A DNA stretch of 64,000 nucleotides, taken from NCBI RefSeq assembly GCF_003751225.1, contig NZ_RJKE01000001.1, positions 6,014,001 to 6,078,000 on the forward strand. Reading direction: 5' to 3'. The notes under the pieces are model-generated. The model was not told the DNA's origin. It saw only the letters and a list, made by a program, of their open reading frames with translations, and searched no databases. A program made the translations under genes and the position numbers. Positions 1 through 64,000 of this stretch are shown piece by piece. The stretch is from Actinocorallia herbida. GTDB lineage: Bacteria > Actinomycetota > Actinomycetes > Streptosporangiales > Streptosporangiaceae. Position 1 is the first letter of the stretch. The number at the start of each line of letters is the position of its first letter.

Positions 1-747
1 GTCCGGCTGGCCCGCGAAGGCGCCGACATCATCGGCATCGACATCTGCGCGGACATCGAGACCTTCAACTACCCGTGCGCCTCACCGGAGGACCTGGAGG
101 AGACCCGCCTCCTCGTCGAGCGCGAGGGCCGCACGATGATCGCCCGCAAGGCCGACGTCCGCGACGCAGAGGGCCTGCGCGCCGCGTTCGAGGACGGGTA
201 CGCCCGGTTCGGGAGGGTCGACATCGTGCTGGCCAACGCAGGCATGATCCGCTTCGGCGACAGCCGCGACCCCGTCCGGGAATGGCAGGACACCATCGAC
301 GTCCTGCTGACCGGCGCGTTCAATACCGTCCAGGCCTCCATCGGCCGAATGCGCGAGGGTGGCCGCGGCGGCTCGATCGTCCTCGTCAGCTCCAGCGCCG
401 GCCTCAAGGGCACCGCGTCCGACGAGCCCAGCGCTCAGGCCTACACCGCCGCCAAACGCGGCCTCGTCGGCTACATGCAGGTCCTCGCCAACCAGTACGC
501 CCCGGAATCCATCCGGGTCAACACGGTCCACCCGACCGGAGTCCTCTCCGGCATGACCATGAACCCGGCCATGGCGAAGATGGCCGCCGCGGCGGGCAGC
601 AACGTCTCCCAGATGCAGAACGCCCTGCCGATCCAGATCCTCCAGCCCGAGGACATAGCCAACGCCGTCGCCTTCCTCGTCTCCGACGAGGCCCACTACA
701 TCACCGGCACCCAATGGGCCCTTGACGCGGGCTTCTCCGTCCGCTGA
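1..747 (+). CDS. Mycofactocin-coupled SDR family oxidoreductase (5' truncated by window)
   Basis: The frame is open from base 1 to the TGA at 745-747, so the N-terminal Rossmann glycine motif lies outside the window. The visible 248 residues begin in the second beta strand (GADIIGIDICADIE), which with the following ASPEDLEET is the fingerprint of the mycofactocin-coupled SDR subfamily. The NAG motif, the SSSAG serine and the YTAAK catalytic Tyr-Lys pair are present, and the chain ends in a usual SDR C-terminus (ITGTQWALDAGFSVR). Such enzymes oxidise alcohols with a tightly held NAD that is recycled through mycofactocin (family knowledge). The substrate is unknown. Two close relatives lie at 44729 and 57234, each beside an aldehyde dehydrogenase. 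Confidence 0.9.
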   Translation, partial: VRLAREGADIIGIDICADIETFNYPCASPEDLEETRLLVEREGRTMIARKADVRDAEGLRAAFEDGYARFGRVDIVLANAGMIRFGDSRDPVREWQDTIDVLLTGAFNTVQASIGRMREGGRGGSIVLVSSSAGLKGTASDEPSAQAYTAAKRGLVGYMQVLANQYAPESIRVNTVHPTGVLSGMTMNPAMAKMAAAAGSNVSQMQNALPIQILQPEDIANAVAFLVSDEAHYITGTQWALDAGFSVR

Positions 748-751
748 GACA

Positions 752-785
752 GTCGGGCGCCGGGGCCACAGATCCGGCGCCCGAC
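752..785. terminator. Rho-independent-type hairpin between convergent genes
   Basis: A perfect 12-bp stem (GTCGGGCGCCGG / CCGGCGCCCGAC) with a 10-nt loop sits between the stop codons of the convergent SDR and crotonase genes. It has no clear T-run, as is common in high-GC actinomycetes, and could serve both strands. Confidence 0.7.
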
Positions 786-797
786 CTCACCGATCTT

Positions 798-1565
798 CTA
801 CTCGAACATGGGCGGGCGCTTTTCGAGGAACGCCGTGACGCCCTCTCGTCCGTCGGGGGTAGCGGCGTTGAGGCGGATCGCCAGGGCCTCTCGGCGCATC
901 ACGCTCTCGGGGTCGGGTTCTACTGCGGCGCGCAGGAGGCGCTTGGTGGACGCCAGTGCACCGACGGGACCGCGCAGCAGCTGGGCCACCAGTTCTTCAG
1001 ATGTCTTGGCGAGGTCCGCGTCCGGCACGACACGCGCGATGAGCCCGGCGGCATGGGCTTCCTGCGCCGTCAGGGTGTCGTTGAGGAGAGCGACGCGGAG
1101 CATGCGGTGGAGGCCGAGTGTGTGCGTCAGCATGCTGGCGCCGCCGTCGATGTTCAGGCCGACCTTGGTGTAGCCGAGGCTGAACCGGGCGGATTCGGCC
1201 GCGACGACGATGTCGGCCGCCGCGGCCAGGGGGAAGCCGGCGCCTGCGACATGGCCTTGAACGACGGACACCACGATCGCCTCGGCACGGACCAGCTCGC
1301 TGACCACGCGGTGCAGGGCGTCGGCGAGATCATCGATGTAATCGGCCACGTCTGCGCTGCGCGCGAACGCGCCGAGATCACCGCCCACGGAGAAGAACCG
1401 GCCCTGCGCCGCAAGGACGATGACTCGGGCGCCGTCGCGGCGGGCGCTCCGCACCGCGTCGAACAGCTCTCCCACCGACTCCCGGTGGACCGGGTTGCCG
1501 TGCTCGGGGTCGGCGAGCGTGATGCGGGCGCAGCCGTCGGAGAAGACGCATTCGACGTGGCTCAC
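798..1565 (-). CDS. Enoyl-CoA hydratase/isomerase family protein, probably not a hydratase
   Basis: Crotonase-fold protein of 255 aa. The start is GTG at 1565, with GGAGGG 6 nt upstream and one base after the stop of the upstream F420 enzyme, so the two form an operon. Oxyanion-hole segments are visible (FFSVGGDL and GHVAGAGFPL). The two glutamates that make a true hydratase (GGCE and PE in rat enoyl-CoA hydratase, Glu144 and Glu164) are replaced by Pro and Tyr (GAGFPL and SLGYTKVG). An Asp follows in NIDGG, roughly where PaaG-type isomerases carry their catalytic Asp. A double-bond isomerase or another crotonase reaction is therefore more likely than hydration (inference). Compare the intact hydratase at 32757. 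Confidence 0.85.
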   Translation of the reverse strand: MSHVECVFSDGCARITLADPEHGNPVHRESVGELFDAVRSARRDGARVIVLAAQGRFFSVGGDLGAFARSADVADYIDDLADALHRVVSELVRAEAIVVSVVQGHVAGAGFPLAAAADIVVAAESARFSLGYTKVGLNIDGGASMLTHTLGLHRMLRVALLNDTLTAQEAHAAGLIARVVPDADLAKTSEELVAQLLRGPVGALASTKRLLRAAVEPDPESVMRREALAIRLNAATPDGREGVTAFLEKRPPMFE

Positions 1566-1566
1566 C

Positions 1567-2547
1567 TCAGCCCTCCAGGAGGGCGAGGCTGTTGCGGGCG
1601 TAGGTCGCGCGGCGGCGGTCGCTGGTGAGGAAGGACGGGGCGGCGAGGTAGGTCAGGTCGCGGGCCAGTGAGCCTTCGGCCTGGCGCTTGGCGAGCTGGG
1701 CGCGGGCCTCGGCGGTGGTGCCGCAGACGGTGATCTCCGCGAGCATCTCGTCGGTGACGGCGGCGGCCATGCCGTCGATGTCGCCCTTGCGGAAGGCGTC
1801 GCGCTGGCGCTCGACCTCCTCGGTCCAGCCGTGGTGCTCGACGTAGGGGTCGTAGGTCTTCACCGTCAGGTAGAAGCCGACCATGCGGCGGGCGTCGCGG
1901 ATGGCGCGCTCGGGGGCCTCGTCGTCGACGGCGGTGATCAGCCAGCCGTGCTCGGTGAAGCCTTCGGGGGCGTTCGCGGTGGCGGGGCGCACGATATCCC
2001 TCCACCAACGATCGGTGAAGAGGCCGTGGCCGATCAAGCCGTCAGCATGGCCGGCGGCCGCGGCGGCCATGCCCTTGTTGAAGGCTGCGAAGAGGACCGG
2101 GACGTCCAGTCGGCCTAGAACTGGGGCCTGGACCCGGGCGCTCACCCGGTAGTAGGGGCCCTCGTACTCGACCTTGGCGCCGTTCTCGGCGTGCAGCCAG
2201 GCGCGGACGGCCCCGGCGAGGTCACGCATGCGGGCGACGGGTTTGTCTGCCTCGACGCCGAACCAGTCCCGGTTGATGGAGTAGGCGCCGGAACCCAGGC
2301 CGAGGAAGAGCCGTCCGGGCGCCTTCTTGTGCAGGGTCCGTATCGCGCTCGCATGGGCGTAGGGCGTCCGGGAGAAGGCGTAGGCGATCCCCGTGCCAAC
2401 CTTGGCCGTCCGGGTGTTGGCGACCATGTCGGCCAGCACCTCGTAGGCGTCGTTGTCGACGAAGTCTCCGGTGCAGAAGGCGGTGATGCCCGCGTCTTCG
2501 GCTTCCCGGGCGACCTCAGCGCCGGGCCAGGGTAGTCCGAACTCCAT
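1567..2547 (-). CDS. LLM class F420-dependent oxidoreductase
   Basis: Luciferase-like TIM-barrel protein of 326 aa. The start ATG at 2547 is preceded by GGAGGAGAG. The N-terminus (MEFGLPWPGAEVAREAEDAG) and FLGLGSGA are typical of F420-dependent flavin-independent monooxygenase/reductase-like enzymes. Such proteins use F420 for hydride transfer or reduction of activated substrates; the substrate here is unknown. The frame stays open far upstream, but that part is antisense to the dehydratase gene and has no family resemblance, so the start at 2547 is preferred. It is followed immediately by the crotonase gene and is divergent from the dehydratase at 2623. The shared promoter carries one copy of the 19-bp site. 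Confidence 0.88.
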   Translation of the reverse strand: MEFGLPWPGAEVAREAEDAGITAFCTGDFVDNDAYEVLADMVANTRTAKVGTGIAYAFSRTPYAHASAIRTLHKKAPGRLFLGLGSGAYSINRDWFGVEADKPVARMRDLAGAVRAWLHAENGAKVEYEGPYYRVSARVQAPVLGRLDVPVLFAAFNKGMAAAAAGHADGLIGHGLFTDRWWRDIVRPATANAPEGFTEHGWLITAVDDEAPERAIRDARRMVGFYLTVKTYDPYVEHHGWTEEVERQRDAFRKGDIDGMAAAVTDEMLAEITVCGTTAEARAQLAKRQAEGSLARDLTYLAAPSFLTSDRRRATYARNSLALLEG

Positions 2548-2562
2548 CGCTCTCCTCCAACC

Positions 2563-2581
2563 TAGTTTACTTAGTGAGTGA
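2563..2581. promoter_or_regulatory. Copy A of the shared 19-bp operator-like site
   Basis: TAGTTTACTTAGTGAGTGA lies in the divergent promoter between the F420 enzyme (start 2547) and the dehydratase (start 2623). It matches the left half of the island-wide consensus (TAGWTTACTAGGTNATCTA) well and the right half less well. It also contains its own dyad, GTTTACT and AGTGAAC. The AT-rich patch is conspicuous against the surrounding GC-rich DNA. Confidence 0.45.
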
Positions 2582-2622
2582 ACTATAACATAATCCCCCT
2601 GACACCCACTGAGGAGGCACAG

Positions 2623-3858
2623 GTGAGCACGGAAGAGCAGTTCGGCGTCCTGACCGACGCAGCGTTCGAGCGGTCCCGCAAGCGGATCGGCATTCCCGAG
2701 CGCCCACTGAGCCCGCACAACCTTGAGGTGACCCCGGACGGCACCCGGCACTTCGCCTACGGCTACGGGGACTCCAACCCGCTGTGGTGCGATCCGGAGT
2801 ACGGCAAGAAGACGCGCTGGGGCGGGCTGATCGCACCGCCGAACTTCATGTACACGATGGGCGAGAACGCCTCCCCGCCGGTGACCCCGGAGCAGAAGGC
2901 GCTGCTCAAGGGCGACCCGTTCGCTGGACTGGGGTCCTACCAGGCCGTCATGGAGTTCCAGTGGTTCCGGCCGCTGGTCCTCGGTGACCGCTGCGACGTC
3001 GTCCGGGCCCAGGTCGGTGTCCAGGAGAAGGCCTCGAAGTTCGGTGGTCGCACGGCGCACGTGACCAACGACTTCCTGTTCGCCAACGGCCGCGGCGAGA
3101 TCCACTGCGTCCAGAGCGGCACTTGGATCAACGCCGAGCGGCACACCTCGGCCGCGAACGCCAAGAAGGCCGACCCGATCGACCTGACCAGCCCCTACAC
3201 CGACGAGCAGCTCGCCGAGATCGACGCCGCCTACGACGCCGAGACCCGACGCGGCGCCGAGACCCGGTACTGGGAGGACGTCCAGGTCGGCGACGAGATC
3301 CAGCCGCGAGTCAAGGGCCCGCTCACGGTGACCGACGTCGTCACCTGGCACATCGGCTGGGGCATGCAGCTCACCGCCCCCGGCGCCTTCGGGATCGCCC
3401 GCGGCGTCCGGCGCAAGGTCCCCGGCCTGTACCCGGCCAACCCGCGGAACATCCCCGACACCGTCCAGCGCCTGCACTGGGAGCCCGAGCGGGCCCGCGA
3501 GCTCGGCATCCCGATGAGCTACGACTACGGCGCGATGCGCGAAACCTGGCTCACCCACGCCCTCACCGACTGGATGGGCGATGACGCCTGGCTGTGGAAG
3601 CTGTCCTGCCAGCACCGCAAGTTCAACTACATCGGCGACACCATTTGGGTAACCGGAAAGGTCGTCGACAAGACCGTCGTCGACGGCCGCCACGAGGTCC
3701 ACCTGGAACTGGCCTGCACCAACCAGCGCGGCCAGGTCGCCACCCCCGGCACCGCCGTCGTCCTCCTGCCGACGCGCGACGCCGCCGTGACGTTGCCGAC
3801 CCCTCCGGCCGACAACCTGACCGACCTGCTCGCGTACGAGATCGAGCGCTTCTCGTGA
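2623..3858 (+). CDS. MaoC-like / FAS1-like double hot-dog acyl dehydratase
   Basis: Protein of 411 aa if GTG at 2623 is used. That start has GAGGAGG 5 nt upstream; the in-frame ATG at 2578 lies in the operator region without a ribosome site. The N-terminal half (HFAYGYGDSNPLW, then WGGLIAPPNFMY) is a FAS1/MaoC-type hot-dog domain. The second half, from about residue 215 (YWEDVQVGDEI), is another hot-dog domain. Such proteins hydrate enoyl-CoA esters or dehydrate 3-hydroxyacyl-CoA esters. The double-domain form resembles proteins of actinobacterial steroid and fatty acid catabolism. It leads a + strand run whose next gene overlaps its stop by GTGA. Confidence 0.85.
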   Translation: MSTEEQFGVLTDAAFERSRKRIGIPERPLSPHNLEVTPDGTRHFAYGYGDSNPLWCDPEYGKKTRWGGLIAPPNFMYTMGENASPPVTPEQKALLKGDPFAGLGSYQAVMEFQWFRPLVLGDRCDVVRAQVGVQEKASKFGGRTAHVTNDFLFANGRGEIHCVQSGTWINAERHTSAANAKKADPIDLTSPYTDEQLAEIDAAYDAETRRGAETRYWEDVQVGDEIQPRVKGPLTVTDVVTWHIGWGMQLTAPGAFGIARGVRRKVPGLYPANPRNIPDTVQRLHWEPERARELGIPMSYDYGAMRETWLTHALTDWMGDDAWLWKLSCQHRKFNYIGDTIWVTGKVVDKTVVDGRHEVHLELACTNQRGQVATPGTAVVLLPTRDAAVTLPTPPADNLTDLLAYEIERFS

Positions 3859-4940
3859 CTGTCGGCGTGAAGGCCGGGCTCTCCTCTCCCCTGGCGTTCG
3901 CGCACGGACCGGAATGGGCGAACCGGTTCGCGGTGGCTCCGCTCACCACGATGCAGAGCCACCGCGACGGAACGCTCTCAGAGGACGAGTACACGTGGCT
4001 CGTCCGGCGGGCCGAGGGCGGGTTCGGAATGGTCATGACGTGCTCCGCGCACGTGTCTCGGGCGGGTCAGGCCTTCCCGGGCCAGCTCGCCGCTTGGGAC
4101 GACCGGTTCCTGCCCGGTCTGGCCAGGCTGGCCGCCGGGATCGCCGAGGCGGGAAGTGTGTCCTCGCTTCAGATCCACCACGCCGGACGACGGGCGGACT
4201 CCCGGCTTTCCGGAGTGCCGGTGATCGCGCCCTGGGACGATCCCACCAAGGACGCTCGTGCCCTGACGACGGCTGAGGTGGAGCAGGTCGTCGCGGATTA
4301 CGTGGCGGCGGCCGTCCGGGCCGAGCAGGCCGGCTTCCACGGCGTGGAGGTGCACGGCGCCCACGGCTACCTGGTCTGCCAGTTCCTCAGCCCCCGCAAT
4401 ACCCGCGCCGACCGCTACGGCGGCCCGCTGGAGAACCGGAAGAGGATGCTGCTGGAGATCCTTCGCGGCATCCGGGAGTCGACCGGCTCGGACTTCCAGC
4501 TAGGCCTTCGCCTCACACCCGAGCGCAACGGCATCCCCTTGGTGGAAGCCCGCACCGTGGCCGCCGACGTCTTGGACTCCGGTCTCCTCGACTACCTCGA
4601 CATGTCCCTGTGGGACGCGTTCAAGGAGACCTACGAGGAAGAACACCGCGGCAGGCTCCTCATCGAACACTTCACCGACCTGCCACGAGGCGGCACACGG
4701 CTCGGCGTCGCGGGGAAGATCGGCTCGGCTTCGGATGCCGCCTGGTGCCTGGACAAGGGCGCCGACTTCGTTCTGATCGGCGCGGGCGCGATCCTGCACC
4801 ACGACTTTCCCATGGCGGCGCTCGCCGATCCGGAGTTCCGCCTGGTCCAGCCGAAGCCGCGCGAACACTTCGTCGCCGAGTCCGTCGGTCCGGTGTTCCT
4901 CAACTACCTCTCCGAGAACTGGGATGACTACGTTGCCTGA
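3855..4940 (+). CDS. Old Yellow Enzyme family NAD(P)H:flavin oxidoreductase
   Basis: FMN-binding TIM barrel of 361 aa starting at GTG 3855, which overlaps the dehydratase stop (GTGA) and implies translational coupling. OYE features are NRFAVAPLTTMQ near the N-terminus, the QIHHAGRRAD segment, the signature HGAHGYLVCQFLSP with NTRADRYGG, and a C-terminal phosphate-binding stretch (GVAGKIG, LIGAGAIL). The family reduces activated C=C bonds such as enones or 2,4-dienoyl-CoA. The chain is the short type and lacks the extra FAD/4Fe-4S domains of dienoyl-CoA reductases. Sitting between a dehydratase and an F420 enzyme, it may saturate a ring or side-chain double bond (inference). Confidence 0.9.
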   Translation: MTVGVKAGLSSPLAFAHGPEWANRFAVAPLTTMQSHRDGTLSEDEYTWLVRRAEGGFGMVMTCSAHVSRAGQAFPGQLAAWDDRFLPGLARLAAGIAEAGSVSSLQIHHAGRRADSRLSGVPVIAPWDDPTKDARALTTAEVEQVVADYVAAAVRAEQAGFHGVEVHGAHGYLVCQFLSPRNTRADRYGGPLENRKRMLLEILRGIRESTGSDFQLGLRLTPERNGIPLVEARTVAADVLDSGLLDYLDMSLWDAFKETYEEEHRGRLLIEHFTDLPRGGTRLGVAGKIGSASDAAWCLDKGADFVLIGAGAILHHDFPMAALADPEFRLVQPKPREHFVAESVGPVFLNYLSENWDDYVA

Positions 4941-5979
4941 TACCTCCCCCAGGATCGCGCTGCCGATCATGGGTCCGGGCCAGCGGCTCGCCGACACCGT
5001 GACCCTCGCCCGTGCCGCGGAGGAGGCGGGACTCGACGGTATCTCCGCCCCGGAGCTCAGCAGTGACCCGCTGCTGCACCTGACCGTCGCCGCAGGCGTG
5101 ACGGAGCGGGTGGAGCTGATGACGAACATCCTCGTCGCCTTCGCCCGTACCCCGATGACCCTGGCCACGCAGGCGAGGGCGTTGCAGGACTACAGCGGAG
5201 GCCGAGTGATCCTCGGCCTCGGCAGCCAGATCAAGGCCCACATCGAGCGTCGGTATTCGATGCCGTGGTCGTCGCCCGCAGCGCGCATGCGCGAGTTCGT
5301 CACCGCGCTGCGCGCGATCTGGAAGGCCTGGGAGACGGGCGACAAGCTCGACTTCCGCGGCGAGTTCTACACGCACACGCTGATGACGCCGATGTTCACG
5401 CCGCCGTCGGAGTGCCCTCCTCCCCCGGTGTTCGTGGCCGCCGTCGGCACGAAGATGTGCGAGACCGCGGGCGCCGTGGCCGACGGGCTCCTCGTCCACG
5501 GCTTCAGCACCGAGCGCTATCTACGGGAGGTCACCGTCCCGGCGATCGCACGCGGCGCGGGTGGCACGGTCCCCGTCGGCTTCGAGATCGTCGATCTCTC
5601 CTTCATGGTCACCGGAAGGACGGATGAAGAGTGGGCGGCCTCGGCCAAAGTGGTCCGCGAGCAGTTGGCGTTCTACGCCTCCACTCCGGCCTACCTTCCC
5701 GTCCTTGCCCTGCACGGCTGGGAGGACCTCGGCGAGGAGCTGCACCACATGTCCCTCGGGCGTGACCCGGACCGATGGGTGCGCATGGGCGAGCGGCTCC
5801 CCGACGAGGTGCTGGAGACCTTCGCCGTCGTCGGGACGCCCGACGAGGTACCCAAGAAGCTCGTCGCCAGAGGGGCCGGAATCGTCGGCCGTTACTCGGT
5901 CAACGCCCTCGGGATCTCCGACCCCGACCTCGTCCTGCACCTCGCCCACGGCATCCAGGAAGCCGTCAGGACGGCCTGA
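4924..5979 (+). CDS. TIGR03617-like F420-dependent LLM class oxidoreductase
   Basis: Protein of 351 aa. The ATG at 4924 overlaps the OYE gene by 17 bases, so the genes are cotranscribed. The segment HIERRYSMPWSSPAARM and the following TALRAIW are characteristic of the MSMEG_2256-type group of F420-dependent luciferase-like enzymes. The LLM barrel core (AEEAGLDGI, LGLGSQIK, VAAVGTKM) is complete. The exact reaction of this group is not established. Its position behind an enone-type reductase suggests hydride chemistry on the same intermediate (inference). A strong hairpin follows 25 bases after the stop. Confidence 0.88.
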   Translation: MTTLPDTSPRIALPIMGPGQRLADTVTLARAAEEAGLDGISAPELSSDPLLHLTVAAGVTERVELMTNILVAFARTPMTLATQARALQDYSGGRVILGLGSQIKAHIERRYSMPWSSPAARMREFVTALRAIWKAWETGDKLDFRGEFYTHTLMTPMFTPPSECPPPPVFVAAVGTKMCETAGAVADGLLVHGFSTERYLREVTVPAIARGAGGTVPVGFEIVDLSFMVTGRTDEEWAASAKVVREQLAFYASTPAYLPVLALHGWEDLGEELHHMSLGRDPDRWVRMGERLPDEVLETFAVVGTPDEVPKKLVARGAGIVGRYSVNALGISDPDLVLHLAHGIQEAVRTA

Positions 5980-6003
5980 CCTGACGTCCCGAAGCTTCTC
6001 CTC

Positions 6004-6037
6004 GGCGGGTCCGCGGCCGTGCGGCCGCGGACCCGCC
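6004..6037. terminator. Strong hairpin after the dehydratase-OYE-F420 run
   Basis: A perfect 15-bp GC-rich stem (left arm 6004-6018, right arm 6023-6037) with a GTGC loop. No long T-run follows. It lies between two + strand genes, so it either separates the CoA ligase gene from the upstream operon or attenuates read-through. Confidence 0.7.
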
Positions 6038-6094
6038 ACCTCTTCCTTCGTGCTCATCGGCAACCGCTCCACCACCCCGGGAAGGACCGCTCTC

Positions 6095-7648
6095 ATGGAC
6101 TCGGTTTCGACGACACTCGCCGGAAGGCTGCTCGCGGCGGCCGCCGCGGACTCCGGCTCCCCTCTGGTGTTCGACACTCCTGAAGGCATCGTGCCGGGCA
6201 CTGTCGGGCAGACGCTCGCCGCCGCGTCCCGGGTGGCCGCAGGGCTGCGCGAGCGCGGCATAGGACCGGGCGACACCGTCGCCGTCCAGCTGCCCAACCG
6301 CCCTGAGGCCGCCGTCGCCTATGCCGCGGTCCTCCTCACCGGCGCCACGCTGCTGCCCGTCGTGCACATCTACGGGCTGCGCGAGATCGCCTTCGTCCTG
6401 CGCCAGTCCGGGGCCCGTGCCCTCGTCCTGCCGGACCGGTGGCGGGCCCTGGAGTACAGCTCACGGATCCCCGCGCTTCGGGAAGCCGCCCCTACCCTGG
6501 ACCTGATCGCGATGGTCGGCGAGCCCGCTGAGGGAACACTGCCTTGGGCGGAACTCGAGTCGGACGCGGTCCTGGAGCCTGCGTCCGTCTCCTCCGCCGA
6601 CATCGCGCTGCTCTGCTACACCTCGGGGACCACGGCCGATCCCAAGGGCGCTCGCCACACCCACGCCGCCGTACTCGCGGAGATAGACGGCCAGCGGGGC
6701 TTCCTCGGCTTCGGAGCAAACACGGTGCAGCTCGCCTCGTTCCCCGTCGGCCATGTGGCCGGTCTGTGCGGTCTTCTCCGGACTCTGCTGCACGCGATGC
6801 CCACCGTCGTACTCGACGGCTGGGACCCTGCCCGAGCGCTTGATCTCATCCCCGAGTACCGCGTCACCTACACCTCCGGCACCCCGATCCACCTCGCCAC
6901 TCTGCTGGACGCCCTGGAAACGGGCGCGCCCCTCGGAACGCTCCGCGAGTACCTGGTGGGGGCCGCCACGGTGCCCGCCGAACTCGTCGCCCGTGCCGAC
7001 CGGCTCGGCATCAACGCCTTCCGCTCCTACGGCTCGACCGAGCACCCCACGATCTCCTCCGGCCGCCACGACGACCCTCTGGACAAGCGCCAGTTCACCG
7101 ACGGCCGCCCGACCCCCGGCACCGAGGTCCGCATCGTCGACGAGGCCGGCACCGATGTCCCGACCGCTACCGATGGAGAGGTCGTCTGCCGCGGCCCCGA
7201 GCAGTTCGTCGGCTACCTCGACGACTCCTTGGACGAGGACACCTGGCTCCCCGAAGGCTGGCTCCGCACCGGTGACATCGGCCATCTCGACGCCGACGGC
7301 TACCTCACCATCACCGACCGGGCCAAAGACATCATCATCCGCGCCGGAGAGACCATCTCCTCCCGCGAGGTCGAGGACGTCCTCCTCTCCTGCCCCGGCG
7401 TCGCCGACGCCGCAGCCGTCGCCATCCCCGACCCCTACTACGGTGAGAAGGTCGCGGCCGTCATCGTCGCCCGCCCTGGAGCGGCACCCACCCTGGAGAC
7501 CATTCGCGCCCACTTCGCTGCCTCCGGCCTGGCCCGCCAAAAGACACCCGAGCGCATCGAGCTCCGCACGGAGCTTCCGCGTACTCCCCTCGGCAAGGTC
7601 AAGAAGGCCGAGCTCCGCGCAGAGCTCCGCGCTTCGCTTTCACTCTGA
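6095..7648 (+). CDS. Acyl-CoA synthetase / AMP-dependent ligase
   Basis: ANL-superfamily adenylating enzyme of 517 aa. ATG 6095 is chosen because GGGAAGGA lies about 10 nt upstream and the protein then begins at a normal family position. Motifs in order: CYTSGTTADPKG (ATP-binding loop), YGSTE, GWLRTGDIGHLD (with the adenylate-binding Asp), and PLGKVKKAEL carrying the C-terminal catalytic Lys. It makes an acyl-CoA from a carboxylic acid, ATP and CoA in the cytoplasm. The acid is unknown. It lies downstream of the OYE run but is separated by a hairpin, and ends at a bidirectional terminator. Confidence 0.88.
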   Translation: MDSVSTTLAGRLLAAAAADSGSPLVFDTPEGIVPGTVGQTLAAASRVAAGLRERGIGPGDTVAVQLPNRPEAAVAYAAVLLTGATLLPVVHIYGLREIAFVLRQSGARALVLPDRWRALEYSSRIPALREAAPTLDLIAMVGEPAEGTLPWAELESDAVLEPASVSSADIALLCYTSGTTADPKGARHTHAAVLAEIDGQRGFLGFGANTVQLASFPVGHVAGLCGLLRTLLHAMPTVVLDGWDPARALDLIPEYRVTYTSGTPIHLATLLDALETGAPLGTLREYLVGAATVPAELVARADRLGINAFRSYGSTEHPTISSGRHDDPLDKRQFTDGRPTPGTEVRIVDEAGTDVPTATDGEVVCRGPEQFVGYLDDSLDEDTWLPEGWLRTGDIGHLDADGYLTITDRAKDIIIRAGETISSREVEDVLLSCPGVADAAAVAIPDPYYGEKVAAVIVARPGAAPTLETIRAHFAASGLARQKTPERIELRTELPRTPLGKVKKAELRAELRASLSL

Positions 7649-7698
7649 CGGCCTTGGCGCCCCTGTCCGCTGCCCAGCTTCGGAACCGACATGGGAAC

Positions 7699-7728
7699 GG
7701 CCCCACCTCTCCGTTGCGAGGTGGGGCC
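7699..7728. terminator. Bidirectional terminator hairpin
   Basis: A perfect 11-bp stem (GGCCCCACCTC / GAGGTGGGGCC) with an 8-nt loop, followed on the + strand by TTCACTTT. It sits between the convergent CoA ligase and DoxX genes. Confidence 0.75.
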
Positions 7729-7735
7729 TTCACTT

Positions 7736-8263
7736 TCAGTCCCGCGCTTCCGATTCGGCGATCATTGCGGGCCGCCAGAAGACAGCGAGCAGCGCCACCG
7801 CCCCGGCCCCTCCCGCTCCCGCTGAGAGGACGAGCCCTGCCCAGCCGTGCAGGTCGTCGTCGAGTCCGAGGAGACCGTCCACCGAGACCGCGCCGCCGCC
7901 CAGAGCCCCCGTGGCGCAGGCCGCCAAAATGATCATCAGTACGTATTCGTAGCCCTGGCCGGGGCGGAAGACAAAGAAGCCGTTGCGCAGATGGGCGGTG
8001 ACCAGGGCGACCATCATGGTGCCGACCGCACCCGCGGCGGCCAGCGGGGTCAGGACGCCGAGCAGAAGCAGAGCGCCAGCCCCCAGTTCGGTCGCGGTCG
8101 CCATAAGAGCGTGGAGCCGTCCCGGCCGCAGCCCGATCGAGGCGAACCAACCGGCGGTGCCTGCTAGCCCACCACCACCGAAAGCGTGGTTCCAGCCGTG
8201 CGCGACGAGGACGACGCCGAGCGCGATCCGGAGGATGAACGAAGCCAGGTCGACACTCGTCAT
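7736..8263 (-). CDS. DoxX family membrane protein
   Basis: Hydrophobic protein of 175 aa starting at ATG 8263 (GGAAAGG upstream); a start 30 bases further out would intrude on the operator. It shows the DoxX pattern: helix 1 (ILRIALGVVLVAHGWNHAFGG) with the HGW/HAFG signature, then hydrophobic spans TELGAGALLLLGVL, AAAGAVGTMMVALVTAHL and YEYVLMIILAACATGAL, and a last helix near the C-terminus. DoxX proteins are inner-membrane quinone-linked or redox-associated proteins whose actual role varies. The gene is transcribed alone, with a perfect copy of the shared palindromic operator 32 bases upstream of its start. Confidence 0.85.
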   Translation of the reverse strand: MTSVDLASFILRIALGVVLVAHGWNHAFGGGGLAGTAGWFASIGLRPGRLHALMATATELGAGALLLLGVLTPLAAAGAVGTMMVALVTAHLRNGFFVFRPGQGYEYVLMIILAACATGALGGGAVSVDGLLGLDDDLHGWAGLVLSAGAGGAGAVALLAVFWRPAMIAESEARD

Positions 8264-8294
8264 GACACGCTGCCTTTCCGATAGAAGACCCACA

Positions 8295-8313
8295 AAGATT
8301 ACTAGGTAATCTA
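8295..8313. promoter_or_regulatory. Copy B of the shared 19-bp site: perfect 17-bp palindrome
   Basis: The 17-bp core 8296-8312 reads AGATTAC-TAG-GTAATCT, a perfect inverted repeat, and the 19-bp window is AAGATTACTAGGTAATCTA. It lies 32 bases upstream of the doxX start, where it would overlap the -10/+1 region and suit a repressor. This is the most symmetrical copy in the window and the best model for the recognised sequence. Confidence 0.6.
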
Positions 8314-8383
8314 TGCTAGAGGTGCGTCGGGGCGGTACTCAGGGGCTCCAGCCAGGCCACGACGAGTGCTGAGCGTAGTAATG

Positions 8384-8425
8384 GAAGCGCACAGCCGCCG
8401 AAGCTCTCGGCCGGCCGTGCGCTTC
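8384..8425. terminator. Hairpin downstream of the tannase gene
   Basis: A 9-bp stem (GAAGCGCAC / GTGCGCTTC) encloses a 24-nt loop that can fold further. It lies 74 bases beyond the stop of the minus-strand esterase gene. The rest of 8314-8498 shows no gene. Confidence 0.45.
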
Positions 8426-8498
8426 TAGCCAGGTGATGTGACCGACAAGGCCGCTGCCGTCGATCGGACCACCGGGTGGGCATGTCCTGTCTGAGTTC

Positions 8499-10025
8499 TC
8501 ATCCCTTGGTGGGGCGTCGGAGTCTCTCGGGGCGAAGAATGAAGGTGCGGCCGTCCGTCTCCCGCGTGGTGGTGATCGCCTGTGGCTTTCGCCCCTTCTC
8601 CACCCAGTTCACCATGGCGTCCAACATGCGCTCCGGCACATCGGAGGGGCCGACGCCGCCGAAGCAGTGCATCAAACCGGGGACAAGGTAGGCGCGATAC
8701 CAGCGGTCCAGGCCGGGCGTGGCCGACTCGTAGGCCGCAGCTCCACGCTGGATCGCCTCGCTCCACTCGTAGGGGATCGCCGGGTCGTCGACGCCGAAGT
8801 AGGTGAGGAGCTTGCCTCCGGAGTCGCGAAACGCCGTGAAGTCGTAGACGCCGTCAGAGCTGCCGTCCGCCGTGCCGGACTGAATGGCACGGTGCACCGC
8901 AGGATCGTCCAGGTCGAGGTCTGCGACACCGGTGCCGAGGGTGGCACGGAACGACGACTCTGCCACCAGGAAGCCGTACGGAGAGGTGAACGACGCCACG
9001 TTCCACGGCGGCGGTACGGCTCCGACGAACCACGCCGACCAGGTCGCCGGGCGGGTCACGCTGTAGCCAGGCACGCGCACGGGCTCGTCGAGGCCGTGGT
9101 AGGTCCAGTCGGTGGTCACGAGCCGGAAGGTCGCGATCTGGGCAGCGGTGAATCCTGCCTCGGAGAGCAGTTCGTCGCGAACCGCGATACCTCGGCCATC
9201 AGCGATGATCCCGTCGATCTCCCCGTCGTCGCCATCGTGCGCCGCAAGGATGGCGCTCTGCGCGGCCTGGAGCTTCTGAGGCGGAATCCAGCCGTCCGGG
9301 TTCTGGATGATGCGCTTCAGAATCCGTGCCCAGCTAAGAGCGGAGGCCGCGGACAAAGGCACTGTCGATCCAACGATCACTCCGTCGAAGCGGCGCCCAT
9401 CGTGAACCCTCAGGTTGTTGATGCTGCCCATGCCGCCGCCGGAACAGCCCGAGACGTACCGGTGCAGCGTACGAGTCCCATAGAAGGATCGGGTCAGGCC
9501 CTGGGTCACCGCGGCGACGGTCTCAAGCGCCCGGTTGTCCCAGTTGAGCTTCTGGACGGGGTCGGCCTGCCAGCTGAAGTCGAGGGAGTGCAGCGGAGAC
9601 GTGCCCTTGTCCATCGAGGTGACGGCAAAGCCCCGTCCCAAGAGTTCGTTGAAGTCGTAGTCCAGAGGTGCTGCGGCGTTCCCTTCGTCCTGACCGGTCC
9701 ACGGGACTATCCCGCCGCCCGAGCCGCCCTGCGCGAAGAAGAAGTGCCGTTTGGCGAAGCGGTCGGGCAGCGCCAAACGGAACTTGATATCCCAGGGTCC
9801 TGGCGAGGCCACGGTGGCGTGCCCGTCGACGAGGCAGTGGTCGGGGCCAGCCGTTCGGACGGCGGCGGTGATGGCCGTCCCGGCAGGGGCGAGCCTCTGG
9901 ACCGCCGCCACCGTGCAGGCGCGGATCGCCGCCTCGGCCGGTCCCGCCGTAGTGAGGGCGGCCGAGGCCAAGACGGCCGATGCCAGAAGGGAGGAGGTCC
10001 TTTTGAGGGGTCGTAGTGGGCGCAT
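8499..10025 (-). CDS. Secreted tannase/feruloyl esterase family alpha/beta hydrolase
   Basis: Protein of 508 aa starting at ATG 10025 (GAGGAG 5 nt upstream). Residues 1-32 form a signal peptide with a basic start (RPLRPLKR), a hydrophobic core (LLASAVLASAAL) and an AEA-A cleavage site, so the enzyme is exported. Tannase-family signatures are VSGCSGGG (Cys194-Ser195, the nucleophile with its disulfide Cys), the acid in YFGVDDP, and LMHCFGG with the catalytic His and partner Cys. Together these form the CS-D-HC arrangement known for feruloyl esterases and tannases. It probably releases an aromatic or other acid from an ester outside the cell, providing substrate for the intracellular CoA pathway (inference). 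Confidence 0.9.
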   Translation of the reverse strand: MRPLRPLKRTSSLLASAVLASAALTTAGPAEAAIRACTVAAVQRLAPAGTAITAAVRTAGPDHCLVDGHATVASPGPWDIKFRLALPDRFAKRHFFFAQGGSGGGIVPWTGQDEGNAAAPLDYDFNELLGRGFAVTSMDKGTSPLHSLDFSWQADPVQKLNWDNRALETVAAVTQGLTRSFYGTRTLHRYVSGCSGGGMGSINNLRVHDGRRFDGVIVGSTVPLSAASALSWARILKRIIQNPDGWIPPQKLQAAQSAILAAHDGDDGEIDGIIADGRGIAVRDELLSEAGFTAAQIATFRLVTTDWTYHGLDEPVRVPGYSVTRPATWSAWFVGAVPPPWNVASFTSPYGFLVAESSFRATLGTGVADLDLDDPAVHRAIQSGTADGSSDGVYDFTAFRDSGGKLLTYFGVDDPAIPYEWSEAIQRGAAAYESATPGLDRWYRAYLVPGLMHCFGGVGPSDVPERMLDAMVNWVEKGRKPQAITTTRETDGRTFILRPERLRRPTKG

Positions 10026-10057
10026 CGCTCTCCTCAAGTAAGACGACTTCAGCTTCA

Positions 10058-10076
10058 AAGTCATCTAGGTTAACCA
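10058..10076. promoter_or_regulatory. Copy C of the shared 19-bp site
   Basis: AAGTCATCTAGGTTAACCA lies 32 bases upstream of the esterase ATG, the same spacing as copy B has to doxX. The central CTAGGTTAACCAAG (10065-10078) is itself a near-perfect palindrome. The remaining intergenic DNA to 10228 shows no gene. Confidence 0.5.
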
Positions 10077-10228
10077 AGTATGAGCGAGAGTGACCTACGA
10101 CACAACCCTCGTCCTCGGGTGCCTTCCGGAGTACGACCGCGTCTGCCTCGGATTGCGCGGGACTCCATCACCTCAGCAGCCGCAGCGACGCGCCCGACTG
10201 CCCGGTGGACCGACCCCCTGTGAACGGG

Positions 10229-10894
10229 TCATGGCTGACCAGGCCGCAGGGCCACAAAGAGGCCTTCGGCTTCGGCGCAGAGGGTGTCGCCGTGGTGGAT
10301 GGTGGCGCGGAGGATGCGTTTGCGGCCCTCCTCGCTGACGAACCAGGCGCGGATGGACAGGTCCGGGCCGATGGGGGTGATGGAGCGGAAGTCGGTGTGG
10401 AGGTAGGCGGTGCGGGATGGGGGGCGGTCCGCGGAGTTGGCCAGGCGGCCCAGGATCTCGTCGAAGATCAGGGGGATGGCGCCGCCGTGGACGGCGCCGT
10501 TGCCGCCTAGGAAGTAGGAGCCGAAGTGGACCGTTCCCTCCACCGAATCTCGGTCGGAGCGGATCACGACGAGCTTCGGGGACATTGACTGGCCTCGGCC
10601 ATGGAGGTCCGTGCGGCGACCGAAGACGCGGTCGCGTTCAGGAGAGGCCAGGGGCTTGAGCTTGTCGGACCAGGTGGTGAGATCGGCGGCCAAGGCCTCG
10701 ACGGTTTCTCGGCCGGGGACGGATTCGGCCAGAGCGTCGAGGAAGCCGGACAGGGCGTTGGCGAGCGTCTCCCAGCTGCGGCCGTAGGCGGCGGGGTCCG
10801 CCCCTGGGTGCGCCGGGAGGCCCGCCGCTTTCCAGGGGCGTTCGCCCAGGTCGCCGAAGCCCTTGTGCGGTTCGGGGTTCGGCTGGGAGGTCAT
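10229..10894 (-). CDS. PaaI/4HBT family acyl-CoA thioesterase
   Basis: Hot-dog thioesterase of 221 aa. The ATG at 10894 overlaps the stop of the preceding gene (ATGA), so it is translationally coupled. The N-terminal ~100 residues are not part of the hot-dog fold and look helical (SWETLANALSGFLDALAES). The hot-dog domain follows, with NGAVHGGAIPLIFDEILG, the helix motif (H/N)GG...D/E that carries the catalytic acid in the PaaI group. It would hydrolyse a pathway acyl-CoA and so regenerate CoA. It is the last gene of the operon that starts with the amidohydrolase at 13891. Confidence 0.85.
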   Translation of the reverse strand: MTSQPNPEPHKGFGDLGERPWKAAGLPAHPGADPAAYGRSWETLANALSGFLDALAESVPGRETVEALAADLTTWSDKLKPLASPERDRVFGRRTDLHGRGQSMSPKLVVIRSDRDSVEGTVHFGSYFLGGNGAVHGGAIPLIFDEILGRLANSADRPPSRTAYLHTDFRSITPIGPDLSIRAWFVSEEGRKRILRATIHHGDTLCAEAEGLFVALRPGQP

Positions 10895-11112
10895 GCCGAG
10901 ACGCTTCCGGTGTGGATGCGGGCGGCGTGGAGGCCCTCTTCGGTGGTCGGGGCCTGGACGGACCATTCGCCGCAGGAGCACCAGCAGTCGTAGTGGGTGC
11001 CGTCGGCGGAGGGGATGATGGCCTGCCCGTCGCACCAGCCGCCGGTGTTGCCGATGCTCTGGAGGAACTCCAGGGGCTTCTCGTGGAGGCTGTTGTCGTC
11101 GTGGTCGCTCAT
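10891..11112 (-). CDS. Small conserved-looking Cys/His-rich protein of unknown function
   Basis: Protein of 73 aa inside the aldolase-type operon, overlapping the thioesterase start by 4 bases and starting 5 bases after the DUF35 gene. It has a single Cys (GGWCDG), then a C-x-C pair (DCWCSCGEW) and two C-terminal histidines (LHAARIH), a spacing that could hold one zinc ion. No named domain is recognised. Its tight placement between the DUF35 protein and a thioesterase suggests a pathway-specific accessory role (inference). Confidence 0.65.
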   Translation of the reverse strand: MSDHDDNSLHEKPLEFLQSIGNTGGWCDGQAIIPSADGTHYDCWCSCGEWSVQAPTTEEGLHAARIHTGSVSA

Positions 11113-11117
11113 GGCGG

Positions 11118-11552
11118 TCAGTCCTTCGGGGCCGGGCGGAAGACCGGCAGCAGCCAGCCGCCGGTGATGGGGTGGAAGTCGACGGTGAGGCGCTGGCCGA
11201 TCTCGACCGTGGCGGGGTCGACGCCGATCAGGTTGCTGATCAGTCGGGCGCCGGGGGCATCAGGCAGGTCGACGACGACCGGCACCAGCGTGATGTCGGG
11301 GTATCCGGGAAAGCCGTGGACCACCGCGAAGCTGTAGATCACGGCTTCGCCGGACAGCTCCGTCCAGTCGACGGCCTTCGACTGGCAGGACGGGCAGTAC
11401 GGTGTCGGCGGCAGGCGGAAGGTGCCGCAGTCCGAGCAGCGGGGGGCGACCAGGCGCCGCTCCTTGGCGGCCTCCCAAAACGGCTCGGTGATCGGGTTCG
11501 TGGTGATCTGAACGTAGTCGCTCGGCAGCGCGGTCGCGGTGGCGGTCGTCAT
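11118..11552 (-). CDS. Zn-ribbon OB-fold (DUF35) protein, partner of the thiolase-fold protein
   Basis: Protein of 144 aa. ATG 11552 shares its A with the upstream stop (TGATG). An N-terminal helix (ITEPFWEAAKERRL) precedes a rubredoxin-like zinc ribbon with Cys39, Cys42, Cys53 and Cys56 (CSDCG, CPSC), then an OB-fold. DUF35 proteins pair with Ltp2-type thiolase-fold proteins to form retro-aldolases in steroid side-chain catabolism; the ChsH2 DUF35-Ltp2 complex of Thermomonospora curvata is the established case. The tight coupling to the gene at 12748 supports the same complex here. Confidence 0.88.
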   Translation of the reverse strand: MTTATATALPSDYVQITTNPITEPFWEAAKERRLVAPRCSDCGTFRLPPTPYCPSCQSKAVDWTELSGEAVIYSFAVVHGFPGYPDITLVPVVVDLPDAPGARLISNLIGVDPATVEIGQRLTVDFHPITGGWLLPVFRPAPKD

Positions 11553-12748
11553 CAGGAGTCCCTTCCGAGGATGAGCCCGGAGACCGGGAGGCTGGCGGGG
11601 CCGCCGGTGACGAGGGCATGCTCGGCGCCCGCCACCTGGTTGATCGCGGTGCCGCGCATCTGCTCGACGCCCTCCACGATGTGGGTCATGCCGATGATGT
11701 AAGCCTCGGAGAGCTGGCCGCCGTGGGTGTTCACCGGGAGCGAGCCGCCGTCGTAGCGGATGGCGCCCGACTCGACGAACGCGCCGCCCTCGCCCTTCTC
11801 GCAGAAGCCGTAGTCCTCCAGCTGCATGAGCACCATCGGCGTGAAGTGGTCGTACAGCAGGGCCACATCGATGTCCGAAGGGCCGAGGCCCGCCTGCTTG
11901 TAGAGGCGGTCGGCGATGGCCTTGTTGCCGGCGGAGGCGAACGTCTCGTCCGGCATGCCCATCCAGGCGAAGGCGCGGCCCCAGTCCCGGCTGCCGCCGT
12001 GCGCGACGCCGACCACGGGGACGGGCTTCTGCCGCAGGTCCCGGGCCCGCTCCAGGCTCGTCGTGATGACGGCGACGGCCCCGTCGGTCTCCTGGCAGAA
12101 GTCGTACAGGCACAGCGGTTCGGCGATCATCCGCGCGTTGAAGTAGTCCTCCAGCGTCATCGGCTTCTTCATCCGGGCCTTCGGCCGGGTGAGCGCGTTG
12201 GTCCGGCTGGAGATCGCGATCTCGGCGAACGCCTCGCGGCGGGTGCCGTACAGGTGCATGTGGCGGCGTGCCAGGACGGACATGAGGTGCCCCGGCCCCG
12301 CCAGGCCGCTCGGCTGGAGGAAGGAGTTGACGGGGTCGGGCGCGACCGCGGCGAACACGGTGCCGAGCCGCTGCTTGGCCTGCTGGAGCGCCATCACCGT
12401 GACGACGTGAGTGGCGTCCCCCGCGACGATCGCGGCCCTCGCCAGCCCGATGGAGCCGGCCGACCCGCCGCCACCGGAGGTCAGCGACGCGGTGAACGTG
12501 ACCTCGGGAATCCCGAGGGTCTCCATGAAGTCCGGGGTGTCCATCTTCTCGCCGTATCCGGCGCCCGCGCCGGAGTAGTAGGCGAATCCGTCGATGTCGC
12601 GGACGCTGATGCCCGCGTCCTCACAGGCCGCGAGGATCGCCTCGCACGCCAGCTCGGTGGTGGTGCGCGGCCAGGACTCGCCGCGCTTGTAGTAGTCCGT
12701 CGCGCCGACGCCGACGATGGCGACGTCGCGCAGTCCGCTGGTGCTCAA
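11552..12748 (-). CDS. Thiolase-fold lipid-transfer/aldolase-type protein (Ltp2-like)
   Basis: Protein of 398 aa, second gene of the amidohydrolase operon (6 bases after its stop). The thiolase fold is clear (VAIVGVGATDYYKRG, PVNTHGGQLSEAYIIG). The usual nucleophilic Cys is absent: the corresponding loop reads SLTSGGGGSAG. This is typical of Ltp2-like proteins, which catalyse retro-aldol cleavage of side-chain 3-hydroxyacyl-CoA rather than thiolysis. The YDHFTP motif with the following LEDYGFC is in the region of the catalytic tyrosines of Ltp2. With its DUF35 partner it probably forms an aldolase complex. The substrate is inferred only from family. Confidence 0.88.
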   Translation of the reverse strand: MSTSGLRDVAIVGVGATDYYKRGESWPRTTTELACEAILAACEDAGISVRDIDGFAYYSGAGAGYGEKMDTPDFMETLGIPEVTFTASLTSGGGGSAGSIGLARAAIVAGDATHVVTVMALQQAKQRLGTVFAAVAPDPVNSFLQPSGLAGPGHLMSVLARRHMHLYGTRREAFAEIAISSRTNALTRPKARMKKPMTLEDYFNARMIAEPLCLYDFCQETDGAVAVITTSLERARDLRQKPVPVVGVAHGGSRDWGRAFAWMGMPDETFASAGNKAIADRLYKQAGLGPSDIDVALLYDHFTPMVLMQLEDYGFCEKGEGGAFVESGAIRYDGGSLPVNTHGGQLSEAYIIGMTHIVEGVEQMRGTAINQVAGAEHALVTGGPASLPVSGLILGRDS

Positions 12749-12754
12749 GGTCGC

Positions 12755-13891
12755 TCAGCCCTCGATCGCGTCGGTCGTGGCCGGAACCGGCGGCACCTGG
12801 GGGAAGAGCTCGTAGAACGCGCCCTGGGTGATTCGGTGGACGGTCTCCTGCGAGGCGCCCGCGAAGAGCCCTTCGAGGGTCTTCTGGGTGTGGCCGAACG
12901 TGCCCTCCATGTGGGGGTAGTCCGAGCCGAACATGACGTTCTTGTAGCCCATGGCGTCGTGCGCGGCGACGGCGGTCTCGTCGTGCTGGAAGGAGGCGTA
13001 GACCTGGGTCATCAGGATCTCCTTCGGGTCGCGCGAGAGCTTGGGCCGCACCGCCATGTGGTGCTGGCGGTAGCCCTCCAGGAGCCGGTCGCCGAGGAAC
13101 GGGATCCAGGTGGCCCCGCCCTCCGAGATGAGGATGCGCAGACCGGGGTGGCGGTCGAGGGCTCCGGAGGCGACGAGCTTCATGGCGGCGCGCTGGCCGG
13201 AGAAGGTGGTCTCGGTGTAGTTCATGACCGCGCCGCCGGGGCCCCGGTAGACCTGGCCGGCTCCACCGCTGGTCATGTCGACGGGGTCGGTGCCGATGTG
13301 GAAGGCGGGGATGATCCCGGCCGACTCGCAGATCGCCCAGAACGGCTCCCAGTCGTTGCGGTGCCAGTCCGGCGCCGACGGGTGCGGGGTGGTCGGCAGG
13401 AAGACCGCCTTGAAGCCCTTCTCAGCGAGCCACTCGATCTCCGAGACGGCGTCCTCGACGCGCAGCGTGGAGACCTGGCCGGTGACGACGTAGCGGTCGG
13501 AGACGGGGACGAGTTCCTCCAGGGCGTACTCGTTCGAGGCGCGCATGCAGGCCTTGAGCAGCTCGGGCGTGCGGAAGGTGGACGCCCACATGCCGAGGCT
13601 GGGGAAGATCACCTCTCCCCAGACGCCTTCCTTGTCCAGGTCGCCGAGGCGGGCGCGCGGGTCGCGGACGCCCTGCGGCTTGTGGCTCTCCTCGATGAAC
13701 ATCGTCGCGGCCGACGAGGGCAGCTTGCGGCGGAAGGTCTGGCCGTCGACCGAGACGGTCTCCCACTCTCCGTCGGGGTCCTTCTGCGACTTGGGGGTGA
13801 GGTCGGCCAGCGCCTTGGGCAGCCGGGCCGTCCAGACGTCGTCCGGCTCAAGGAAGTGGGAGTCGCCGGAGTTGGTCCACATCTTCGCCAT
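12755..13891 (-). CDS. Amidohydrolase family (ACMSD-like) metal-dependent hydrolase
   Basis: Protein of 378 aa from ATG 13891, chosen because GGAG lies 6 nt upstream. The in-frame GTG at 13918 has no ribosome site and would add nine residues. Family features: GDSHFLEP at the N-terminus (metal-binding region, D-x-H-x3-E), SEGGATWIPF, and MFGSDYPHMEG with the metal-binding Asp near the C-terminus. The group includes decarboxylases and hydrolases acting on ring or side-chain carboxylates. A second member begins the five-gene operon at 51203, again with a DUF35-thiolase protein next to it, so the pairing looks functional. Confidence 0.85.
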   Translation of the reverse strand: MAKMWTNSGDSHFLEPDDVWTARLPKALADLTPKSQKDPDGEWETVSVDGQTFRRKLPSSAATMFIEESHKPQGVRDPRARLGDLDKEGVWGEVIFPSLGMWASTFRTPELLKACMRASNEYALEELVPVSDRYVVTGQVSTLRVEDAVSEIEWLAEKGFKAVFLPTTPHPSAPDWHRNDWEPFWAICESAGIIPAFHIGTDPVDMTSGGAGQVYRGPGGAVMNYTETTFSGQRAAMKLVASGALDRHPGLRILISEGGATWIPFLGDRLLEGYRQHHMAVRPKLSRDPKEILMTQVYASFQHDETAVAAHDAMGYKNVMFGSDYPHMEGTFGHTQKTLEGLFAGASQETVHRITQGAFYELFPQVPPVPATTDAIEG

Positions 13892-13977
13892 GTCGTGCTC
13901 CAGGGATGTGTCGGTCACCGTCGATGCGATCGGTGCAATCAGAACGTTCCTCCAGATGGCCGGGGCCTGTCAAGACT

Positions 13978-13999
13978 TTCTAATCACCTTCGATTAGAA
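13978..13999. promoter_or_regulatory. TetR operator overlapping a leaderless promoter
   Basis: A perfect 8-bp inverted repeat with 6-nt spacer: TTCTAATC (13978-13985) and GATTAGAA (13992-13999). A -10-like TAGAAT spans 13995-14000, and the TetR ATG starts 6 bases later at 14007 without a ribosome site, which fits a leaderless transcript. A repressor bound here would block its own gene and probably the divergent amidohydrolase operon. Confidence 0.65.
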
Positions 14000-14006
14000 T
14001 TGGCCC

Positions 14007-14687
14007 ATGACGACCCCGCGCCGACGCCACGTGACAGGAGAGAGCACCCGTGCTCTCCTCATGGAGACCGCCGAACGGCTCTTCGCCGCCAAGGGGGTCG
14101 AAGCCGTGACCATCAAGGAGATCCAGCAGGAGGCGGGGCAGTCGAACGCCTCCGTGACCGTGTACCACTTCGGTTCCAAGACCGGCCTGGTGCGCGCCTT
14201 GATCCAGTGGCGCAGCGGCCGGCTCGACAAGCGCCGGGACACGCTGCTGGAGCAGACGCGGGCCGAGGGGCATGTCGATCCGCGCGCGGTGGTCTGGCTC
14301 CTGGTCCGGCCGCTCGTCGAGTCGATCCGCGACGGCGAGATGTTCGTGCCGTTCCTGGCCCGGCTGTCGGAGGATCCGCGGGCCAACACCGAGTACTGGC
14401 CGACCGACGTAGCCGACTGGACCCAGGAGGAGATGCAGGACCTCGTCGGCGGAGCACTCGGCGACATGCCCGAGCGGCTGCGGCGCGGCCGGACCGTCCA
14501 GTTGTACAACAGCGTGCTCAACCTGCTCGGCGAACAGGCCCGCTCGGGCCACCGCATCAGCGAGCTCCAGCTGCACAACTATGTCGACGCCTGGGTCGGG
14601 ATGATCACCGCACCGGTCTCCGCGGAGACCCAGGCTCTCCTTGAGCCCCGGGAGCCCGCACCCGACGACGGGACCGCGACGGCCTGA
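14007..14687 (+). CDS. TetR family transcriptional regulator
   Basis: Protein of 226 aa with an N-terminal TetR helix-turn-helix (residues about 12-60: TRALLMETAERLFAAKG, then AVTIKEIQQEAGQSN and VTVYHFGSKTGLVRAL). The C-terminal ligand domain is typical in length, and no specific ligand class can be read from it. It is divergent from the amidohydrolase/aldolase operon, and a perfect inverted repeat lies between the two starts. Autoregulation and control of that operon by a CoA-ester ligand is the obvious hypothesis (inference). The ATG has no Shine-Dalgarno sequence, consistent with leaderless translation. Confidence 0.9.
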   Translation: MTTPRRRHVTGESTRALLMETAERLFAAKGVEAVTIKEIQQEAGQSNASVTVYHFGSKTGLVRALIQWRSGRLDKRRDTLLEQTRAEGHVDPRAVVWLLVRPLVESIRDGEMFVPFLARLSEDPRANTEYWPTDVADWTQEEMQDLVGGALGDMPERLRRGRTVQLYNSVLNLLGEQARSGHRISELQLHNYVDAWVGMITAPVSAETQALLEPREPAPDDGTATA

Positions 14688-14746
14688 CCGGGGCACGAGG
14701 GGCGGTCGCCGCCCGGACGCGACGACCACCCGGAGTCCTTCGCGGG

Positions 14747-17209
14747 TCAGGCGCCGCCGACCACGGAGCGTTCCTGGAGGTCGGTGATGCGGTCGTCGGC
14801 GTAGCCCAGCTCACGCAGGATCGCGGTGGTGTGCTGGCCGAGGGTGCAGCCGGCGTCGGCCTTGGTCCGCGATCGGGAGAAGCGGGTGATCGGGGCGAGC
14901 CTGCGGTGCTCGTCGAAGATCGGGTTGACGGCCTCGACGCAGTAGCCCGCGTCGAAGAAGGCGTCGTCCTGCATGGCCCATTCGAGGTTCTCCTCGGTGA
15001 CCGCGACACAGCCGACGTCCTGGGCGGTCAACTCGTCCTCCCAGTCGGCCTTGGCCCGTCCGGCGAAGATCCCCGCCAGGGTTTCGGCGAGTTCGGCGTC
15101 GTGCGCCCTGCGCAGCTCCCGCGTCGTGAACCGGGCGTCGCCGCCGAGCGCCGCGAAGGGCGCCAGCTTGGTGAGAGCCGCCCACTCGTGGTCGTACGGG
15201 GTGGCCAGGAACACCCAGCCGTCCGCCGCCGGGTAGAGCCGGTAGAGCGCGTGCAGCCCGAGGAAGTCGCCGTCGACCTGCTCCAGCTCCGGGCGGCCCT
15301 CGTACTGGGTGTTGAGGACGATCACCGACTGCTGCGCCGAGGCCAGCATGGTCGTGGTCAGGTCGGGCAGCTCGATGCCGCGACGCTTGGCGTAGAGCCC
15401 GAGCAGGAGGCCGCTGCCGACCGCGAGCGCCGCGATGCCGTCGGCCTGGGCGCAGTTCACCGCACCCGCCGCGTGCAGGGACGCGGCGCGGAGCTTGATC
15501 TCGGCCATGTCGGAGGACGCACGGACACCGCCGCCGTCGGTCGCCGAGAGCCCCGCGGTGGCGTCGATCGACGGCGCGTAGGCCGGCCTGCCCGCGTAGG
15601 GGCCCGTCGTTCCGTAGCCGGGGGCGTTCAGGTAGACGAGGCCGGGGTTGAGCTTCTTCAGCTGCTCCTCTCCCAGGCCCATGCGGATGGCGGTGTCGCC
15701 CCGGAAGCACTGGACGACCAGGTCCACGCGCGGCACCAGCTCGTGCACAATCGAGAGGCCCTCCGCGGTCGCGAGGTCGACGGTGAGGCTCTCCTTGCCC
15801 TGCATCACCTTGGCGCCGCCCGCCTCGGGGAACGCGACGAGGCTACGAATGTTGTCGCCTTCCAGCGTCTCGACGTGTATCACCCGCGCGCCCATGTCGG
15901 TAAGCACCGTGGTCCCGTACGGCCCGGCGAACATCGACCCGAACTCCAGGATCGTGATGCCTTCGAGCGGAAGGGTCGCGGGTGCGTCTGAGGGCGCGCC
16001 GGTCGCGCGGCGGGCTGCGGCGGCGTCGAGCAGGGCGGCCAGCGCGGCGTCGTCGGCGCCGGCGGACGGCGCAGGGCGCAGCGGTACGAGAGGGGCGCCC
16101 TTGGCGTGGATGAGCGTCGAGCTCTGCCGGACCGGGCCGAGCTCCGGGTGATCGACGACCTGGACGCGCCCGTCGAAGACGGTCTGGGGGTGGTCGAAGG
16201 AGCCGTCGGGGGTGTTGAAGATCTCCGCGCTGACGTCGGGGTTGCGCTCGAAGGTCTCCTGCCATTCCTCGAAGGTCCGCTCGCGGACCCGCTCCAGCAT
16301 CGTCGTCCACCACTCGCCGCGCAGTTCCGCGGTGGGCAGCATCGGAAAGCCGGCCCATTTGGGGTCGGCGAGGTCTTGGGCAAGGCCGAGTTCGATGAGC
16401 CAGGCCTGCATGAGCCGGGGCGCGGTCTGGGCGAACTGGAGCCAGGTCCCGTCCTTGGTGCTGGCGATGAGCAGCGCGAAGATCAGGTAGGCCTGCGGGA
16501 TGCCGTCGTCGTCGTAGGCGACGTCCATCGGGGTGAAGGCACCGGGGAAGCGGTGCAGGACCAGCTCGTAGAACCAGTTGTAGACCTCGAGGGCGCCGAG
16601 GCCGCGGACGAGATCGGACTCCACGACCTGGCCGCGTCCGCTGACGTCGCGTTCGAGCAGCGCCGCGAGTACCCCGTGGATCGCGGCCTGTGAGGCACCC
16701 CAGGAGGCGTAGGGCGCTGTGACGAACGCCGGGCCCGGCCGCAGCGTGAGCTGCCGCTTGGACCACATCGCGCCGGTCTTGGCGTAGACCAGGCCCTCCC
16801 AGCCCTTGTAGTCGCGCCAAGGGGAGTCCGAACCCCAGCCGGTGATGTGGGCGGTGACGAGACGGGGGTACTTCTCGGCGAGCGCCTCTGCGGTGAGCCC
16901 GATGCGCTCGGCGGTACCCGGACGCAGCGTGTGGACGAAGACGTCGGCGCCCTGGAGCAGGCCGCGGAGGGTTTCCTGATCCGCGGCGTCGCGCAGATCG
17001 AGGGTGACGCTGCGCTTTCCGCGGAGCAGCGCAGGCCAGCCGGGCAGTTGGCGGACCATGGAACCGCCGGGAGGCTCGACCATGATCACCTCCGCGCCGC
17101 AGTCCGCAAGGAACTGGCTGACCTGGGCACCCGGCAGGGTCGAGGAGGCGTCCACCACCACGAGGCCGGCGAGCGGCCCCGAAGCGGTCTCCTGCTGGTA
17201 CGTGGTCAT
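14747..17209 (-). CDS. Tandem-domain class III (CaiB/BaiF) CoA-transferase
   Basis: Protein of 820 aa, twice the usual ~400 aa, starting at ATG 17209 after GGGAGGA. Domain 1 spans about residues 10-395 (GLVVVDASSTLPGAQVSQFLADCGAEVI through QSSTLIHAKGAP) and domain 2 about 415-815 (GITILEFGSMFAGPYGTTVL through LGQHTTAILRELGY). Both halves keep the GP/G-rich CoA-binding start. Candidate catalytic Asp residues lie in VVESDLVRG (domain 1) and ELPDLTTTML (domain 2). Class III enzymes normally form interlocked dimers, so a covalent tandem would be a pseudo-dimer. The role is CoA activation of a carboxylate using another acyl-CoA. It is divergent from the DUF2889 gene. Confidence 0.9.
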   Translation of the reverse strand: MTTYQQETASGPLAGLVVVDASSTLPGAQVSQFLADCGAEVIMVEPPGGSMVRQLPGWPALLRGKRSVTLDLRDAADQETLRGLLQGADVFVHTLRPGTAERIGLTAEALAEKYPRLVTAHITGWGSDSPWRDYKGWEGLVYAKTGAMWSKRQLTLRPGPAFVTAPYASWGASQAAIHGVLAALLERDVSGRGQVVESDLVRGLGALEVYNWFYELVLHRFPGAFTPMDVAYDDDGIPQAYLIFALLIASTKDGTWLQFAQTAPRLMQAWLIELGLAQDLADPKWAGFPMLPTAELRGEWWTTMLERVRERTFEEWQETFERNPDVSAEIFNTPDGSFDHPQTVFDGRVQVVDHPELGPVRQSSTLIHAKGAPLVPLRPAPSAGADDAALAALLDAAAARRATGAPSDAPATLPLEGITILEFGSMFAGPYGTTVLTDMGARVIHVETLEGDNIRSLVAFPEAGGAKVMQGKESLTVDLATAEGLSIVHELVPRVDLVVQCFRGDTAIRMGLGEEQLKKLNPGLVYLNAPGYGTTGPYAGRPAYAPSIDATAGLSATDGGGVRASSDMAEIKLRAASLHAAGAVNCAQADGIAALAVGSGLLLGLYAKRRGIELPDLTTTMLASAQQSVIVLNTQYEGRPELEQVDGDFLGLHALYRLYPAADGWVFLATPYDHEWAALTKLAPFAALGGDARFTTRELRRAHDAELAETLAGIFAGRAKADWEDELTAQDVGCVAVTEENLEWAMQDDAFFDAGYCVEAVNPIFDEHRRLAPITRFSRSRTKADAGCTLGQHTTAILRELGYADDRITDLQERSVVGGA

Positions 17210-17331
17210 GGTTCCTCCCGGGGTGTGATGGAGATTACGGTATTAAGGTACATGAATTCAAAACTTTGGGAAGGGGTTAGAGATAATCCCAGGCCAGAAG
17301 GCACTCACCCGGTGACATGATGTGGACATCG

Positions 17332-17353
17332 AACACCTAGCTAGCTAGGTGTT
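17332..17353. promoter_or_regulatory. Perfect 22-bp palindrome in the CoA-transferase/DUF2889 promoter region
   Basis: Each half reads AACACCTAGCT followed by its reverse complement, with no mismatch. It is 65 bases upstream of the DUF2889 start and 122 bases upstream of the divergent CoA-transferase start. The inner CTAGCTAG alternation and the GGTGTT arms differ from the 19-bp family, although CTAGGT is shared. The rest of 17210-17418 holds no gene. Confidence 0.6.
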
Positions 17354-17418
17354 TGCCAAATTTCACACCGGCACGACAGGATGGAAGAGCGTCCGAACCG
17401 GCCGAAGAGGGGATCCCC

Positions 17419-18423
17419 ATGACCCGCCCCCGCCCACTCCATCCGAGGCACGGCATCCACGAACCGACCATGGGGACGCCGCCTCGCGCGCCGGGATCGG
17501 TGCGCAGGACCACGACGATCGACATGCTGCGCCCAGCGGGGATCGACGGCACCCTTCTCCTCATCGGGAAAGGCCGCGACCTCGCGACGAACGGCTCGGG
17601 CGGGACCGAGACCCGCGCCGAGGCGGAGGTTCGGGCCGACGTGGACTACCACGACGGCTGGCTCCTCACCGGCCTCTCCACCGATCCGGGCCTGCGCGGG
17701 CTCGCCGGATTGGTGGGGGCCACCGTAGGGTCCGGGTTCCGTCGGCGTCTCGACACCGCGGAACCCGGGCTCGCCGGGTCTGGAGGTCCCCTCTACCAAC
17801 TGCTGGACGACTTTCCGGTGGCCGCCCTCGTCTCCGGGCACGCGGTCGGTGCCGCCGCCGCGCGGGACGAGCCTCTGGACACCTCGCCCGGCGGGCACCG
17901 CCTCGGCCTCGTCGCCGACCAGTGCGCGGGCTTCGTCACCGACGGCACCCTCATGAGCGGCCTTGTCGAGACCGGCCGGCCGCCGATCGTCACCGGCCCG
18001 GACGCACCGCCGCTGCCCGATCCCGCGGACCCACTCGGCTGGCACTTGTACGCGCCGCTCCCGCCGCACTCGATGCGCCGGGCGCGCCGGATCGACGTCG
18101 CGCCCGGCCCCGGCGGCACAGCGATCGACGTCCTCTTCCGGGACTCTTACGTGCTGCCTAACGGCACCGAAACCGTCATCCACGAGTACACAGTGGCCGC
18201 TGAGGCCCGCGACGGCGTGCTGAGCCGATGCGAGGCCACCGCGCGCGTACTGCCATGGACCGAGTGCCCGGGAGCCCTCGCCTCCGCGCGGCGGCTCGCC
18301 GGAACCCCGCTCGCCGACCTGCGCGCCCGTATACGCGCCGAGTTCACCGGCACCTCTACCTGCACCCACCTGAACGACACGCTCCGGGCTCTCCAGGACG
18401 TCCCCTTCTTCCTGCCGCGCTAG
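17419..18423 (+). CDS. DUF2889 domain protein of unknown function
   Basis: Protein of 334 aa from ATG 17419 (AGAGGGG upstream; in-frame extension to 17353 runs into the palindrome). The first third has the DUF2889 pattern (GSVRRTTTIDMLRP, then a beta-rich stretch with EVRADVDYHDGWLLTGL). The end has the conserved-looking CTHLNDTLRALQDVPFF, where the Cys, His, Asn and Asp could form a site. No biochemical role is established for this family. The gene stands alone between a divergent CoA-transferase and a convergent CoA ligase, inside a CoA-ester catabolic island, so a role linked to that metabolism is likely but unproven. Confidence 0.75.
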   Translation: MTRPRPLHPRHGIHEPTMGTPPRAPGSVRRTTTIDMLRPAGIDGTLLLIGKGRDLATNGSGGTETRAEAEVRADVDYHDGWLLTGLSTDPGLRGLAGLVGATVGSGFRRRLDTAEPGLAGSGGPLYQLLDDFPVAALVSGHAVGAAAARDEPLDTSPGGHRLGLVADQCAGFVTDGTLMSGLVETGRPPIVTGPDAPPLPDPADPLGWHLYAPLPPHSMRRARRIDVAPGPGGTAIDVLFRDSYVLPNGTETVIHEYTVAAEARDGVLSRCEATARVLPWTECPGALASARRLAGTPLADLRARIRAEFTGTSTCTHLNDTLRALQDVPFFLPR

Positions 18424-18482
18424 CGGGCGGGCGAGGGGAGCGGCGCGAGCACCTCGAGCGGCACTCGGCACCGGAAGGGATT

Positions 18483-18510
18483 GGCCCCGGCGAGCACGCT
18501 CGCCGGGGCC
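18483..18510. terminator. Bidirectional terminator hairpin
   Basis: A 13-bp GC stem (GGCCCCGGCGAGC / GCTCGCCGGGGCC), realistically 12 bp with a 4-nt loop, followed by GATACCTTTT on the + strand. It lies between the convergent DUF2889 and CoA ligase genes. Confidence 0.8.
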
Positions 18511-18530
18511 GATACCTTTTCCGACGGTCC

Positions 18531-19988
18531 TCACGCGGTGGGGATGAGGCCGTCCACCACCGAGCGCCGAAGGATCTTGCCGGTGGGTGTGCGGGGCAGG
18601 TCCGGCCAGCAGGTGATCGTGTCGGGAGTCTTCGATGACCGGAGCCGCTCGCGGACGTAGGCGCGGACCTCGTCCGGGTTCACCTCGCCGCCTGGGACGG
18701 GCACCACGACGGCCGCGAGGCGCTGGCCCCACTCCTCATCGGGCAGGCCCACGACGCACGCGTCGGCGATGTGCGGGTGGCGCATCAGGACGTCCTCGAT
18801 CTCCGCCGGGGCGATGTTCTCAGCGCCGCGGATGATCGTGTCGTCGATCCTGCCCTCGACGAAGAGGTAGCCGTCGGCGTCGAGGCGTCCGGCGTCCCGG
18901 GTGTCGAAGAAGCCGCGTTCGTCGACGGTGGAACCGACGCCCGCGTATTCGCCTGCGACCTGGTCTCCACGGATGAAGATCCTCCCGGTGGCACCCGCAG
19001 GGAGGATCGCGCCGTCCTCGTCCCGGATCTCCAGCTCCACGGTCGGCAGCACGGTGCCGGCCGAGTTCAGCCGGGCGCGGACCGCCGGGTCGTCGGAGGT
19101 GAACGCCGCACGGTGGTCCTCGGGGCCGAGGACCGCGACGGTCGAGCTGGTCTCGGTGAGTCCGTAGGCGTTGACGAAGTCCACGTGGGGCCAGGCCGCG
19201 AGCGCGTTCTCGATGACGCGCGGCGGCATCTTCGCGCCGCCGTAGGCCAAGGCGCGCAGGGACGGGACCGAGCGGTCCAGGCCGGGATCGTCCATGATGC
19301 GGGCGAGCATGGTCGGCACGACCATCGCGTTGGTCACCCGCTGCTCGCGCACGAGCCGCAGCCACTCCGGGGCGCTGAAGGAATGGAGGGTGAGGAAGCG
19401 GCGGCCCGCATACAGGTTCGTGAGCACGTTGGACACGGCGGCGATGTGGTACGGCGGCACGCTCATGAGCGCGGCCTCGTCGGCTTCGGCGGCGGCGAAC
19501 TCGACCGAGCCGAACACATACGAGACGAGGTTCTCGTGGCGCAAGACCACGCCCTTGGGCGCGGAGGTCGTGCCGCTGGTGTAGATCAGCACGGCCGGGG
19601 CCGACGGGTCGAGCGGCTCGGGCTCGTCGCCCGCCGCCTCATGGGCCGCACCGAGGAACTCCTCGGTGGAGACACCACCGTCGCCGCCGATCTTGTAGGC
19701 ACCCGGATGGTTGGCCAGGAGCGCGGCGAGCTGGTCCGCGCCGAGCCGGTAGTTGACGGGGACCAGAGGCACCCCGGCGTAGGCCGCAGCGAACATCGCC
19801 ACGGGGAAAGCAGGGCCGTTGACCGCCAGGTAGATGATCGCGTCGGCGCCCTGGTCGCGGACGGCCCTCGCCGCCCCGATCGCGAGGGCCCGCAGGCGCT
19901 CGGCGGTGAAGCCGGCCTCGCGGTCGCCGACGATGATCCTGTCGCCGAAACCGTCGGCGGCCATGTCGAGCAGCATCGTCAGATTCAT
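18531..19988 (-). CDS. Acyl-CoA synthetase / AMP-dependent ligase (short type)
   Basis: ANL adenylating enzyme of 485 aa. Motifs: LIYTSGTTSAPKGV, YGLTETSS, GFFDTRDAGRLD, and PTGKILRRSV with the catalytic Lys. ATG 19988 has CGGAG upstream and follows the small protein gene at 20024 by 35 bases, so they form a two-gene unit. It would activate a carboxylic acid to its CoA ester. The substrate cannot be read from sequence. The C-terminus (RRSVVDGLIPTA) ends normally close to the terminator. Confidence 0.88.
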   Translation of the reverse strand: MNLTMLLDMAADGFGDRIIVGDREAGFTAERLRALAIGAARAVRDQGADAIIYLAVNGPAFPVAMFAAAYAGVPLVPVNYRLGADQLAALLANHPGAYKIGGDGGVSTEEFLGAAHEAAGDEPEPLDPSAPAVLIYTSGTTSAPKGVVLRHENLVSYVFGSVEFAAAEADEAALMSVPPYHIAAVSNVLTNLYAGRRFLTLHSFSAPEWLRLVREQRVTNAMVVPTMLARIMDDPGLDRSVPSLRALAYGGAKMPPRVIENALAAWPHVDFVNAYGLTETSSTVAVLGPEDHRAAFTSDDPAVRARLNSAGTVLPTVELEIRDEDGAILPAGATGRIFIRGDQVAGEYAGVGSTVDERGFFDTRDAGRLDADGYLFVEGRIDDTIIRGAENIAPAEIEDVLMRHPHIADACVVGLPDEEWGQRLAAVVVPVPGGEVNPDEVRAYVRERLRSSKTPDTITCWPDLPRTPTGKILRRSVVDGLIPTA

Positions 19989-20023
19989 CGGACGCTCCGG
20001 TGAGGTGGGGTGGAAACGGGGGG

Positions 20024-20332
20024 TCAGTCGGAGGCAGGCAGGGCCTTGGCCCCCTGGAGCGCCAGCGGCGCGCCGTTCACGGCGAGCGTGCCGGTGCCCG
20101 CCTTGGTGCAGAGCAGCTCGATGCCGAGCGCTTCGTCGGCGTAGCGCTTGCCGAGGGCCGAGCCGTCCTGCTGGGCGGGGTCGGCTGCGGCGCCCTCGGG
20201 GGCGGAGGCCGCAGGGTCGTGCATGGCGACCCCGGCACAGGTCACGGTGACCTCTTCGCCGGGCGCCCGGACGACGATCAGCTTGGTGGTGTCGACGGCG
20301 CTGACGAGCTGCTGACCGGCCCGAAGCTTCAT
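20024..20332 (-). CDS. Small protein of unknown function preceding a CoA ligase
   Basis: Protein of 102 aa with a good ribosome site (AAGGAG 7 nt before ATG 20332). It begins with a beta-rich segment (MKLRAGQQLVSAVDTTKLIVVRAP), has a short Ala/Pro/Asp-rich linker around residues 38-55, and then GKRYADEALGIELLCTKAGTGTL. It contains two Cys (CAGVAM, LLCTKAG). No signal peptide or membrane span is present. I do not recognise a characterised family, but genes like this are found near CoA ligases and MaoC genes in actinobacteria (recollection, not searched). Cotranscription with the ligase at 19988 is likely. Confidence 0.65.
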   Translation of the reverse strand: MKLRAGQQLVSAVDTTKLIVVRAPGEEVTVTCAGVAMHDPAASAPEGAAADPAQQDGSALGKRYADEALGIELLCTKAGTGTLAVNGAPLALQGAKALPASD

Positions 20333-20700
20333 GGAATCTCCTTATGGGGTGAAAGGAGGCGGACGGGTGTTCCAGGGGGTGGGTCCCGACTATAGGTCGC
20401 GAACCCTCCTCATGGGGAGAGAAAAGTATGCTTAATTTGGCCAGATCGCTGGATCAAATCCAAGGATCTTGTGAAAATCCAGAAAAGGGTACACTTTGTG
20501 GCCTCGGTGGGATCGCCCCTGAGGGGGTGCGCCTTGCCCTCCTCACCGAGGTAGAGCTGACGCACCCGCCCCGGAACGTCGCGGCGACCGCCGACCAGCC
20601 GCCGCGCCCGCCTCATCGCGCGGTCCGCGGTCCCGGGCACCGCCCGCCATCCGGGCAATACGGCCGGAGGACCGCCTCGACGAGGACGCAGGGGGCCCGG
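20333..20700. other. Non-coding intergenic region of 368 bp
   Basis: No coding region with family resemblance or good codon bias was seen. It must contain the promoter for the small protein gene at 20332; an AT-rich patch at about 20425-20500 is the likely place. That patch has a short dyad, TGGAT-CAA-ATCCA (20450-20462), and repeated GGATC words. The right-hand end carries the terminator-like structure of the eight-gene operon. Confidence 0.6.
20502..20551. terminator. Compound terminator-like structure after the eight-gene operon
   Basis: An outer 8-bp stem (CCTCGGTG / CACCGAGG) encloses an inner CCCC-TGA-GGGG hairpin. It lies about 150 bases beyond the stop of the minus-strand F420 enzyme at 20701. 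Confidence 0.45.
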
Positions 20701-21723
20701 CTACAGCCAGGACTTGACGCGGCTGATGAGGGAGGCCGGGTCGTCGCCCTGGGGGTCGACGTTGAGTACGGTGACGCCCGCCGCCCGGTAGGCGGCGAGC
20801 CGCTCCTTGACGAAGCCCTCGGGGCCGAGCAGGTTCGTCTGGTCGATGAGTTCGTCCGGGACGGCGGCCTCGGCCTCCTTCTTGCGGCCGGACAGGTAGA
20901 GGTCCTGGATCTTCTCCGCCTCGGCCTCGAAGCCGTACCGGCGGACGAGGTCGTTGTAGAAGTTGCGGCCCTTGGCGCCCATCCCTCCGATGTAGAGGGC
21001 GAGCTGGGGCCGGGCGAGGTCCCGCAGGGCGGCTTGGTCGTCGCCGATGGCGAGGATGCCCCCGGCGACGATGTCCAGCTCGCCTAGCGACGCGTCGCGC
21101 TTGGCCTTTCCGGCCTCCAGGGCCGGGCCGAAGGTCTCCGCGGCCCGCTCGGGCAGGAAGAACAGCGGCAGCCAGCCGTCGGCGATCTCCGCGACGAGCT
21201 CGACGTTCTTGCCGCCGAGCGCGGCGACATGGATCGGCACCCGGCTGCGGACCGGCGACGCCAGCAGCTTGAGCGGCTTGCCGAGGCCGGTGCCGCCCTG
21301 GAGCGGCAGCGTGACGGTCGGGCCCTCGTGCACAACGGCCTCGCGGCGCAGCGTCTTGCGCACGACCTCGACGACGTCGCGGGTCCGGGCGAGCGGCTTG
21401 GCGTACGGGAGGCCGTGGAAGCCCTCGATCACCTGCGGTCCGGACGCGCCGAGCCCGAGGATCAGGCGCCCGCCGGAGAGCGCGTCGATGCCCGCCGCGG
21501 TCTGCCCGATGAGGGCCGGGGTCCGCGAGTAGACGTTGAGGATCCCGGTGCCGAGCAGGAGCGTCTCGGTCCGCGCGGCCAGGTAGCCGAGCTGGGACGG
21601 GGCGTCGAAGCCGTAGGCCTCGGCGACCCAGGCGAGGTCGAGGCCCGCCCTTTCCCACGCCACGGCGGTCTCCAGGACGGTGCGCGGATCGGCCGCGTAG
21701 GGCAGGGTGGTGCTGAGCTTCAC
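20701..21723 (-). CDS. Rv3520c-like F420-dependent LLM class oxidoreductase
   Basis: Protein of 340 aa. GTG 21723 is chosen because GGGGAGGA precedes it and it overlaps the stop of the CoA ligase (GTGA). The N-terminus KLSTTLPYA and the segments TGILNVYSRTPALIGQTAAG and LILGLGASGPQVIEGFHG match the Rv3520c type of F420-dependent luciferase-like proteins (TIGR03559-like). Rv3520c lies in the mycobacterial cholesterol-catabolic region, which fits the surroundings. The reaction is not established. This is the last gene of the operon that begins at 30491. Confidence 0.88.
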   Translation of the reverse strand: MKLSTTLPYAADPRTVLETAVAWERAGLDLAWVAEAYGFDAPSQLGYLAARTETLLLGTGILNVYSRTPALIGQTAAGIDALSGGRLILGLGASGPQVIEGFHGLPYAKPLARTRDVVEVVRKTLRREAVVHEGPTVTLPLQGGTGLGKPLKLLASPVRSRVPIHVAALGGKNVELVAEIADGWLPLFFLPERAAETFGPALEAGKAKRDASLGELDIVAGGILAIGDDQAALRDLARPQLALYIGGMGAKGRNFYNDLVRRYGFEAEAEKIQDLYLSGRKKEAEAAVPDELIDQTNLLGPEGFVKERLAAYRAAGVTVLNVDPQGDDPASLISRVKSWL

Positions 21724-23228
21724 GGGGTCCTCCCCTTGTCTGTGGTGTCGTTTCCGGTGAGCGCGCGGCGCAGCAGCTTGCCGGTGGGGGTGCGCGGCAG
21801 GTCCGCGACGAACTCGACCGAGCGCGGGGTCTTGAACCGCGCGAGCCGCTCGGCGCAGTGGGCGAGCAGTTCCTCCGCCAGCTCCGGCCCGGCGCCGTCC
21901 GGGTCCACGGGCTGCACGAGCGCGTGGACCCGCCGGCCGAGGTCCTCGTCGGGCAGGCCGACGATCGCGACGTCCAGGACGGCCGGATGGGCCGCGAGGA
22001 CGTTCTCGATCTCCTGCGGGTAGATGTTCACGCCGCCGCTGATGATGAGGTCGGTGCGCCGGTCGACCAGGTACAGGTAGCCGTCGGCGTCGAGCCGTCC
22101 GACGTCGCCGAGGGTCGACCAGCCGCGGGCGTTGTGCGCCTCGACCGTCCGGCCGGGATCGTTGTGGTAGGCGAAGAAGGGGACTCCTTCGAACCACACC
22201 GTGCCCACCTCGCCGACCGGCATCTCCCGGCCCAGGTCGTCGCAGACGTGGGCGGTCCCGATGGTCGCCCGGCCTACCGACCCGGGATGCGCCAGCCAGT
22301 CCTCGGAGCCGATGAGGAAGAAGCAGTTCCCCTCGCTGCCGGAGTAGTACTCCCACACGATCGGCCCGAACCAGTCGATGACCTGGCGTTTGATGTCCGG
22401 CGGACACGGAGCGGCGGCGTGCACGACGACGCGCAGCGACGTGACGTCGTAGGCCCCTCGCCCCGAGAGCTTCAGCATCCGGATGAGCATCGTCGGCACG
22501 AACTGCGCGTGTGTGACCCGGTGCCGCTCGATCGCCGCGAGCGTCTCGGCCGGATCGAAGCGCTCCATGAGCACGACGGTCCCGCCGTTGCGGACCGTGC
22601 CCAGCGACCAGCCCGCAGGAGCCGCGTGGTAGACCGGCGCGGGGCACAGGTAGACGGTGTCCGCGCCGAACCCGAACATCGCGCCGAGGTTGTGGTCGAT
22701 CGGGAGGCCGGTACCGAACGGATTGCCGGGAAGCGCCGGAAGGATGCCCTTGGGCCGCCCGGTCGTGCCCGACGAATAGAACATGTACGTGCCTTCGCGC
22801 TCGCCCGCGGGTGCTTCGGCCGGATATCCGGCAGCCCCCTCGGCCAGGGCGGAGGCCGTCAGGACCCGGACGCCGGGCACGGCCTTCCCGATCTCGGCGG
22901 CCAGGTCGGCGAAGGCGTCGTCGGCCAGCAGGATCCGGGCGCCGCAGTCGGCGACGATGTAGGCCGCCTCCTCCACGGTGAGGTGGTGGTTGACCGGCGT
23001 CCAGTACAGGCCCGAACGCTGGCACGCCCAGGCCGCGGGGTAGAAGGCGAGCCCGTTGCCGTAGAGCAGGGCGACGTGGTCCTTGAAGGACAGCCCTTCA
23101 TCGGCGAGGAAGCGGGCCGCCCGGACGGAAGCGGCGTCGAGTTCCCCGTAGGTGAGGGTCTCGCCCGAGCCCGCCATGACGATCGCGGGCTTGTCCGGAT
23201 GCCGGGCCGCGATCTCCGTGAGGTTCAT
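21720..23228 (-). CDS. Acyl-CoA synthetase / AMP-dependent ligase
   Basis: ANL enzyme of 502 aa. Its ATG 23228 overlaps the preceding acyl-CoA dehydrogenase stop (ATGA), and its own stop overlaps the next start, so the operon is fully coupled here. Motifs: MFYSSGTTGRPKGI, YYSGSEG in place of the usual YGxTE, GWSTLGDVGRLD, and PTGKLLRRAL with the catalytic Lys. The YYSGSEGN variant occurs in mycobacterial FadD relatives of steroid catabolism (FadD3/FadD19-like groups, recollection). It probably activates the operon's acid substrate. Confidence 0.88.
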   Translation of the reverse strand: MNLTEIAARHPDKPAIVMAGSGETLTYGELDAASVRAARFLADEGLSFKDHVALLYGNGLAFYPAAWACQRSGLYWTPVNHHLTVEEAAYIVADCGARILLADDAFADLAAEIGKAVPGVRVLTASALAEGAAGYPAEAPAGEREGTYMFYSSGTTGRPKGILPALPGNPFGTGLPIDHNLGAMFGFGADTVYLCPAPVYHAAPAGWSLGTVRNGGTVVLMERFDPAETLAAIERHRVTHAQFVPTMLIRMLKLSGRGAYDVTSLRVVVHAAAPCPPDIKRQVIDWFGPIVWEYYSGSEGNCFFLIGSEDWLAHPGSVGRATIGTAHVCDDLGREMPVGEVGTVWFEGVPFFAYHNDPGRTVEAHNARGWSTLGDVGRLDADGYLYLVDRRTDLIISGGVNIYPQEIENVLAAHPAVLDVAIVGLPDEDLGRRVHALVQPVDPDGAGPELAEELLAHCAERLARFKTPRSVEFVADLPRTPTGKLLRRALTGNDTTDKGRTP

Positions 23229-24400
23229 GCGCGTGCCTCCCGGGGCAGGCCGAGTCCCCGTTCGGCGATGATGTTGCGCATGATCTCCGAGCTGCCGCCC
23301 GCGATCGTATAGGCCCGCGCGTACAGGTAGGCGTCCTGCCAGCGGCCCTCGTCGAACGCGCCGGAGTCGCCTTCGGCGAGCACGCCCCGGCCGCCCAGCA
23401 GCGACAGCGCGTACTCGGCGAGCCGCAGGTTGACCTCGCTGAACATCAGCTTGGACATGGGCGCGTCGGTGACCTTCTCCCGCTTGGCCTCCCACCGCTC
23501 CATCGACGCCCGGGTGAGCATCGTGACGGCGTCGACCTCGGTGCGGAACCTGGCGAGCTCCTGGCGGACGTCGTCGAGTTCTGCGGCGGGCCGCCCGCCG
23601 ATGGTGACGGCCTTGGCGAGCGTGACCAGGTCCTCCCAAGCGAGCTGGAGCTGGACGACCGACGCGCCGACTCCAGCCCGTTCCTCGGCGAGCGAGGCGT
23701 TGGCGATGGCCCAGCCCTGCCCGGGAGCGCCGATGATCGCGTCTGCGGGCAGCCGCACGGCGTCGAAGAACACCTCGTTGAAGTCCGAGGTGCCCGTCAG
23801 CTCGCGCAGCGGGCGCACCTGGATGCCGACCAGCCGCATGTCGACCACGAACGCGCTGATGCCCTTGTGCTGGGGCGCGTCCGGGTCGGTGCGGGCGAGC
23901 AGGTAGCCGAGGTTCGACCAGTGGCCGTTGGTCGTCCAGACCTTCTGCCCGTTGACCACCCAGGAGTCGCCATCGCGGACCGCCGTGGTGCGCAGGGACG
24001 CCAGGTCGCTGCCCGCGTCGGGCTCGCTGAACAGCTGGCACCACAGCTCCCGGCCTTCCCGGATGGGCGGCAGGTAGCGGTGGCGCTGCTCGTCGGTGCC
24101 GAACCCGATGATCGCGTGCGCGGCGAGGTCGCTGCCCGAGGCGGGCATGGGTGCGCGGGCCCGCGCGATCTCCTCCCGGACCACGACGTCGTGCATCGGG
24201 TCGTGGTCCTTGGCGCCACCGAACTCGACGGGCCAGTCGCCGCCGACGTAGCCCGCCGCGTACAGATCGGCGACCCAGCGCAGCAGCGCCTTCAGCTCGT
24301 GCTCGTCCTCCGGGCTGCGCACACCGGAACGGGTTTTGAAGTCGGGGGCATGTTCGGCGACCCACGCGCGGACTTCGGTGCGGAACTCTTCCAGATCCAT
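23225..24400 (-). CDS. Acyl-CoA dehydrogenase (FadE-like)
   Basis: FAD-dependent dehydrogenase of 391 aa. It has the N-terminal helical domain with GGDWPVEFGGAKD, the mid beta domain with WCQLFSEPDAGSDLA and VNGQKVWTTNGHW, and the C-terminal helical domain ending in YTIAGGSSEIMRNIIAERGLGLPR. The usual catalytic Glu of medium-chain enzymes (in YEGT) is replaced by AGGS, so the base must lie elsewhere or come from a partner subunit, as in heteromeric actinobacterial FadE pairs. The start ATG 24400 follows the LCAD-like gene by 25 bases. Confidence 0.88.
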   Translation of the reverse strand: MDLEEFRTEVRAWVAEHAPDFKTRSGVRSPEDEHELKALLRWVADLYAAGYVGGDWPVEFGGAKDHDPMHDVVVREEIARARAPMPASGSDLAAHAIIGFGTDEQRHRYLPPIREGRELWCQLFSEPDAGSDLASLRTTAVRDGDSWVVNGQKVWTTNGHWSNLGYLLARTDPDAPQHKGISAFVVDMRLVGIQVRPLRELTGTSDFNEVFFDAVRLPADAIIGAPGQGWAIANASLAEERAGVGASVVQLQLAWEDLVTLAKAVTIGGRPAAELDDVRQELARFRTEVDAVTMLTRASMERWEAKREKVTDAPMSKLMFSEVNLRLAEYALSLLGGRGVLAEGDSGAFDEGRWQDAYLYARAYTIAGGSSEIMRNIIAERGLGLPREARA

Positions 24401-24425
24401 GACGGCTCCTCCTCGAACCTCTCCG

Positions 24426-25574
24426 TCAGACGCCGAGCGAGCGGCCGACGATCTCCTTCATGATCTCGGTCGAGCCGCCGTAGATCGTCTGGATCCGTGC
24501 GTCGACGAACGCCTTCGCCACCGGATACTCGGCCATGAAGCCATATCCACCGTGCAACTGGAGGCACTTGGTGACGACCTTCTGCTGGAGCTCGGAGGTC
24601 CACCACTTGGCCTTGGCCGCCTCGACGTCCGTCAGCGTCCCGGCGACCGCGCGCTCCAGGCACCGGTCCAGATAGACCTGGGCGATGTCGACCTCGGTCT
24701 CCAGTTCGGCGATCACGAACCGGGTGTTCTGGAAGGAGGCGATGGGCTTGCCGAAGGCGGTGCGGGTCTTGACGTACTCGATCGTCTCGTCCAGCACCGA
24801 CCGGGACCCGGCGACCGCGGAGACCGCGATCGACAGGCGCTCCTCGGGCAGGTTCTCCATCAGGTGGTAGAAGCCGCGGCCTTCAGTGCCTAGCAGGTTG
24901 GCGTGCGGGACCCGCACCCCGTCGAAGAACAGCTCGGAGGTGTCCTGCGCCTTGAGGCCGATCTTGTCCAGGTTGCGGCCGCGCTCGAAGCCCTTCATGC
25001 CGCGCTCGACCACGAACAGGGAGAACGCCTTGCTCCCCGCGTCGGGGGACGGGTCGGACTTGGCGACGACGATCACCCGGTCGGCGTTGATTCCGTTGGA
25101 GATGAAGGTCTTCGCGCCGCTGATCACCCACTCGTCCCCGTCGCGGACGGCGGTGGTGGTGATGCCCTTGAGGTCGCTGCCCGCGCCGGGCTCGCTCATC
25201 GCGATCGCCCAGATCTCCTCGCCCGCGGCGAACGGCGGCAGCCAGCGCTGCTTCTGCTCCGGGCTCGCCAGGCGCCGCAGGTATCCGGCGACAATGTCGT
25301 TGTGCAGGGCGAAGCCGGGACCGCTGACCCGCGCATAGGACATCTCCTCGGCGATGATCGCGTTGAAGCGGAAGTCGTCGACACCGCCGCCGCCGAACTC
25401 CTCCTCGACGTTGAAGCCGAGCAGGCCCACCTCGGCCGCCTTGACGAAGACCTCGCGGTCGACGAGCCCGGCCTTCTCCCACTTCTCGCCGTTCGGGACC
25501 AGCTCGCGCTGGACGAACTCGCGCACGGCCGCGCGGAACTGCCGGTGCTCGTCTTCGAAGATCTCGCGTTCCAT
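24426..25574 (-). CDS. Long-chain-type acyl-CoA dehydrogenase
   Basis: Protein of 382 aa. The sequence follows the long-chain acyl-CoA dehydrogenase pattern closely, with ENLPEERLSIAVSA, YVKTRTAFGKPIASFQNTRF, QLHGGYGFMAEYPVAK and ARIQTIYGGSTEIMKEIVGR. In that subfamily the catalytic Glu is on helix G rather than in the YEGT loop, which explains the YGGS sequence here. It introduces the alpha-beta double bond into an acyl-CoA and passes electrons to ETF. Fifth gene of the operon; the start ATG 25574 is 12 bases after the preceding stop. Confidence 0.9.
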   Translation of the reverse strand: MEREIFEDEHRQFRAAVREFVQRELVPNGEKWEKAGLVDREVFVKAAEVGLLGFNVEEEFGGGGVDDFRFNAIIAEEMSYARVSGPGFALHNDIVAGYLRRLASPEQKQRWLPPFAAGEEIWAIAMSEPGAGSDLKGITTTAVRDGDEWVISGAKTFISNGINADRVIVVAKSDPSPDAGSKAFSLFVVERGMKGFERGRNLDKIGLKAQDTSELFFDGVRVPHANLLGTEGRGFYHLMENLPEERLSIAVSAVAGSRSVLDETIEYVKTRTAFGKPIASFQNTRFVIAELETEVDIAQVYLDRCLERAVAGTLTDVEAAKAKWWTSELQQKVVTKCLQLHGGYGFMAEYPVAKAFVDARIQTIYGGSTEIMKEIVGRSLGV

Positions 25575-25586
25575 GGTCTTCCTCTT

Positions 25587-27110
25587 TCAGGGCTGTTCGG
25601 GGTGGAACAGGGCGAGCAGGCCGGCCCTGTCGACCTTCTGCGAGACGCTGCGCGGCAACGCCTCGACCGGAAGGAAACGGGTGGGAACCTCGTAGGGCAT
25701 CAGCCCCTGGCGGCACCAGGCGCGCAGCTCGTCTTCCGCGGGCGTCTCCATGCCGCGGGTGGTCTCGAAGGCGACCACAGGGACCTGGCCCAGGCGGGCG
25801 TCGGCCAGCGGCGCGACCGCGGCCTCGGCGACCGCGGGGTGCCGCTCCATGATCTCGACGACGGTCGCGGGCCTGACCTTGAACCCGCCGCGGATGATGA
25901 CGTCGTCGGCCCGGCCGACCAGGAACAGGAAGCCGTCGGCGTCGATCCGGGCGAGGTCGCTGGTGCGGATCCAGTCGCCGTCGCCGCCGGCCTGCGGCGT
26001 CTTGATCTCCAGCACGCCTTGTTCGCCCGCGGGCAGCGCGGCTCCGTCGTCGCCGACGACGCGCAGCTCCACCCCCGGGAAGGGACGGCCGACGCTGCCC
26101 TTCTTGTCCTTCCACCAGGTCCGGTGGTCGCGCAGCGACCAGCCGGCGACGCCGCCGGAGAACTCGGTGGCGCCGTAGACGATGAGGATCGCGATGCCGT
26201 AGCGGTCCTGGAACGCGTCCGCGAGCTCGGGGCGCAGCGGCGCGGCCCCGGCGTTGATGGCGACGAGGCTTTCGAGTTCCTCGGCGGGCACTTCGGCGTC
26301 GAGCACGGCGCGGATGGCCGCGGGCGGCAGACCCGAGACCTTCGGCCGGTGGCGCCGGACCATGTCCCGCCATCCGTCCACCGTGAACCGCTCCAGCATG
26401 CTCAGGCGGCGCGCCTGCACCAGGGCGTGGAGCACCGACCACAGGCCGCCGATGTGCACCATCGGGGTCGTGAGCAGGCCGATCCCGCCGGTGAACGGCG
26501 CCCGGTCGCCTCCGCCCGCGGCCATGTGGCCGTCCGCGGAGCCGAGGGCCGACTCGATCTGCCGGTAGGTCAGCGGGATCCGCTTGGGCGTGCCGGTGGT
26601 GCCCGAGGTGGTGAGCTCCACCGCGACCCCGGGCGCCACCGATCGGGGCTCGCCCCGTTCCGGCACGTCCGGCAGGTCCACCGGCGCGACCTTCACGCCG
26701 TCGAGCGTGAAGCCCGCACCGCCCACGGTCGCGACGGCCTCGGCGAAGCCGGGGAGGGTCCACACCTCGGCCGAGGCGAAGACGACCGGGGCCTCGGTGC
26801 GCAGCACGTCGGCGCTGAGCCGCTCGGCGGGCTGGAGCGGGTTGAACGAGGTCAGGCAGCGCTCGGAGGAGAGGGTCAGCCGCAGAACGGCGACCGACTC
26901 GGGCCGGTTCTCCAGGACGACGCCCACACGGGCGCCCCGGCCGAGGCCGAGGCGGACCAGTTCGGCCTCCACGGCCGCGCCGATCGCCGCGAGGTCGCCC
27001 CAAGTGGTCCAGCTTTCGTGGAATTCGAGGACGGGGGTCTCGGGGGCCGTGCCGTCGAGCGCGGCCACCTGTCCCGGAAGCCAGTGGGCTTCTGTGATCG
27101 ATGCGGACAA
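25587..27110 (-). CDS. AMP-dependent acyl-CoA ligase
   Basis: ANL family enzyme of 507 aa. No ATG or GTG lies at the right place; TTG 27110, preceded by AAGGGGGG and 11 bases after the thiolase stop, is the best start. Motifs: LTTSGTTGTPKRIPLT, VYGATEFSGG, WIRTSDLARID and VSQKVDRAGL with the C-terminal Lys. The P-loop ends in PKRI rather than PKG, a variant found in some FadD17-like and long-chain ligases. This is the second CoA ligase in one operon, so either two acids or a ring acid and a side-chain acid may be activated (inference). Confidence 0.85.
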   Translation of the reverse strand: MSASITEAHWLPGQVAALDGTAPETPVLEFHESWTTWGDLAAIGAAVEAELVRLGLGRGARVGVVLENRPESVAVLRLTLSSERCLTSFNPLQPAERLSADVLRTEAPVVFASAEVWTLPGFAEAVATVGGAGFTLDGVKVAPVDLPDVPERGEPRSVAPGVAVELTTSGTTGTPKRIPLTYRQIESALGSADGHMAAGGGDRAPFTGGIGLLTTPMVHIGGLWSVLHALVQARRLSMLERFTVDGWRDMVRRHRPKVSGLPPAAIRAVLDAEVPAEELESLVAINAGAAPLRPELADAFQDRYGIAILIVYGATEFSGGVAGWSLRDHRTWWKDKKGSVGRPFPGVELRVVGDDGAALPAGEQGVLEIKTPQAGGDGDWIRTSDLARIDADGFLFLVGRADDVIIRGGFKVRPATVVEIMERHPAVAEAAVAPLADARLGQVPVVAFETTRGMETPAEDELRAWCRQGLMPYEVPTRFLPVEALPRSVSQKVDRAGLLALFHPEQP

Positions 27111-27121
27111 GGTCCCCCCTT

Positions 27122-28267
27122 TCAGAGCAGCTCGATGATGGTGGCGTTGGCCATGCCGCCGCCCTCGCACATCGTCTGGAGGCCGTAGCGGATGCCGTTG
27201 TCGCGCATGTGGTGCACGAGGGTCGTCATGATGCGCGCGCCGCTGCCGCCCAGCGGGTGGCCGAGCGCGATCGCGCCGCCGTTCGGGTTGAGCGCCTTGT
27301 CGGGGGCGCCGATCTCGGCGAGCCAGGCGAGCGGCACGGGCGCGAACGCCTCGTTGACCTCGTAGGCGCCGATCTCCTCGGGGTTGAGGCCGCTCTTCTT
27401 CAGGGCCTTGACCGTGGCGGGGATCGGGGCGGTGAGCATGGCGACGGGGTCGTCACCGGCCAGGACCGCGGTGTGGACACGGGCGATCGGGGTGAGGCCG
27501 AGTTCGGCGGCCTTCTCCGAGGTCATCATGAGCAGGCCCGCAGCGCCGTCGCTGATCTGCGAGCTGTTGCCCGCGTGGATGACGCCGTCCTCCTTGAAGA
27601 CGGTCTTGAGCTTGGCGAGGCCCTCGACGGTCCCGCCGCGCCGGACGCCCTCGTCGATCGCGACGACGGTGCCGTCGGGCAGCGTGTACGGGGCGATCTG
27701 AGCGTCGAAGCGCCCGCCGTCGATGGCGGCGGCGGCCTTCTCGTGCGAGGCGAGCGAGAACTCGTCGAGCCGCTGCCGGCTGAGGCCCCAGCGCTCCGCG
27801 ATGATCTCGGCGCCGACGCCCTGGTTGGCCATGGCGATGCCGTAGCGCTGGAGGAACCCGTCGCCGTAGGGATTGGCGTCGATCATGGAGGTGCCCATCG
27901 GGACCCGCGACATGCTCTCCACGCCGCCCGCGACGACGACGTCGTACTGGCCGGACACGAGACCGGCGGCGGCGAAGTGCACCGACTGCTGGGACGAGCC
28001 GCACTGGCGGTCCACCGAGGTGCCGGGGACGGACTCGGGCCAGCCCGCCGTCAGCACCGCGTTCCGCGCGATGTTGTTGGCCTGCTCGCCGACCTGCTGG
28101 ACGCAGCCCCAGATGACGTCGTCGACGAGCTCGGGGGCGACCCCGGTCCGCTCGACGAGGGAGGTGAGGATGTGGGCGGACAGGTCCACGGGGTGCACTC
28201 CGGACAGACCGCCGTTGCGGCGGCCCACCGGGGTGCGGACGGCTTCGACGATCACGGCGTCGCGCAT
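27122..28267 (-). CDS. Acetyl-CoA C-acyltransferase (thiolase, FadA5-like)
   Basis: Degradative thiolase of 381 aa from ATG 28267, which has GAGGA 5 nt upstream; an ATG at 28279 overlapping the preceding stop (ATGA) is the alternative. All catalytic elements are present: nucleophile Cys89 in DRQCGSSQQ, NEAFAP, the His in GGAIALGHPLGGSGAR, and Cys in CEGGGMANA. It cleaves a 3-oxoacyl-CoA with CoA to acetyl-CoA and the shortened ester. Unlike the two cysteine-less thiolase-fold proteins of this window, this one is a true thiolase. Third gene of the operon. Confidence 0.92.
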   Translation of the reverse strand: MRDAVIVEAVRTPVGRRNGGLSGVHPVDLSAHILTSLVERTGVAPELVDDVIWGCVQQVGEQANNIARNAVLTAGWPESVPGTSVDRQCGSSQQSVHFAAAGLVSGQYDVVVAGGVESMSRVPMGTSMIDANPYGDGFLQRYGIAMANQGVGAEIIAERWGLSRQRLDEFSLASHEKAAAAIDGGRFDAQIAPYTLPDGTVVAIDEGVRRGGTVEGLAKLKTVFKEDGVIHAGNSSQISDGAAGLLMMTSEKAAELGLTPIARVHTAVLAGDDPVAMLTAPIPATVKALKKSGLNPEEIGAYEVNEAFAPVPLAWLAEIGAPDKALNPNGGAIALGHPLGGSGARIMTTLVHHMRDNGIRYGLQTMCEGGGMANATIIELL

Positions 28268-28275
28268 GGTGTTCC

Positions 28276-29355
28276 TCATTTCGAGTTCAGGAGAGTCGTG
28301 GTGGCGCGGTCGCGCAGCCTGTCAGGGAAGGCGATGAGGGCCTCGGCGGCCTTGGCGCGGCGCAGGTGCCGGTGGGAGACGTGCTCCCAGGTGAAGCCCA
28401 TCCCGCCGTGGACCTGGACGCTGCCCTGGGTCGCGGTGACCGCGGCGTCCAGGGCGTTGGCGGCGGCCAGGGCGACGGCGGTCGCGGCGTCGGGGGCATC
28501 CTCGTCGCAGGCCGACGCCGCCGCGGCGACGAGCGCGCGGGCGGACTCGACGGCGACGAACATGTCCGCGCAGCGGTGCGCGACGGCCTGGAAGGAGCCA
28601 ATGGCCCGGCCGAACTGATGCCGGGTCTTGGCGTAGTCGACGGCCAGGTCGGTCGCGGCGGCGGCAACGCCCACGGCGTCGGCGGCGAGCAGGAGCAGCG
28701 CGGTCCGCTCGGCCGCGTCGAGGACAGTGCGGGCCCCCGCGCCTTCGGCGATCAGCTCGGCCGGGCCGTCGAAGACCGCTGTGCCGAGCGGGCGGGTGGG
28801 GTCGAGGGAGTCGACGGGGGTGACCTCGGCGGGCGCGGCCAGGAAGAGCAGCAGGCCGTCACCGCCTTCGACGGCGACGAGCAGAACGTCGGCTGCGAGC
28901 GCCTCGGCGACGACGGGGACTCGGCCGTGCAGCCTCCAGGCGTCGCCTTCGCGCTCGGCCTTCACCTCGTCACAGGCCGTCCAGCCCGACGGGGTACGGC
29001 CCGCGGCGACGGCGGCGACCGTCTCGCCGCTCACCAGGCGCTCGATCCACGCCTCTCCCCGCGAACCCGCGGTGATGGCGGCGGCGGTGACCGCGGCCAG
29101 GGACACCGTGGGCGCCGGGGCGATGCTGCGGCCCAGTTCCTCCTGGACCACGACGGCGGCCGACAGCCCGAGGCCCGCCCCGCCCAGTGCCTCGGGAACG
29201 GCGAGACCGGGCAGGCCCATCTCCGCCAGCTCCGCCCAGAGGGCGCGGTCGTAGGGCTCGGGGCCGTCGGCCAGGGCGGCGACGGCCTCGGGCGTGCAGC
29301 GCTTGCGCAGCAGCGCGGAAACCGTGTCGCGCAGTTCGTCTTCCAGCCCGGACAT
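28276..29355 (-). CDS. Acyl-CoA dehydrogenase, short (beta-type) subunit
   Basis: Protein of 359 aa; the ATG 29355 shares a base with the preceding gene's stop (TGATG). It has the short, Ala-rich form of acyl-CoA dehydrogenase that in actinobacterial steroid catabolism pairs with a larger subunit to form alpha2-beta2 enzymes (ChsE type). Landmarks are ADAVGVAAAATDLAVDYAKTRHQFGRAIGSFQAV and QVHGGMGFTWEHVSHRHLRRAK. The C-terminus stops soon after and lacks the usual GGTxEI catalytic loop, consistent with a partner subunit supplying it. The coupled gene upstream (30491) is the likely partner (inference). Confidence 0.87.
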   Translation of the reverse strand: MSGLEDELRDTVSALLRKRCTPEAVAALADGPEPYDRALWAELAEMGLPGLAVPEALGGAGLGLSAAVVVQEELGRSIAPAPTVSLAAVTAAAITAGSRGEAWIERLVSGETVAAVAAGRTPSGWTACDEVKAEREGDAWRLHGRVPVVAEALAADVLLVAVEGGDGLLLFLAAPAEVTPVDSLDPTRPLGTAVFDGPAELIAEGAGARTVLDAAERTALLLLAADAVGVAAAATDLAVDYAKTRHQFGRAIGSFQAVAHRCADMFVAVESARALVAAAASACDEDAPDAATAVALAAANALDAAVTATQGSVQVHGGMGFTWEHVSHRHLRRAKAAEALIAFPDRLRDRATTTLLNSK

Positions 29356-30491
29356 CAGGCACCTCCCCGGTGCGAGGGCAGGCCGAGGACCTTCTCGGCG
29401 ATGGTGTTGCGCTGGATCTCGGCGGTGCCCGCGCCGATCGTGGACGAGCGCGTCATGAGGTAGCCGTACGTCCAGCGGCCGTGTTCGGGTGCTTCGGCGG
29501 CGGCGCTGCCGAGGACGGCGTCTGGGCCGACCACGCGCAGCGCGACCTCGTGCAGGAGCTGCTCGAACTCGGACTTCACCAGGCGGTTCACCGACGCCGC
29601 GGCGCCCGGGTCACCGCCGTCGAGCACGGTATCGAGCGCGCGGCGGCTGTTGGCGGCCAGGATGCGCGCCCCCTCCTCGATCCGGGCGAGGGACTGCCGG
29701 ACGACGGCGTCGTCGGCGGCTCCGGTCGTGCCCGCGAGCGCGAGGAGTTCGTCGACGATCCTGCGGTAGCGGAACTCGTCGGCGAGGAACGCGGTGGCCC
29801 GCTCGTGGCCGAGGCTGGTGCGGGCGATCGCCCAGCCACCGTTCTCCTCCCCCACGAGGTTGGCGACGGGGACGCGGACCTCGTCGAGGAACACCTCGGC
29901 GAAGTGGGCGCCGCCGGTGATGTCGCGCAGCGGCCGGACGGTGATGCCGGGGGCGTCCATGGGGATCAGCAGATAGCTGATCCCGGCCGGACCGGGCTCG
30001 CCGGTGCGGACGAGAGCGAACATCCAGTCGGCCTGGTCGCCCATCGACGTCCAGACCTTCTGCCCGGTGACGACGTACTCGTCGCCGTCGCGCACGGCGC
30101 GGGTGGCCAGGGCCGTCAGGTCGCTGCCGGCGCCGGGCTCGGAGAAGCCCTGGCACCACAGCTCGTCGGCCCGCAGGATCGGGCGCAGGAACCGCTCGCG
30201 CTGCTCGGGTGTGCCGTGCTTGATGAGCGTCGGCGCGACGATGAAGGACAGCCCGCACGGGTGCTTGGGAGCGCGCGCCCGCGTCATCTCGCGGTGGTAG
30301 GCGAGCTGGTCGGCAAGCTCCAGCCCCATCCCGCCCGCGTCGACGGGCCAGCCGGGGGCGGCCAGTCCCGCGTCGGTGAGGTCCGCGTGGAATGCACGCG
30401 CCCAGGCCAGGCGCTCCTTCTTGCCGCGCGGGGGCCTGCCGGAGTGCGCGGCGAGGAACTCCCGCAGTCGTGTCAGCCAATCCGGATTCAC
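29355..30491 (-). CDS. Acyl-CoA dehydrogenase, larger (alpha-type) subunit
   Basis: First gene of the eight-gene operon, 378 aa. GTG 30491 is preceded by a full AGGAGGTGA ribosome site, and the longer frame to 30521 is therefore rejected. Landmarks: WCQGFSEPGAGSDL, VTGQKVWTSMGDQADW, RDITGGAHFAEVFLDEVRVP and SSTIGAGTAEIQRNTIAEKVLGLP. It probably forms a heteromeric dehydrogenase with the coupled gene at 29355. Its promoter carries a near-perfect copy of the 19-bp site, and a GntR/FadR regulator is encoded divergently. Confidence 0.9.
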   Translation of the reverse strand: MNPDWLTRLREFLAAHSGRPPRGKKERLAWARAFHADLTDAGLAAPGWPVDAGGMGLELADQLAYHREMTRARAPKHPCGLSFIVAPTLIKHGTPEQRERFLRPILRADELWCQGFSEPGAGSDLTALATRAVRDGDEYVVTGQKVWTSMGDQADWMFALVRTGEPGPAGISYLLIPMDAPGITVRPLRDITGGAHFAEVFLDEVRVPVANLVGEENGGWAIARTSLGHERATAFLADEFRYRRIVDELLALAGTTGAADDAVVRQSLARIEEGARILAANSRRALDTVLDGGDPGAAASVNRLVKSEFEQLLHEVALRVVGPDAVLGSAAAEAPEHGRWTYGYLMTRSSTIGAGTAEIQRNTIAEKVLGLPSHRGGA

Positions 30492-30524
30492 CCGGTCACC
30501 TCCTAAGAACAAACGAAGCATACA

Positions 30525-30543
30525 TGGTTTACTAGGTTATCTA
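30525..30543. promoter_or_regulatory. Copy E of the shared 19-bp site, upstream of the eight-gene operon
   Basis: TGGTTTACTAGGTTATCTA lies 34 bases upstream of the GTG at 30491. The right 13 bases (ACTAGGTTATCTA) are an exact match to the consensus. The first ten (TGGTTTACTA) also fit the FadR-subfamily pattern TNGTNNACNA, so this site could be read by the adjacent GntR regulator. Confidence 0.6.
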
Positions 30544-30617
30544 CCATAGCGAGATGCGGCTTCGAGTGGGACGGGGAGCGGCACACTCGCTGAAGGGCCC
30601 TCGGCCGGAGTAGCTAT

Positions 30618-30631
30618 CCTGGTTCACCAGG
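30618..30631. promoter_or_regulatory. Likely GntR/FadR autoregulatory operator
   Basis: CCTGGT-TC-ACCAGG is a perfect 6-bp inverted repeat with a 2-base centre, 40 bases upstream of the GntR start. TGGTTCACCA agrees with the FadR-subfamily operator pattern. A similar TGGTTTACTA (30525-30534) lies 95 bases away in front of the divergent operon. Confidence 0.6.
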
Positions 30632-30671
30632 TAGATGAGGAAAGGGCCCCGCAGGGGTCCAGAGGAAGGGA

Positions 30672-31451
30672 TTGGGTCCGGTGACACTGCCCGAACTGGA
30701 GCGCGGCTCCGATGTCCGGCCGCCGAAGACAGGCGAGCTGGTCGCACGGCGGCTGCGCCGGATGATCGTGGAAGGCGGACTGTCGGACGGGGACTTCCTC
30801 CCCCACGAGTCATCACTGATGGAACACTTCGGTGTCTCCCGGCCCACCCTGCGCGAGGCGTTCCGCGTTCTGGAGTCGGAGGGCCTGATCGAGCTGCGCC
30901 GCGGCTCCCGCACGGGGGCACGGATCACTGTGCCCGGTGCCGAGGCCGTCGCGCGGCCCGCGGGCCTGCTGCTCCAGCTCGGCGCCGCCACCCTGTCCGA
31001 CGTGTACGTGGCGAGGAGCGCCATCGAGCCCGCCGCCGCACGTCTACTCGCCCTGACCGGTGACGAGGAGCGGTACTCGGCACTGGAGAGCGCGCTGGAG
31101 GACGAGCGCCAGAACCTCGCCGACCCGGAGCGCTTCGCCACTGGCTCCGCCGTCTTCCACCTGCGCCTCGTCGAGCTGTCGGGCAACCAGACGCTAGCGC
31201 TCATGGCGGGCCTGATCTACGAGATCATCGTGCGGCAGACCCAGCGGGCCGTCCGGGCCAACCCTCCGGTCGACGGCGAGGTCCGCGAGGACTATCACCG
31301 CGCCCTGCGCGCCTACGAGAAACTGATCAAGCTGGTCCGGCTGGGCCGGGCCGACGAGGCCGAACGCTTCTGGCGCAAGCACCTCGAACTCGCTGACGAA
31401 CTCGTCCTCGCCGGCGAAGAGGCCACCCGCGTTCTCGACGTCCTGGACTGA
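30672..31451 (+). CDS. GntR family regulator, FadR/FCD subfamily
   Basis: Protein of 259 aa. TTG 30672 has AGGA 5 nt upstream and is preferred; GTG 30681 is the alternative. The N-terminal winged helix-turn-helix (residues about 18-85: VARRLRRMIVEGGLSDGDFLP, LMEHFGVSRPTLREAFRVLESEGLIEL) is followed by an all-helical FCD ligand domain with metal-binding-type positions (VYVARSAIEPAAARL, FHLRLVELSGN, HRALRAYEKLI). FCD regulators usually sense carboxylates or acyl-CoAs. Divergent from the eight-gene acyl-CoA dehydrogenase operon, which it probably controls (inference). Confidence 0.9.
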   Translation: MGPVTLPELERGSDVRPPKTGELVARRLRRMIVEGGLSDGDFLPHESSLMEHFGVSRPTLREAFRVLESEGLIELRRGSRTGARITVPGAEAVARPAGLLLQLGAATLSDVYVARSAIEPAAARLLALTGDEERYSALESALEDERQNLADPERFATGSAVFHLRLVELSGNQTLALMAGLIYEIIVRQTQRAVRANPPVDGEVREDYHRALRAYEKLIKLVRLGRADEAERFWRKHLELADELVLAGEEATRVLDVLD

Positions 31452-31461
31452 AGCCCGTGTT

Positions 31462-31512
31462 GGTGGATCCCGGGACGGTCCGGCCCCTATGAGGCCGGTC
31501 CCGGGATCCACC
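31462..31512. terminator. Long bipartite terminator hairpin
   Basis: A perfect 15-bp stem (left arm 31462-31476, GGTGGATCCCGGGAC; right arm 31498-31512) encloses a second CCGGCC/GGCCGG stem. It follows the GntR stop and precedes the convergent dehydrogenase. Confidence 0.75.
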
Positions 31513-31565
31513 GTGACCCGGGGCGCTCAGCCAGCCCAGACGATTCGCGCCCCGAGAACTCAAGG

Positions 31566-31590
31566 CCGGTCCCGCCGATCGCGGGACCGG
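31566..31590. terminator. Second hairpin, terminator of the minus-strand acyl-CoA dehydrogenase
   Basis: A 10-bp stem (CCGGTCCCGC / GCGGGACCGG) with a 5-nt loop, 38 bases beyond the stop at 31629. With the larger hairpin at 31462 it forms a double terminator between convergent genes. Confidence 0.65.
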
Positions 31591-31628
31591 GCCCTACTCC
31601 GCCCGGACCACGCCCCGGGCGGATGCCT

Positions 31629-32651
31629 TCAAACCGTCAGCGTGACGAGTCGCTCGCGGTGCTCGCGCGGGGTTCCGCCGAGCAGTTCATCGGCCTTCAC
31701 GCGGCGCAGGAACAGGTGCACGTCGTGCTCCCAGGTGAAGCCCATGCCGCCATGCAGCTGGAGCGCCATGCCCGCGACACGCGAACACGCGTCCTTGGCG
31801 TAGGAGACGGCGGACGCCACCCGGACCCGGTCGCCAGGCTCCTCTGCCGCGTAGCGCAGCAGTTCCCGCGAGGACTCGACGTCCAAAGCCATCCCGGCGC
31901 AGTGATGCTTGACCGCCTGGAAGCCACCGATCACCCGGCCGAACTGGCGGCGCTCCTTGACGTACCGGACGGTCATGTCCAGCAGGCGGCTCGCCGCGCC
32001 GAGCGCGTCGGCGGCGAGGTGCAGCGCCACGGCGTCGGTGATCGGGGTGTGATCGGCCGCGTGCCACCGGCCGGCGGCGACCGGGGTGGCCGCGAACTCG
32101 ACGCTCGCGATGTCGCGGGTGAGGTCGATCGAGGTGCGCCGCTGCGCGAGGGCCTCCACGAGAGCGAGGACCGGGATTCCCTCAGGGCCGACCGCGGCGA
32201 CCAGGAACAAGGCGGCGGAGGCGCCGCCGACGACGAACGGGGCGGTGCCGCGCAGCACGAGAGACCCGTCCGGGCCCTGCTCAGCGGTGATCGGTGCGCC
32301 GTCGGGGTCGGGCAGGGCGGGCACCGCGAGGATCCGGCCTTCCGCGATCTCGTCGGCCAGGGCGGGGGCGAGGCCGAGCTCGTCTAGGGCGGCGCAGACC
32401 AGCGCGGCCTGCCCCAGCGGAAGCGGGGAGCCCGCCCGGCCCAGCTCCTCGGCTACCAGGGCGAGGTCCGCGTGCGTGCCCCCGTCCCGCAGGAGTCCCG
32501 TGAGGCCCAGGGCTGCGGGCGCCGCGAGGTCTTCGAGGGCGAACAGGATCGGGTCCTCGGCCTTGGCCCGCTCAAGGGTCGTGTGGTCGGCGAGCCAGCC
32601 GCGCACCGCCTCGACGAGCGCCTCCTGCTCCTCGCTCATGATCAGCGCCAT
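31629..32651 (-). CDS. Acyl-CoA dehydrogenase, short (beta-type)
   Basis: Protein of 340 aa; ATG 32651 with GGGAGAG upstream. Like the gene at 28276 it is the short Ala-rich form, with AADALGAASRLLDMTVRYVKERRQFGRVIGGFQAVKHHC and QLHGGMGFTWEHDVHLFLRRVK, and it ends without a GGTxEI loop. The order of motifs matches the beta subunit of heteromeric FadE enzymes. No alpha subunit is adjacent, so its partner must be encoded elsewhere, perhaps 23225 or 29355. It is divergent from a true enoyl-CoA hydratase, with one copy of the 19-bp site between them. Confidence 0.85.
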   Translation of the reverse strand: MALIMSEEQEALVEAVRGWLADHTTLERAKAEDPILFALEDLAAPAALGLTGLLRDGGTHADLALVAEELGRAGSPLPLGQAALVCAALDELGLAPALADEIAEGRILAVPALPDPDGAPITAEQGPDGSLVLRGTAPFVVGGASAALFLVAAVGPEGIPVLALVEALAQRRTSIDLTRDIASVEFAATPVAAGRWHAADHTPITDAVALHLAADALGAASRLLDMTVRYVKERRQFGRVIGGFQAVKHHCAGMALDVESSRELLRYAAEEPGDRVRVASAVSYAKDACSRVAGMALQLHGGMGFTWEHDVHLFLRRVKADELLGGTPREHRERLVTLTV

Positions 32652-32691
32652 GCGTCTCTCCCTTACCGAGCCGTGATAGACATCCAGAACA

Positions 32692-32710
32692 TAGATTACT
32701 ACGTTAGCCT
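32692..32710. promoter_or_regulatory. Copy of the shared 19-bp site between dehydrogenase and hydratase
   Basis: TAGATTACTACGTTAGCCT lies in the divergent promoter, 40 bases upstream of the dehydrogenase ATG and 46 bases before the hydratase ATG. The left half (TAGATTACTA) is an excellent match; the right half is degenerate. Confidence 0.5.
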
Positions 32711-32756
32711 TCTAGATGAGAAGGTCGCCCACTGGGGCGTGGCGAAGGAGAAGAGC

Positions 32757-33521
32757 ATGTCCGATGCGGTCCTGGTGGAACACGTCGACGGGGTCGCCGT
32801 CATCACGATCAACCGGCCGGAGGCCCGCAACGCGGTCAACCGCGCGGTCAGCATCGGCGTGGGCGAGGCACTGGAGGAGTTCGACGCCCGCGACGACCTG
32901 ACCGCGGCGGTCCTCACCGGCGCGGGCGGCACCTTCTGCTCCGGCATGGACCTCAAGGCCTTCGTGGCCGGAGAGAATGTCGTCCACCCGGTGCGAGGCC
33001 TCGCTGGCATCACCTCCCAGCCGCCGCGCAAGCCCGTCATCGCGGCCGTCGAAGGCTACGCCCTGGCCGGAGGCTGCGAGATCGTCCTTGCCTGCGACCT
33101 CGTCGTCGCCGCCGAGAACGCGAAGTTCGGCATCCCCGAGGTCAAGCGCGGCCTTGTGGCGGGCGCGGGCGGCCTGCTGCGCCTCCCCCGCCGCATCCCC
33201 TACTCGGTCGCGATGCGGCTCGCCCTCACCGGCGAGTTCCTCACCGCCCCCGACGCCGAGCGCTACGGCCTCGTCACCGAGGTCACCGCCCCCGGCGAGG
33301 CCCTGGCGAAGGCCCGCGAACTGGCCGCCCTCATCGCCGCCAACGCCCCAATGGCCGTCGCCGCCACCAAGGAGATCATCGTCGGCGCCGGCTCCTGGCC
33401 CGCCGACGAGGCATTCACTCACCAGGCCAAGATCATCGAGCCCATCCTCACCAGCGAGGACGCCCGCGAAGGCGCCACCGCCTTCGCCGAGAAGCGCCCC
33501 CCGGTCTGGCGCAACCGCTGA
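32757..33521 (+). CDS. Enoyl-CoA hydratase (crotonase family)
   Basis: Protein of 254 aa from ATG 32757 (AAGGAG 8 nt upstream). Unlike the crotonase at 798, it retains both hydratase glutamates, in GYALAGGCEIVLACD and KFGIPEVKRG, corresponding to Glu144 and Glu164 of rat enoyl-CoA hydratase. The oxyanion hole is in TFCSGMDLKAF. It should add water across a 2-enoyl-CoA produced by one of the dehydrogenases. The C-terminus has the usual EDAREGATAFAEKRPPVW. It stands alone on its strand and ends at strong terminators. Confidence 0.92.
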   Translation: MSDAVLVEHVDGVAVITINRPEARNAVNRAVSIGVGEALEEFDARDDLTAAVLTGAGGTFCSGMDLKAFVAGENVVHPVRGLAGITSQPPRKPVIAAVEGYALAGGCEIVLACDLVVAAENAKFGIPEVKRGLVAGAGGLLRLPRRIPYSVAMRLALTGEFLTAPDAERYGLVTEVTAPGEALAKARELAALIAANAPMAVAATKEIIVGAGSWPADEAFTHQAKIIEPILTSEDAREGATAFAEKRPPVWRNR

Positions 33522-33528
33522 TCGCACC

Positions 33529-33552
33529 GACGGCCCACCTCAACGGGCCGTC
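33529..33552. terminator. Terminator hairpin after the enoyl-CoA hydratase
   Basis: An 8-bp stem (GACGGCCC / GGGCCGTC) with an 8-nt loop, 8 bases after the stop. It is the first of two hairpins. Confidence 0.55.
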
Positions 33553-33575
33553 CGAGCGCCTCATGAAGGCGCCCG

Positions 33576-33620
33576 GCATCCGGCGCCGCGGGCTCCCTCC
33601 GAGCCCGCGGCGCCGGATGC
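33576..33620. terminator. Very strong bidirectional terminator
   Basis: A perfect 20-bp GC-rich stem (33576-33595 and 33601-33620) with a CCTCC loop, followed by GTTTCC. It separates the convergent hydratase and MarR genes. Confidence 0.8.
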
Positions 33621-33649
33621 GTTTCCGGCCGCGACACGGAGGCGCTCGA

Positions 33650-34123
33650 TCAGGTCCGCGGTGCCGCCGCCGGATCGGGCCACGGCCGACCGGAGAGCGC
33701 CTCGATATCCTGGTTGAACCGGGTCAGGAACTCGGCGAACACCGCCGTGTCCTCCGGTGTCCACGCGGCGAGAACCCTTCCAAGGCTGCGGGCATTCGCC
33801 GCGCGCTCCTCCGCGAGGCGGCGCGCCCCCTCTGGAGTCAACCGAAGCAGCCGGGCCATACCGGCGTCCGGGTCGGGCATGCGCACCAGGAGGCCCGCGC
33901 GGATCATGCTGTTCGCCTGTCGGTTGACGGTGGAGGCGTCCAGCCCGAAGGCCTCGCTCAACCGCCTGATCGACATGGGCCCCTGCACCTGTATGCGACT
34001 CAGCAGGATGACCGCGCTGCGTTCCAGGGCCGCGCCGCCGCCGGGGCGGAGAGCGGGCCCATGACGGTGCCTGCCCAGCAGCAGCGTCTGGTACGCGATC
34101 ACCGGGATCGCGTTATCCGGCAC
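33650..34123 (-). CDS. MarR family transcriptional regulator
   Basis: Protein of 157 aa if GTG 34123 is used; TTG 34150 (166 aa) is also possible, and starts further out would run through the operators. The winged helix is clear: AVILLSRIQVQGPMSIRRLSEAFGLDASTVNRQANSMIRAGLLVRM, followed by the wing (ARLLRLTPEGARRL). The C-terminal dimerisation helices are normal in length. It is divergent from the alcohol dehydrogenase/membrane protein operon. Two identical-pattern 22-bp operators lie between the two starts, so it probably represses both directions. Confidence 0.85.
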   Translation of the reverse strand: MPDNAIPVIAYQTLLLGRHRHGPALRPGGGAALERSAVILLSRIQVQGPMSIRRLSEAFGLDASTVNRQANSMIRAGLLVRMPDPDAGMARLLRLTPEGARRLAEERAANARSLGRVLAAWTPEDTAVFAEFLTRFNQDIEALSGRPWPDPAAAPRT

Positions 34124-34162
34124 CCCCTTCTCACGGCGCGCAGGCAAATCAGAACCCCCGAT

Positions 34163-34184
34163 TTTGCAGACAGTGTTCTGCGAA
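34163..34184. promoter_or_regulatory. MarR operator 1
   Basis: TTTGCAGA-N6-TCTGCGAA, a 22-bp dyad of the form TTYGCAGA-N6-TCTGCRAA. It is 16 bases from operator 2, with the centres 38 bases apart. Confidence 0.65.
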
Positions 34185-34200
34185 CCTATCATCAAGGATG

Positions 34201-34222
34201 TTCGCAGACATCTGTCTGCAAA
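34201..34222. promoter_or_regulatory. MarR operator 2
   Basis: TTCGCAGA-N6-TCTGCAAA, the same dyad as operator 1 in mirror orientation. It lies 63 bases upstream of the alcohol dehydrogenase ATG at 34286. Confidence 0.65.
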
Positions 34223-34285
34223 ATTACCCCAGGCGAGCACTGACGCCCCGGCGCCGAATCCGCCAGGGAGATGAGGAGTCCATCC

Positions 34286-35347
34286 ATGCGCGCACTGCGT
34301 CTCCACGGCCCTCGAGATCTTCGCCTTGAGGAGGTCCCCGACCGGGACCTGCGTCCGGGGACCGTCCGGGTGAGGATCGAGTGGGCCGGGATCTGCGGAT
34401 CCGACCTCCACTTCTACGAGGAGCCGCCGTACCCGCCGGAGTATGCACACCCTGTGACGGCGGAGACCGGGCCCCACGTCATCGGCCACGAGTTCTCCGG
34501 CGTCGTGACCGAGTGCGCGCCGGACGTCACCGGTGTCTCACCGGGCATGCCAGTCGTTGTTGAGCCGACGCTCTTCGACGGAACGTGCGCCGCCTGCCTG
34601 CGCGGGGAGACGAACCTCTGCGAGAACGCAGGCTTCATCGGCATCAACGGATGGGGCGGCGGGATGTCCGAGAACGTGGTCGTGCCCGCCCACCGCGTCC
34701 ACGTCCTCCCGGAAGGCGTGACGACCGAGGCCGCGGCGCTCATAGAGCCGCTCGCGGTCGCCTGGCATGCGGTTCGCCGCTCGGGCCTCCGTCCCGGCGA
34801 GACCGTGGCCGTCATCGGCGCGGGCCCGATCGGACTCGGCGTCCTCATGGCGGCCAAGGCCCAGGGCGCCGGACTCGCCATCGTCAGCGAGCCCAACCCC
34901 GCCCGCCGGGCGGCGGCGCAGGCCCAGGGCGCGGATGTGGTCGTCGACCCCCTGTCGGACGACCTTCTCGCCATCACCCGCTACGTGACGAACAGCGCGG
35001 GCGTCGACGCCTCGTTCGAGTCGTCCGGCGCGGGCAAGCCCGCACTCGACGGCCTGCTCGGCGTCCTGCGCAAGGGAGGCCGCTCGGTCCTCGTCGCCCC
35101 GCACCGCCCGCTGGAGTTCAACCCCGGCACGCTCCTGTTCGAGTCCTCGATGACCGGGAGCATGGCCTACCGGGGCGACGACTTCCCCCAGGTGATCGCC
35201 GCCATCGCCGACGGCCGCCTCCGGCCCGAAGCCCTCATCTCGGACCGCATCCCGCTGGAGCGGGCCGTCACTGACGGCTTCGAGGCCCTCCTCGGCGCCC
35301 CGGACCAGCACGTCAAGATTCTCGTCCAGCCCGGAAAGACCGCTTGA
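34286..35347 (+). CDS. Zinc-dependent medium-chain alcohol/polyol dehydrogenase
   Basis: MDR-superfamily enzyme of 353 aa; ATG 34286 has GAGGAG 7 nt upstream, while the in-frame ATG at 34271 lies ahead of that site. The catalytic zinc site is in GICGSDLHFYE and GHEFSG. The structural zinc loop reads DGTCAACLRGETNLC, with Asp where the first of four cysteines normally stands. The NAD-binding motif is GAGPIGLGVLMAAKAQGA. The overall pattern is that of the butanediol/sorbitol dehydrogenase-like group. It starts an operon with two membrane proteins, under the divergent MarR. Confidence 0.9.
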   Translation: MRALRLHGPRDLRLEEVPDRDLRPGTVRVRIEWAGICGSDLHFYEEPPYPPEYAHPVTAETGPHVIGHEFSGVVTECAPDVTGVSPGMPVVVEPTLFDGTCAACLRGETNLCENAGFIGINGWGGGMSENVVVPAHRVHVLPEGVTTEAAALIEPLAVAWHAVRRSGLRPGETVAVIGAGPIGLGVLMAAKAQGAGLAIVSEPNPARRAAAQAQGADVVVDPLSDDLLAITRYVTNSAGVDASFESSGAGKPALDGLLGVLRKGGRSVLVAPHRPLEFNPGTLLFESSMTGSMAYRGDDFPQVIAAIADGRLRPEALISDRIPLERAVTDGFEALLGAPDQHVKILVQPGKTA

Positions 35348-36441
35348 TGACGATGCCGGAGACCGTCCCCGCCGAGCAGACGCGAAAGAAGCCCCCGCAG
35401 GGGGTTCTGTACGTCTTCGCAGGGCTCATCCCGTTCCTGCTCGTGATGATGCTGGTCAGCGTCTACACCACGTCGATGCACGCGCCGACGCCGCGGGATC
35501 TGCCGGTCGCCGTGGTCGGCGCTGGAGGGCAGGCCACCGTTCTCGCCGACAGCTTCAACGCCGCCGAGAACTCGCCTGTCGAGGCCCGGGTCGTCGCGAC
35601 CGTGCCGGAGGCCGAGAGCCTGCTCCAGCGCCGGGAGATCAGCGCGGCGTTCCAGCCGCCGACCCGGCAGGGCGGCCCCGCCGTCCTCTACACGGCGCAG
35701 ACCGCCGGGATGAGCCAGGCCTCGATGATGCAGGCGACCTTCACCGCGATCGCCGCGCAGCAGGGCTTCCAACTGGAGCACCGCGAACTGGCCCCGCTGC
35801 CCCCCGAGGACGGCATGGGCATCTCCGCGCTGATGATCCTCACCGGTTGGGTCCTGGCCGGATACATGGTCGTGACCATGGTCTCGCACGGCGCGCCCGA
35901 GGTGTTCACCCTGCGCCGGATGCCGGTGTTCCTGGCCGTCTGGGCGGCGCTGATGAGCTTCGTGGTGTGGTTTCTCGCCGACGTCGTCATCGGGGCCGTC
36001 GGCGGGCACGCGTGGCAGATGCTCGGGCTCGGCTGGGCGACGATCTTCTCGGTCGGGCTGGCGCAGAGCTTCATCACCCGGCTCGTCGGCGGACTCGGCG
36101 CGATCTTCGGTGTCCTCATCCTGCTGTATCTGGGTGTCCCGGCGTCGAACCTCAGCATGCCGGTGAAGGCGATGCCCGGCTTCTTCGAATGGCTGCACGG
36201 AGTCCTGCCGGGTCCCGCCGCAGGTGAGGCGCTGCGCTCGATCCTGTACTTCGGCGGTGACGGGGTGAGCGGCCATCTGCTGGTCCTCGCGCTGTGGGGC
36301 GCGGTGTCCGCGGCCGGTTCGGTCCTGCTGGACTCGCTTCGCCGCCGACGCCGCCCGAAGCACCTGCTGACCGAGAACGAGGAGACCGCCTCGGACGAGG
36401 CGGCCGACGCCGCCGCCGCGGCCGTCCCCGTGACGGCCTGA
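35347..36441 (+). CDS. Integral membrane protein, ABC-2/DUF3533-like (paralogue 1)
   Basis: Protein of 364 aa; the ATG shares a base with the dehydrogenase stop (TGATG). Topology: one N-terminal membrane helix (about residues 20-42, GLIPFLLVMMLVSVY), an outside domain of about 110 residues (to about 155), then five further spans and an Arg-rich cytoplasmic tail (LRRRRRPKHL). This is the layout of YhgE/Pip-like and DUF3533 proteins related to ABC-2 permeases. No ATPase gene is adjacent. Its function is unknown; export or membrane integrity in the presence of the dehydrogenase substrate is a guess. It is followed by a paralogue. Confidence 0.75.
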   Translation: MTMPETVPAEQTRKKPPQGVLYVFAGLIPFLLVMMLVSVYTTSMHAPTPRDLPVAVVGAGGQATVLADSFNAAENSPVEARVVATVPEAESLLQRREISAAFQPPTRQGGPAVLYTAQTAGMSQASMMQATFTAIAAQQGFQLEHRELAPLPPEDGMGISALMILTGWVLAGYMVVTMVSHGAPEVFTLRRMPVFLAVWAALMSFVVWFLADVVIGAVGGHAWQMLGLGWATIFSVGLAQSFITRLVGGLGAIFGVLILLYLGVPASNLSMPVKAMPGFFEWLHGVLPGPAAGEALRSILYFGGDGVSGHLLVLALWGAVSAAGSVLLDSLRRRRRPKHLLTENEETASDEAADAAAAAVPVTA

Positions 36442-36502
36442 CGGCCCCGGCTGGGCCGGCACTCCCACCACATCTCTCCACGAGCTCCCGCGAGGTTCCC
36501 GT

Positions 36503-37600
36503 ATGTCCTCCACCACCAGCGGCCAGCACGCCGTCGTCCCTTCCAGGGGTTCCTCGCCCGCCGTCAAGTACGTCCTGGTCGGGCTCTTCCCCTTCCTCAT
36601 GGTCGTGATGATGGTCGGCACCATGCTGACGGCCATGCACCAGCCCGGACCGAACCACATGCCGCTCGCCGTGATCGCCTCGACCAATGCCCAGGCGGAT
36701 CTGCTCTCCGGACAGCTGACCGCCGCCACCGGCGAGGCGTTCGACCTGCGCACCGTTGGCACTGAGGACGAGGCCAGAGAACTGATCCTCAAGCGCGAAG
36801 TCGCCGGGGCCTACGCCGGGCCGTCCGTGCGGGGCAAGGGCCAGGCAGCCCTCTACGTCGCGGGTGCAGCCGGCGCCAGCCAGATGCAGACGCTCACCAC
36901 GGTGATCAGCGGGTTCGCGGCGGCGAAGGGCGTCGTGCTCCAGCAGGAGGACATCGCCCCGTTGCCCGCCTCCGACGGCGCGGGCGTGTCCACGCTGTAC
37001 CTCACCCTCGGGTGGATCCTCTCCGGCGTGCTGTTCGTCCCGGTCGCGGGCGCCGTGGTGCCGCACCTGATGCGACCGCGCCCGTTCGCGATCGTCGCCG
37101 GGGGCTGGGCGGTGTTCATGGGCTTCGCGATCTGGCTGACGGTCGGCCCGATCATCGGCGCGATCGACGGGCACCCCGAGCTGATCGGGCTCGGCGCGCT
37201 CGCCTCCTATACCGGCGCCCTGTTCACCGTCTTCTTCTCCCGGTTGCTCAGCCCGCTCGGCAGGCTCAACCCGGCACTGGCACAGATCGCCGCGGTTCCC
37301 GCAATCGGCCTCCTGGTGATGATGGGCGTCCCGGCCTCCGGCGGCGCGCTCTCAGTGTGGATGGAACCGTCCTTCTTCCAGTGGCTCCACGGCGTCCTGC
37401 CGATGCCCGCGGTCCTGGAGACCGCCCGCTCCGTCCTCTACTTCGACGCCCGGACCCTGGGCGGACACCTCACCACCCTGTTGATCTGGCTCTTCGCTTT
37501 CCTGATCCTCAATTTCGTTCCCCTGACCCGCAGGCAGCCCGCACACGCGACCGCGGCTGAACCGCGGACGGCGCTCGCCCCGCAGCCCTCCTCACCCTGA
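36503..37600 (+). CDS. Integral membrane protein, ABC-2/DUF3533-like (paralogue 2)
   Basis: Protein of 365 aa with the same layout as the preceding gene: N-terminal span (VGLFPFLMVVMMVGTMLTAM), extracytoplasmic domain, five C-terminal spans. Shared landmarks show duplication, for example FFQWLHGVLPMPAVLETARSVLYF here against FFEWLHGVLPGPAAGEALRSILYF there. Overall similarity outside these patches is modest, so the duplication is old. The tail is short and Pro/Ala-rich. The gene ends at a strong terminator. The two proteins may form a heterodimer (inference). Confidence 0.75.
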   Translation: MSSTTSGQHAVVPSRGSSPAVKYVLVGLFPFLMVVMMVGTMLTAMHQPGPNHMPLAVIASTNAQADLLSGQLTAATGEAFDLRTVGTEDEARELILKREVAGAYAGPSVRGKGQAALYVAGAAGASQMQTLTTVISGFAAAKGVVLQQEDIAPLPASDGAGVSTLYLTLGWILSGVLFVPVAGAVVPHLMRPRPFAIVAGGWAVFMGFAIWLTVGPIIGAIDGHPELIGLGALASYTGALFTVFFSRLLSPLGRLNPALAQIAAVPAIGLLVMMGVPASGGALSVWMEPSFFQWLHGVLPMPAVLETARSVLYFDARTLGGHLTTLLIWLFAFLILNFVPLTRRQPAHATAAEPRTALAPQPSSP

Positions 37601-37647
37601 TCCATCCGGCGCCCCGCATGGCGGTGCGCAGCGGATCGCGCAGAACA

Positions 37648-37685
37648 CCGAAGTCCCGGCCGGTACCCACCGGCCGGGACTTCGG
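37648..37685. terminator. Strong terminator of the dehydrogenase/membrane-protein operon
   Basis: A perfect 17-bp stem (37648-37664 and 37669-37685) with an ACCC loop, 47 bases after the stop. Confidence 0.85.
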
Positions 37686-37751
37686 CATTGCGGACATAAG
37701 GAACATCAACTCCGATTCATCGCATCTATTGCAACTTTTCCGTGCAAAACT

Positions 37752-37780
37752 TTGACAGACCAAGGTTACTTAGATAGATA
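37752..37780 (+). promoter_or_regulatory. Candidate promoter of the conservon operon
   Basis: A -35-like TTGACA (37752-37757) is followed after 17 bases by TAGATA (37775-37780). The interval includes AAGGTTACTTAG, which resembles part of the 19-bp family but lacks its core. It lies about 150 bases upstream of the sensor kinase start. Confidence 0.45.
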
Positions 37781-37932
37781 ACTTCTCTTCAAAGAGACCC
37801 GAGATCGCGTCGGAACCGCGTGGGCGGACACCGGACGAGAGGAGATCCGCACGCCGCCCGCTCGCGAAACGCGCCCGTCCGGATCGGGTGTCTCTTCCCC
37901 ATACGAACGCACCCCCTCGAGAAACGGGCGCT

Positions 37933-40245
37933 ATGAGCTCCCACCAACGATCCATCCGATTCAAGATCTTCACGCTGCTGCTGATCCCCCTGTCTTCGCT
38001 CGTGGTGGTCTGGGTCTTCGCCGCGGTCACCAGCGTCGGCGACGGGCTGAACTACTTCCGTTCCAAGGCGGAGTCGACGACCCTCATCACGCCGACGAGC
38101 GCGGCGCTGTTCATGCTCGAGACCGAGCGGCAGGTCTCGGTCCAGTACGTCGCCGCGAACCGCGCGGCCGGCGGCACGGGACTCGCCCCCCAGAGGGCGA
38201 AGACCGACGCCACCGTCACGGCGCTGAACGCGGCGATCGCGTCGGACGACTTCCAGGGCTGGGCCCGCACTGAACTCAAGACCGTCGCCGCCGAGACCGG
38301 CACCGGGCTCCAGAAGCTGGCCGAGCTCCGCGCGAAGGTGGACCGGGGCGTCGACTGGCGGACGGTGATGGGCGACTACGACGCCCTCATCGAGCAGGTC
38401 GACGGGCTCGTCGAGCAGCTGCCCAACAAGGTGACCGCCGAGGTCTACCAGGCGGGCATCGACGGGACCACGTTCGCCCGCGTCCGGAGCATGATCACCC
38501 ATGAGACGACGCTGCTGTCCGGGGCCATGGCGAAGGGCCGGCCGACCGCCGCCGACCGGAGGCTCTTCGCCGCGATCGTGGCCCACCAGCGGGCGACGGC
38601 GCAGGAGCTCCTGCCGCGGCTGCCCGTGGAGAGCCGGTCCGCCGCGGAGCAGGTCCTCGCCACGCCCGCGGCCGTCCGGCTGAAGCGCATGGAGGACCAG
38701 ATCATCGCCGGCACCCGCCCGGCGGTGTCGCTGGCCGAATGGCAGGAGACCTCCGCCCAGGTCCAGGTCGAGCACCAGCGGGTCCTCCTGCAGATGTCCA
38801 CCGGCATCACGACGCTCACCGACGAGGTGACCTCCGACATCATTCTGCGGCTGGTCCTCACCGGCGTGCTCGGACTCGCGACCGTCTTCGGCGGCGGCTT
38901 CCTGTCGATCCGGCTGGGCAGGCGCCTGGCCGCGGAGCTGACGTCGCTGCGCGGCTCGGTCCTCACGCTCTCCGACGAGAGGCTGCCCGACGTCGTCGAC
39001 CGGCTCAGCCGCAACGAGGACGTCGACATCGAGAGCGAGTCCATCGCGCCCCCTCCCAGCACGACCACCGAGGTCGGGCAGGTCGGCCAGGCCTTCGCCA
39101 AGGTCCAGCGCACCGCGCTCGAAGCGGCCACCGGCCAGGCGGAGCTACGGCGGCGCATCGCGCTCATCTTCCTGAACCTCGCGCGGCGCAATCAGTCCCT
39201 CGTCCGCAGGCAGCTGAAGCTGCTGGAGGAGCTGCAGCGCAAGGTGAGCGCCCCGGAGACCCTGGACGGCCTGTACAAGGTCGACCATCTCACCACCCGC
39301 ATGAGGCGGCACGCCGAGGGCCTCATCATCCTGGCTGGCGGCGCGCCCGGCCGGTCCTGGCGCAAGCCCATCGCGATCGTCGACCTGGTCCGCGCCGCGG
39401 TGTCGGAGATCGAGGACTACAAGCGGGTCAAGGTCGAGCAGATGCCGCCGATCTCGATCGACGGCGGCGCCGTAGCCGACGTCGTCCACCTGGTCGCCGA
39501 ACTCGCGGAGAACGCCACCGCGTTCTCGCCCCCGCCCTCCCGCGTCCTCGTGCGCGGCGACGTCGTCGGCCACGGCTATGTGCTGGAGGTCGAGGACCGC
39601 GGCCTCGGCATGGAACCCGAACTCCTCGCCGAGATCAACGAACGGCTCAGCAAGCCGCCCACCTTCGACCTCGCCGACGCCGACCGCATCGGCCTGTTCG
39701 TCGTCGGCCGCCTCGCGGCCCAGCACGGCATCCAGGTCTCGCTCCGCAAGTCCGCCTACGGGGGGACGACCGCGGTGGTCCTCCTCCCCCACTCCCTCAT
39801 CGCGAAGGACTCCGGCGAGCCCGACACCCCGCCGCCCCCCGCCGCCGACGAGCGCCTGGAAAGGACATCGGTGCCCGAACCCGTCGACGAGCCCCGCCGG
39901 GACAGAGACGCGCGCTGGAAGGCCGCGGAGCCCGCCCCGGTGCCCGCGCCCGCCGCTCCGCCCGTGCCTCCCGCTCTGCAGGCCGGGCAGGCGCCCGCGG
40001 CCACCGCGGGCACCTACGGCGGGCTCCCCCGCCGCAACCGCCAGGCCAGCCTCAACCCTCAACTCCGCGACGAGCCCGCGGCGGTCGAGGAGCGCGAGAC
40101 GCCCGTCGTGGAGCGCTCGCCCGAGGAGGTGCGGTCCCGGATGTCGTCGATCCAGCGCGGCTGGGCGCGCGGGCGCACGGCCCCCGTGCAGCGCGGAGGC
40201 CGCACCGACGCGAACCGGAACACCGAGCCCGGAAGAGAAGGGTGA
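37933..40245 (+). CDS. cvnA: Sensor histidine kinase-like protein with nitrate/nitrite-type sensing domain (CvnA type)
   Basis: Protein of 770 aa. An N-terminal span (residues about 10-32, FKIFTLLLIPLSSLVVVWVFAAV) precedes a helical extracytoplasmic NIT-like domain. A second span (about 297-318, LVLTGVLGLATVFGGGFL) leads into a HAMP-like stretch, a dimerisation region (NLARRNQSLVRRQLKLLEEL) and a HATPase_c domain with the N-box ELAENATAFSPP and the G-box DRGLGM. The H-box is atypical, as in other conservon kinases. The last ~170 residues are Pro-rich and disordered. It heads a four-gene conservon, a GPCR-like signalling set known from Streptomyces. Confidence 0.9.
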   Translation: MSSHQRSIRFKIFTLLLIPLSSLVVVWVFAAVTSVGDGLNYFRSKAESTTLITPTSAALFMLETERQVSVQYVAANRAAGGTGLAPQRAKTDATVTALNAAIASDDFQGWARTELKTVAAETGTGLQKLAELRAKVDRGVDWRTVMGDYDALIEQVDGLVEQLPNKVTAEVYQAGIDGTTFARVRSMITHETTLLSGAMAKGRPTAADRRLFAAIVAHQRATAQELLPRLPVESRSAAEQVLATPAAVRLKRMEDQIIAGTRPAVSLAEWQETSAQVQVEHQRVLLQMSTGITTLTDEVTSDIILRLVLTGVLGLATVFGGGFLSIRLGRRLAAELTSLRGSVLTLSDERLPDVVDRLSRNEDVDIESESIAPPPSTTTEVGQVGQAFAKVQRTALEAATGQAELRRRIALIFLNLARRNQSLVRRQLKLLEELQRKVSAPETLDGLYKVDHLTTRMRRHAEGLIILAGGAPGRSWRKPIAIVDLVRAAVSEIEDYKRVKVEQMPPISIDGGAVADVVHLVAELAENATAFSPPPSRVLVRGDVVGHGYVLEVEDRGLGMEPELLAEINERLSKPPTFDLADADRIGLFVVGRLAAQHGIQVSLRKSAYGGTTAVVLLPHSLIAKDSGEPDTPPPPAADERLERTSVPEPVDEPRRDRDARWKAAEPAPVPAPAAPPVPPALQAGQAPAATAGTYGGLPRRNRQASLNPQLRDEPAAVEERETPVVERSPEEVRSRMSSIQRGWARGRTAPVQRGGRTDANRNTEPGREG

Positions 40246-40249
40246 CGGC

Positions 40250-40636
40250 GTGGAAACGCTGAACTGGCTGCTGAACGACCTGACCCAGCGGGTCGACGAG
40301 ATCAGAAGCGCCCTGGTGCTGTCCAGCGACGGCCTCCCGCTGGCACGGTCGGCCGACCTGAGCGCGGAGAGCGCGGAACGCCTCTCGGCGACGGCGTCGG
40401 CCTTCCAGAGCCTGGCGCGCGGCGTGGGCCAGGACTACGGCGGCGGCGCGGTGCTCCAGACGGTCATCGAGATGGAGTCGGCGTTCTTCTTCGTCACGGC
40501 CGCGGGCAGGGGCGCGTGCTTCGCCGTCCTCGCCGACGCCGACGCGGACGTCGGCCTCGTCGCGTTCGAGATGACGCTCATGGTCAAGCGCGTCGGCCCG
40601 CACCTCTCGGTGAACCCCCGGCTGAACCCCCGCTGA
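40250..40636 (+). CDS. cvnB: Roadblock/LC7 domain protein (CvnB type)
   Basis: Protein of 128 aa; GTG 40250 lies 4 bases after the kinase stop, with AAGG 8 nt upstream. It has the roadblock fold pattern (IRSALVLSSDGLPLARSADLS, then AERLSATASAFQSLARGVGQD). In conservons it is thought to act as a GTPase-modulating partner of the CvnD protein at the membrane. Length and position match other conservons. Confidence 0.92.
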   Translation: METLNWLLNDLTQRVDEIRSALVLSSDGLPLARSADLSAESAERLSATASAFQSLARGVGQDYGGGAVLQTVIEMESAFFFVTAAGRGACFAVLADADADVGLVAFEMTLMVKRVGPHLSVNPRLNPR

Positions 40637-40655
40637 GCGAAGGAGGAGTCGCATT

Positions 40656-41027
40656 ATGGATCCACCCGAGGAGCACTGGCTCGAAGAGGATTCCGGCCCT
40701 ATCGTCCGGCCGTTCGCGGTCGTCCAGGGACGCATCCCGTCCACCGGCGACCTGTTCGACCTCATCACGGTCGTGCGCGCCACCGGTCTGGCGGGCGATC
40801 CCTCGCTGCTGGAGCCGGAGCACATGGCGATCCTGCGGAGGTGCGCGCGGCCGATCCCGGTGGTCGACCTGTCCTACGAGCTGAACCTCCCGCTGGGCGT
40901 GATGCGCGTTCTGCTCGGCGATCTCCGAACTCAGGGCCTGATCTCCACGGGCGCTCCGCCGTCCCGGCACGGCAGGCCCGGCAACGACCTACTCAGGGAG
41001 GTGATCAGTGGCCTACGGCGTCTCTGA
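40656..41027 (+). CDS. cvnC: DUF742 protein (CvnC type)
   Basis: Protein of 123 aa with AAGGAGGAG upstream of ATG 40656. It shows the DUF742 pattern: IVRPFAVVQGRI, then a winged-helix-like stretch with HMAILRRCARPIPVVDLSYELNLPLGV and LLGDLRTQGLI. It is the third component of the conservon. Its 3' end overlaps the GTPase gene by 20 bases. Confidence 0.92.
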   Translation: MDPPEEHWLEEDSGPIVRPFAVVQGRIPSTGDLFDLITVVRATGLAGDPSLLEPEHMAILRRCARPIPVVDLSYELNLPLGVMRVLLGDLRTQGLISTGAPPSRHGRPGNDLLREVISGLRRL

Positions 41028-41571
41028 GCCCGACGACCCGGTCACGCTCAAGATCGTGGTCGCGGGCGGCTTCGGCGTCGGCAAGACGACCCTCGTCGGC
41101 GCGGTCAGCGAGATCCGTCCGCTGCGCACCGAAGAGGACCTGTCCGACCTCGGCACCGCCGTCGACGACACCTCGGGCGTCGAGTCCAAGACGACCACCA
41201 CGGTCGCCCTGGACTTCGGCAGGATCCGGATCCGCGAAGGTCTGCTCCTCTACCTTTTCGGCACCCCGGGCCAGTCCCGGTTCTGGTTCATGTGGGACGA
41301 GATCGCCATCGGGGCCGTCGGCGCGGTCGTCCTCGCCGACACCCGGCGGCTCACCGACTGCTTCTCCTCGATCGACTACTTCGAGAAGCGCGGCCTGCCG
41401 TTCATCGTCGCCGTCAACTGCTTCGACGGCGCCGAGCGCTACGACCCCGACACCATCGCCATCGCCCTGGACCTCGACCCGGGCACGCCGGTCGTCCTCT
41501 GCGACGTCCGCAACCGCGAATCCGTCAAGGAGGTCCTGATCAAGGTGATCGAACACTCGATGACCCGTTAG
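41008..41571 (+). CDS. cvnD: Small GTP/ATP-binding protein (CvnD type)
   Basis: Protein of 187 aa; GTG 41008 is preceded by GGGAGGTGAT inside the DUF742 gene. It has the P-loop GGFGVGKTTL, a G3-like FGTPGQSRF, and NCFD near the G4 position, as in the conserved ATP/GTP-binding proteins of actinobacterial conservons. It probably acts as the switch protein coupled to the kinase-like sensor. A 15-bp terminator hairpin follows 19 bases after its stop. Confidence 0.92.
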   Translation: MAYGVSEPDDPVTLKIVVAGGFGVGKTTLVGAVSEIRPLRTEEDLSDLGTAVDDTSGVESKTTTTVALDFGRIRIREGLLLYLFGTPGQSRFWFMWDEIAIGAVGAVVLADTRRLTDCFSSIDYFEKRGLPFIVAVNCFDGAERYDPDTIAIALDLDPGTPVVLCDVRNRESVKEVLIKVIEHSMTR

Positions 41572-41590
41572 GACGTCTCCATGAACGGCG

Positions 41591-41625
41591 GTGAGGCCCA
41601 CGAGCTTTGCGCTCGTGGGCCTCAC
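41591..41625. terminator. Bidirectional terminator hairpin
   Basis: A perfect 15-bp stem (GTGAGGCCCACGAGC and its complement) with a TTTGC loop, between the convergent conservon and kinase genes. Confidence 0.85.
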
Positions 41626-41646
41626 CTCCATGGACGGTTCCGGGTC

Positions 41647-42696
41647 TCAGCGCCGACGGCGCGGCCCGGTGCCGTCGAGGATGCGTTCGGCCTCGCGGAG
41701 GAGGCCGGGGAGGGCGGGGATCATCCGGCGGATGGCGGGGTGCATGGTCTCGGCGCGGCGGCCGCGCTTGATGAGGAGGGCGGTGGCGCCGGCCTCCTTG
41801 TAATAGGTGAGGGCGGTGAACCAGTCGAGGTCGGGGGGCGTGCCGAGGCCCGCGACGGTCAGGTAGGCGTCGAGGAGTTCGCCGCCGGTGGGCATGCCCG
41901 TCGGGTCGCCGGACGGGGCGGCGGGGTGGCGGCCCTCGTCGGTGAAGAAGGTGAACCAGGTCAGGTCGACACGGGGGTCGCCGACCGACCAGATCTCCCA
42001 GTCGATGACGGCCTCGACCCGGTCGCCCCGGCACAGGGTGTTGCCCAGCCGGTAGTCCCCGTGGTTGACGACCGGCGGGAGCGGCGCGGGCATCGTCGCG
42101 TGCAGGGCGCGGGCGCACCGCTCGTAGTCGCCTTGCAGGTCCGCGGGCACCGTGGCGAAGGCCTTGGTCCACCGGTCTATCTCCTCGGCGAGGGAGACCA
42201 CGGGCTCGTCCGCCAGGCCGACGTCCGCGGGGACGACCCGGTGCAGTGCGGCGAGGACCCCGGCGGCGTCCAGCGCGCGGGCCCGCACCGTCGGACGGCC
42301 CGCCGGATCGCGATCGTCCTCCAAGACAGGCTCCACGCACTCGCCCGGGACGAGGGACATCGCGTGGAAGGGCGGGATCTCCGGCGGTTCCCCGGCGTCC
42401 TCGAACAGGACCCGCGGAACCCGGACCCCCGGACGGCCGTGCAGCGCCCACATCACCCGCGACTGGCGGAGGACGTCCCGGTTCCGCACGGGGGCGAGGC
42501 CGGGCGGCGCCACCTTCAGGACCACCGACCGCTCCTGCGCGGGCCCGCCCTCGACGGTCGCGATGAACGTGAGGCTGGAGGCTCCCCCGGTCAGCGGTCG
42601 GACCTCCGAGATCCGCGCTCCCGGAGCCCATGCCTGCGCGGCGCGGGTCGCCCTGGCCCGCAACGAGTCGATCAGTTCCGCCGTGCTAGCGGACAT
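41647..42696 (-). CDS. APH-type phosphotransferase, ACAD10/11-like kinase partner
   Basis: Protein of 349 aa with an aminoglycoside-phosphotransferase fold: SVVLKVAP (ATP-binding Lys), the catalytic loop VVNHGDYRLGNTLC (H-G-D-x4-N), and VIDWEIWSVGDP with the metal-binding Asp. Kinases of this group are fused to or encoded beside ACAD11-type dehydrogenases. In human ACAD10/11 and in Pseudomonas LvaA/LvaC they phosphorylate the hydroxyl of 4-hydroxyacyl-CoA before its removal. Here the dehydrogenase gene lies just upstream, so the same chemistry is likely. Antibiotic resistance is an unlikely role. Its ATG shares a base with the stop of an SDR stump (TGATG). Confidence 0.85.
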   Translation of the reverse strand: MSASTAELIDSLRARATRAAQAWAPGARISEVRPLTGGASSLTFIATVEGGPAQERSVVLKVAPPGLAPVRNRDVLRQSRVMWALHGRPGVRVPRVLFEDAGEPPEIPPFHAMSLVPGECVEPVLEDDRDPAGRPTVRARALDAAGVLAALHRVVPADVGLADEPVVSLAEEIDRWTKAFATVPADLQGDYERCARALHATMPAPLPPVVNHGDYRLGNTLCRGDRVEAVIDWEIWSVGDPRVDLTWFTFFTDEGRHPAAPSGDPTGMPTGGELLDAYLTVAGLGTPPDLDWFTALTYYKEAGATALLIKRGRRAETMHPAIRRMIPALPGLLREAERILDGTGPRRRR

Positions 42697-42824
42697 CAGT
42701 ACTGCCCTCCGTCCACGTGCAGGGGCGCGCCGGTGGTGACGGGCTCCGGGCTCACGAGGTAGAGCGCGGTGGTGATGATCTCCTCGGGCTCTCCGGGCCG
42801 GCCCAGCGCGTCGCGGGTCCTCAC
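42696..42824 (-). pseudogene. 3' stump of an SDR gene between dehydrogenase and kinase
   Basis: Only the last 42 residues of a short-chain dehydrogenase remain: GRPGEPEEIITTALYLV through GAPLHVDGGQY, the normal SDR C-terminus. The Rossmann fold and active site are gone; upstream sequence belongs to the acyl-CoA dehydrogenase. A GTG at 42824 overlaps that gene's stop (GTGA), and the stump's own stop overlaps the kinase start, so it may still be translated as a coupling peptide. It looks like the scar of a deletion that fused two neighbouring genes' borders. Confidence 0.75.
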
Positions 42825-44122
42825 CGGCCGTGCTCCTTCAGGACGGCGGCGTAGCGCTCCCGTGCCGCCGCGCGCTTGGGCGGGAGGTGCTCTGAGGGGA
42901 ACAGGCCGGGCGCGGGGGTGTACTCGCGCAGCTTCTGCTTGGCGATCGTCGTCTTGTGCACCTCGGTGGGCCCGTCGGCGAGGGCGAGCGAAGGGACGCT
43001 CATCCACATCGCGGCGAGCGGGGTCTCGTGCGTGGTGCCCAGCGAGCCGTGCAGGTGGACGGCTCTGCGGACGATGTCGTGGTAGACCTTCGCCATCGCG
43101 ACCTTGCACATCGCGATCTGGGTCCGGGCCGCCCCGTGCGGGAGGTTGTCGATGGTCCAGGCGGTCTGGAGGACGAGCAGCCGGTACTGCTCCAGCTCGA
43201 TCCACGAGTCGGCGATGAGCTCCTGGACGGCCTGCTTGTCGGCGAGCCGCTCCCCCTGGGTGCGCCGGGAGAGGGCGCGCTCGCACATCATGTCGAAGGC
43301 CCGGCGGCACTGGCCGACGGTGCGCATGGCGTGGTGGACCCGGCCGCCGCCGAGCCTGGCCTGCGCCACGGCGAACCCCTGGCCGGGGCCGCCGAGCAGC
43401 GCGTCGGTGGGCACCCGGACGGCGTCGTAGCGGATGTAGCCGTGGATACCCTCGTCGAGCTCGTCCCGCTCGGCCATCGTCGCGACGTTGCGCTTGATCT
43501 CGATGCCGGGGGTGTCGGCCGGGACGACGAACATCGACATCCGCTCGTGCGGCCTGGCCTCGGGATCGGTCACCGCCATGACGATGAGGAACTCCGCGTA
43601 CCGGGCGTTCGAGGTGAACCACTTCTCGCCGTCGATCACCCAGCCGTCGCCGTCACGGCGGGCCCGGCAGGTGAACTCCTTCGGGTCGGCTCCCGCGTGC
43701 GGCTCCGTCATCGAGTAGGCCGAGACGATGTCGCCGTCGAGCAGTGGCTGGAGGTACCGGCGCTTCTGCTCGTCGGTGCCGAACATCGCGAGGATCTCGG
43801 CGTTGCCCGTGTCGGGCGCGGCGGTGCCGAAGACCGTCGGCGCCCAGTAGGAGCGGCCGAGGATCTCGTTCATGAGCGCGAGCCTGAGCTGGCCGTAGCC
43901 CTTTCCGCCCAGCTCGGGACCGAGGTGGCAGGCCCAGAGACCGCGCTCCTTCACCTGCTGCTGGAGCGGGCGCAGGATCGCCCGCGCGGCCTCGTCGCGC
44001 ACGTCGTACGGGGCGCCTCCGGCCGGGAAGAGCAGGTCGAGGGGCTCGACCTCCTCCCGGACGAAGGCCGCCATCCAGTCGAGTTCCTTCTGGAACTCAG
44101 GGTCGGTACTGAAATCCCACAT
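42821..44122 (-). CDS. Acyl-CoA dehydrogenase of the ACAD10/11 type
   Basis: Protein of 433 aa from ATG 44122 (GAGGAG upstream). The C-terminal half follows ACAD11 closely, with GGGRVHHAMRTVGQCRRAFDMMCERA, AVQELIADSWIELEQYRLLVLQTAW, HLHGSLGTTHETPLAAMW and LADGPTEVHKTTIAKQKLREY. The N-terminal half has GGKGYGQLRLALMNEILGRS and SMTEPHAGADPKEF. Together with the APH-type kinase encoded downstream it makes the two-protein equivalent of ACAD11, proposed to process 4-phosphohydroxyacyl-CoA. The extended frame to 44248 is antisense to a MarR gene and is rejected. Confidence 0.9.
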   Translation of the reverse strand: MWDFSTDPEFQKELDWMAAFVREEVEPLDLLFPAGGAPYDVRDEAARAILRPLQQQVKERGLWACHLGPELGGKGYGQLRLALMNEILGRSYWAPTVFGTAAPDTGNAEILAMFGTDEQKRRYLQPLLDGDIVSAYSMTEPHAGADPKEFTCRARRDGDGWVIDGEKWFTSNARYAEFLIVMAVTDPEARPHERMSMFVVPADTPGIEIKRNVATMAERDELDEGIHGYIRYDAVRVPTDALLGGPGQGFAVAQARLGGGRVHHAMRTVGQCRRAFDMMCERALSRRTQGERLADKQAVQELIADSWIELEQYRLLVLQTAWTIDNLPHGAARTQIAMCKVAMAKVYHDIVRRAVHLHGSLGTTHETPLAAMWMSVPSLALADGPTEVHKTTIAKQKLREYTPAPGLFPSEHLPPKRAAARERYAAVLKEHGR

Positions 44123-44139
44123 GTGCTCTCCTCGTGTGG

Positions 44140-44592
44140 TCACCGGGGGGTGGTGCCGGTCTCCAGTCGGGTCCTGATCTCGCGGAGCGTCGCGGTGGCC
44201 GCGGCCAGGGCGGCCGGATCGAGCCCGGCGGTCACCTCCGCCGCCCACGTCCGGCTGACGGCGTCGGCCGCCGCGTAGGCCGCACGCCCGCGCTCCGTCG
44301 GCACGAGCAAGCGGGCCCTCTTGTGATCCGGGTTGTCGACGGCCTCGACCATGCCGATCTCGACCAACGCGTCCGCGAGCCGCTGCACCGCCTGCCGGGA
44401 GTGCCCGAGACTCCGCGCGATCTGCGGAACCGTCGGCGGCCTGTCCCCCCGCACGACGGCGGTCAGCACCAGCAGCTGCGCCCCGGTCAGCCCTTCCCCC
44501 GCCCCGAAGTCGGCGGTCGCGGTCAGCAACCGGGCCTGTGTGCGAAGCACTTCGTCAATGAGATCAGCGATCGGATGCGCATCGGACAACAT
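44140..44592 (-). CDS. MarR family transcriptional regulator (leaderless)
   Basis: Protein of 150 aa. ATG 44592 is chosen because a promoter lies immediately before it and upstream frames would cross the operator. It has the MarR winged helix: GAGEGLTGAQLLVLTAVVRGDRPPTVPQIARSLGHSRQAVQRLADALVEIGMVEA, with the wing KRARLLVPTERGR. It ends 17 bases before the acyl-CoA dehydrogenase start and is on the same strand, so read-through into the dehydrogenase/kinase pair is likely, with repression of the whole set through the operator at its promoter (inference). Confidence 0.87.
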   Translation of the reverse strand: MLSDAHPIADLIDEVLRTQARLLTATADFGAGEGLTGAQLLVLTAVVRGDRPPTVPQIARSLGHSRQAVQRLADALVEIGMVEAVDNPDHKRARLLVPTERGRAAYAAADAVSRTWAAEVTAGLDPAALAAATATLREIRTRLETGTTPR

Positions 44593-44598
44593 GCCAAC

Positions 44599-44627
44599 AC
44601 ATTGTCGAATCGACAACATATTGTCAA
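44599..44627 (-). promoter_or_regulatory. Leaderless promoter with embedded MarR operator
   Basis: Reading the minus strand: -35 TTGACA (44627-44622), 17-base spacer, -10-like CAATGT (44604-44599), then 6 bases to the ATG at 44592. The spacer contains a perfect 15-bp palindrome, TTGTCGA-T-TCGACAA (44602-44616). This explains autoregulation by occlusion. Confidence 0.65.
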
Positions 44628-44728
44628 GATCGGGCTGCACGGCCGCCCCCGAAACAATGCCGATGGCCGGAGCACGAGTGCCCCGGCCATCGGACGGAGG
44701 GTGAGGCGGATCCAGACGCTGATCAGGC

Positions 44729-45589
44729 TCAGAAGACCGGCTGCTGCGGTCGGTTCTTGACGTAGCTGCCAGCGTCGACGCGCATCTGCAGGCCGGTCAC
44801 GAACCGGGACTCGTCCGAGACGAGGAAGAGCACCGCGGCGGCGATGTCCTCGGGCTCGACGAACCCGACGGGCATCGCGTTCATGGCGGGGAAGGCGAGC
44901 AGCGCGTCGTCCCTGGTCGGGTGTGCCAGATCGGGCCGGAACTGCCGGTACATGACATCACTGTTGAGCATCGCGGTGTTGGTGTTCGTGGGATGCACCG
45001 CGTTCGCCCGGATCCCGCGCGGGGCCAGGGTGAGGGCCAGGTCGTGGACGAACGAGGCGACGGCGCGCTTGGCCCAGGAGTAGCCGAGGCCGCCGAAGCC
45101 CATCGCCGGGTTGTCGGTGCCGCCGGGCAGCAGCCCGGCGACCGAGCCCGTGGCGACGATCGACGCACCGTCCGGCAGGTGGGGCAGCGCCGCCTGCACG
45201 GCGTGGAACACGCCGTTGAAGTCCACGGCGACGGCGTCGAGGAACGCCTGCGGGTCCTGGGTGCCGAGCGGGCAGATCCCCGCCTGCGCGACGACCGCGT
45301 CGAGCCGTCCCAGCTCGGCGACGCCCTGGGCGACGGCGTCCCTCAGCGCGCCGGGGTCGCGGACGTCGGCCCTCAGGCCGACCATGCGGCGGCCGAGCTT
45401 CTCCACCAGGCGGACGGTCTCCGCCAGATCCTCCGGTGTGGCGAGCGCGTAGTCGTTGGTGGGGATGTCGGCGCACAGGTCGACCCCGATGATGTCGGCG
45501 CCCTCCTGCGCGAGCCGCAGCGCGTGTGCCCGACCCTGGCCCCGCGCCGCCCCGGTGATGAAGACGACCTTGTCCTGCACTCTGCCCAT
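44729..45589 (-). CDS. Mycofactocin-coupled SDR family oxidoreductase
   Basis: Protein of 286 aa; ATG 45589 with GAAAGGAAC upstream. The N-terminal GAARGQGRAHALRLAQEGADI and the GVDLCADI/ATPEDLAET pattern are diagnostic of mycofactocin-coupled SDRs, with the insertion after the second strand that buries NAD. Active-site residues: Ser in ATGSVAG, Tyr/Lys in YSWAKRAV. It would oxidise an alcohol to an aldehyde or ketone, handing electrons to mycofactocin. It is the last gene of an operon whose preceding gene is an aldehyde dehydrogenase, which suggests alcohol to aldehyde to acid. Confidence 0.92.
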   Translation of the reverse strand: MGRVQDKVVFITGAARGQGRAHALRLAQEGADIIGVDLCADIPTNDYALATPEDLAETVRLVEKLGRRMVGLRADVRDPGALRDAVAQGVAELGRLDAVVAQAGICPLGTQDPQAFLDAVAVDFNGVFHAVQAALPHLPDGASIVATGSVAGLLPGGTDNPAMGFGGLGYSWAKRAVASFVHDLALTLAPRGIRANAVHPTNTNTAMLNSDVMYRQFRPDLAHPTRDDALLAFPAMNAMPVGFVEPEDIAAAVLFLVSDESRFVTGLQMRVDAGSYVKNRPQQPVF

Positions 45590-45615
45590 CTGTGTTCCTT
45601 TCTCGGAGATCGTGT

Positions 45616-47079
45616 TCAACGGGCGCCCCAGCTGACGGTCTTGGTCTGCAGGTACTCGTCGAGGCCGAACTCGCCCCATTCGCGGCCGATACCGCTCTTC
45701 TTGTAGCCGCCGAAGGCCAGGTGCGGGGAGATGCCCCCGGCACCGTTGATGGAGACCGAACCGGTCCGGACCCGCTTGGCGATCTCGTAGGCGCGGGCCG
45801 GATCGGCCGCCCAGACCGAGCCGGCCAACCCGTAGGGGCTGTCGTTGGCGATGCGGACGGCGTCGGCGTCGTCCTCGAAGGGGATGACGGTGCCGACGGG
45901 ACCGAAGAACTCGGTCTGCGCGATGGCCATCGCGTTGTCGACGCCGGTGAACAGCGTCGGCTCCACGAAGAAGCCCTTGTCCAGGCCGGCGGGACGGCCG
46001 CCGCCGAAGGCGATGCGCGCACCCTCCTTCTCGCCCACGCGGATGAGGTTCTCGACCTTCTCGCGCTGGGCGCGGCTGATGAGCGGCCCCATCATGGTGC
46101 CCGGCAGGGCCGGGTCTCCCACCTTGACGTGGCCGAGCGCTCCGACGATCTTCTCGACGAGTTCGTCGTGCCGGGACCGGTGAACCAGGGTGCGGGTGTG
46201 GAGCGCACAGCCCTGCCCGGCGTGCACGGTGATGCCGAACAGCACTTCGGGCAGCACCTTGTCCAGGTCTGCGTCCTCGCACACGATGGTGGCGGACTTC
46301 CCGCCGAGCTCCAGCACCACCTTCTTGATGGTGCGGGCGGCCTGCTCGTACACCAGGCGGCCGACGGTGTCGGACCCGGTGAAGCTGACCAGGTCCACCA
46401 TCGGATGGGTGGTGAGCTCCCGTCCCGCCTCGACGTCCCCGGTGACGACGTTGAGGACTCCGGGCGGCAGTCCCGCCTCGTCGGCGATCTCGCCGAGGAC
46501 CAGCGACTCCAGCGGGGTCGTCGGCGCGGGTTTGAGCACCGTGGTGCACCCGGCGGCGAGCGCGGGCGCGAGCTTCATGATGCTGAGGAAGAACGGGAAG
46601 TTGTAGGCCGAGATCAGCGCGGCGACGCCGAACGGCTCCCGGCGCAGCACGCCCTGGCTGATGCCCGGACCGGCGGTGGGCGCCACCGGCCGCTCCCAGG
46701 CGAAGGCGGACATGACGCGTTCGGCCATGTCGCGGAAGTGCTGGATCGGGACGCCGATCTGGATCGATTCGGCCAGCGCGCGGGTGGACCCGGCCTCGGC
46801 GATGCTCAGCTCGACGAGTTCGGGCATCCGCCGCTCCATCGCGTCGGCCATGCGGAGCATGGCCGACGCGCGCTCGCGGACCGGCATCGCGGGCCAGGGG
46901 CCCTCGTCGAACGCGCGGCGCGCGGCGCGGATCGCCCGCGCCACGTCGCCGCCCGTCGCCTGCGGCACCCGGCCGATGACCTGCTCGGTCGCCGGGTTGA
47001 CGACGTCGATCCGCTCATCGCTGTCGCCGTCGGTCCAGGCGCCGTCGATGTAGAGCCGGTAGGTCGGCTCAGTGCTCAT
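45616..47079 (-). CDS. NAD(P)-dependent aldehyde dehydrogenase
   Basis: Protein of 487 aa with GAGGAGG before ATG 47079. Family motifs: AYNFPFFLSIMKLAPAL, FTGSDTVG, the general base Glu in LELGGKSATIV, the catalytic Cys in HAGQGCALHTR, and the C-terminal GYKKSGIGREWG. It oxidises an aldehyde to the carboxylic acid in the cytoplasm. It is cotranscribed with the mycofactocin SDR that follows and a CoA-transferase before it, so an alcohol could be carried through to its CoA ester within this operon. Confidence 0.92.
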   Translation of the reverse strand: MSTEPTYRLYIDGAWTDGDSDERIDVVNPATEQVIGRVPQATGGDVARAIRAARRAFDEGPWPAMPVRERASAMLRMADAMERRMPELVELSIAEAGSTRALAESIQIGVPIQHFRDMAERVMSAFAWERPVAPTAGPGISQGVLRREPFGVAALISAYNFPFFLSIMKLAPALAAGCTTVLKPAPTTPLESLVLGEIADEAGLPPGVLNVVTGDVEAGRELTTHPMVDLVSFTGSDTVGRLVYEQAARTIKKVVLELGGKSATIVCEDADLDKVLPEVLFGITVHAGQGCALHTRTLVHRSRHDELVEKIVGALGHVKVGDPALPGTMMGPLISRAQREKVENLIRVGEKEGARIAFGGGRPAGLDKGFFVEPTLFTGVDNAMAIAQTEFFGPVGTVIPFEDDADAVRIANDSPYGLAGSVWAADPARAYEIAKRVRTGSVSINGAGGISPHLAFGGYKKSGIGREWGEFGLDEYLQTKTVSWGAR

Positions 47080-47110
47080 GAATCCTCCTCGGGGGTGGGT
47101 CGGGCGGAGG

Positions 47111-48322
47111 TCAGCCGAAAGCGCCGGCTTCGCGGAGCGCGGTGATCTGGTCCCAGTCGAAGCCGTTCTCCAGGAGGAGGAGTTCGGTGTGCTGGCCCAG
47201 TTCTGGGGCGGGGCCTTCCGGGGTGCCGGGCTCGCCGCCGAAGTGCATCGGGGAGACGGGGAGGCGGAAAGGGGCGCCGTCGTTGGATTCGAGGGAGGCC
47301 AGGAGGCCGTTGGGGGAGACCTGGACGTGGTCGTGCACTTCGGCCGGGGACAGGACGGGCGCCCAGACTCCGGTGAAGTCCTTGAAGCGGGTGCGCCACT
47401 CGTCGAGGGTGTGCCGGGCGAAGGTCGCGTCGAGCTCGGCGACGCACTCGCGGGCGTTGGCGGCACGGGTCGGCAGGTCGGTGAAGCGCGGGTCCTCGAT
47501 CAGGTCCGGACGGTCGATGGTCTGGCAGAGTTCGGCCCAGAACCGGTCGGCCTGGAGCAGCACGAGGTAGAGCCAGCGGCCGTCGGCGGTGGCGTAGCTG
47601 TTGACGACGGGGTTGGGGGCGGCGTCGCGGGGCGGCGCGCCGATCTGTCCGACATGCGGCCCCGCGGTGATGTCGGGGCTGAGCGCCCACATGCCCATGT
47701 TGAGCAGCGAGACGTCGACGTCGACGGCCTCACCGGTGCGCTCGCGGTGGAACAGGGCGCCGCCGACGGCCCCGGCGATGGTGTTGCCGCCGAGGAGGTC
47801 GAAGAAGGCCGCGGGCTGGAAGATCGGCTCGGTGCCGCCACGGCTCATCTTGAACGCCATAGAGGACGACGCCCAGGCGGCGGCCAGGTCGTAGGCGCCC
47901 TGGTCGGCCATCGGGCCGTTGCGGCCCCAGCCGGATCCGGCGGCGTAGATCAGGTTCGGGTTGACCGCGCGCAGGTCGTCCGCGGTGATGCCCAGCTTGG
48001 CGCGCACGGCCGGGAGGTAGCTGGTGAGGAAGACGTCGGACTCCTCGGCCAGGCGGAGAAGCGTCTCCCGTCCCTTCTCCGCGTTCAGGTCGAGGGTGAT
48101 GCTGCGCTTGCCGCGGTTGGGGATCTCCAGGAACGGGTTGGCGACCTTGCCGCCGTCGGCGGACTGGGCGAGCAGGTTCATCAGGGCGCGCTGCGGGTCT
48201 CCGTTCGGCGGTTCTACCTTGATGACGTCGGCGCCGAGATCGGCGAGGACCGCGCCCGCCGCGGGGACGAAGGTCCACGCGGCGACTTCGAGAACCTTGA
48301 TCCCGGTGAACGGCTTCGTCAT
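47111..48322 (-). CDS. Class III (CaiB/BaiF) CoA-transferase
   Basis: Protein of 403 aa, the normal single-domain length; ATG 48322 with GAGGAG upstream. Motifs: VLEVAAWTFVPAAGAVLADLGADVIKVEPP at the N-terminus, NRGKRSITLDL, and the catalytic Asp probably in VDVDVSLLNMGMW. It transfers CoA from a donor such as succinyl- or acyl-CoA to the pathway acid. It lies between the aldehyde dehydrogenase and the fused DUF35-thiolase protein, and so probably activates the acid for retro-aldol or thiolytic cleavage (inference). Confidence 0.9.
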   Translation of the reverse strand: MTKPFTGIKVLEVAAWTFVPAAGAVLADLGADVIKVEPPNGDPQRALMNLLAQSADGGKVANPFLEIPNRGKRSITLDLNAEKGRETLLRLAEESDVFLTSYLPAVRAKLGITADDLRAVNPNLIYAAGSGWGRNGPMADQGAYDLAAAWASSSMAFKMSRGGTEPIFQPAAFFDLLGGNTIAGAVGGALFHRERTGEAVDVDVSLLNMGMWALSPDITAGPHVGQIGAPPRDAAPNPVVNSYATADGRWLYLVLLQADRFWAELCQTIDRPDLIEDPRFTDLPTRAANARECVAELDATFARHTLDEWRTRFKDFTGVWAPVLSPAEVHDHVQVSPNGLLASLESNDGAPFRLPVSPMHFGGEPGTPEGPAPELGQHTELLLLENGFDWDQITALREAGAFG

Positions 48323-48353
48323 GGTCTTCTCCTCGAGGTTGTCAGACGGTGGT

Positions 48354-50006
48354 TCATCGGGCACCGCGCAAGAGCAGCGCGCCGGAGGGGACGCCGCCGC
48401 CGGCGGTGACGACGGCGACGCGGGCTCCGTCGACCTGGCGGCCTTCGGCCTCGCCGCGTAGCTGGAGCATGGCCTCACGGACGAAGCCGTAGCCGTGCAG
48501 CCGCCCGGCCGAGAGCTGGCCGCCGTGGGTGTTGAGCGGGAGACGGCCGTCCAAGGCGATGCCGCGGCCCTCGTCGATGAAGTCGCGGGCCTCGCCGAAG
48601 CCGCAGAAGCCGAGCGCCTCGAGCCAGGACAGGGCGTTGAAGGTGAACCCGTCGTAGAGCTCGGCGACGTCGACGTCGGCGGGCCGCAGCGAGGTGCGGC
48701 TCCACAGGTGGGCGGACGGCCCCAGGGACTGGGGCAGGTGGGTCAGGGTGTCCTGGTCCCAGCTCAGCCGCTCCATGATCTGGGTGCCGACGGCCTCGAC
48801 AAGGACCGGAGGGTTGGGCCGGTCCGGGACGGTCTCGACCGCCGAGACGATCACAGCTATCGCCCCGTCAACGGGGACGTCGCAGTCGTAGAGGCCGAAC
48901 GGGGTGGAGATCATCCGTGCCCCGAGGTAGTCGTCCATCGTCAGCGGGTCACGGTAGACGGCCTCGGGATTGCGCGCGGCGTTGGCGCGGGCGTTCAGCG
49001 CGATGTGGCCCAGCGTCTCCCGGTCGCCGCCGTAGCGGTGGAAGTAGTGCGATGCCTGGATCGCGATCCAGTTCGCGGCGGAGGCCGCCCCGAAGGGAAG
49101 CCGCCACTCCATCATGCCGCTCGCACGGCCGCCGCCCGCATACCAGCGCCCCGAGCGCAGGAGGTCGGAGTGGGAGGATTCCCAGACCGTCCGGAAGCAC
49201 AGGACGTGCCTGCACAGCCCTGACGCGACCGCCAGCATCGCCGAGGTGATCGAGCCGATCTGGCCCGGGGTATCGGCGCCTCCGTTCACCCAGGTCGGCC
49301 GGAGCTGGAGGGCCTCTTCCAGGGCCATCACCCCGCCCTCGGACATGCCTCCCGGCGCGGCGCCGGGGTAGGTGGCCAGTCCGTCGATCTCCTCCAGCGT
49401 CAGCCCGGCGTCCTCGACGGCCGCCATGCACGCGTCGACCGTCAGGGACAGCGGATCGACCATGAGCCGCCTGCCGACGGCGGACTGGCCGACACCGGTG
49501 AGGGCGACCCTGTCCTCGAACTTGCGCGGGCTCGCCATGGGCCGCAGGGCCGCGGCGTAAGCGCGCGGTTCCGGGATCGGGCCGTCCCCGAGCGCGGCCT
49601 GCGCTCCGTCGTCGGGCTCGAACAGGGGGAGGTGGACCTCACCCGCCTTCTCGAAGATCACCTTGACCCGCAGGCCGACGTGCACGTCCTCCGGCGCGCA
49701 GTTCACGATGTTGGTCGTGAGCCGTGCCCCGTCGTCCTCGGCCAACGCGACGACCGCCACCACGTAGGGGGGCGGGAGATCCGGAAGCCACTGCTGGTGG
49801 TTAACGGTGAACCCGGCGATGACGCCCTTGCCCGACACGGGAGTCATCGCGACGTTCGCGCTCCGGCAGGACCGGCAGCGCGGCAGTGGAGGGTGCATGT
49901 AGGTTCCACAGTCGGTGCAGCGGGCTACGCGCAGTTCGCCGTCCGCGCCCGCCGCCCAGAAGTCCGCGCTCGCCAGGGTCGGCTGCGGAAGCGGTCTGGT
50001 ACTCAT
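48354..50006 (-). CDS. Fused DUF35 Zn-ribbon/OB-fold and thiolase-fold protein
   Basis: Protein of 550 aa. Residues 1-150 form a DUF35 unit with zinc ligands Cys30, Cys33, Cys44 and Cys47 (CTDCG, CRSC) and an OB-fold. From about residue 160 (FEDRVALTGVGQSAVGRRL) a complete thiolase-fold domain follows, with ELYDGFTFNALSWLEALGFC and PLNTHGGQLSAGRLHGYG. The nucleophile loop reads NGGADTPGQIG and has no Cys, as in Ltp2-type aldolases. The separate genes at 11118 and 11552 show the same two parts unfused. The fusion fixes a 1:1 ratio and supports the idea that the two domains work as one aldolase (inference). Confidence 0.9.
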   Translation of the reverse strand: MSTRPLPQPTLASADFWAAGADGELRVARCTDCGTYMHPPLPRCRSCRSANVAMTPVSGKGVIAGFTVNHQQWLPDLPPPYVVAVVALAEDDGARLTTNIVNCAPEDVHVGLRVKVIFEKAGEVHLPLFEPDDGAQAALGDGPIPEPRAYAAALRPMASPRKFEDRVALTGVGQSAVGRRLMVDPLSLTVDACMAAVEDAGLTLEEIDGLATYPGAAPGGMSEGGVMALEEALQLRPTWVNGGADTPGQIGSITSAMLAVASGLCRHVLCFRTVWESSHSDLLRSGRWYAGGGRASGMMEWRLPFGAASAANWIAIQASHYFHRYGGDRETLGHIALNARANAARNPEAVYRDPLTMDDYLGARMISTPFGLYDCDVPVDGAIAVIVSAVETVPDRPNPPVLVEAVGTQIMERLSWDQDTLTHLPQSLGPSAHLWSRTSLRPADVDVAELYDGFTFNALSWLEALGFCGFGEARDFIDEGRGIALDGRLPLNTHGGQLSAGRLHGYGFVREAMLQLRGEAEGRQVDGARVAVVTAGGGVPSGALLLRGAR

Positions 50007-50030
50007 GATCGTTCTTTCGTGTCGTGCCGG

Positions 50031-51203
50031 TCAGCGCGGGAAGTTGAGGACTTCGCGGGCGTTGAGTTCGACGATCTTGTGGGCCTCGTCGTCCGGGATG
50101 TCGGCGAGGGTCTCGGCGATGACCTTGCGGCTGTTGGGCCACATCGAGTCCGAGTGGGGGTAGTCGACCTCGACGCAGATGCGGTCGATCCCGATCTCGT
50201 GCCGGTTGGCCAGGCCGAACCGGTCGTCGATGTAGCAGCCCCAGAAGTGCTCGCGCAGCAGCTCCGACGGGCGGGCGTCGAAGTCGATGTCCTGGTAGTG
50301 GCGGTGCAGGAGCCAGGTGTAGTCGCAGCGCTCGGCGATGTAGGGGATCCAGCCGATGCCGCCCTCGGACAGCATGAACTTCAGGTCCGGGTGCTTCTGC
50401 AGCTGCCCGGAGAACAGCAGGTCGACGGTCGACCACATCAGGTTGCTCGCGAACAGCGCGATCGCCACCGCGAACGGCGTCGAGGCGGGCTTGAGATCCC
50501 CCGTCGAGACCGCGGGGGAACCGCTGAAGGAGAACCCCGGAACGAAGCTGCTGGAGCCGAAGTGCAGGCTGACCGGCATCCCGGTCTCCTCGCACACGCG
50601 CCATAGGGGCGCCCAGGCGTCGTCGTGGAAGGAGGGCAGGCCGAGGGGGACGGGGCTGTCGGGGAACGACACGGTCCGGGCGCCCTTGGCGGCGACGCGC
50701 TCGGCCTCGGCGACGCACAGGTCGACGTCCCAGGTCGGGAGGATCGCCAGCGGGACATACCGGTCGGGGGCGGCGGCGCACCACTCGTCGATGCTGAAGT
50801 CGTTCCACGCCCGCACACAGGCCAGAGCGAGGTCCTTGTCCTTGCCGCGCTGGAAGACGCCTCCCCCGAAGCCGGGGAAGGACGGGAAGCACAGGGCCGC
50901 ATGGACGCCGTCGACGTCCATGTCCGCCACGCGGGCGACCGGGTCGTAGCAGCCCGGGATCATGTCCTCGTAGCGGACGGGTTCCATCCCGAAGTCCTTG
51001 GGCTCCTTGCCCGCGACCGCGTTGAGGCCGATGTAGGGGTGGATCTGGTCCTCGAACCGCCACACGTGGTGGCCCTGCGGCGTCTCGATGATCTGCGGCC
51101 CGGCGTCCCGGTACTTGGCCGGAAGCCGGTCTAGCCACACCCGGGGGTGCTCGATGAGGTGATCGTCCACGGAGACGATCTGCATGTGGTCCTGGAGAGG
51201 CAT
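50031..51203 (-). CDS. Amidohydrolase family (ACMSD-like) metal-dependent hydrolase
   Basis: Protein of 390 aa; ATG 51203 with AGGAG upstream. The N-terminal VSVDDHLIEHPRVW, the mid SLHFGSSSF (metal-binding His), MLSEGGIGWIPYIAERCD and the C-terminal VEVDYPHSDSMWP follow the amidohydrolase-2 pattern. It shares layout with the gene at 12755 but not close sequence. It is the first gene of a five-gene operon (amidohydrolase, DUF35-thiolase fusion, CoA-transferase, aldehyde dehydrogenase, SDR). One copy of the 19-bp site lies just upstream. Confidence 0.85.
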   Translation of the reverse strand: MPLQDHMQIVSVDDHLIEHPRVWLDRLPAKYRDAGPQIIETPQGHHVWRFEDQIHPYIGLNAVAGKEPKDFGMEPVRYEDMIPGCYDPVARVADMDVDGVHAALCFPSFPGFGGGVFQRGKDKDLALACVRAWNDFSIDEWCAAAPDRYVPLAILPTWDVDLCVAEAERVAAKGARTVSFPDSPVPLGLPSFHDDAWAPLWRVCEETGMPVSLHFGSSSFVPGFSFSGSPAVSTGDLKPASTPFAVAIALFASNLMWSTVDLLFSGQLQKHPDLKFMLSEGGIGWIPYIAERCDYTWLLHRHYQDIDFDARPSELLREHFWGCYIDDRFGLANRHEIGIDRICVEVDYPHSDSMWPNSRKVIAETLADIPDDEAHKIVELNAREVLNFPR

Positions 51204-51212
51204 GGGGTGGAC

Positions 51213-51231
51213 TCCTCAACTAGGTGATCTA
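51213..51231. promoter_or_regulatory. Copy of the shared 19-bp site ahead of the five-gene operon
   Basis: TCCTCAACTAGGTGATCTA; the right 13 bases ACTAGGTGATCTA match the consensus exactly. It starts 9 bases upstream of the amidohydrolase ATG and lies 53 bases from the divergent small gene, so it may control both. Confidence 0.55.
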
Positions 51232-51284
51232 AGTAATATAAGATACCCTTCTGGCTCATATAGCAATAGCTTATGGGAGGTCAG

Positions 51285-51551
51285 ATGCCCGACACCAGCG
51301 GCCAGCCGCTCGAAGACGACCACGACCTGCTGACCCGCGACGAGGCGGCCGAACGGCTGCGCAGCGAGATCGACGCGCTGCGGGCGGACCTGTCCGCGTA
51401 CCGGCACGGCGCCGACGAGGAGTCCGCCGCCCGTGCCCGGCGGTCGGAGCAACGGCTCACCGTCCTGCTCGGCGCGCAGCGGCGCAACGCCACGGCGCAG
51501 GCCGAGGCGTCGGTGTCGGGATTCTTCGCTTACCGAGGCCCTGGGAAGTGA
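51285..51551 (+). CDS. Small hypothetical protein with a coiled-coil-like helix
   Basis: Protein of 88 aa; ATG 51285 has GGGAGGT 5 nt upstream, whereas ATG 51273 does not. The sequence is highly charged and likely helical (LLTRDEAAERLRSEIDALRADLSAYRHG, then ARARRSEQRLTVLL), with no membrane span or Cys. No family is recognised. It is divergent from the five-gene operon and shares its promoter region with the 19-bp site, so it may be regulated together with it. Confidence 0.55.
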   Translation: MPDTSGQPLEDDHDLLTRDEAAERLRSEIDALRADLSAYRHGADEESAARARRSEQRLTVLLGAQRRNATAQAEASVSGFFAYRGPGK

Positions 51552-51555
51552 ACAC

Positions 51556-51594
51556 GGCGTGCGCCGCCGCCCCCTGGGGACGGCTGCGCACGCC
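51556..51594. terminator. Terminator between convergent small gene and LysR gene
   Basis: A 9-bp stem (GGCGTGCGC / GCGCACGCC) with a GC-rich loop that folds further (CCCC-T-GGGG). It touches the LysR stop codon. Confidence 0.55.
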
Positions 51595-52499
51595 TACGAT
51601 TCCGGCGACCGCGCCTGGAAGAAGGAGAGGGCTGTCTCGGCGAAGGCGGCCACCGCGGGGGGCAGGGTGCCCTTCCGGTGGATGAGGCCGATGGGCCATT
51701 CGCGGCGGGGTGAGAGCCGCCGGACGGTGAACGTGCGGCCCGCGCCGCCCGGCAGCCCGCCCCGCGTGGTGAGGTAGGCGCCCACGCCGCCGCGCACCAG
51801 TTCCAGGCTCGTCTCGTGGTGCTCGCTCTCCGCGGCGACTCGGTAGTCGACGCCGTTCGCGGCGAACAGCTTCTCGATGGCGGTGCGTGCCACAGCTCCC
51901 GGCGGAGCCACGATGAGCGGGAGGCTCGCGACCTCGGCCAGGGTGATCGGCCGGTCGGTGCCGCCCAGAGGCGACCCGGCGGGGACCAGCGCGACGCTTT
52001 CCTCCACCGCCACCGGAACGATCTCCACATCGTGCCCGGTCCGCCCGGCCTCACCGACCCGGGCGAAGCCCACGTCGCAGAGGCCCGCAGCGACGAGGCC
52101 CGCGACGGCGTCGTCGTTCTCCGGCCGGTGCACCCTCAGCACGACCTCCGGGAACGCCTTGCGGAAGGCCGCCATGACATCGGCGGCCTCGGTGGTGAAC
52201 GAGTGAAAGGCGACCACCCGAACCGTCCCGGTCATCACCCCGTGCAGCGCGTCCACCGTCGCCTGCGTCAGGTCCACCGACTCCAGCACGCGGCGGGCCG
52301 GCGCGATCAGCCGCTCCCCCGCCGGGGTGAGCACCGCACCCCGCGCGGTGCGGACGAACAGTTCCGTCTGGAACTCGATCTCCAGCCGGTTCACCGCCTG
52401 CGACAGGGACGGCTGCGAGAGCCCCAGGGCCCGGGCGGCCTCGGAGAACGACCCGTGCTCCGCGACGAGGACGAAGCTCTTCAGCTGCTGGATTTCCAC
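51594..52499 (-). CDS. LysR family transcriptional regulator
   Basis: Protein of 301 aa with an N-terminal LysR helix-turn-helix (MEIQQLKSFVLVAEHGSFSEAARALGLSQPSLSQAVNRLE) and a periplasmic-binding-like effector domain (VRVVAFHSFTTEAADVMAAF onward). It is divergent from the BKACE gene at 52700; LysR proteins typically control their divergent neighbour with a pathway metabolite as coinducer. Two mirror-image palindromes occupy the intergenic region. The stop TAG lies at the end of a hairpin. Confidence 0.92.
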   Translation of the reverse strand: MEIQQLKSFVLVAEHGSFSEAARALGLSQPSLSQAVNRLEIEFQTELFVRTARGAVLTPAGERLIAPARRVLESVDLTQATVDALHGVMTGTVRVVAFHSFTTEAADVMAAFRKAFPEVVLRVHRPENDDAVAGLVAAGLCDVGFARVGEAGRTGHDVEIVPVAVEESVALVPAGSPLGGTDRPITLAEVASLPLIVAPPGAVARTAIEKLFAANGVDYRVAAESEHHETSLELVRGGVGAYLTTRGGLPGGAGRTFTVRRLSPRREWPIGLIHRKGTLPPAVAAFAETALSFFQARSPES

Positions 52500-52571
52500 G
52501 GACCGACCTCACGCTTCAACGAAGACGCAACCCTACCGGCCGGCAGCGCTCCGCAGCCGGAGACATCAGGC

Positions 52572-52590
52572 GGTGGCAGTTTCTGCCACC
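52572..52590. promoter_or_regulatory. LysR operator 1 (19-bp perfect palindrome)
   Basis: GGTGGCAG-TTT-CTGCCACC is symmetric except for its central base and lies 73 bases upstream of the LysR start. Its core TGGCAG-N3-CTGCCA recurs 23 bases away. Confidence 0.65.
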
Positions 52591-52595
52591 AAGGC

Positions 52596-52612
52596 ATGGC
52601 AGAAACTGCCAT
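52596..52612. promoter_or_regulatory. LysR operator 2 (17-bp perfect palindrome)
   Basis: ATGGCAG-AAA-CTGCCAT is the mirror copy of operator 1. The centre-to-centre distance is 23 bases, about two helical turns, as expected for a LysR tetramer. It lies 88 bases upstream of the BKACE ATG. Confidence 0.65.
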
Positions 52613-52699
52613 ACGCTGGTAGCGTCGGTCGACGTCCGGGTCGAGCGGTCTTCTTGATCGCGATCGCGGACGGTCACCCTTCTCTGTGAGGAGCGCTCC

Positions 52700-53593
52700 A
52701 TGAGCTCAACCACCCCCGGCCCCGTCGTCATCGAGGCCGCCATCACCCCGCTGCGCAAGGGCCAGCCTCTGCAGACGACCGAGCAGATCATCCACGAGGC
52801 GACGGAGTCGCTGGCCGCGGGCGCGGCGATCGTCCACCACCACCACGACTTCCGGCAGACCCGCGAGGACGCCGTGGCGCAGGTCGTTCACGTGGAGAGC
52901 GAACTGCTCAAGGCGTACCCGGACGCCTTCGTCTACAACGACTACCTCGCGGGCGACAGGATCATGGAGGAGAAGAACGCCCACCTGCCCGCCCTCGCGG
53001 CGGCGGGCGCCCTCACCATGGCCGCGCTCGACCCGGGCCTCACCCAGTTCGGCATGCTCACCGACGACGGGCTGCCCAACCGGCACGTCCAGGGCGGCGC
53101 CGACTACGCCTCGGCGCACGAGGTGGTCGAGTTCACTCGCGGTACCGGCACCCCGCTGAGCCTCGGCGTCTACGACCCGAGCAATCTCCGCTGGATCCTC
53201 GCCTACGCGGCCAAGGGCATGTTCCCGGCCGGGTCCATGATCAAGCTGTACTTCGGCGGCGAGTACCAGCTCGGCGGCGACCGCTGGCCGACCGCCGGTT
53301 TCGGCCTGCCCCCGACCAGGCAGGCCCTGGACATGTACCTCTCCATGATGGAGGGCTGCGACCTGCCCTGGATCGTCAGCATCCAGGGAGGCGTCCTGCT
53401 CGACTCCGAGATCGCCGTGCGCGCGCTGGAGCTCGGCGGCCACCTGCGGGTCGGCGTCGAGGACACCGCGGGCGCCACCGCGATGACCAACCGCGAGACC
53501 GTCGAGGCCGCCGTCGCCCTCGCCGCGAAGGCCGGCCGGCCCGTCGCGGCCGGTGCCGAGGCCAACCTCGTCCTCAAGGGCGGTGCCGCGTGA
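52700..53593 (+). CDS. BKACE family beta-keto acid cleavage enzyme (3-keto-5-aminohexanoate cleavage protein type)
   Basis: Protein of 297 aa; ATG 52700 with GAGGAG upstream. It matches the DUF849/BKACE family: Glu12 in VIEAAIT, a zinc-binding His cluster His46-His49 (VHHHHDFR), LGVYDPSNLRW, and RVGVEDTAGA with the metal-binding Glu and the neighbouring Asp. BKACE enzymes convert a beta-keto acid plus acetyl-CoA into acetoacetate and the shortened acyl-CoA. The particular keto acid cannot be read. It heads a run with an aldehyde dehydrogenase and an SDR under LysR control. Confidence 0.9.
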   Translation: MSSTTPGPVVIEAAITPLRKGQPLQTTEQIIHEATESLAAGAAIVHHHHDFRQTREDAVAQVVHVESELLKAYPDAFVYNDYLAGDRIMEEKNAHLPALAAAGALTMAALDPGLTQFGMLTDDGLPNRHVQGGADYASAHEVVEFTRGTGTPLSLGVYDPSNLRWILAYAAKGMFPAGSMIKLYFGGEYQLGGDRWPTAGFGLPPTRQALDMYLSMMEGCDLPWIVSIQGGVLLDSEIAVRALELGGHLRVGVEDTAGATAMTNRETVEAAVALAAKAGRPVAAGAEANLVLKGGAA

Positions 53594-55065
53594 GCACGCT
53601 GACGAGTTCCGCGTCCCTGCCCGAGGTCCGGCTCTGGCTGGGCGAGAAGAAGTCGCAGGACGGGTCCGGCGGGGTGTTCGACCACGTGAACCCGACGACC
53701 GGGCGGGTGCAGGCGCGGGTTCCGCTGGCGGGGGCCGCCGAGGTGGCCGAGGCCGTCGAGGCGTCCGCCGCGGCCTTCCCGGCCTGGCGCGGCCTGCGCC
53801 CCGACCAGCGGCGGGATGCGCTGCTGCGGCTCGGCGCGCTGATCCTCCAGAACGAGCCGGAGCTCACCCGGATCGCCGCGCTGGAGAACGGCAGCCCGGT
53901 GATCGGCGGACCGCGCTACGTGCGCCTCGCCGTCAACTGGCTGACGTACTACGCGGGATGGGCCGACAAGCTCCAGGGCTCGGTCTCGGGCTCCTTCGTC
54001 CAGGGCACCGACTTCACCTACAGCCAGCCCGAGCCGTACGGGGTCATCGGCGCGATCATCACGTGGAACGTTCCGCTCGCGTCGCTGTGCATGAAGGTCG
54101 TTCCGGCGCTGGCGGCGGGCAACACCGTGGTCGTCAAGCCGTCGGAGTTCACGCCGTTCACCGCGGAGATGTTCGCGCGGCTCGCCGAGGAGGCGGGCCT
54201 CCCCGCCGGAGCGATCACCGTGGTGCCCGGCACCGCCGCGGCGGGCCAGGCCCTCGTGGCGCACCCGAAGGTGCAGAAGATCTCCTTCACCGGAGGCCCG
54301 GCCACCGCCCGCAAGATCCTCGCGACCTGCGGCGAGCACCTCAAGCCGTCGGTGATGGAGCTCGGCGGCAAGTCTGCGAACATCATCTTCGCCGACGCAG
54401 ACCTGGACAAGGCGGCCGCGGAGACGATCCGGATGGGGCTGTCCGCGCTCAGCGGGCAGGCGTGCATCCTCGGCTCGCGCGTCCTGGTGCAGGACCCCGT
54501 GTACGACGAGGTGGTGGCCAAGCTCGTCGCCGCCGCCGAGGCACTGCCGGTGGGCGACCCGTCGCAGCCCGGCGTGCTGTTCGGGCCGGTGATCGACAAG
54601 GCGGCGCAGCAGCGCATCCTGGGGGTCATCGACCAGGCCCGCGAGGACGGTTCCGGCAAGCTGGCCACCGGCGGCCGCCCCGTCGGGGGCGACCTGGCGA
54701 ACGGCAGCTTCGTCGAGCCGACGATCTTCACCGACGTGGACCCGGCCGGTCCGCTCGCGCAGAACGAGGTGTTCGGCCCCGTCATCTCCGTCATGCGGTT
54801 CGGCACCGACGACGAGGCCGTGGCGATCGCCAACGGCACCGAGTTCGGGCTCGCGGCCTACATCCACTCCCGCGACGTCACCCGCGTCCACGGCATCGCC
54901 GACCGGCTGGAGGCCGGAACCGTCTACGTCAACGGCGCCGCGGTCGTCCAGCCCTGGACTCCGTTCGGCGGGCAGGGCGAGTCGGGGTTCGGCCGCGAGG
55001 GCGGCTACCAGGGCATCGCGGAGTTCATCCGGCCCAAGACCGTCGCCATCGCACCCCTGAGGTGA
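53590..55065 (+). CDS. NAD(P)-dependent aldehyde dehydrogenase
   Basis: Protein of 491 aa; GTG 53590 overlaps the BKACE stop (GTGA). Motifs: TWNVPLASLCMKVVPALAAG, FTGGPATA, Glu in MELGGKSANII, catalytic Cys in LSGQACILGSR, and GESGFGREGGY near the end. It is very similar in plan to the enzyme at 58126 (same WLGEKK/VNPTTG-type start and GGPxTARKIL loop), so the two may be duplicates with different substrates. It oxidises an aldehyde linked to the BKACE product or precursor. Confidence 0.92.
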   Translation: MSTLTSSASLPEVRLWLGEKKSQDGSGGVFDHVNPTTGRVQARVPLAGAAEVAEAVEASAAAFPAWRGLRPDQRRDALLRLGALILQNEPELTRIAALENGSPVIGGPRYVRLAVNWLTYYAGWADKLQGSVSGSFVQGTDFTYSQPEPYGVIGAIITWNVPLASLCMKVVPALAAGNTVVVKPSEFTPFTAEMFARLAEEAGLPAGAITVVPGTAAAGQALVAHPKVQKISFTGGPATARKILATCGEHLKPSVMELGGKSANIIFADADLDKAAAETIRMGLSALSGQACILGSRVLVQDPVYDEVVAKLVAAAEALPVGDPSQPGVLFGPVIDKAAQQRILGVIDQAREDGSGKLATGGRPVGGDLANGSFVEPTIFTDVDPAGPLAQNEVFGPVISVMRFGTDDEAVAIANGTEFGLAAYIHSRDVTRVHGIADRLEAGTVYVNGAAVVQPWTPFGGQGESGFGREGGYQGIAEFIRPKTVAIAPLR

Positions 55066-55070
55066 CCCCG

Positions 55071-55094
55071 GGGCGCCCCTGCCCCGGGGCGCCC
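55071..55094. terminator. Hairpin between aldehyde dehydrogenase and SDR genes
   Basis: A 9-bp stem (GGGCGCCCC / GGGGCGCCC) with a 6-nt loop right after the dehydrogenase stop. It may attenuate transcription into the SDR gene. Confidence 0.45.
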
Positions 55095-55146
55095 TCCCCC
55101 GCCAGGACCCCGCGTCCACCACGTACAACGCATCTCGGAGCATCCG

Positions 55147-55923
55147 ATGAACCCCACTGCCGACTTCACCCACCGGACGGTCCTCATCACAGGAGCCGGA
55201 TCCGGCATCGGCCGGGCAGCCGCGCTGCGGTTCGCCGCCCTGGGCGCCGGTGTCGTCGTCGCCGAACTCGACCCTGCCCGCGCCGAGACCGTGGCCCGCG
55301 AGGTCGCGGAACTCGGCGGCACCGCCCAGGTGTCCGTCGGCGACCTGAGCGACCCGGACGTCGTCGCGCGGACCGTCGCGACGGCCGTCGACGGATTCGG
55401 CGGCCTCGACGTCCTCATCAACAACGCGGGCGTCTACGACACGATGTCCGCGATCGGCGACGTCACCGACGCCGAGTGGGAGCGCGTCCTCCGCGTCAAT
55501 CTCACCGCCCCGTTCCTGATGACCCGCGCCGCGCTGCCTCACCTGCTCGCCGCCGGGCGCGGCGTCATCGTCAACACCGCGTCGGAGGCCGGCCTTCGCG
55601 GCAGCGCCGCGGGGACCGCGTACACCGTCTCCAAGCACGGGTTGATCGGGCTCACCAGGTCGACGGCCGTCATGTACCGGGACAAGGGACTGCGGGTCAA
55701 CGCCGTGGCCCCCGGCGGCGTCGCCACCAACCTGGTCACCGAGATGCGGGCCGACCCGACGGCACTCGGGCCCGGCACCGTCAGCGGTTACGCGAAGCTG
55801 AACTCCGGCCGTCTGGGCGAGGCCGACGAGATCGCCGCGGCGATCGTCTTCCTCGCCTCCGACGCCGCGAGCAACATCAACGGGGCCGTCCTCCCCGTGG
55901 ACAACGGCTGGTCCGCGGTCTGA
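55147..55923 (+). CDS. Classical SDR family oxidoreductase
   Basis: Protein of 258 aa with a complete short-chain dehydrogenase fold: GAGSGIGRAAAL, NNAG, the Ser in NTASEAG and Tyr-Lys in YTVSKHG. It lacks the mycofactocin fingerprint, so it probably uses free NAD(P). The Asp/Glu after strand 2 (VVAELDP) suggests NAD preference. As third gene under the LysR-type promoter it may oxidise a hydroxy acid to the beta-keto acid used by the BKACE enzyme (inference). Confidence 0.9.
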   Translation: MNPTADFTHRTVLITGAGSGIGRAAALRFAALGAGVVVAELDPARAETVAREVAELGGTAQVSVGDLSDPDVVARTVATAVDGFGGLDVLINNAGVYDTMSAIGDVTDAEWERVLRVNLTAPFLMTRAALPHLLAAGRGVIVNTASEAGLRGSAAGTAYTVSKHGLIGLTRSTAVMYRDKGLRVNAVAPGGVATNLVTEMRADPTALGPGTVSGYAKLNSGRLGEADEIAAAIVFLASDAASNINGAVLPVDNGWSAV

Positions 55924-55936
55924 CCTCCGACCTGTC

Positions 55937-55971
55937 GCACGGGGCCCTGCGCGCCGCGCCGGGTCCCGTGC
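55937..55971. terminator. Terminator between convergent SDR and TetR genes
   Basis: Stem GCACGGG / CCCGTGC, extended after a G-T pair by CCC / GGG, with a GC-rich loop. Confidence 0.6.
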
Positions 55972-55980
55972 CTCACGGCG

Positions 55981-56595
55981 TCACTTCTCCGTGACGGCGG
56001 ACAGCGCCGGGGCCAGCATTTCCAGGGCGTCGGCGAAGACCTTCTCCGGGCCCTCCTCTCCGGTGTCCCCTTCGAGCGGCTGCGTCGACAGGCGCGCCGC
56101 GGTGGCCACCATCGCCCCCGCCAGGACGGCGCGACGCGAGCGCGGGTCGATGCCGAGCCGGACCGCGATGGCCTCGGCCCACAGGCGCTCGCTGTCGGTC
56201 ATCACCTGGAGCCATTGGGCGCGGAAGCTCTCCTCGTCCCGGAAGATCCGGTGCAGGGCCCGCAACCGGTCCACATGAGTGACGGCCCACGACTCGGCCC
56301 ACGCCCGCGACAGCGACGTCCCCAGCGGCTCGTCCGCCGGGCGGCCGATCACCTCGGCCGCGATCCGCTCCGCCCCCGCCGTGAAGAACGGACGGATGAC
56401 GTCCTCCTTGCGCGGAAAGTACCGGTAGAACGACCGCTCCGAGACCCCCGCGTGCCGCGCGAGTTCCTTGATGGTGAACGCCGTCGTCCCCTGCTCGATG
56501 AACAGCTCCACCACGGCCCGGGACGCCGCGAGCACCGTCCGCGCCTTGACCGCGCTCGCACCGCCCTCTGCGGCGGCCGTCCCCTCCTGCGCCAT
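55981..56595 (-). CDS. TetR family transcriptional regulator
   Basis: Protein of 204 aa with a TetR helix-turn-helix at residues about 17-65 (ARTVLAASRAVVELFIEQG, FTIKELARHAGVSERSFYRYFPRKEDVI). The C-terminal domain is Trp-rich in its first helices (SRAWAESWAVTHVDRL), and its ligand is unknown. It has no divergent partner; the DNA upstream is the decayed stretch 56596-57233. Its former target may have been lost (inference). Confidence 0.88.
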   Translation of the reverse strand: MAQEGTAAAEGGASAVKARTVLAASRAVVELFIEQGTTAFTIKELARHAGVSERSFYRYFPRKEDVIRPFFTAGAERIAAEVIGRPADEPLGTSLSRAWAESWAVTHVDRLRALHRIFRDEESFRAQWLQVMTDSERLWAEAIAVRLGIDPRSRRAVLAGAMVATAARLSTQPLEGDTGEEGPEKVFADALEMLAPALSAVTEK

Positions 56596-56709
56596 GACCC
56601 CTCACCCACGTCGTCTCCCGCCCGACGCTAGCAGCCCCACCGCCTCCGGCCCGCACCAGCCGATCCCTCGCGCGGGCCTCGGGCGCCGACGGCCGGAGCA
56701 CGTGTGTTC

Positions 56710-57120
56710 CGGCCTCCGATGGGTACGAAGTCCGCCGAGGAAAGCATCCTCGGCCTGGTCGCGCTTGGTGTAGAGGTCCCAGTACAGGGGGCGATCTGCT
56801 CGGCGGAGGCCGAGAGGAAGCCCCCGGGGCCGCCCTCGCCGATCCAGACGCCGACCGCGACGTCGGCGGCGTGGACGCCCGAGCCGATGAGTTCGTTGTG
56901 GAGGTTTCCGGAGCCGGTTGCGCAGGGCCGCCGTCAGCGACGCCCCCGGTCCAGCACGTCGGCGGTGAACGCCGCCGCCACCGGCACCGCCGCCACCGAC
57001 TCCTGGCGCCGCCTCATCGGCTCCCTCCTCCAAGCCTTCGCCGCACTCCTGCCGCCCGCCCCCGACCCCATGGACCTCGCCCGCGCCATGCTCGGCCTCG
57101 CCTGCGCCTCGACCGGCGTG
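56710..57120. pseudogene. Decayed coding remnants on both strands
   Basis: The 638 bases between the TetR start and the SDR stop hold no intact gene, but parts keep coding-like third-position GC. On the minus strand 56925-56785 reads LHNELIGSGVHAADVAVGVWIGEG and, after a frame change near 56790, continues as LYWDLYTKRDQAEDAFLGG. On the + strand 56956-57114 reads AATDSWRRLIGSLLQAFAALL and DPMDLARAMLGLA, like the last helices of a small regulator. None has a start with a ribosome site. I do not recognise the parent families. This looks like a deletion/decay scar. Confidence 0.4.
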
Positions 57121-57233
57121 GAAGCGCGGCGACCGGTCCGCCGGACCCCGGCCACTGACCCGGCGGATCGCCCCTCCTCCTCCGGCGTGGAAGAAGGACG
57201 ATCCGTCCGATGCCGCTCCTCGTCGGAGCCGGT

Positions 57234-58049
57234 TCAGCGCACGGTGAAGCCGGCGTCGACCGGGAGGGTGATGCCGGTGACGTACGCGGCCCGGTCGCTG
57301 ACCAGCCAGGCCACCGCCTCGGCGATGTCCTCGGGTTCGAGGACGGCGACCGGCAGCGCGTTCTGCATCGCCGACAGGTTGGAGCCGAGCGCCGCGGCCA
57401 CCTCCCTGAACGCGTCGTTTTCTATCATCCCGGTCCGCACGCCCGTCGGGTGGACGGTGTTGACGCGGATGCCGTGCGGTGCGAGGTCGTTGGCGAAGAC
57501 CTGCATGAGACCGACGAGGCCGCGCTTGGCCGCCGTGTACGCCTGCGACGCGGCGAGCGGTGATCCGACGCCCTTGAGACCCGCGGACGAGCTCGTGATG
57601 ACGATGGAGCCGCCGCGGCCGCCCTCGATCAGCGCGGGGATCGCGACCCGGCAGGCGTTCCACACCCCGGTGAGGTTGGTGTCGATGATGTCGCGCCACT
57701 CGGCAACCGGGTCCTCTTCGCCGTACTTCACGATCCCGGCGTTGGCAATCACGATGTCGATCCTGCCGAACTCCGCCAGGCCCGCGTCGAACGCCGCCTT
57801 GAGCTCCGCCTGGTCACGGACGTCGGCGACGCGGGCGACCATCCCGCCGCCCGCGGCCTCGACCAGTTTCCGCGTCTCCTCCAGGTCCGCGGGGGAGGCG
57901 TTCGGGTAGTCCATCGACGCGAGGTCGGCGCAGATGTCGACGCCGATGATCGAGACGCCTTCGCCCGCGAGCCGCACGGCGTGCGCGCGGCCCTGTCCCC
58001 GGGCCGCCCCGGTGATGAAGGCGACCTTGCCTGCCAGACCTGTTTCCAT
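57234..58049 (-). CDS. Mycofactocin-coupled SDR family oxidoreductase
   Basis: Protein of 271 aa; ATG 58049 with GAGGA upstream. It has the mycofactocin fingerprint (GAARGQGRAHAVRLAGEGVSI, GVDICADLASMDY, ASPADLEETRKLVE), NAG, the Ser in SSSAGLKG and YTAAKRG. It is the closest of the three to the partial gene at the window start: both share VHPTGV and end in DAGF(T/S)VR. It follows the aldehyde dehydrogenase at 58126, so a P450 product alcohol could pass through this enzyme and then the aldehyde dehydrogenase (inference). Confidence 0.93.
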   Translation of the reverse strand: METGLAGKVAFITGAARGQGRAHAVRLAGEGVSIIGVDICADLASMDYPNASPADLEETRKLVEAAGGGMVARVADVRDQAELKAAFDAGLAEFGRIDIVIANAGIVKYGEEDPVAEWRDIIDTNLTGVWNACRVAIPALIEGGRGGSIVITSSSAGLKGVGSPLAASQAYTAAKRGLVGLMQVFANDLAPHGIRVNTVHPTGVRTGMIENDAFREVAAALGSNLSAMQNALPVAVLEPEDIAEAVAWLVSDRAAYVTGITLPVDAGFTVR

Positions 58050-58125
58050 GATGGTGCTTCCTCACTGCGTGATCATGTGATGTGCGGACCGGGCCGCGCT
58101 GGACCCGGGTGGAGCAGGGCCGGCC

Positions 58126-59607
58126 TCAGGCGATGGCGATGCCGACGGCCTTCACCCGGAGGAACTCCTCGACACCCTGGCGTCCGCCCTCCTTGCCGAA
58201 ACCGCTGAGGCCCAGCCCGCCGAACGGTCGGTGCACTGCGAGGTTGGGCGCGCCGTTGACGAGGACCTCTCCGGTGACCAGGGCCTCGGCGACGCGGTGC
58301 GCGCGGCCCAGGTCCGCGGTCTGGATATAGGCCGACAGGCCGTAGCGGGTGGTGTTGGCGATGAAGATCGCCTCTTCCTCGGTGTCGAACGGGATGAGGG
58401 ACAGCACCGGACCGAAGACCTCGGTCTGGCCGAGCCGGGAGTGCGGGTCCACGTCGGCGAAGACGGTGGGCGCGATGAAGTACCCGCCGGACAGCTCCCC
58501 GTCCAGGCTGAGCCGGCCGCCACCGGTGATCAGGCGTGCTCCGTCGGCCTCGGCCTGCTCGATCATCGTGGTGATGCGGTCGACGGCGGCGGCGTTGACG
58601 ACCGGCCCGGACAGGACGGCGGGGTCGAACGGGTCGCCCACGGTGATGGTCTCGGCGATCGCGGTGACCCTGGCGATCACCTCGTCGTAGATCTCCCGCT
58701 GCACCAGCATCCGGGTGGGGAACGCGCAGCCCTGCCCGGACATGGTCGCCACCGGCAGGATCACCCCGTGCGCGCATGCCACGTCGAGATTCGCGTCGGC
58801 GAACACGATGTTGGCGGATTTGCCGCCCAGCTCCATCACCGACGGCTTCATCTGCTCGGCGCAGGCGCAGAGGATCTTGCGGGCGGTCTCCGGCCCGCCG
58901 GTGAAGGTCACCTTCTCCACCAGCGGGTGCGCCACCAGGGCCGCGCCCGCCTCCGCCGTTCCGGGCAGGATGTTGACGACCCCGGCCGGGATGCCGGCCT
59001 CGGCCACCAGGTCGGCGAACAGCTCACCGCAGAACGGCGTCAGCTCCGAGGGCTTGACCACCACCGTGTTCCCGGCCGCCAGCGCCGCCGGGATCTTCAT
59101 GGCCAGCGACACCAGGGGCCCGTTCCAGGTGATGATCACGCCGATCACCCCGTACGGCTGGGGCAGCGTGTAGCCGAACTCGCCGGTGTCGCCGGGCGAG
59201 GCCGTCACGTCCCCGGAGATCTTGTCGGCCCACCCCGCGTAGTACCGCGTCCACTCCGCCGAGATCGGCACGAAGCCGCCCGAGACCATCAGCGGCGTTC
59301 CGTTGTCGAGCGTGCCCCGCCGGGTGAACTCGGCGGCGTTGGCCTCGATCAGGTCGGCCAGCCGCGCCAGCAGCCGGCGGCGCTCGGCCGGAGGCGTCCG
59401 CCGCCACGACGCGAACGCCTCATGCGCCACCCGGACTGCCTGGTCGACCTCGGCGACCCCGGCCAGCGGGATCCGCGCGTCGACCTGCCCGGTGGCCGGA
59501 TCGACGTGCTCGTACACGCCGCCCGAACCCTTCTCCAGGCGCTCGGCGCCGATCCGCAGATGCACGGCGGGACGCGTGCGGTCCACTTCCTGCCCGGTCG
59601 TCGTCAT
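58126..59607 (-). CDS. NAD(P)-dependent aldehyde dehydrogenase
   Basis: Protein of 493 aa; ATG 59607 with GAGGAAG upstream. Motifs: TWNGPLVSLAMKIPAALAAG, FTGGPETARKI, Glu in MELGGKSANIV, catalytic Cys in MSGQGCAFPTR, and GLSGFGKEGGRQGVEEF. Third aldehyde dehydrogenase of the window and closest to that at 53590. Located between a mycofactocin SDR and a P450, it would complete oxidation of a hydroxylated carbon to the acid. Confidence 0.92.
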   Translation of the reverse strand: MTTTGQEVDRTRPAVHLRIGAERLEKGSGGVYEHVDPATGQVDARIPLAGVAEVDQAVRVAHEAFASWRRTPPAERRRLLARLADLIEANAAEFTRRGTLDNGTPLMVSGGFVPISAEWTRYYAGWADKISGDVTASPGDTGEFGYTLPQPYGVIGVIITWNGPLVSLAMKIPAALAAGNTVVVKPSELTPFCGELFADLVAEAGIPAGVVNILPGTAEAGAALVAHPLVEKVTFTGGPETARKILCACAEQMKPSVMELGGKSANIVFADANLDVACAHGVILPVATMSGQGCAFPTRMLVQREIYDEVIARVTAIAETITVGDPFDPAVLSGPVVNAAAVDRITTMIEQAEADGARLITGGGRLSLDGELSGGYFIAPTVFADVDPHSRLGQTEVFGPVLSLIPFDTEEEAIFIANTTRYGLSAYIQTADLGRAHRVAEALVTGEVLVNGAPNLAVHRPFGGLGLSGFGKEGGRQGVEEFLRVKAVGIAIA

Positions 59608-59630
59608 GACGTCACTTCCTCTTCTCAGGG

Positions 59631-59651
59631 GGCGGCGCGCTAAGCGCCGCC
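59631..59651. terminator. Terminator hairpin downstream of the P450
   Basis: An 8-bp stem (GGCGGCGC / GCGCCGCC) with a GCTAA loop, immediately before the aldehyde dehydrogenase start. It forms a pair with the hairpin at 59661. Confidence 0.55.
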
Positions 59652-59660
59652 GATGGACGG

Positions 59661-59682
59661 GGCCCGCTTCGTCGAGCGGGCC
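59661..59682. terminator. Terminator hairpin at the P450 stop
   Basis: An 8-bp stem (GGCCCGCT / AGCGGGCC) with a 6-nt loop, directly after the P450 stop codon. It suggests that ferredoxin/P450 transcription is limited relative to the downstream genes. Confidence 0.55.
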
Positions 59683-59684
59683 GC

Positions 59685-60908
59685 TCAGGCCAGGGCTTCG
59701 GAGCCCTCAGGTGCCGCCGGGGTGAACGTCGCCGGAAGCGTGATCCACCCGTTGCCGATCCCGATGGTGGGGTAGTGGCGCGCGCCGGACGCGTCGATGG
59801 CGTAGTCGGGCAGCCGGCGCAGCACCTCCTCCAGCACGACGGCGAACTCCGCGCGGGCCAGGTTGGAGCCCAGGCAGCGGTGGATGCCCAGACCGAAGGA
59901 CTGGTGCCGGTTCGGGAAGCGGTCGAGCACCACCTCCTCGGGCCGGTCGAAGACGGCTTCGTCAAAGTTGGCCGACGCCCACGACAGCAGGAGCCGCTCC
60001 CCCGCCTTGATGGGCTGCCCGCCGACCTCGCAGTCCCGGGTGGCGGTGCGCGCCAGCACCTGGACGGGAGAGAAGTAGCGCAGGAACTCCTCGCCCGCCG
60101 GAGCGATCAGCTCGGGCCGCTCCCGCAACCTGGTGCGTTCGGCCGGGTTGCGATCCAGCCATTCCAGGGCGCTGCCGATCAGGTTGGTGGTGGTGTCGAT
60201 GCCACCGAAGATCACCAGCGTCACCATCTCCAGGATCCGCTCGTCGCTCAGCAGGCGCCCGTCGATCTCGGCCCGCACCAGGTGGGAGAGGAGGTCGTCG
60301 GCGGGTTCGGCCCGCCTGCGCGCGATGGTCTCGGTGATCTGCCCGATCAGGGTGAACATGGCGGTCATCGCCGCCTCGTTCCCGGGGGTGCCCGGCACCG
60401 TGTGGATCATCGCGTGCACGGCGTCGGAGAAGGGCCGCCAGTCCTCGACGGGCAGGCCCAGCAGCTTCAGGGTGAGGATGGCCGGCACCGGGGCGGCGAT
60501 GTCCCCGATCAGATCGGCCTTTCCGGTCTCGATGACCCGGTCGACGCAGAAGGTGGTGACCTCGCGCAGGTAGGGCCGCCACTGCTTGGCCGCTCCCGGG
60601 GAGAACCACGGAGTGAGCAGTCTGCGATAGGCGAAGAACTCCGGCGGGTCCATCTCGATCGGCACCTGCCGCAGCGCCGACGCCGGGATCGTGGCTCCGT
60701 TGCGCGAGCCGTCGGGCAGCTCCTGGTAGGAGGAGAAGGTGGCGTCGTCGTGGGCGACCGCGGCGACGTCGTCGTACCGGCTGACGACCCAGAGTCCGCC
60801 GTGCGCCCCGCTGTGCGCCACCGGGCAGGTGGACCGCAGGTCCTCGTTGATCGCGCGCCAGTTCTCCGCGTAGTCGGGTGAGTGGTGGTCGAAGTCCACG
60901 TCGGTCAT
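59685..60908 (-). CDS. Cytochrome P450 (actinobacterial soluble type)
   Basis: Protein of 407 aa without a membrane anchor. Motifs: I-helix FGGIDTTTN (the GxDT oxygen-activation motif), the ExxR in EEFLR, and the haem loop FGLGIHRCLGSNLAR with Cys345 as axial ligand. The I-helix with GGIDTT and the ERTRLRERPELI region resemble CYP families that hydroxylate terpenoids, steroid side chains or alkyl groups in actinobacteria. Electrons should come from the ferredoxin encoded 30 bases upstream. With the aldehyde dehydrogenase and mycofactocin SDR downstream it forms an alkyl-to-acid oxidation set (inference). Confidence 0.93.
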   Translation of the reverse strand: MTDVDFDHHSPDYAENWRAINEDLRSTCPVAHSGAHGGLWVVSRYDDVAAVAHDDATFSSYQELPDGSRNGATIPASALRQVPIEMDPPEFFAYRRLLTPWFSPGAAKQWRPYLREVTTFCVDRVIETGKADLIGDIAAPVPAILTLKLLGLPVEDWRPFSDAVHAMIHTVPGTPGNEAAMTAMFTLIGQITETIARRRAEPADDLLSHLVRAEIDGRLLSDERILEMVTLVIFGGIDTTTNLIGSALEWLDRNPAERTRLRERPELIAPAGEEFLRYFSPVQVLARTATRDCEVGGQPIKAGERLLLSWASANFDEAVFDRPEEVVLDRFPNRHQSFGLGIHRCLGSNLARAEFAVVLEEVLRRLPDYAIDASGARHYPTIGIGNGWITLPATFTPAAPEGSEALA

Positions 60909-60938
60909 GGTTCGGTTCCTGTCTGCTGGGGGGACGGA

Positions 60939-61133
60939 TCAGCCTCGGACGGTGAGAGCACGCTCGGGACAGGTCGCCGCGGCACGCCCGGCCGCCGCTT
61001 CTCCGCCCGGAGGCACCTCGTCGCCGGTCGACAGGGCGCGTCCGGCCTCCTCGTCGAAGTCGAGGAGATCCGGCGCCGCCATGAGGCACAGGGCATGCCC
61101 CTGACAGCGCTCGGGATCGATGGCGATGTGCAT
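60939..61133 (-). CDS. Single-cluster 3Fe-4S-type ferredoxin with CxxHxxC motif
   Basis: Protein of 64 aa from ATG 61133 (GGGAGG upstream); the longer frame to 61163 has no ribosome site. Ligands: Cys10, Cys16 and Cys55 (CQGHALC, then CPERAL). Position 13, normally Cys in 4Fe-4S proteins, is His. Mycobacterial P450-linked ferredoxins with a variable residue at this place (CXX?XXC...CP) are known to carry 3Fe-4S-type clusters with altered potential. It is cotranscribed with the P450. Confidence 0.9.
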   Translation of the reverse strand: MHIAIDPERCQGHALCLMAAPDLLDFDEEAGRALSTGDEVPPGGEAAAGRAAATCPERALTVRG

Positions 61134-61225
61134 GATCGGCCTCCCTGTCCTGCGCCTGCTCACGGCCGCGCGCCGCGGCCGGGCAGGTGATCCGACGAGC
61201 GGCGAACACCCGCAACCAGAACTAC

Positions 61226-61244
61226 TTAGATAACCAGGTGATCG
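61226..61244 (-). promoter_or_regulatory. Copy of the shared 19-bp site between ferredoxin and TetR
   Basis: On the minus strand GCGATCACCTGGTTATCTA; the last nine bases GGTTATCTA are exact. It lies 92 bases upstream of the ferredoxin start and 79 bases before the TetR start, in a 190-bp divergent region with no other gene. Confidence 0.45.
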
Positions 61245-61323
61245 CCGTCACACCATAATACGGACGATTTGCGTCTGCAATAGATGGGGCATACTCGGTG
61301 TGCGATCTCGGGGAGGGTGGAAG

Positions 61324-61944
61324 GTGGGCGACGGCACGACGGGGCCCGGTCGTCCGCGCGACCCCGATCTCACCCCTCGGGTACTGGCCGCCGCGCTCGA
61401 CGTGTACGCCCGCACCGGCTGGGCGGCGTTCACCCTGGACGCCGTCGCACGTCAGGCCAGGGTCGGCAAGGCCGCCCTCTACCGCCGCTGGCCCACCAAG
61501 GACCACCTGCTCTTCGACGCCATCGAGGCCCACACCCAGCCCCTGGTCGCCACCGACACGGGCTCCCTGCACGGCGACACCCGGGCACTGGCATCGGCCC
61601 TCCTAGAGCACTTCCTGTACCCCGCCGGATGGGTGACGCTGCGCATCGAAGTTGACGCCTCCACCGAGCCGGCGACCTTCGCCCGCTTTCACGAGAAGAT
61701 CGTCGCCATGCACCGCGACGGTGCCGAGCGCATGGTCCAGCGCGCGATCGACCGCGGCGAGCTACCCTCCGGCATCCACACGCGATCCTTTACCGAGGCC
61801 CTCTACGGAGCCGTCCTCATGCACGCCCTGTCGATGACCCAGGACCAGCGCGAACAGGCCCGCCACGAGGTCGCCGAGCACGTCACCCCGATCGTCGACT
61901 TCGTCCTCGCCGCTTCCATGACACGCGCCGCCCTCCCGGACTGA
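61324..61944 (+). CDS. TetR family transcriptional regulator
   Basis: Protein of 206 aa; GTG 61324 has GGGAGG 7 nt upstream, so the in-frame GTG at 61300 is not used. HTH at residues about 10-55: GRPRDPDLTPRVLAAALDVYARTGWAAFTLDAVARQARVGKAALYRRWPTKD can be recognised in pieces by the AFTLDAVARQA and YRRWPTK segments. The effector domain is typical in length. It is divergent from the ferredoxin/P450 genes, with a copy of the 19-bp site between. It is therefore a candidate for the regulator that reads that site. Confidence 0.9.
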   Translation: MGDGTTGPGRPRDPDLTPRVLAAALDVYARTGWAAFTLDAVARQARVGKAALYRRWPTKDHLLFDAIEAHTQPLVATDTGSLHGDTRALASALLEHFLYPAGWVTLRIEVDASTEPATFARFHEKIVAMHRDGAERMVQRAIDRGELPSGIHTRSFTEALYGAVLMHALSMTQDQREQARHEVAEHVTPIVDFVLAASMTRAALPD

Positions 61945-62013
61945 CGCCGGCGCGCCTGCTCTCGACGCACGGCCGCCGGAAACCGGCGACCAGATAAAAG
62001 CAAGAGGGCGACA

Positions 62014-62032
62014 TAGCTCACTAGGTTGCCTA
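62014..62032. promoter_or_regulatory. Copy of the shared 19-bp site ahead of an SDR gene
   Basis: TAGCTCACTAGGTTGCCTA ends 26 bases before the SDR ATG at 62059. The centre CACTAGGTT is well kept; two bases of the right half differ. Confidence 0.55.
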
Positions 62033-62058
62033 TCATGACCTTAGAGAGGAGCATGCCC

Positions 62059-62892
62059 ATGGAGCGTCTGGATGACAAGGTGGCCGTGGTGACCGGAGGT
62101 GCGAACGGCATCGGTGCGGGCATCGGCCGGGCACTCGCCCAGGCCGGTGCGCACGTGGTGGTGGCCGACGTCGACCGCAGTGCCGCCGAGATCACGGCAG
62201 GCGAGCTCGGCAGGATCGGTGTGCGCACACTGGCCGTCGAGTGCGACGTGCGCGAGCGCGCCGCGGTCGAGGCCCTGGCGGAACACTCCTGGCAGGCCTT
62301 CGGCCGGGTGGACGTCATGGTGAACAACGCGGGTGTCCTGCCTCCCGTGGGGCGTCTCGTCGATCTCGCCGAGCAGGAGGTGCGCCGGGTCCTGGACGTG
62401 AACGTCGTCGGGGTTTGGCAGGGGTGCTCGGTCTTCGGGCGGCGTTTCATCGAACAGGGGACCCCGGCGCACATCCTCAACACCGGCTCGGAGAACAGCC
62501 TCGGCATCCCCCACACGGGCGCCGCGGCCTACACGGCCAGCAAGCATGCCGTGCTCGGCCTTTCGGACGTGCTGCGCAGGGAACTGCCCGAGTTCATCGG
62601 TGTCAGCGTGCTGTGCCCGGGCATGGTGGCGACCCGGCTGGGCTCGGCCGAACCGAACCCTGTCCTGGCCGCGGGAATGGACGCAGACGCGGTCGGCCGA
62701 CGGGCGGTGGAGGGAATCCTCCGCGGGGATTTCTACATCCTCACCCATCCTCCGGTGGTCGAGCTCGCGCGGGAGCGGTGGGAGGAGCTGTCCACCGCGT
62801 TCGGCGTGCAGGCTCCGCGGTTCCCAGGAGACGAGGAACTCGACACCCGGGAGATCCTCCGGCGGAACCGGCAGGCGCGAAGGAACCGGTGA
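62059..62892 (+). CDS. SDR family oxidoreductase
   Basis: Protein of 277 aa from ATG 62059, 7 nt after AGAGGAG; ATG 62053 is too close to that site. Features: GGANGIGAGIGRAL (TGxxxGIG motif), DVDR after strand 2 (NAD preference likely), NNAG, Ser in NTGSENS and YTASKHA. The C-terminus is extended by about 40 residues (WEELSTAFGVQAPRFPGDEE), as in actinobacterial SDRs of the SDR_c type with an added helix. The substrate is unknown. A copy of the 19-bp site lies in its promoter. Confidence 0.9.
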   Translation: MERLDDKVAVVTGGANGIGAGIGRALAQAGAHVVVADVDRSAAEITAGELGRIGVRTLAVECDVRERAAVEALAEHSWQAFGRVDVMVNNAGVLPPVGRLVDLAEQEVRRVLDVNVVGVWQGCSVFGRRFIEQGTPAHILNTGSENSLGIPHTGAAAYTASKHAVLGLSDVLRRELPEFIGVSVLCPGMVATRLGSAEPNPVLAAGMDADAVGRRAVEGILRGDFYILTHPPVVELARERWEELSTAFGVQAPRFPGDEELDTREILRRNRQARRNR

Positions 62893-62916
62893 TGACCGGA
62901 TCCGGGCCGCCCGGCC

Positions 62917-63762
62917 TTAGCGGAACAGTCCCTCCTGGGCGATACCGGCCACGACGGTTCCGTCGGCAGTGAACACCTTGCTGGAGGCCAGCCCGCGACC
63001 CTCTCCCGCCACCGGTGAGTGCTGGTCTATCAGCAGCCACTCATCGACGCGCACGGACCGGTGGAACCAGAGGGAGTGGTCGAGGCTCGTCACCGTGAAC
63101 CTGGTCGGCCCCCAGAGCGGCGTGTGCGGACGGCGGACGGCGTCCAGCGAGGCCAGGTCGCTGACATAGGCGAACAGGCATCGGTGCAGGACCTCGTCGT
63201 CGGGAAGCACTCCTCTCGCCCTGATCCACAGCCTGCTACGGCCGGGCAGCGGCTCGACGTCCTGAGGCGACCACCGCAGCGGCTCAGTGTACCTGAGATC
63301 GAAGGCCTCAGAACGCGACAGCGGCGGCACGGCGTCCCCGAGCCGATCGCGCAGCTCCTCCTCCAGCGGAACCAGGGCTTCCGGTCCCTGCACGTCCGGA
63401 AGAGGGTCTTCGTGCGCGAAGCCAACCTCCGGTACGTGGAACGAGACGCTCGTCGTGAACAGTTCACGATCCTCCTGGCAGGCGGTCACTCTCCGGTGCG
63501 AGAAGGACCGCCCGTCCCGGATCCGATCCACCCGGTAGGTCACCGAGACGAGCGGGCGACCCGGACTCAGGAAGTAGCCGTGGAGCGAATGGGGAAGGCG
63601 GTCGGAGGGCACCGTGCCCGATGCCGCGCGCAACGCCTGGGCCACGACCTGTCCGCCGTAGAGCCGCTGCACCGGGTCAGCCGGGCTCTCACCGCTGTAG
63701 ACGTCGCGGTCCACCGGCTTCAGGTCCAGCATCGCGACGAGTCGATCGATCGCCTCCGTCAT
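62917..63762 (-). CDS. tesB: Acyl-CoA thioesterase II
   Basis: Double hot-dog thioesterase of 281 aa; ATG 63762 with GAAGGAAG upstream. It shows the TesB layout: LYGGQVVAQALRAA and HSLHGYFLSPGRP in the first domain, then PHTPLWGPTRFTVTSLDHSLWFHRSVRVDEWLLIDQ in recognisable parts (SLDHSLWFHR, catalytic Asp in LDHS). It hydrolyses a broad range of acyl-CoAs and would release acids or CoA if the pathway stalls. It is convergent with the SDR gene and separated from it by 24 bases. Confidence 0.92.
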   Translation of the reverse strand: MTEAIDRLVAMLDLKPVDRDVYSGESPADPVQRLYGGQVVAQALRAASGTVPSDRLPHSLHGYFLSPGRPLVSVTYRVDRIRDGRSFSHRRVTACQEDRELFTTSVSFHVPEVGFAHEDPLPDVQGPEALVPLEEELRDRLGDAVPPLSRSEAFDLRYTEPLRWSPQDVEPLPGRSRLWIRARGVLPDDEVLHRCLFAYVSDLASLDAVRRPHTPLWGPTRFTVTSLDHSLWFHRSVRVDEWLLIDQHSPVAGEGRGLASSKVFTADGTVVAGIAQEGLFR

Positions 63763-63815
63763 GGGCGCACTTCCTTCTCAAGGGCTGTTCGGGCTGTCCG
63801 GGCAGCGGAAGGGCG

Positions 63816-64000
63816 TCAGGCAGGACACCCGGGATAAAGATCCGCGCACTCGGCTCGCGCGAGGTCCAGGACCTGCTTGGGCGGCAGCCCGGTGGTCCGG
63901 GCGGTGGCCACGACGTCCTCGTACTCCACCGAAACGTTGACGACCTCGCCCTCCAGCGAGGCGATCTTCGCTCGTACCTGCCCGCCGAGGACCGAGAGAC
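63816..64000 (-). CDS. larC: C-terminal end of a LarC-like nickel-pincer cofactor protein (truncated by window)
   Basis: The minus strand is open from the window edge to TGA at 63818-63816. The visible 60 residues include KIASLEGEVVNVSVEYED, then TGLPPKQVLDLARAEC. This GEVVN-x4-EYED pattern followed by a 'TG.P.K.V...A' helix is the end of LarC, the nickel-inserting protein of lactate racemase maturation. Without the rest, the assignment rests on this segment alone. It is not obviously part of the catabolic pathway and may mark the edge of the island. Confidence 0.6.
   Translation of the reverse strand, partial: LSVLGGQVRAKIASLEGEVVNVSVEYEDVVATARTTGLPPKQVLDLARAECADLYPGCPA

Follow-up and report, generated by a model that had tools for sequence, protein, structure and literature searches.

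What do an adjacent kinase and acyl-CoA dehydrogenase (ACAD) do together at positions 41,647 to 44,122 of the window (the whole 64,000-nucleotide stretch of Actinocorallia herbida DNA that was analysed), and are they, as a preliminary description held, the two halves of mammalian ACAD11? We found the APH-type kinase and the 433-residue ACAD exactly where that description placed them, with the motifs it named, in the following arrangement:

41647..42696, minus strand: APH-fold small-molecule kinase of the "type B" clade, 349 aa, with HGDYRLGN at 212-219 and IDWE at 231-234
42696..42824, minus strand: short-chain dehydrogenase (SDR) remnant, a 42-codon in-frame ORF
42821..44122, minus strand: ACAD-fold protein, 433 aa, with RVHHAMRTVG at 261-270 and ADGPTEVH at 382-389
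44140..44640, minus strand: MarR-type regulator (Pfam MarR_2, 2.5e-13 over 44140-44625)

We consider it probable (about 0.7) that the kinase and ACAD would form a two-enzyme γ-dehydroxylation module, in which the hydroxyl is phosphorylated and the phosphate is then eliminated. This chemistry, already part of the original proposal, appears the likeliest because of the ACAD11-specific residues in the ACAD and the gene neighbourhood that ties kinase to ACAD.

The four parts of the locus leave no gap wide enough for an extra gene such as LvaB, and in the Pfam annotation of the window no acyl-CoA ligase lies directly adjacent to the kinase/ACAD pair. The MarR-type gene, whose stop falls 17 bases ahead of the ACAD start, is probably the first in an operon, with co-transcription presumed from this layout; of 40 other loci, 7 likewise have a MarR homologue upstream of the ACAD (L031, L032, L033, L057, L064, L066, and L067). 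Between ACAD and kinase, the SDR mini-ORF (42824-42696) begins with a GTG that overlaps the ACAD stop and ends with a TGA that overlaps the kinase ATG. It corresponds to residues 206-247 of the relatives' 247-aa SDR (tblastn, 66.7% over 42 aa, 7.2e-12) and to positions 191-234 of 236 in Pfam adh_short_C2 (3.6e-6); an intact SDR, the putative LvaD counterpart, is thus missing at the window locus, where its last ~40 codons persist in frame. The SDR lies downstream of the ACAD in 40 of the 43 members of the ACAD clade described below (loci listed); in two members the intervening distance is ~1.06 kb, and in L060 the gene runs into the contig end. The window pair is therefore a former trio whose SDR suffered an in-frame deletion with the translational overlaps kept; "two-gene" described the pair correctly and overlooked the tail of the third gene. 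The junction as assembled may be an assembly error. The intact SDR of L031 belongs to the generic subfamily PRK07231 (228.2 against a cut-off of 215), and the family models above cut-off among those listed, mycofactocin-coupled SDR and PRK07231, name no pathway.

A truncated SDR could also mark a unit in decay, with kinase and ACAD on their way out and the paralogue at G000:C1:5496063-5499256 supplying the function. That paralogue, an intact ACAD-SDR whose SDR spans G000:C1:5498519-5499256 and which has a divergent kinase, resides in the same genome, and a second species, Nocardia miyunensis, likewise has a broken SDR. However, the window kinase and ACAD retain their full length and every catalytic residue, both are under purifying selection given their low dN/dS against L031 (0.191 and 0.108, respectively), and the deletion, being in frame, preserves both start-stop overlaps, so that we regard decay as quite improbable. 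Nor does a close paralogue supply the lost SDR as a general rule: the window genome encodes an intact SDR elsewhere that shares 75% identity with the SDR of L031, but in N. miyunensis the best SDR among the matches listed, also located elsewhere, is only 63% identical to the missing one. Because none above 63% identity was listed, SDR loss seems tolerable in this species without a close paralogue.

The ACAD has the expected domains (Pfam Acyl-CoA_dh_1, 7.7e-36; middle domain, 7.8e-22; N domain, 6.6e-12), and its nearest solved relatives by sequence, 4hr3 (1.3e-83) and ACAD11 (7.9e-82), are also the top Foldseek PDB matches of its AlphaFold model (pLDDT 89.7). Its signature comprises R256, R261, H263-H264, M266, R267, D383, and P95. 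The first six of these elements are the same in all 26 aligned sequences, the window included, and R256, H264, R267, and D383 align with ACAD11 R626, H634, R637, and D753; substitutions of R626, H634, and R637 hit ACAD11 turnover hardest, and D753 is catalytic (PMC12440821). The cavity Pro named for ACAD11-type enzymes (PMC11342911) is P95 in the window ACAD and Ser in the own-genome homologue L112. The base in the xDGPxEVH pattern is Asp rather than Glu (D383, within ADGPTEVH), and both the phosphate-binding and the DGPTEVH-type motif are missing from the ordinary ACADs aligned alongside. We rejected a plain β-oxidation ACAD on these grounds, catalytic Asp for Glu together with the Arg/His/Arg set. 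The exact HCMR motif is missing from the window ACAD, which reads HAMR with Ala for Cys; the portion of PMC12440821 used here describes no test of that Cys in ACAD11.

As a half of ACAD11, then, the dehydrogenase qualifies by its residues and not by its clade. It is 42-43% identical to three aligned LvaC/ACAD11-like dehydrogenases and falls in a separate 43-row clade (SH-aLRT 99), apart from the rows with RLGPG...MR/GPDEVH, in a tree built without ACAD11 and LvaC themselves. This clade, comprising the window, L031-L071, and L111 with the short contigs L049, L060, and L061 retained, appears as a sister to the LvaC/ACAD11-like clade and outside it, with HAMR as against HCMR. The related loci are the best 80 of 578 relatives; the tree omits the duplicate places L001 and L115-L118 and samples ordinary ACADs from four loci only.

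The kinase departs further from ACAD11. It is an APH protein (Pfam, 1.3e-30) with K61 and the catalytic residues D214, N219, and D232-E234 (HGDxxxxN plus DWE) in place, but it lacks two features of the ACAD11 kinase: the alpha-C position is Gln78, a Gln shared by all 25 type-B rows, and E171 stands where ACAD11 has its CoA-contacting Arg176. The alpha-C Glu and the Arg176 equivalent are invariant in 16 of 16 type-A (ACAD11-type) rows. Both row sets are subsets of alignment A1, the window kinase plus 47 of 71 listed rows. The Arg beside alpha-C (R77) is retained throughout the 25 type-B rows; we mapped the published R86 to it by description, as the residue next to the alpha-C Glu, although counting along the printed chain puts that Arg at 84, so that the numbers disagree. 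In L071, an ACAD11-type kinase outside the 16-row set, Lys replaces the Arg before the alpha-C Glu. The kinase tree, which combines A1 with five PDB stretches and 17 additional kinases (some repeating A1 genes), places the window kinase in a long-stemmed clade of 32 rows (100/100), outside both the 30-row clade that holds ACAD11 (95/96) and the 5-row clade (100/99) that holds the 25-hydroxysteroid kinase (25-HSK) and Rv3168 (99/95). LvaA is absent from this tree, which is unrooted and has no outgroup, so that it does not give the branching order of the three clades. By sequence, then, the window kinase groups in a separate type-B clade rather than in that of the ACAD11 kinase, and the claim that it is the other half of ACAD11 is not supported. 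It appears no nearer to ACAD11 than to 25-HSK: the type-B profile scores 74.2 bits against 9o56, 74.1 against 25-HSK, 68.6 against 3dxp, 67.8 against Rv3168, and 64.7 against ACAD11. The AlphaFold model (pLDDT 94.1) has 3dxp as its best structural match; ACAD11 chains were absent among the 50 structural matches listed, which has no bearing on the fold.

Because the kinase lies outside the ACAD11 clade and has Glu171 for Arg176, it may act on something other than a CoA thioester. It could instead, like 25-HSK, phosphorylate a free alcohol, for instance on a terpenoid or steroid-like acid whose hydroxyl is tertiary or sits on a ring; this would happen ahead of CoA attachment or in its absence, and the ACAD would act only after subsequent CoA ligation or at another step. 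The profile scores of 25-HSK and Rv3168 above that of ACAD11 would agree with this, as would the alpha-C Gln that both share with the window kinase, where ACAD11, 3dxp, and 9o56 have Glu, and the pairing of 25-HSK with a separate phosphate-eliminating lyase (PMC8449060). Yet two chains of the ACAD11 clade, 9o56 and 3dxp, score equally well, the second of them is the closest structure, the Arg beside alpha-C is retained, and the window kinase is no more a member of the 25-HSK/Rv3168 clade than of the other. The partner, moreover, has an acyl-CoA fold and a 4-phosphoacyl-CoA signature, and for this reason a thioester would be needed at the elimination step. We therefore hold the free-alcohol route to be unlikely, though it is the strongest competitor of a γ-dehydroxylation module.

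Gene neighbourhood ties the type-B kinase group to signature ACADs. Among 396 genomes of the phylum, 10 kinases resembling that of the window (E<=1e-40) occur in 9, two of them in the window genome itself. Nine of the 10 have, no more than 1.5 kb away, an ACAD (E<=1e-120) with the full signature, R....R.HH.MR plus DGPTEVH being complete in all seven linked ACADs outside the window genome and in both of its own. The tenth kinase (G112) is 64 bp from a variant ACAD that carries RLGPGRMHYAMR and has an SDR after it; this ACAD reads HYAMR, is missing the second His, and does not match the xDGPxEVH pattern. Across the 43-member ACAD clade (loci listed), a type-B kinase lies within 6 kb in 30 cases and an ACAD11-type kinase in 11, and none was found in 2. 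On a plasmid of R. qingshengii J1-2 a type-B-like kinase adjoins an ACAD that also reads HYAMR and lacks the second His, and on a plasmid of Rhodococcus sp. BH4 a type-B kinase is ~50 kb from a signature ACAD.

Such linkage bears on the possibility that an ordinary acyl-CoA dehydrogenase merely sits beside an unrelated kinase, for example an antibiotic-inactivating phosphotransferase. The genome is rich in both families (54 APH-type matches, many being short, and 29 ACAD matches among the scored candidates), which would make a chance meeting conceivable, but the ACAD has the catalytic Asp with Arg/His/Arg, all 10 kinases are linked to an ACAD (one of them the variant), and antibiotic kinase models score far under cut-off; coincidence is thus very improbable. 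The kinase acting on an antibiotic, the outcome that the preliminary description thought would overturn its proposal, found no support, and we rejected an antibiotic phosphotransferase because the best model, the NCBIfam APH(3') equivalog, reaches 25.5 bits where the cut-off is 205.

Several observations weigh against the γ-dehydroxylation module: the kinase clade together with Glu171, HAMR for HCMR, the HYAMR neighbours, the distance in BH4, and the lack of an adjacent ligase.

In the mechanism we propose, the kinase would transfer the γ-phosphate of ATP to the 4-hydroxyl of either an acyl-CoA or the acid from which it is made; both the position of the hydroxyl and the order of phosphorylation and CoA activation we infer. 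In the ACAD-fold enzyme, Asp383 would abstract the α-proton, FAD would serve as a transient electron carrier, and the phosphate, gripped by Arg256, His264, and Arg267, would be expelled to yield a 2-enoyl-CoA able to enter β-oxidation. The ancestral order would have been MarR-ACAD-SDR-kinase; since the SDR was deleted in frame, the window copy would now enter at the level of the hydroxy compound (or lactone), or draw on an SDR encoded at another place in the genome. If the lost SDR was an LvaD-like ketoreductase, by analogy the hydroxy level would be the starting point. That this strain degrades a γ-hydroxy acid had been predicted from the locus, but such degradation does not hang on it, because 8 of the best 11 of 29 scored own-genome ACAD matches, the window ACAD included, carry the full signature; three further ACAD matches in the same stretches are without it.

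Comparison with known systems brings out what is shared and what is not. Mammalian ACAD11/ACAD10 likewise pair a kinase with an ACAD fold, and the counterparts of R626, R631, H634, R637, D753, and the cavity Pro in the ACAD and of D220 and N225 in the kinase are conserved in the window; here, however, the two are separate proteins, in addition to the HAMR and kinase differences given above. A precedent for kinase, ACAD, and SDR together is LvaA, LvaC, and LvaD (PMC9399607, PMC6692424) of the Pseudomonas putida levulinate operon, which we compared by description rather than by sequence: the relatives of the window unit unite the same three functions, and the place of the lost SDR parallels that of the 4-ketoacyl-CoA reductase LvaD, but in the window the SDR is deleted, no acyl-CoA ligase is a neighbour, and a MarR-type gene rather than LvaR fronts the unit. 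The 25-HSK of Sterolibacterium denitrificans (PDB 9fsg, by title) shares the APH fold (Z 27.4, rmsd 3.7, 330 aligned) and the Gln at alpha-C, and takes part in an ATP-dependent two-step dehydration with a separate lyase (PMC8449060), but its substrate is a free sterol alcohol, its clade is another, and the window kinase has an ACAD-type lyase as partner. The closest solved ACAD by both sequence and fold, 4hr3 from Mycobacterium abscessus, has the same signature residues, yet is 37% identical in the structural alignment, and its entry title assigns no function.

A small literature search (on steroid kinases, LvaC/ACAD11, and the dehydroxylation trio) found no description of type-B kinases, and the titles and abstract openings retrieved under dehydroxylation contained nothing on the ACAD-SDR-kinase trio. 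As a tentative extension, type-B kinases could be a third, undescribed family for ATP-dependent hydroxyl removal beside ACAD11/LvaA and 25-HSK, swapped in one direction or the other with ACAD11-type kinases beside a common ACAD-SDR pair. The swap would reflect their action on γ-hydroxy acids that are bulky or still lack CoA, within a catabolic island that large plasmids also carry. Only recently were particular enzymes assigned to the activation of a hydroxyl with phosphate and its subsequent elimination (the levulinate operon, ACAD10/11, and 25-HSK). If the window module operates alike with its kinase of another branch, two or more kinase lineages would have been combined with a single ACAD-type lyase family to build this chemistry, substrate range may be set by the kinase rather than the lyase, and the module would offer a sequence handle on the substrates of uncharacterised actinobacterial catabolic islands.

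The kinase and the acyl-CoA dehydrogenase (ACAD) under study were re-read in the window, which confirmed the motifs and coordinates assigned to them in the preliminary description; both genes are full length, and they stand in a unit with a regulator and the remnant of a short-chain dehydrogenase (SDR).

Genes of the unit in the window, in transcription order
44140-44640 (-): MarR-type regulator (first)
44122-42821 (-): ACAD-fold protein, 433 aa (second)
42824-42696 (-): SDR remnant, 42 codons (third)
42696-41647 (-): APH-type kinase, 349 aa (fourth)

The TGA of the ACAD gene is overlapped by the GTG of the SDR remnant, whose own TGA in turn shares bases with the start codon (ATG) of the kinase. 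The gene at 44729-45580 (-), adjoining the MarR gene on its upstream side, encodes an SDR of the mycofactocin-coupled type (319.6 against a curated cut-off of 300).

The pairing of kinase and ACAD, as claimed from the first inspection, is real and recurs in other genomes. When window-like kinases (E≤1e-40) were sought in 396 genomes of the phylum and ACADs (E≤1e-120) then sought nearby, we found 10 such kinases in 9 genomes, two of them in the window's own; 9 of the 10 lie within 1.5 kb of such an ACAD, in tandem, divergent or convergent arrangement. Outside the window's genome, the adjacent ACAD carries the full signature (R....R.HH.MR and DGPTEVH, motifs tied to 4-phosphoacyl-CoA elimination) for 7 of 8 kinases, and an SDR match falls inside the stretch read for all 8; the eighth, in genome G112, has an ACAD with RLGPGRMHYAMR 64 bp away, followed by an SDR. 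Named plasmid records are in part consistent with this linkage: the order is kinase-ACAD-SDR on Rhodococcus rhodochrous pGD02.2.1 and on the R. qingshengii J1-2 plasmid (there with an ACAD of the HYAMR variant), the kinase is convergent with SDR and ACAD on the Streptomyces sp. NBC_00080 plasmid, and about 50 kb separate kinase and ACAD on the Rhodococcus sp. BH4 plasmid. A type-B-like kinase (type B being the window kinase's clade) with an LvaC-like ACAD bearing Tyr for the second phosphate-site His (RLGPGRMHYAMR), then an SDR, was seen in two cases.

HYAMR-variant units
L187, 7733-11911: Rhodococcus qingshengii J1-2 plasmid
L192, 4830-7692: genome G112

The window's own genome holds a large set of such APH kinase and signature ACAD pairs. 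Among the best 11 of its 29 ACAD matches, the full signature is present in 8, and for 6 of those 8 an APH kinase gene lies no more than about 1.5 kb away. They include a paralogue of the window type, ordered ACAD-SDR-kinase, 0.56 Mb from the window.

By sequence and by predicted fold (pLDDT 89.7), the solved structures closest to the window ACAD are 4hr3 and ACAD11. For mouse ACAD11, PMC12440821 describes, from modelling and substitutions, a 4-phosphate held by R626, H634 and R637, with R631 aiding substrate orientation and D753 as the base. In printed alignments, R256, R261, H264, R267 and D383 of the window ACAD align on R626, R631, H634, R637 and D753 (of the ACAD11 chains, 8v3u is titled a D220A mutant and 8v3v has Asn at D753), and P95 is the counterpart of the cavity-opening Pro named in PMC11342911. 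The Arg/Arg/His/Arg set and the Asp occur in rows close to the window ACAD and in LvaC/ACAD11-like rows of related genomes, the ordinary ACADs aligned alongside having neither motif; in the same alignment the own-genome homologue L112 has Ser at the cavity Pro position. The window ACAD differs from the LvaC/ACAD11-like proteins in having GGG for GPG, HAMR for HCMR and GPTEVH for GPDEVH, is 42-43% identical to the three GPDEVH rows aligned with it, and falls in a 43-row clade (SH-aLRT 99) separate from the GPDEVH rows of a 118-row tree.

The core catalytic residues of the window kinase are all in place; the alpha-C Glu of the ACAD11 kinase is replaced by Gln78 and its Arg176, a modelled CoA contact, by Glu171. 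Within the group to which the window kinase belongs, Gln78 is invariant in the 25/25 kinases aligned and present in 8/8 further members; the alpha-C Glu is invariant in 16/16 aligned ACAD11-type kinases. Scored with a profile built from the window group, ACAD11 (64.7 bits), 25-hydroxysteroid kinase (25-HSK; 74.1), Rv3168 (67.8), 9o56 (74.2) and 3dxp (68.6) come out about equal; the profile of the ACAD11-type group gives ACAD11 235.7. In a 70-row tree, ACAD11, 3dxp, 9o56 and the ACAD11-type kinases form one clade (30 rows, 95/96), 25-HSK and Rv3168 a second (5 rows, 100/99), and the window's type B kinases a third (32 rows, 100/100, stem 1.75). The predicted model (pLDDT 94.1) matches 3dxp (Z 28.4), 25-HSK (27.4) and Rv3168 (26.3). 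This comparison covers ACAD11, 25-HSK and relatives; LvaA, not among the rows of the tree, is put at 29% identity to ACAD10/11 kinases in PMC11342911. Because residues, profiles and clades differ, the window kinase lies by descent outside the ACAD11 half. The earlier reading of the pair as the two halves of ACAD11 is wrong in kinase ancestry and likely right in function class; the kinase may still function like that of ACAD11. Within the 43-row ACAD clade, a type B kinase lies within 6 kb in 30 rows, all actinobacterial, and an ACAD11-type kinase accompanies 11 (all ten rows from proteobacteria plus Nocardioides L068, where it is 4 kb from the ACAD); a kinase was not found for L048 or for L049, a 6-kb contig. 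One ACAD-SDR pair is therefore served by kinases of two clades.

From residues and linkage, we consider phosphorylation followed by elimination at a γ-hydroxyl the most likely activity of the window pair. The kinase would phosphorylate the γ-hydroxyl with ATP, after which the ACAD-fold enzyme would abstract the α-proton and, with loss of phosphate and FAD cycling, yield a 2-enoyl-CoA. For ACAD10/11 the overall conversion is established, and the authors term the precise mechanism unclear (PMC12440821). Phosphorylation may come before or after CoA ligation, since the CoA-contact Arg is absent from the window kinase.

Neighbouring genes encode CoA-transferases, a thiolase with an OB domain, ALDH, P450, amidohydrolases and a luciferase-type oxidoreductase, which suggests that the region is a catabolic island acting on acids that are hydroxylated or cyclic; none of the family models matched there names a substrate, and Streptomyces and Rhodococcus carry comparable gene sets on large plasmids. 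At 48354-50006 (-), a ChsH2-type OB-fold/zinc-ribbon domain is fused to a thiolase-like domain, a set we take to be that of side-chain retro-aldolases, and 8499-9911 (-) within the island encodes a Tannase/feruloyl esterase family protein (PF07519, 7e-46). A four-gene run at 37933-41571 (+), with a large sensor-like protein, two small proteins and a GTPase with GGFGVGKTT, is a candidate actinobacterial conservon. The small orphan protein of 20024-20332 (-) (102 aa; no match in Pfam or NCBIfam) is conserved: it is present in 11 of 41 regions compared, the window counted, and shares 52-56% identity with a "hypothetical protein" of locus L034 and with others that adjoin acyl-CoA ligases on plasmids of Rhodococcus and Streptomyces.

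An SDR homologous to that of Actinomadura physcomitrii comes after the ACAD in 40 of the 43 clade members (about 1.06 kb from it in L065 and L067), the exceptions being the window, Nocardia miyunensis L054 and L071; A. physcomitrii, the nearest relative among the matches listed, has the order ACAD-SDR-kinase with overlaps of the same kind. The window remnant comprises residues 206-247 of 247 (66.7% identity), fused in frame to a GTG at the position at which, in the own-genome paralogue L111, the SDR seems to begin; dN/dS against A. physcomitrii is 0.309 for this tail (39 aligned codons), 0.108 for the ACAD and 0.191 for the kinase. To judge from the sequence, this third partner gene is deleted in the window. 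At 7302-7507 of L054, the SDR is without residues before about 180 and carries a frameshift, a second loss independent of the window's; the ACAD there is intact beside a type B kinase, with the kinase upstream. In L071, an SDR looked for after the ACAD was not found. That the window remnant stays in frame may reflect keeping the downstream kinase translated, a reading only suggestive with one case each.

In Pseudomonas putida, the SDR LvaD of the levulinate operon converts levulinyl-CoA to 4-hydroxyvaleryl-CoA ahead of LvaA and LvaC, according to PMC9399607 and PMC6692424. If the lost SDR is the putative counterpart of LvaD, the window copy of the unit would start at the hydroxy level.
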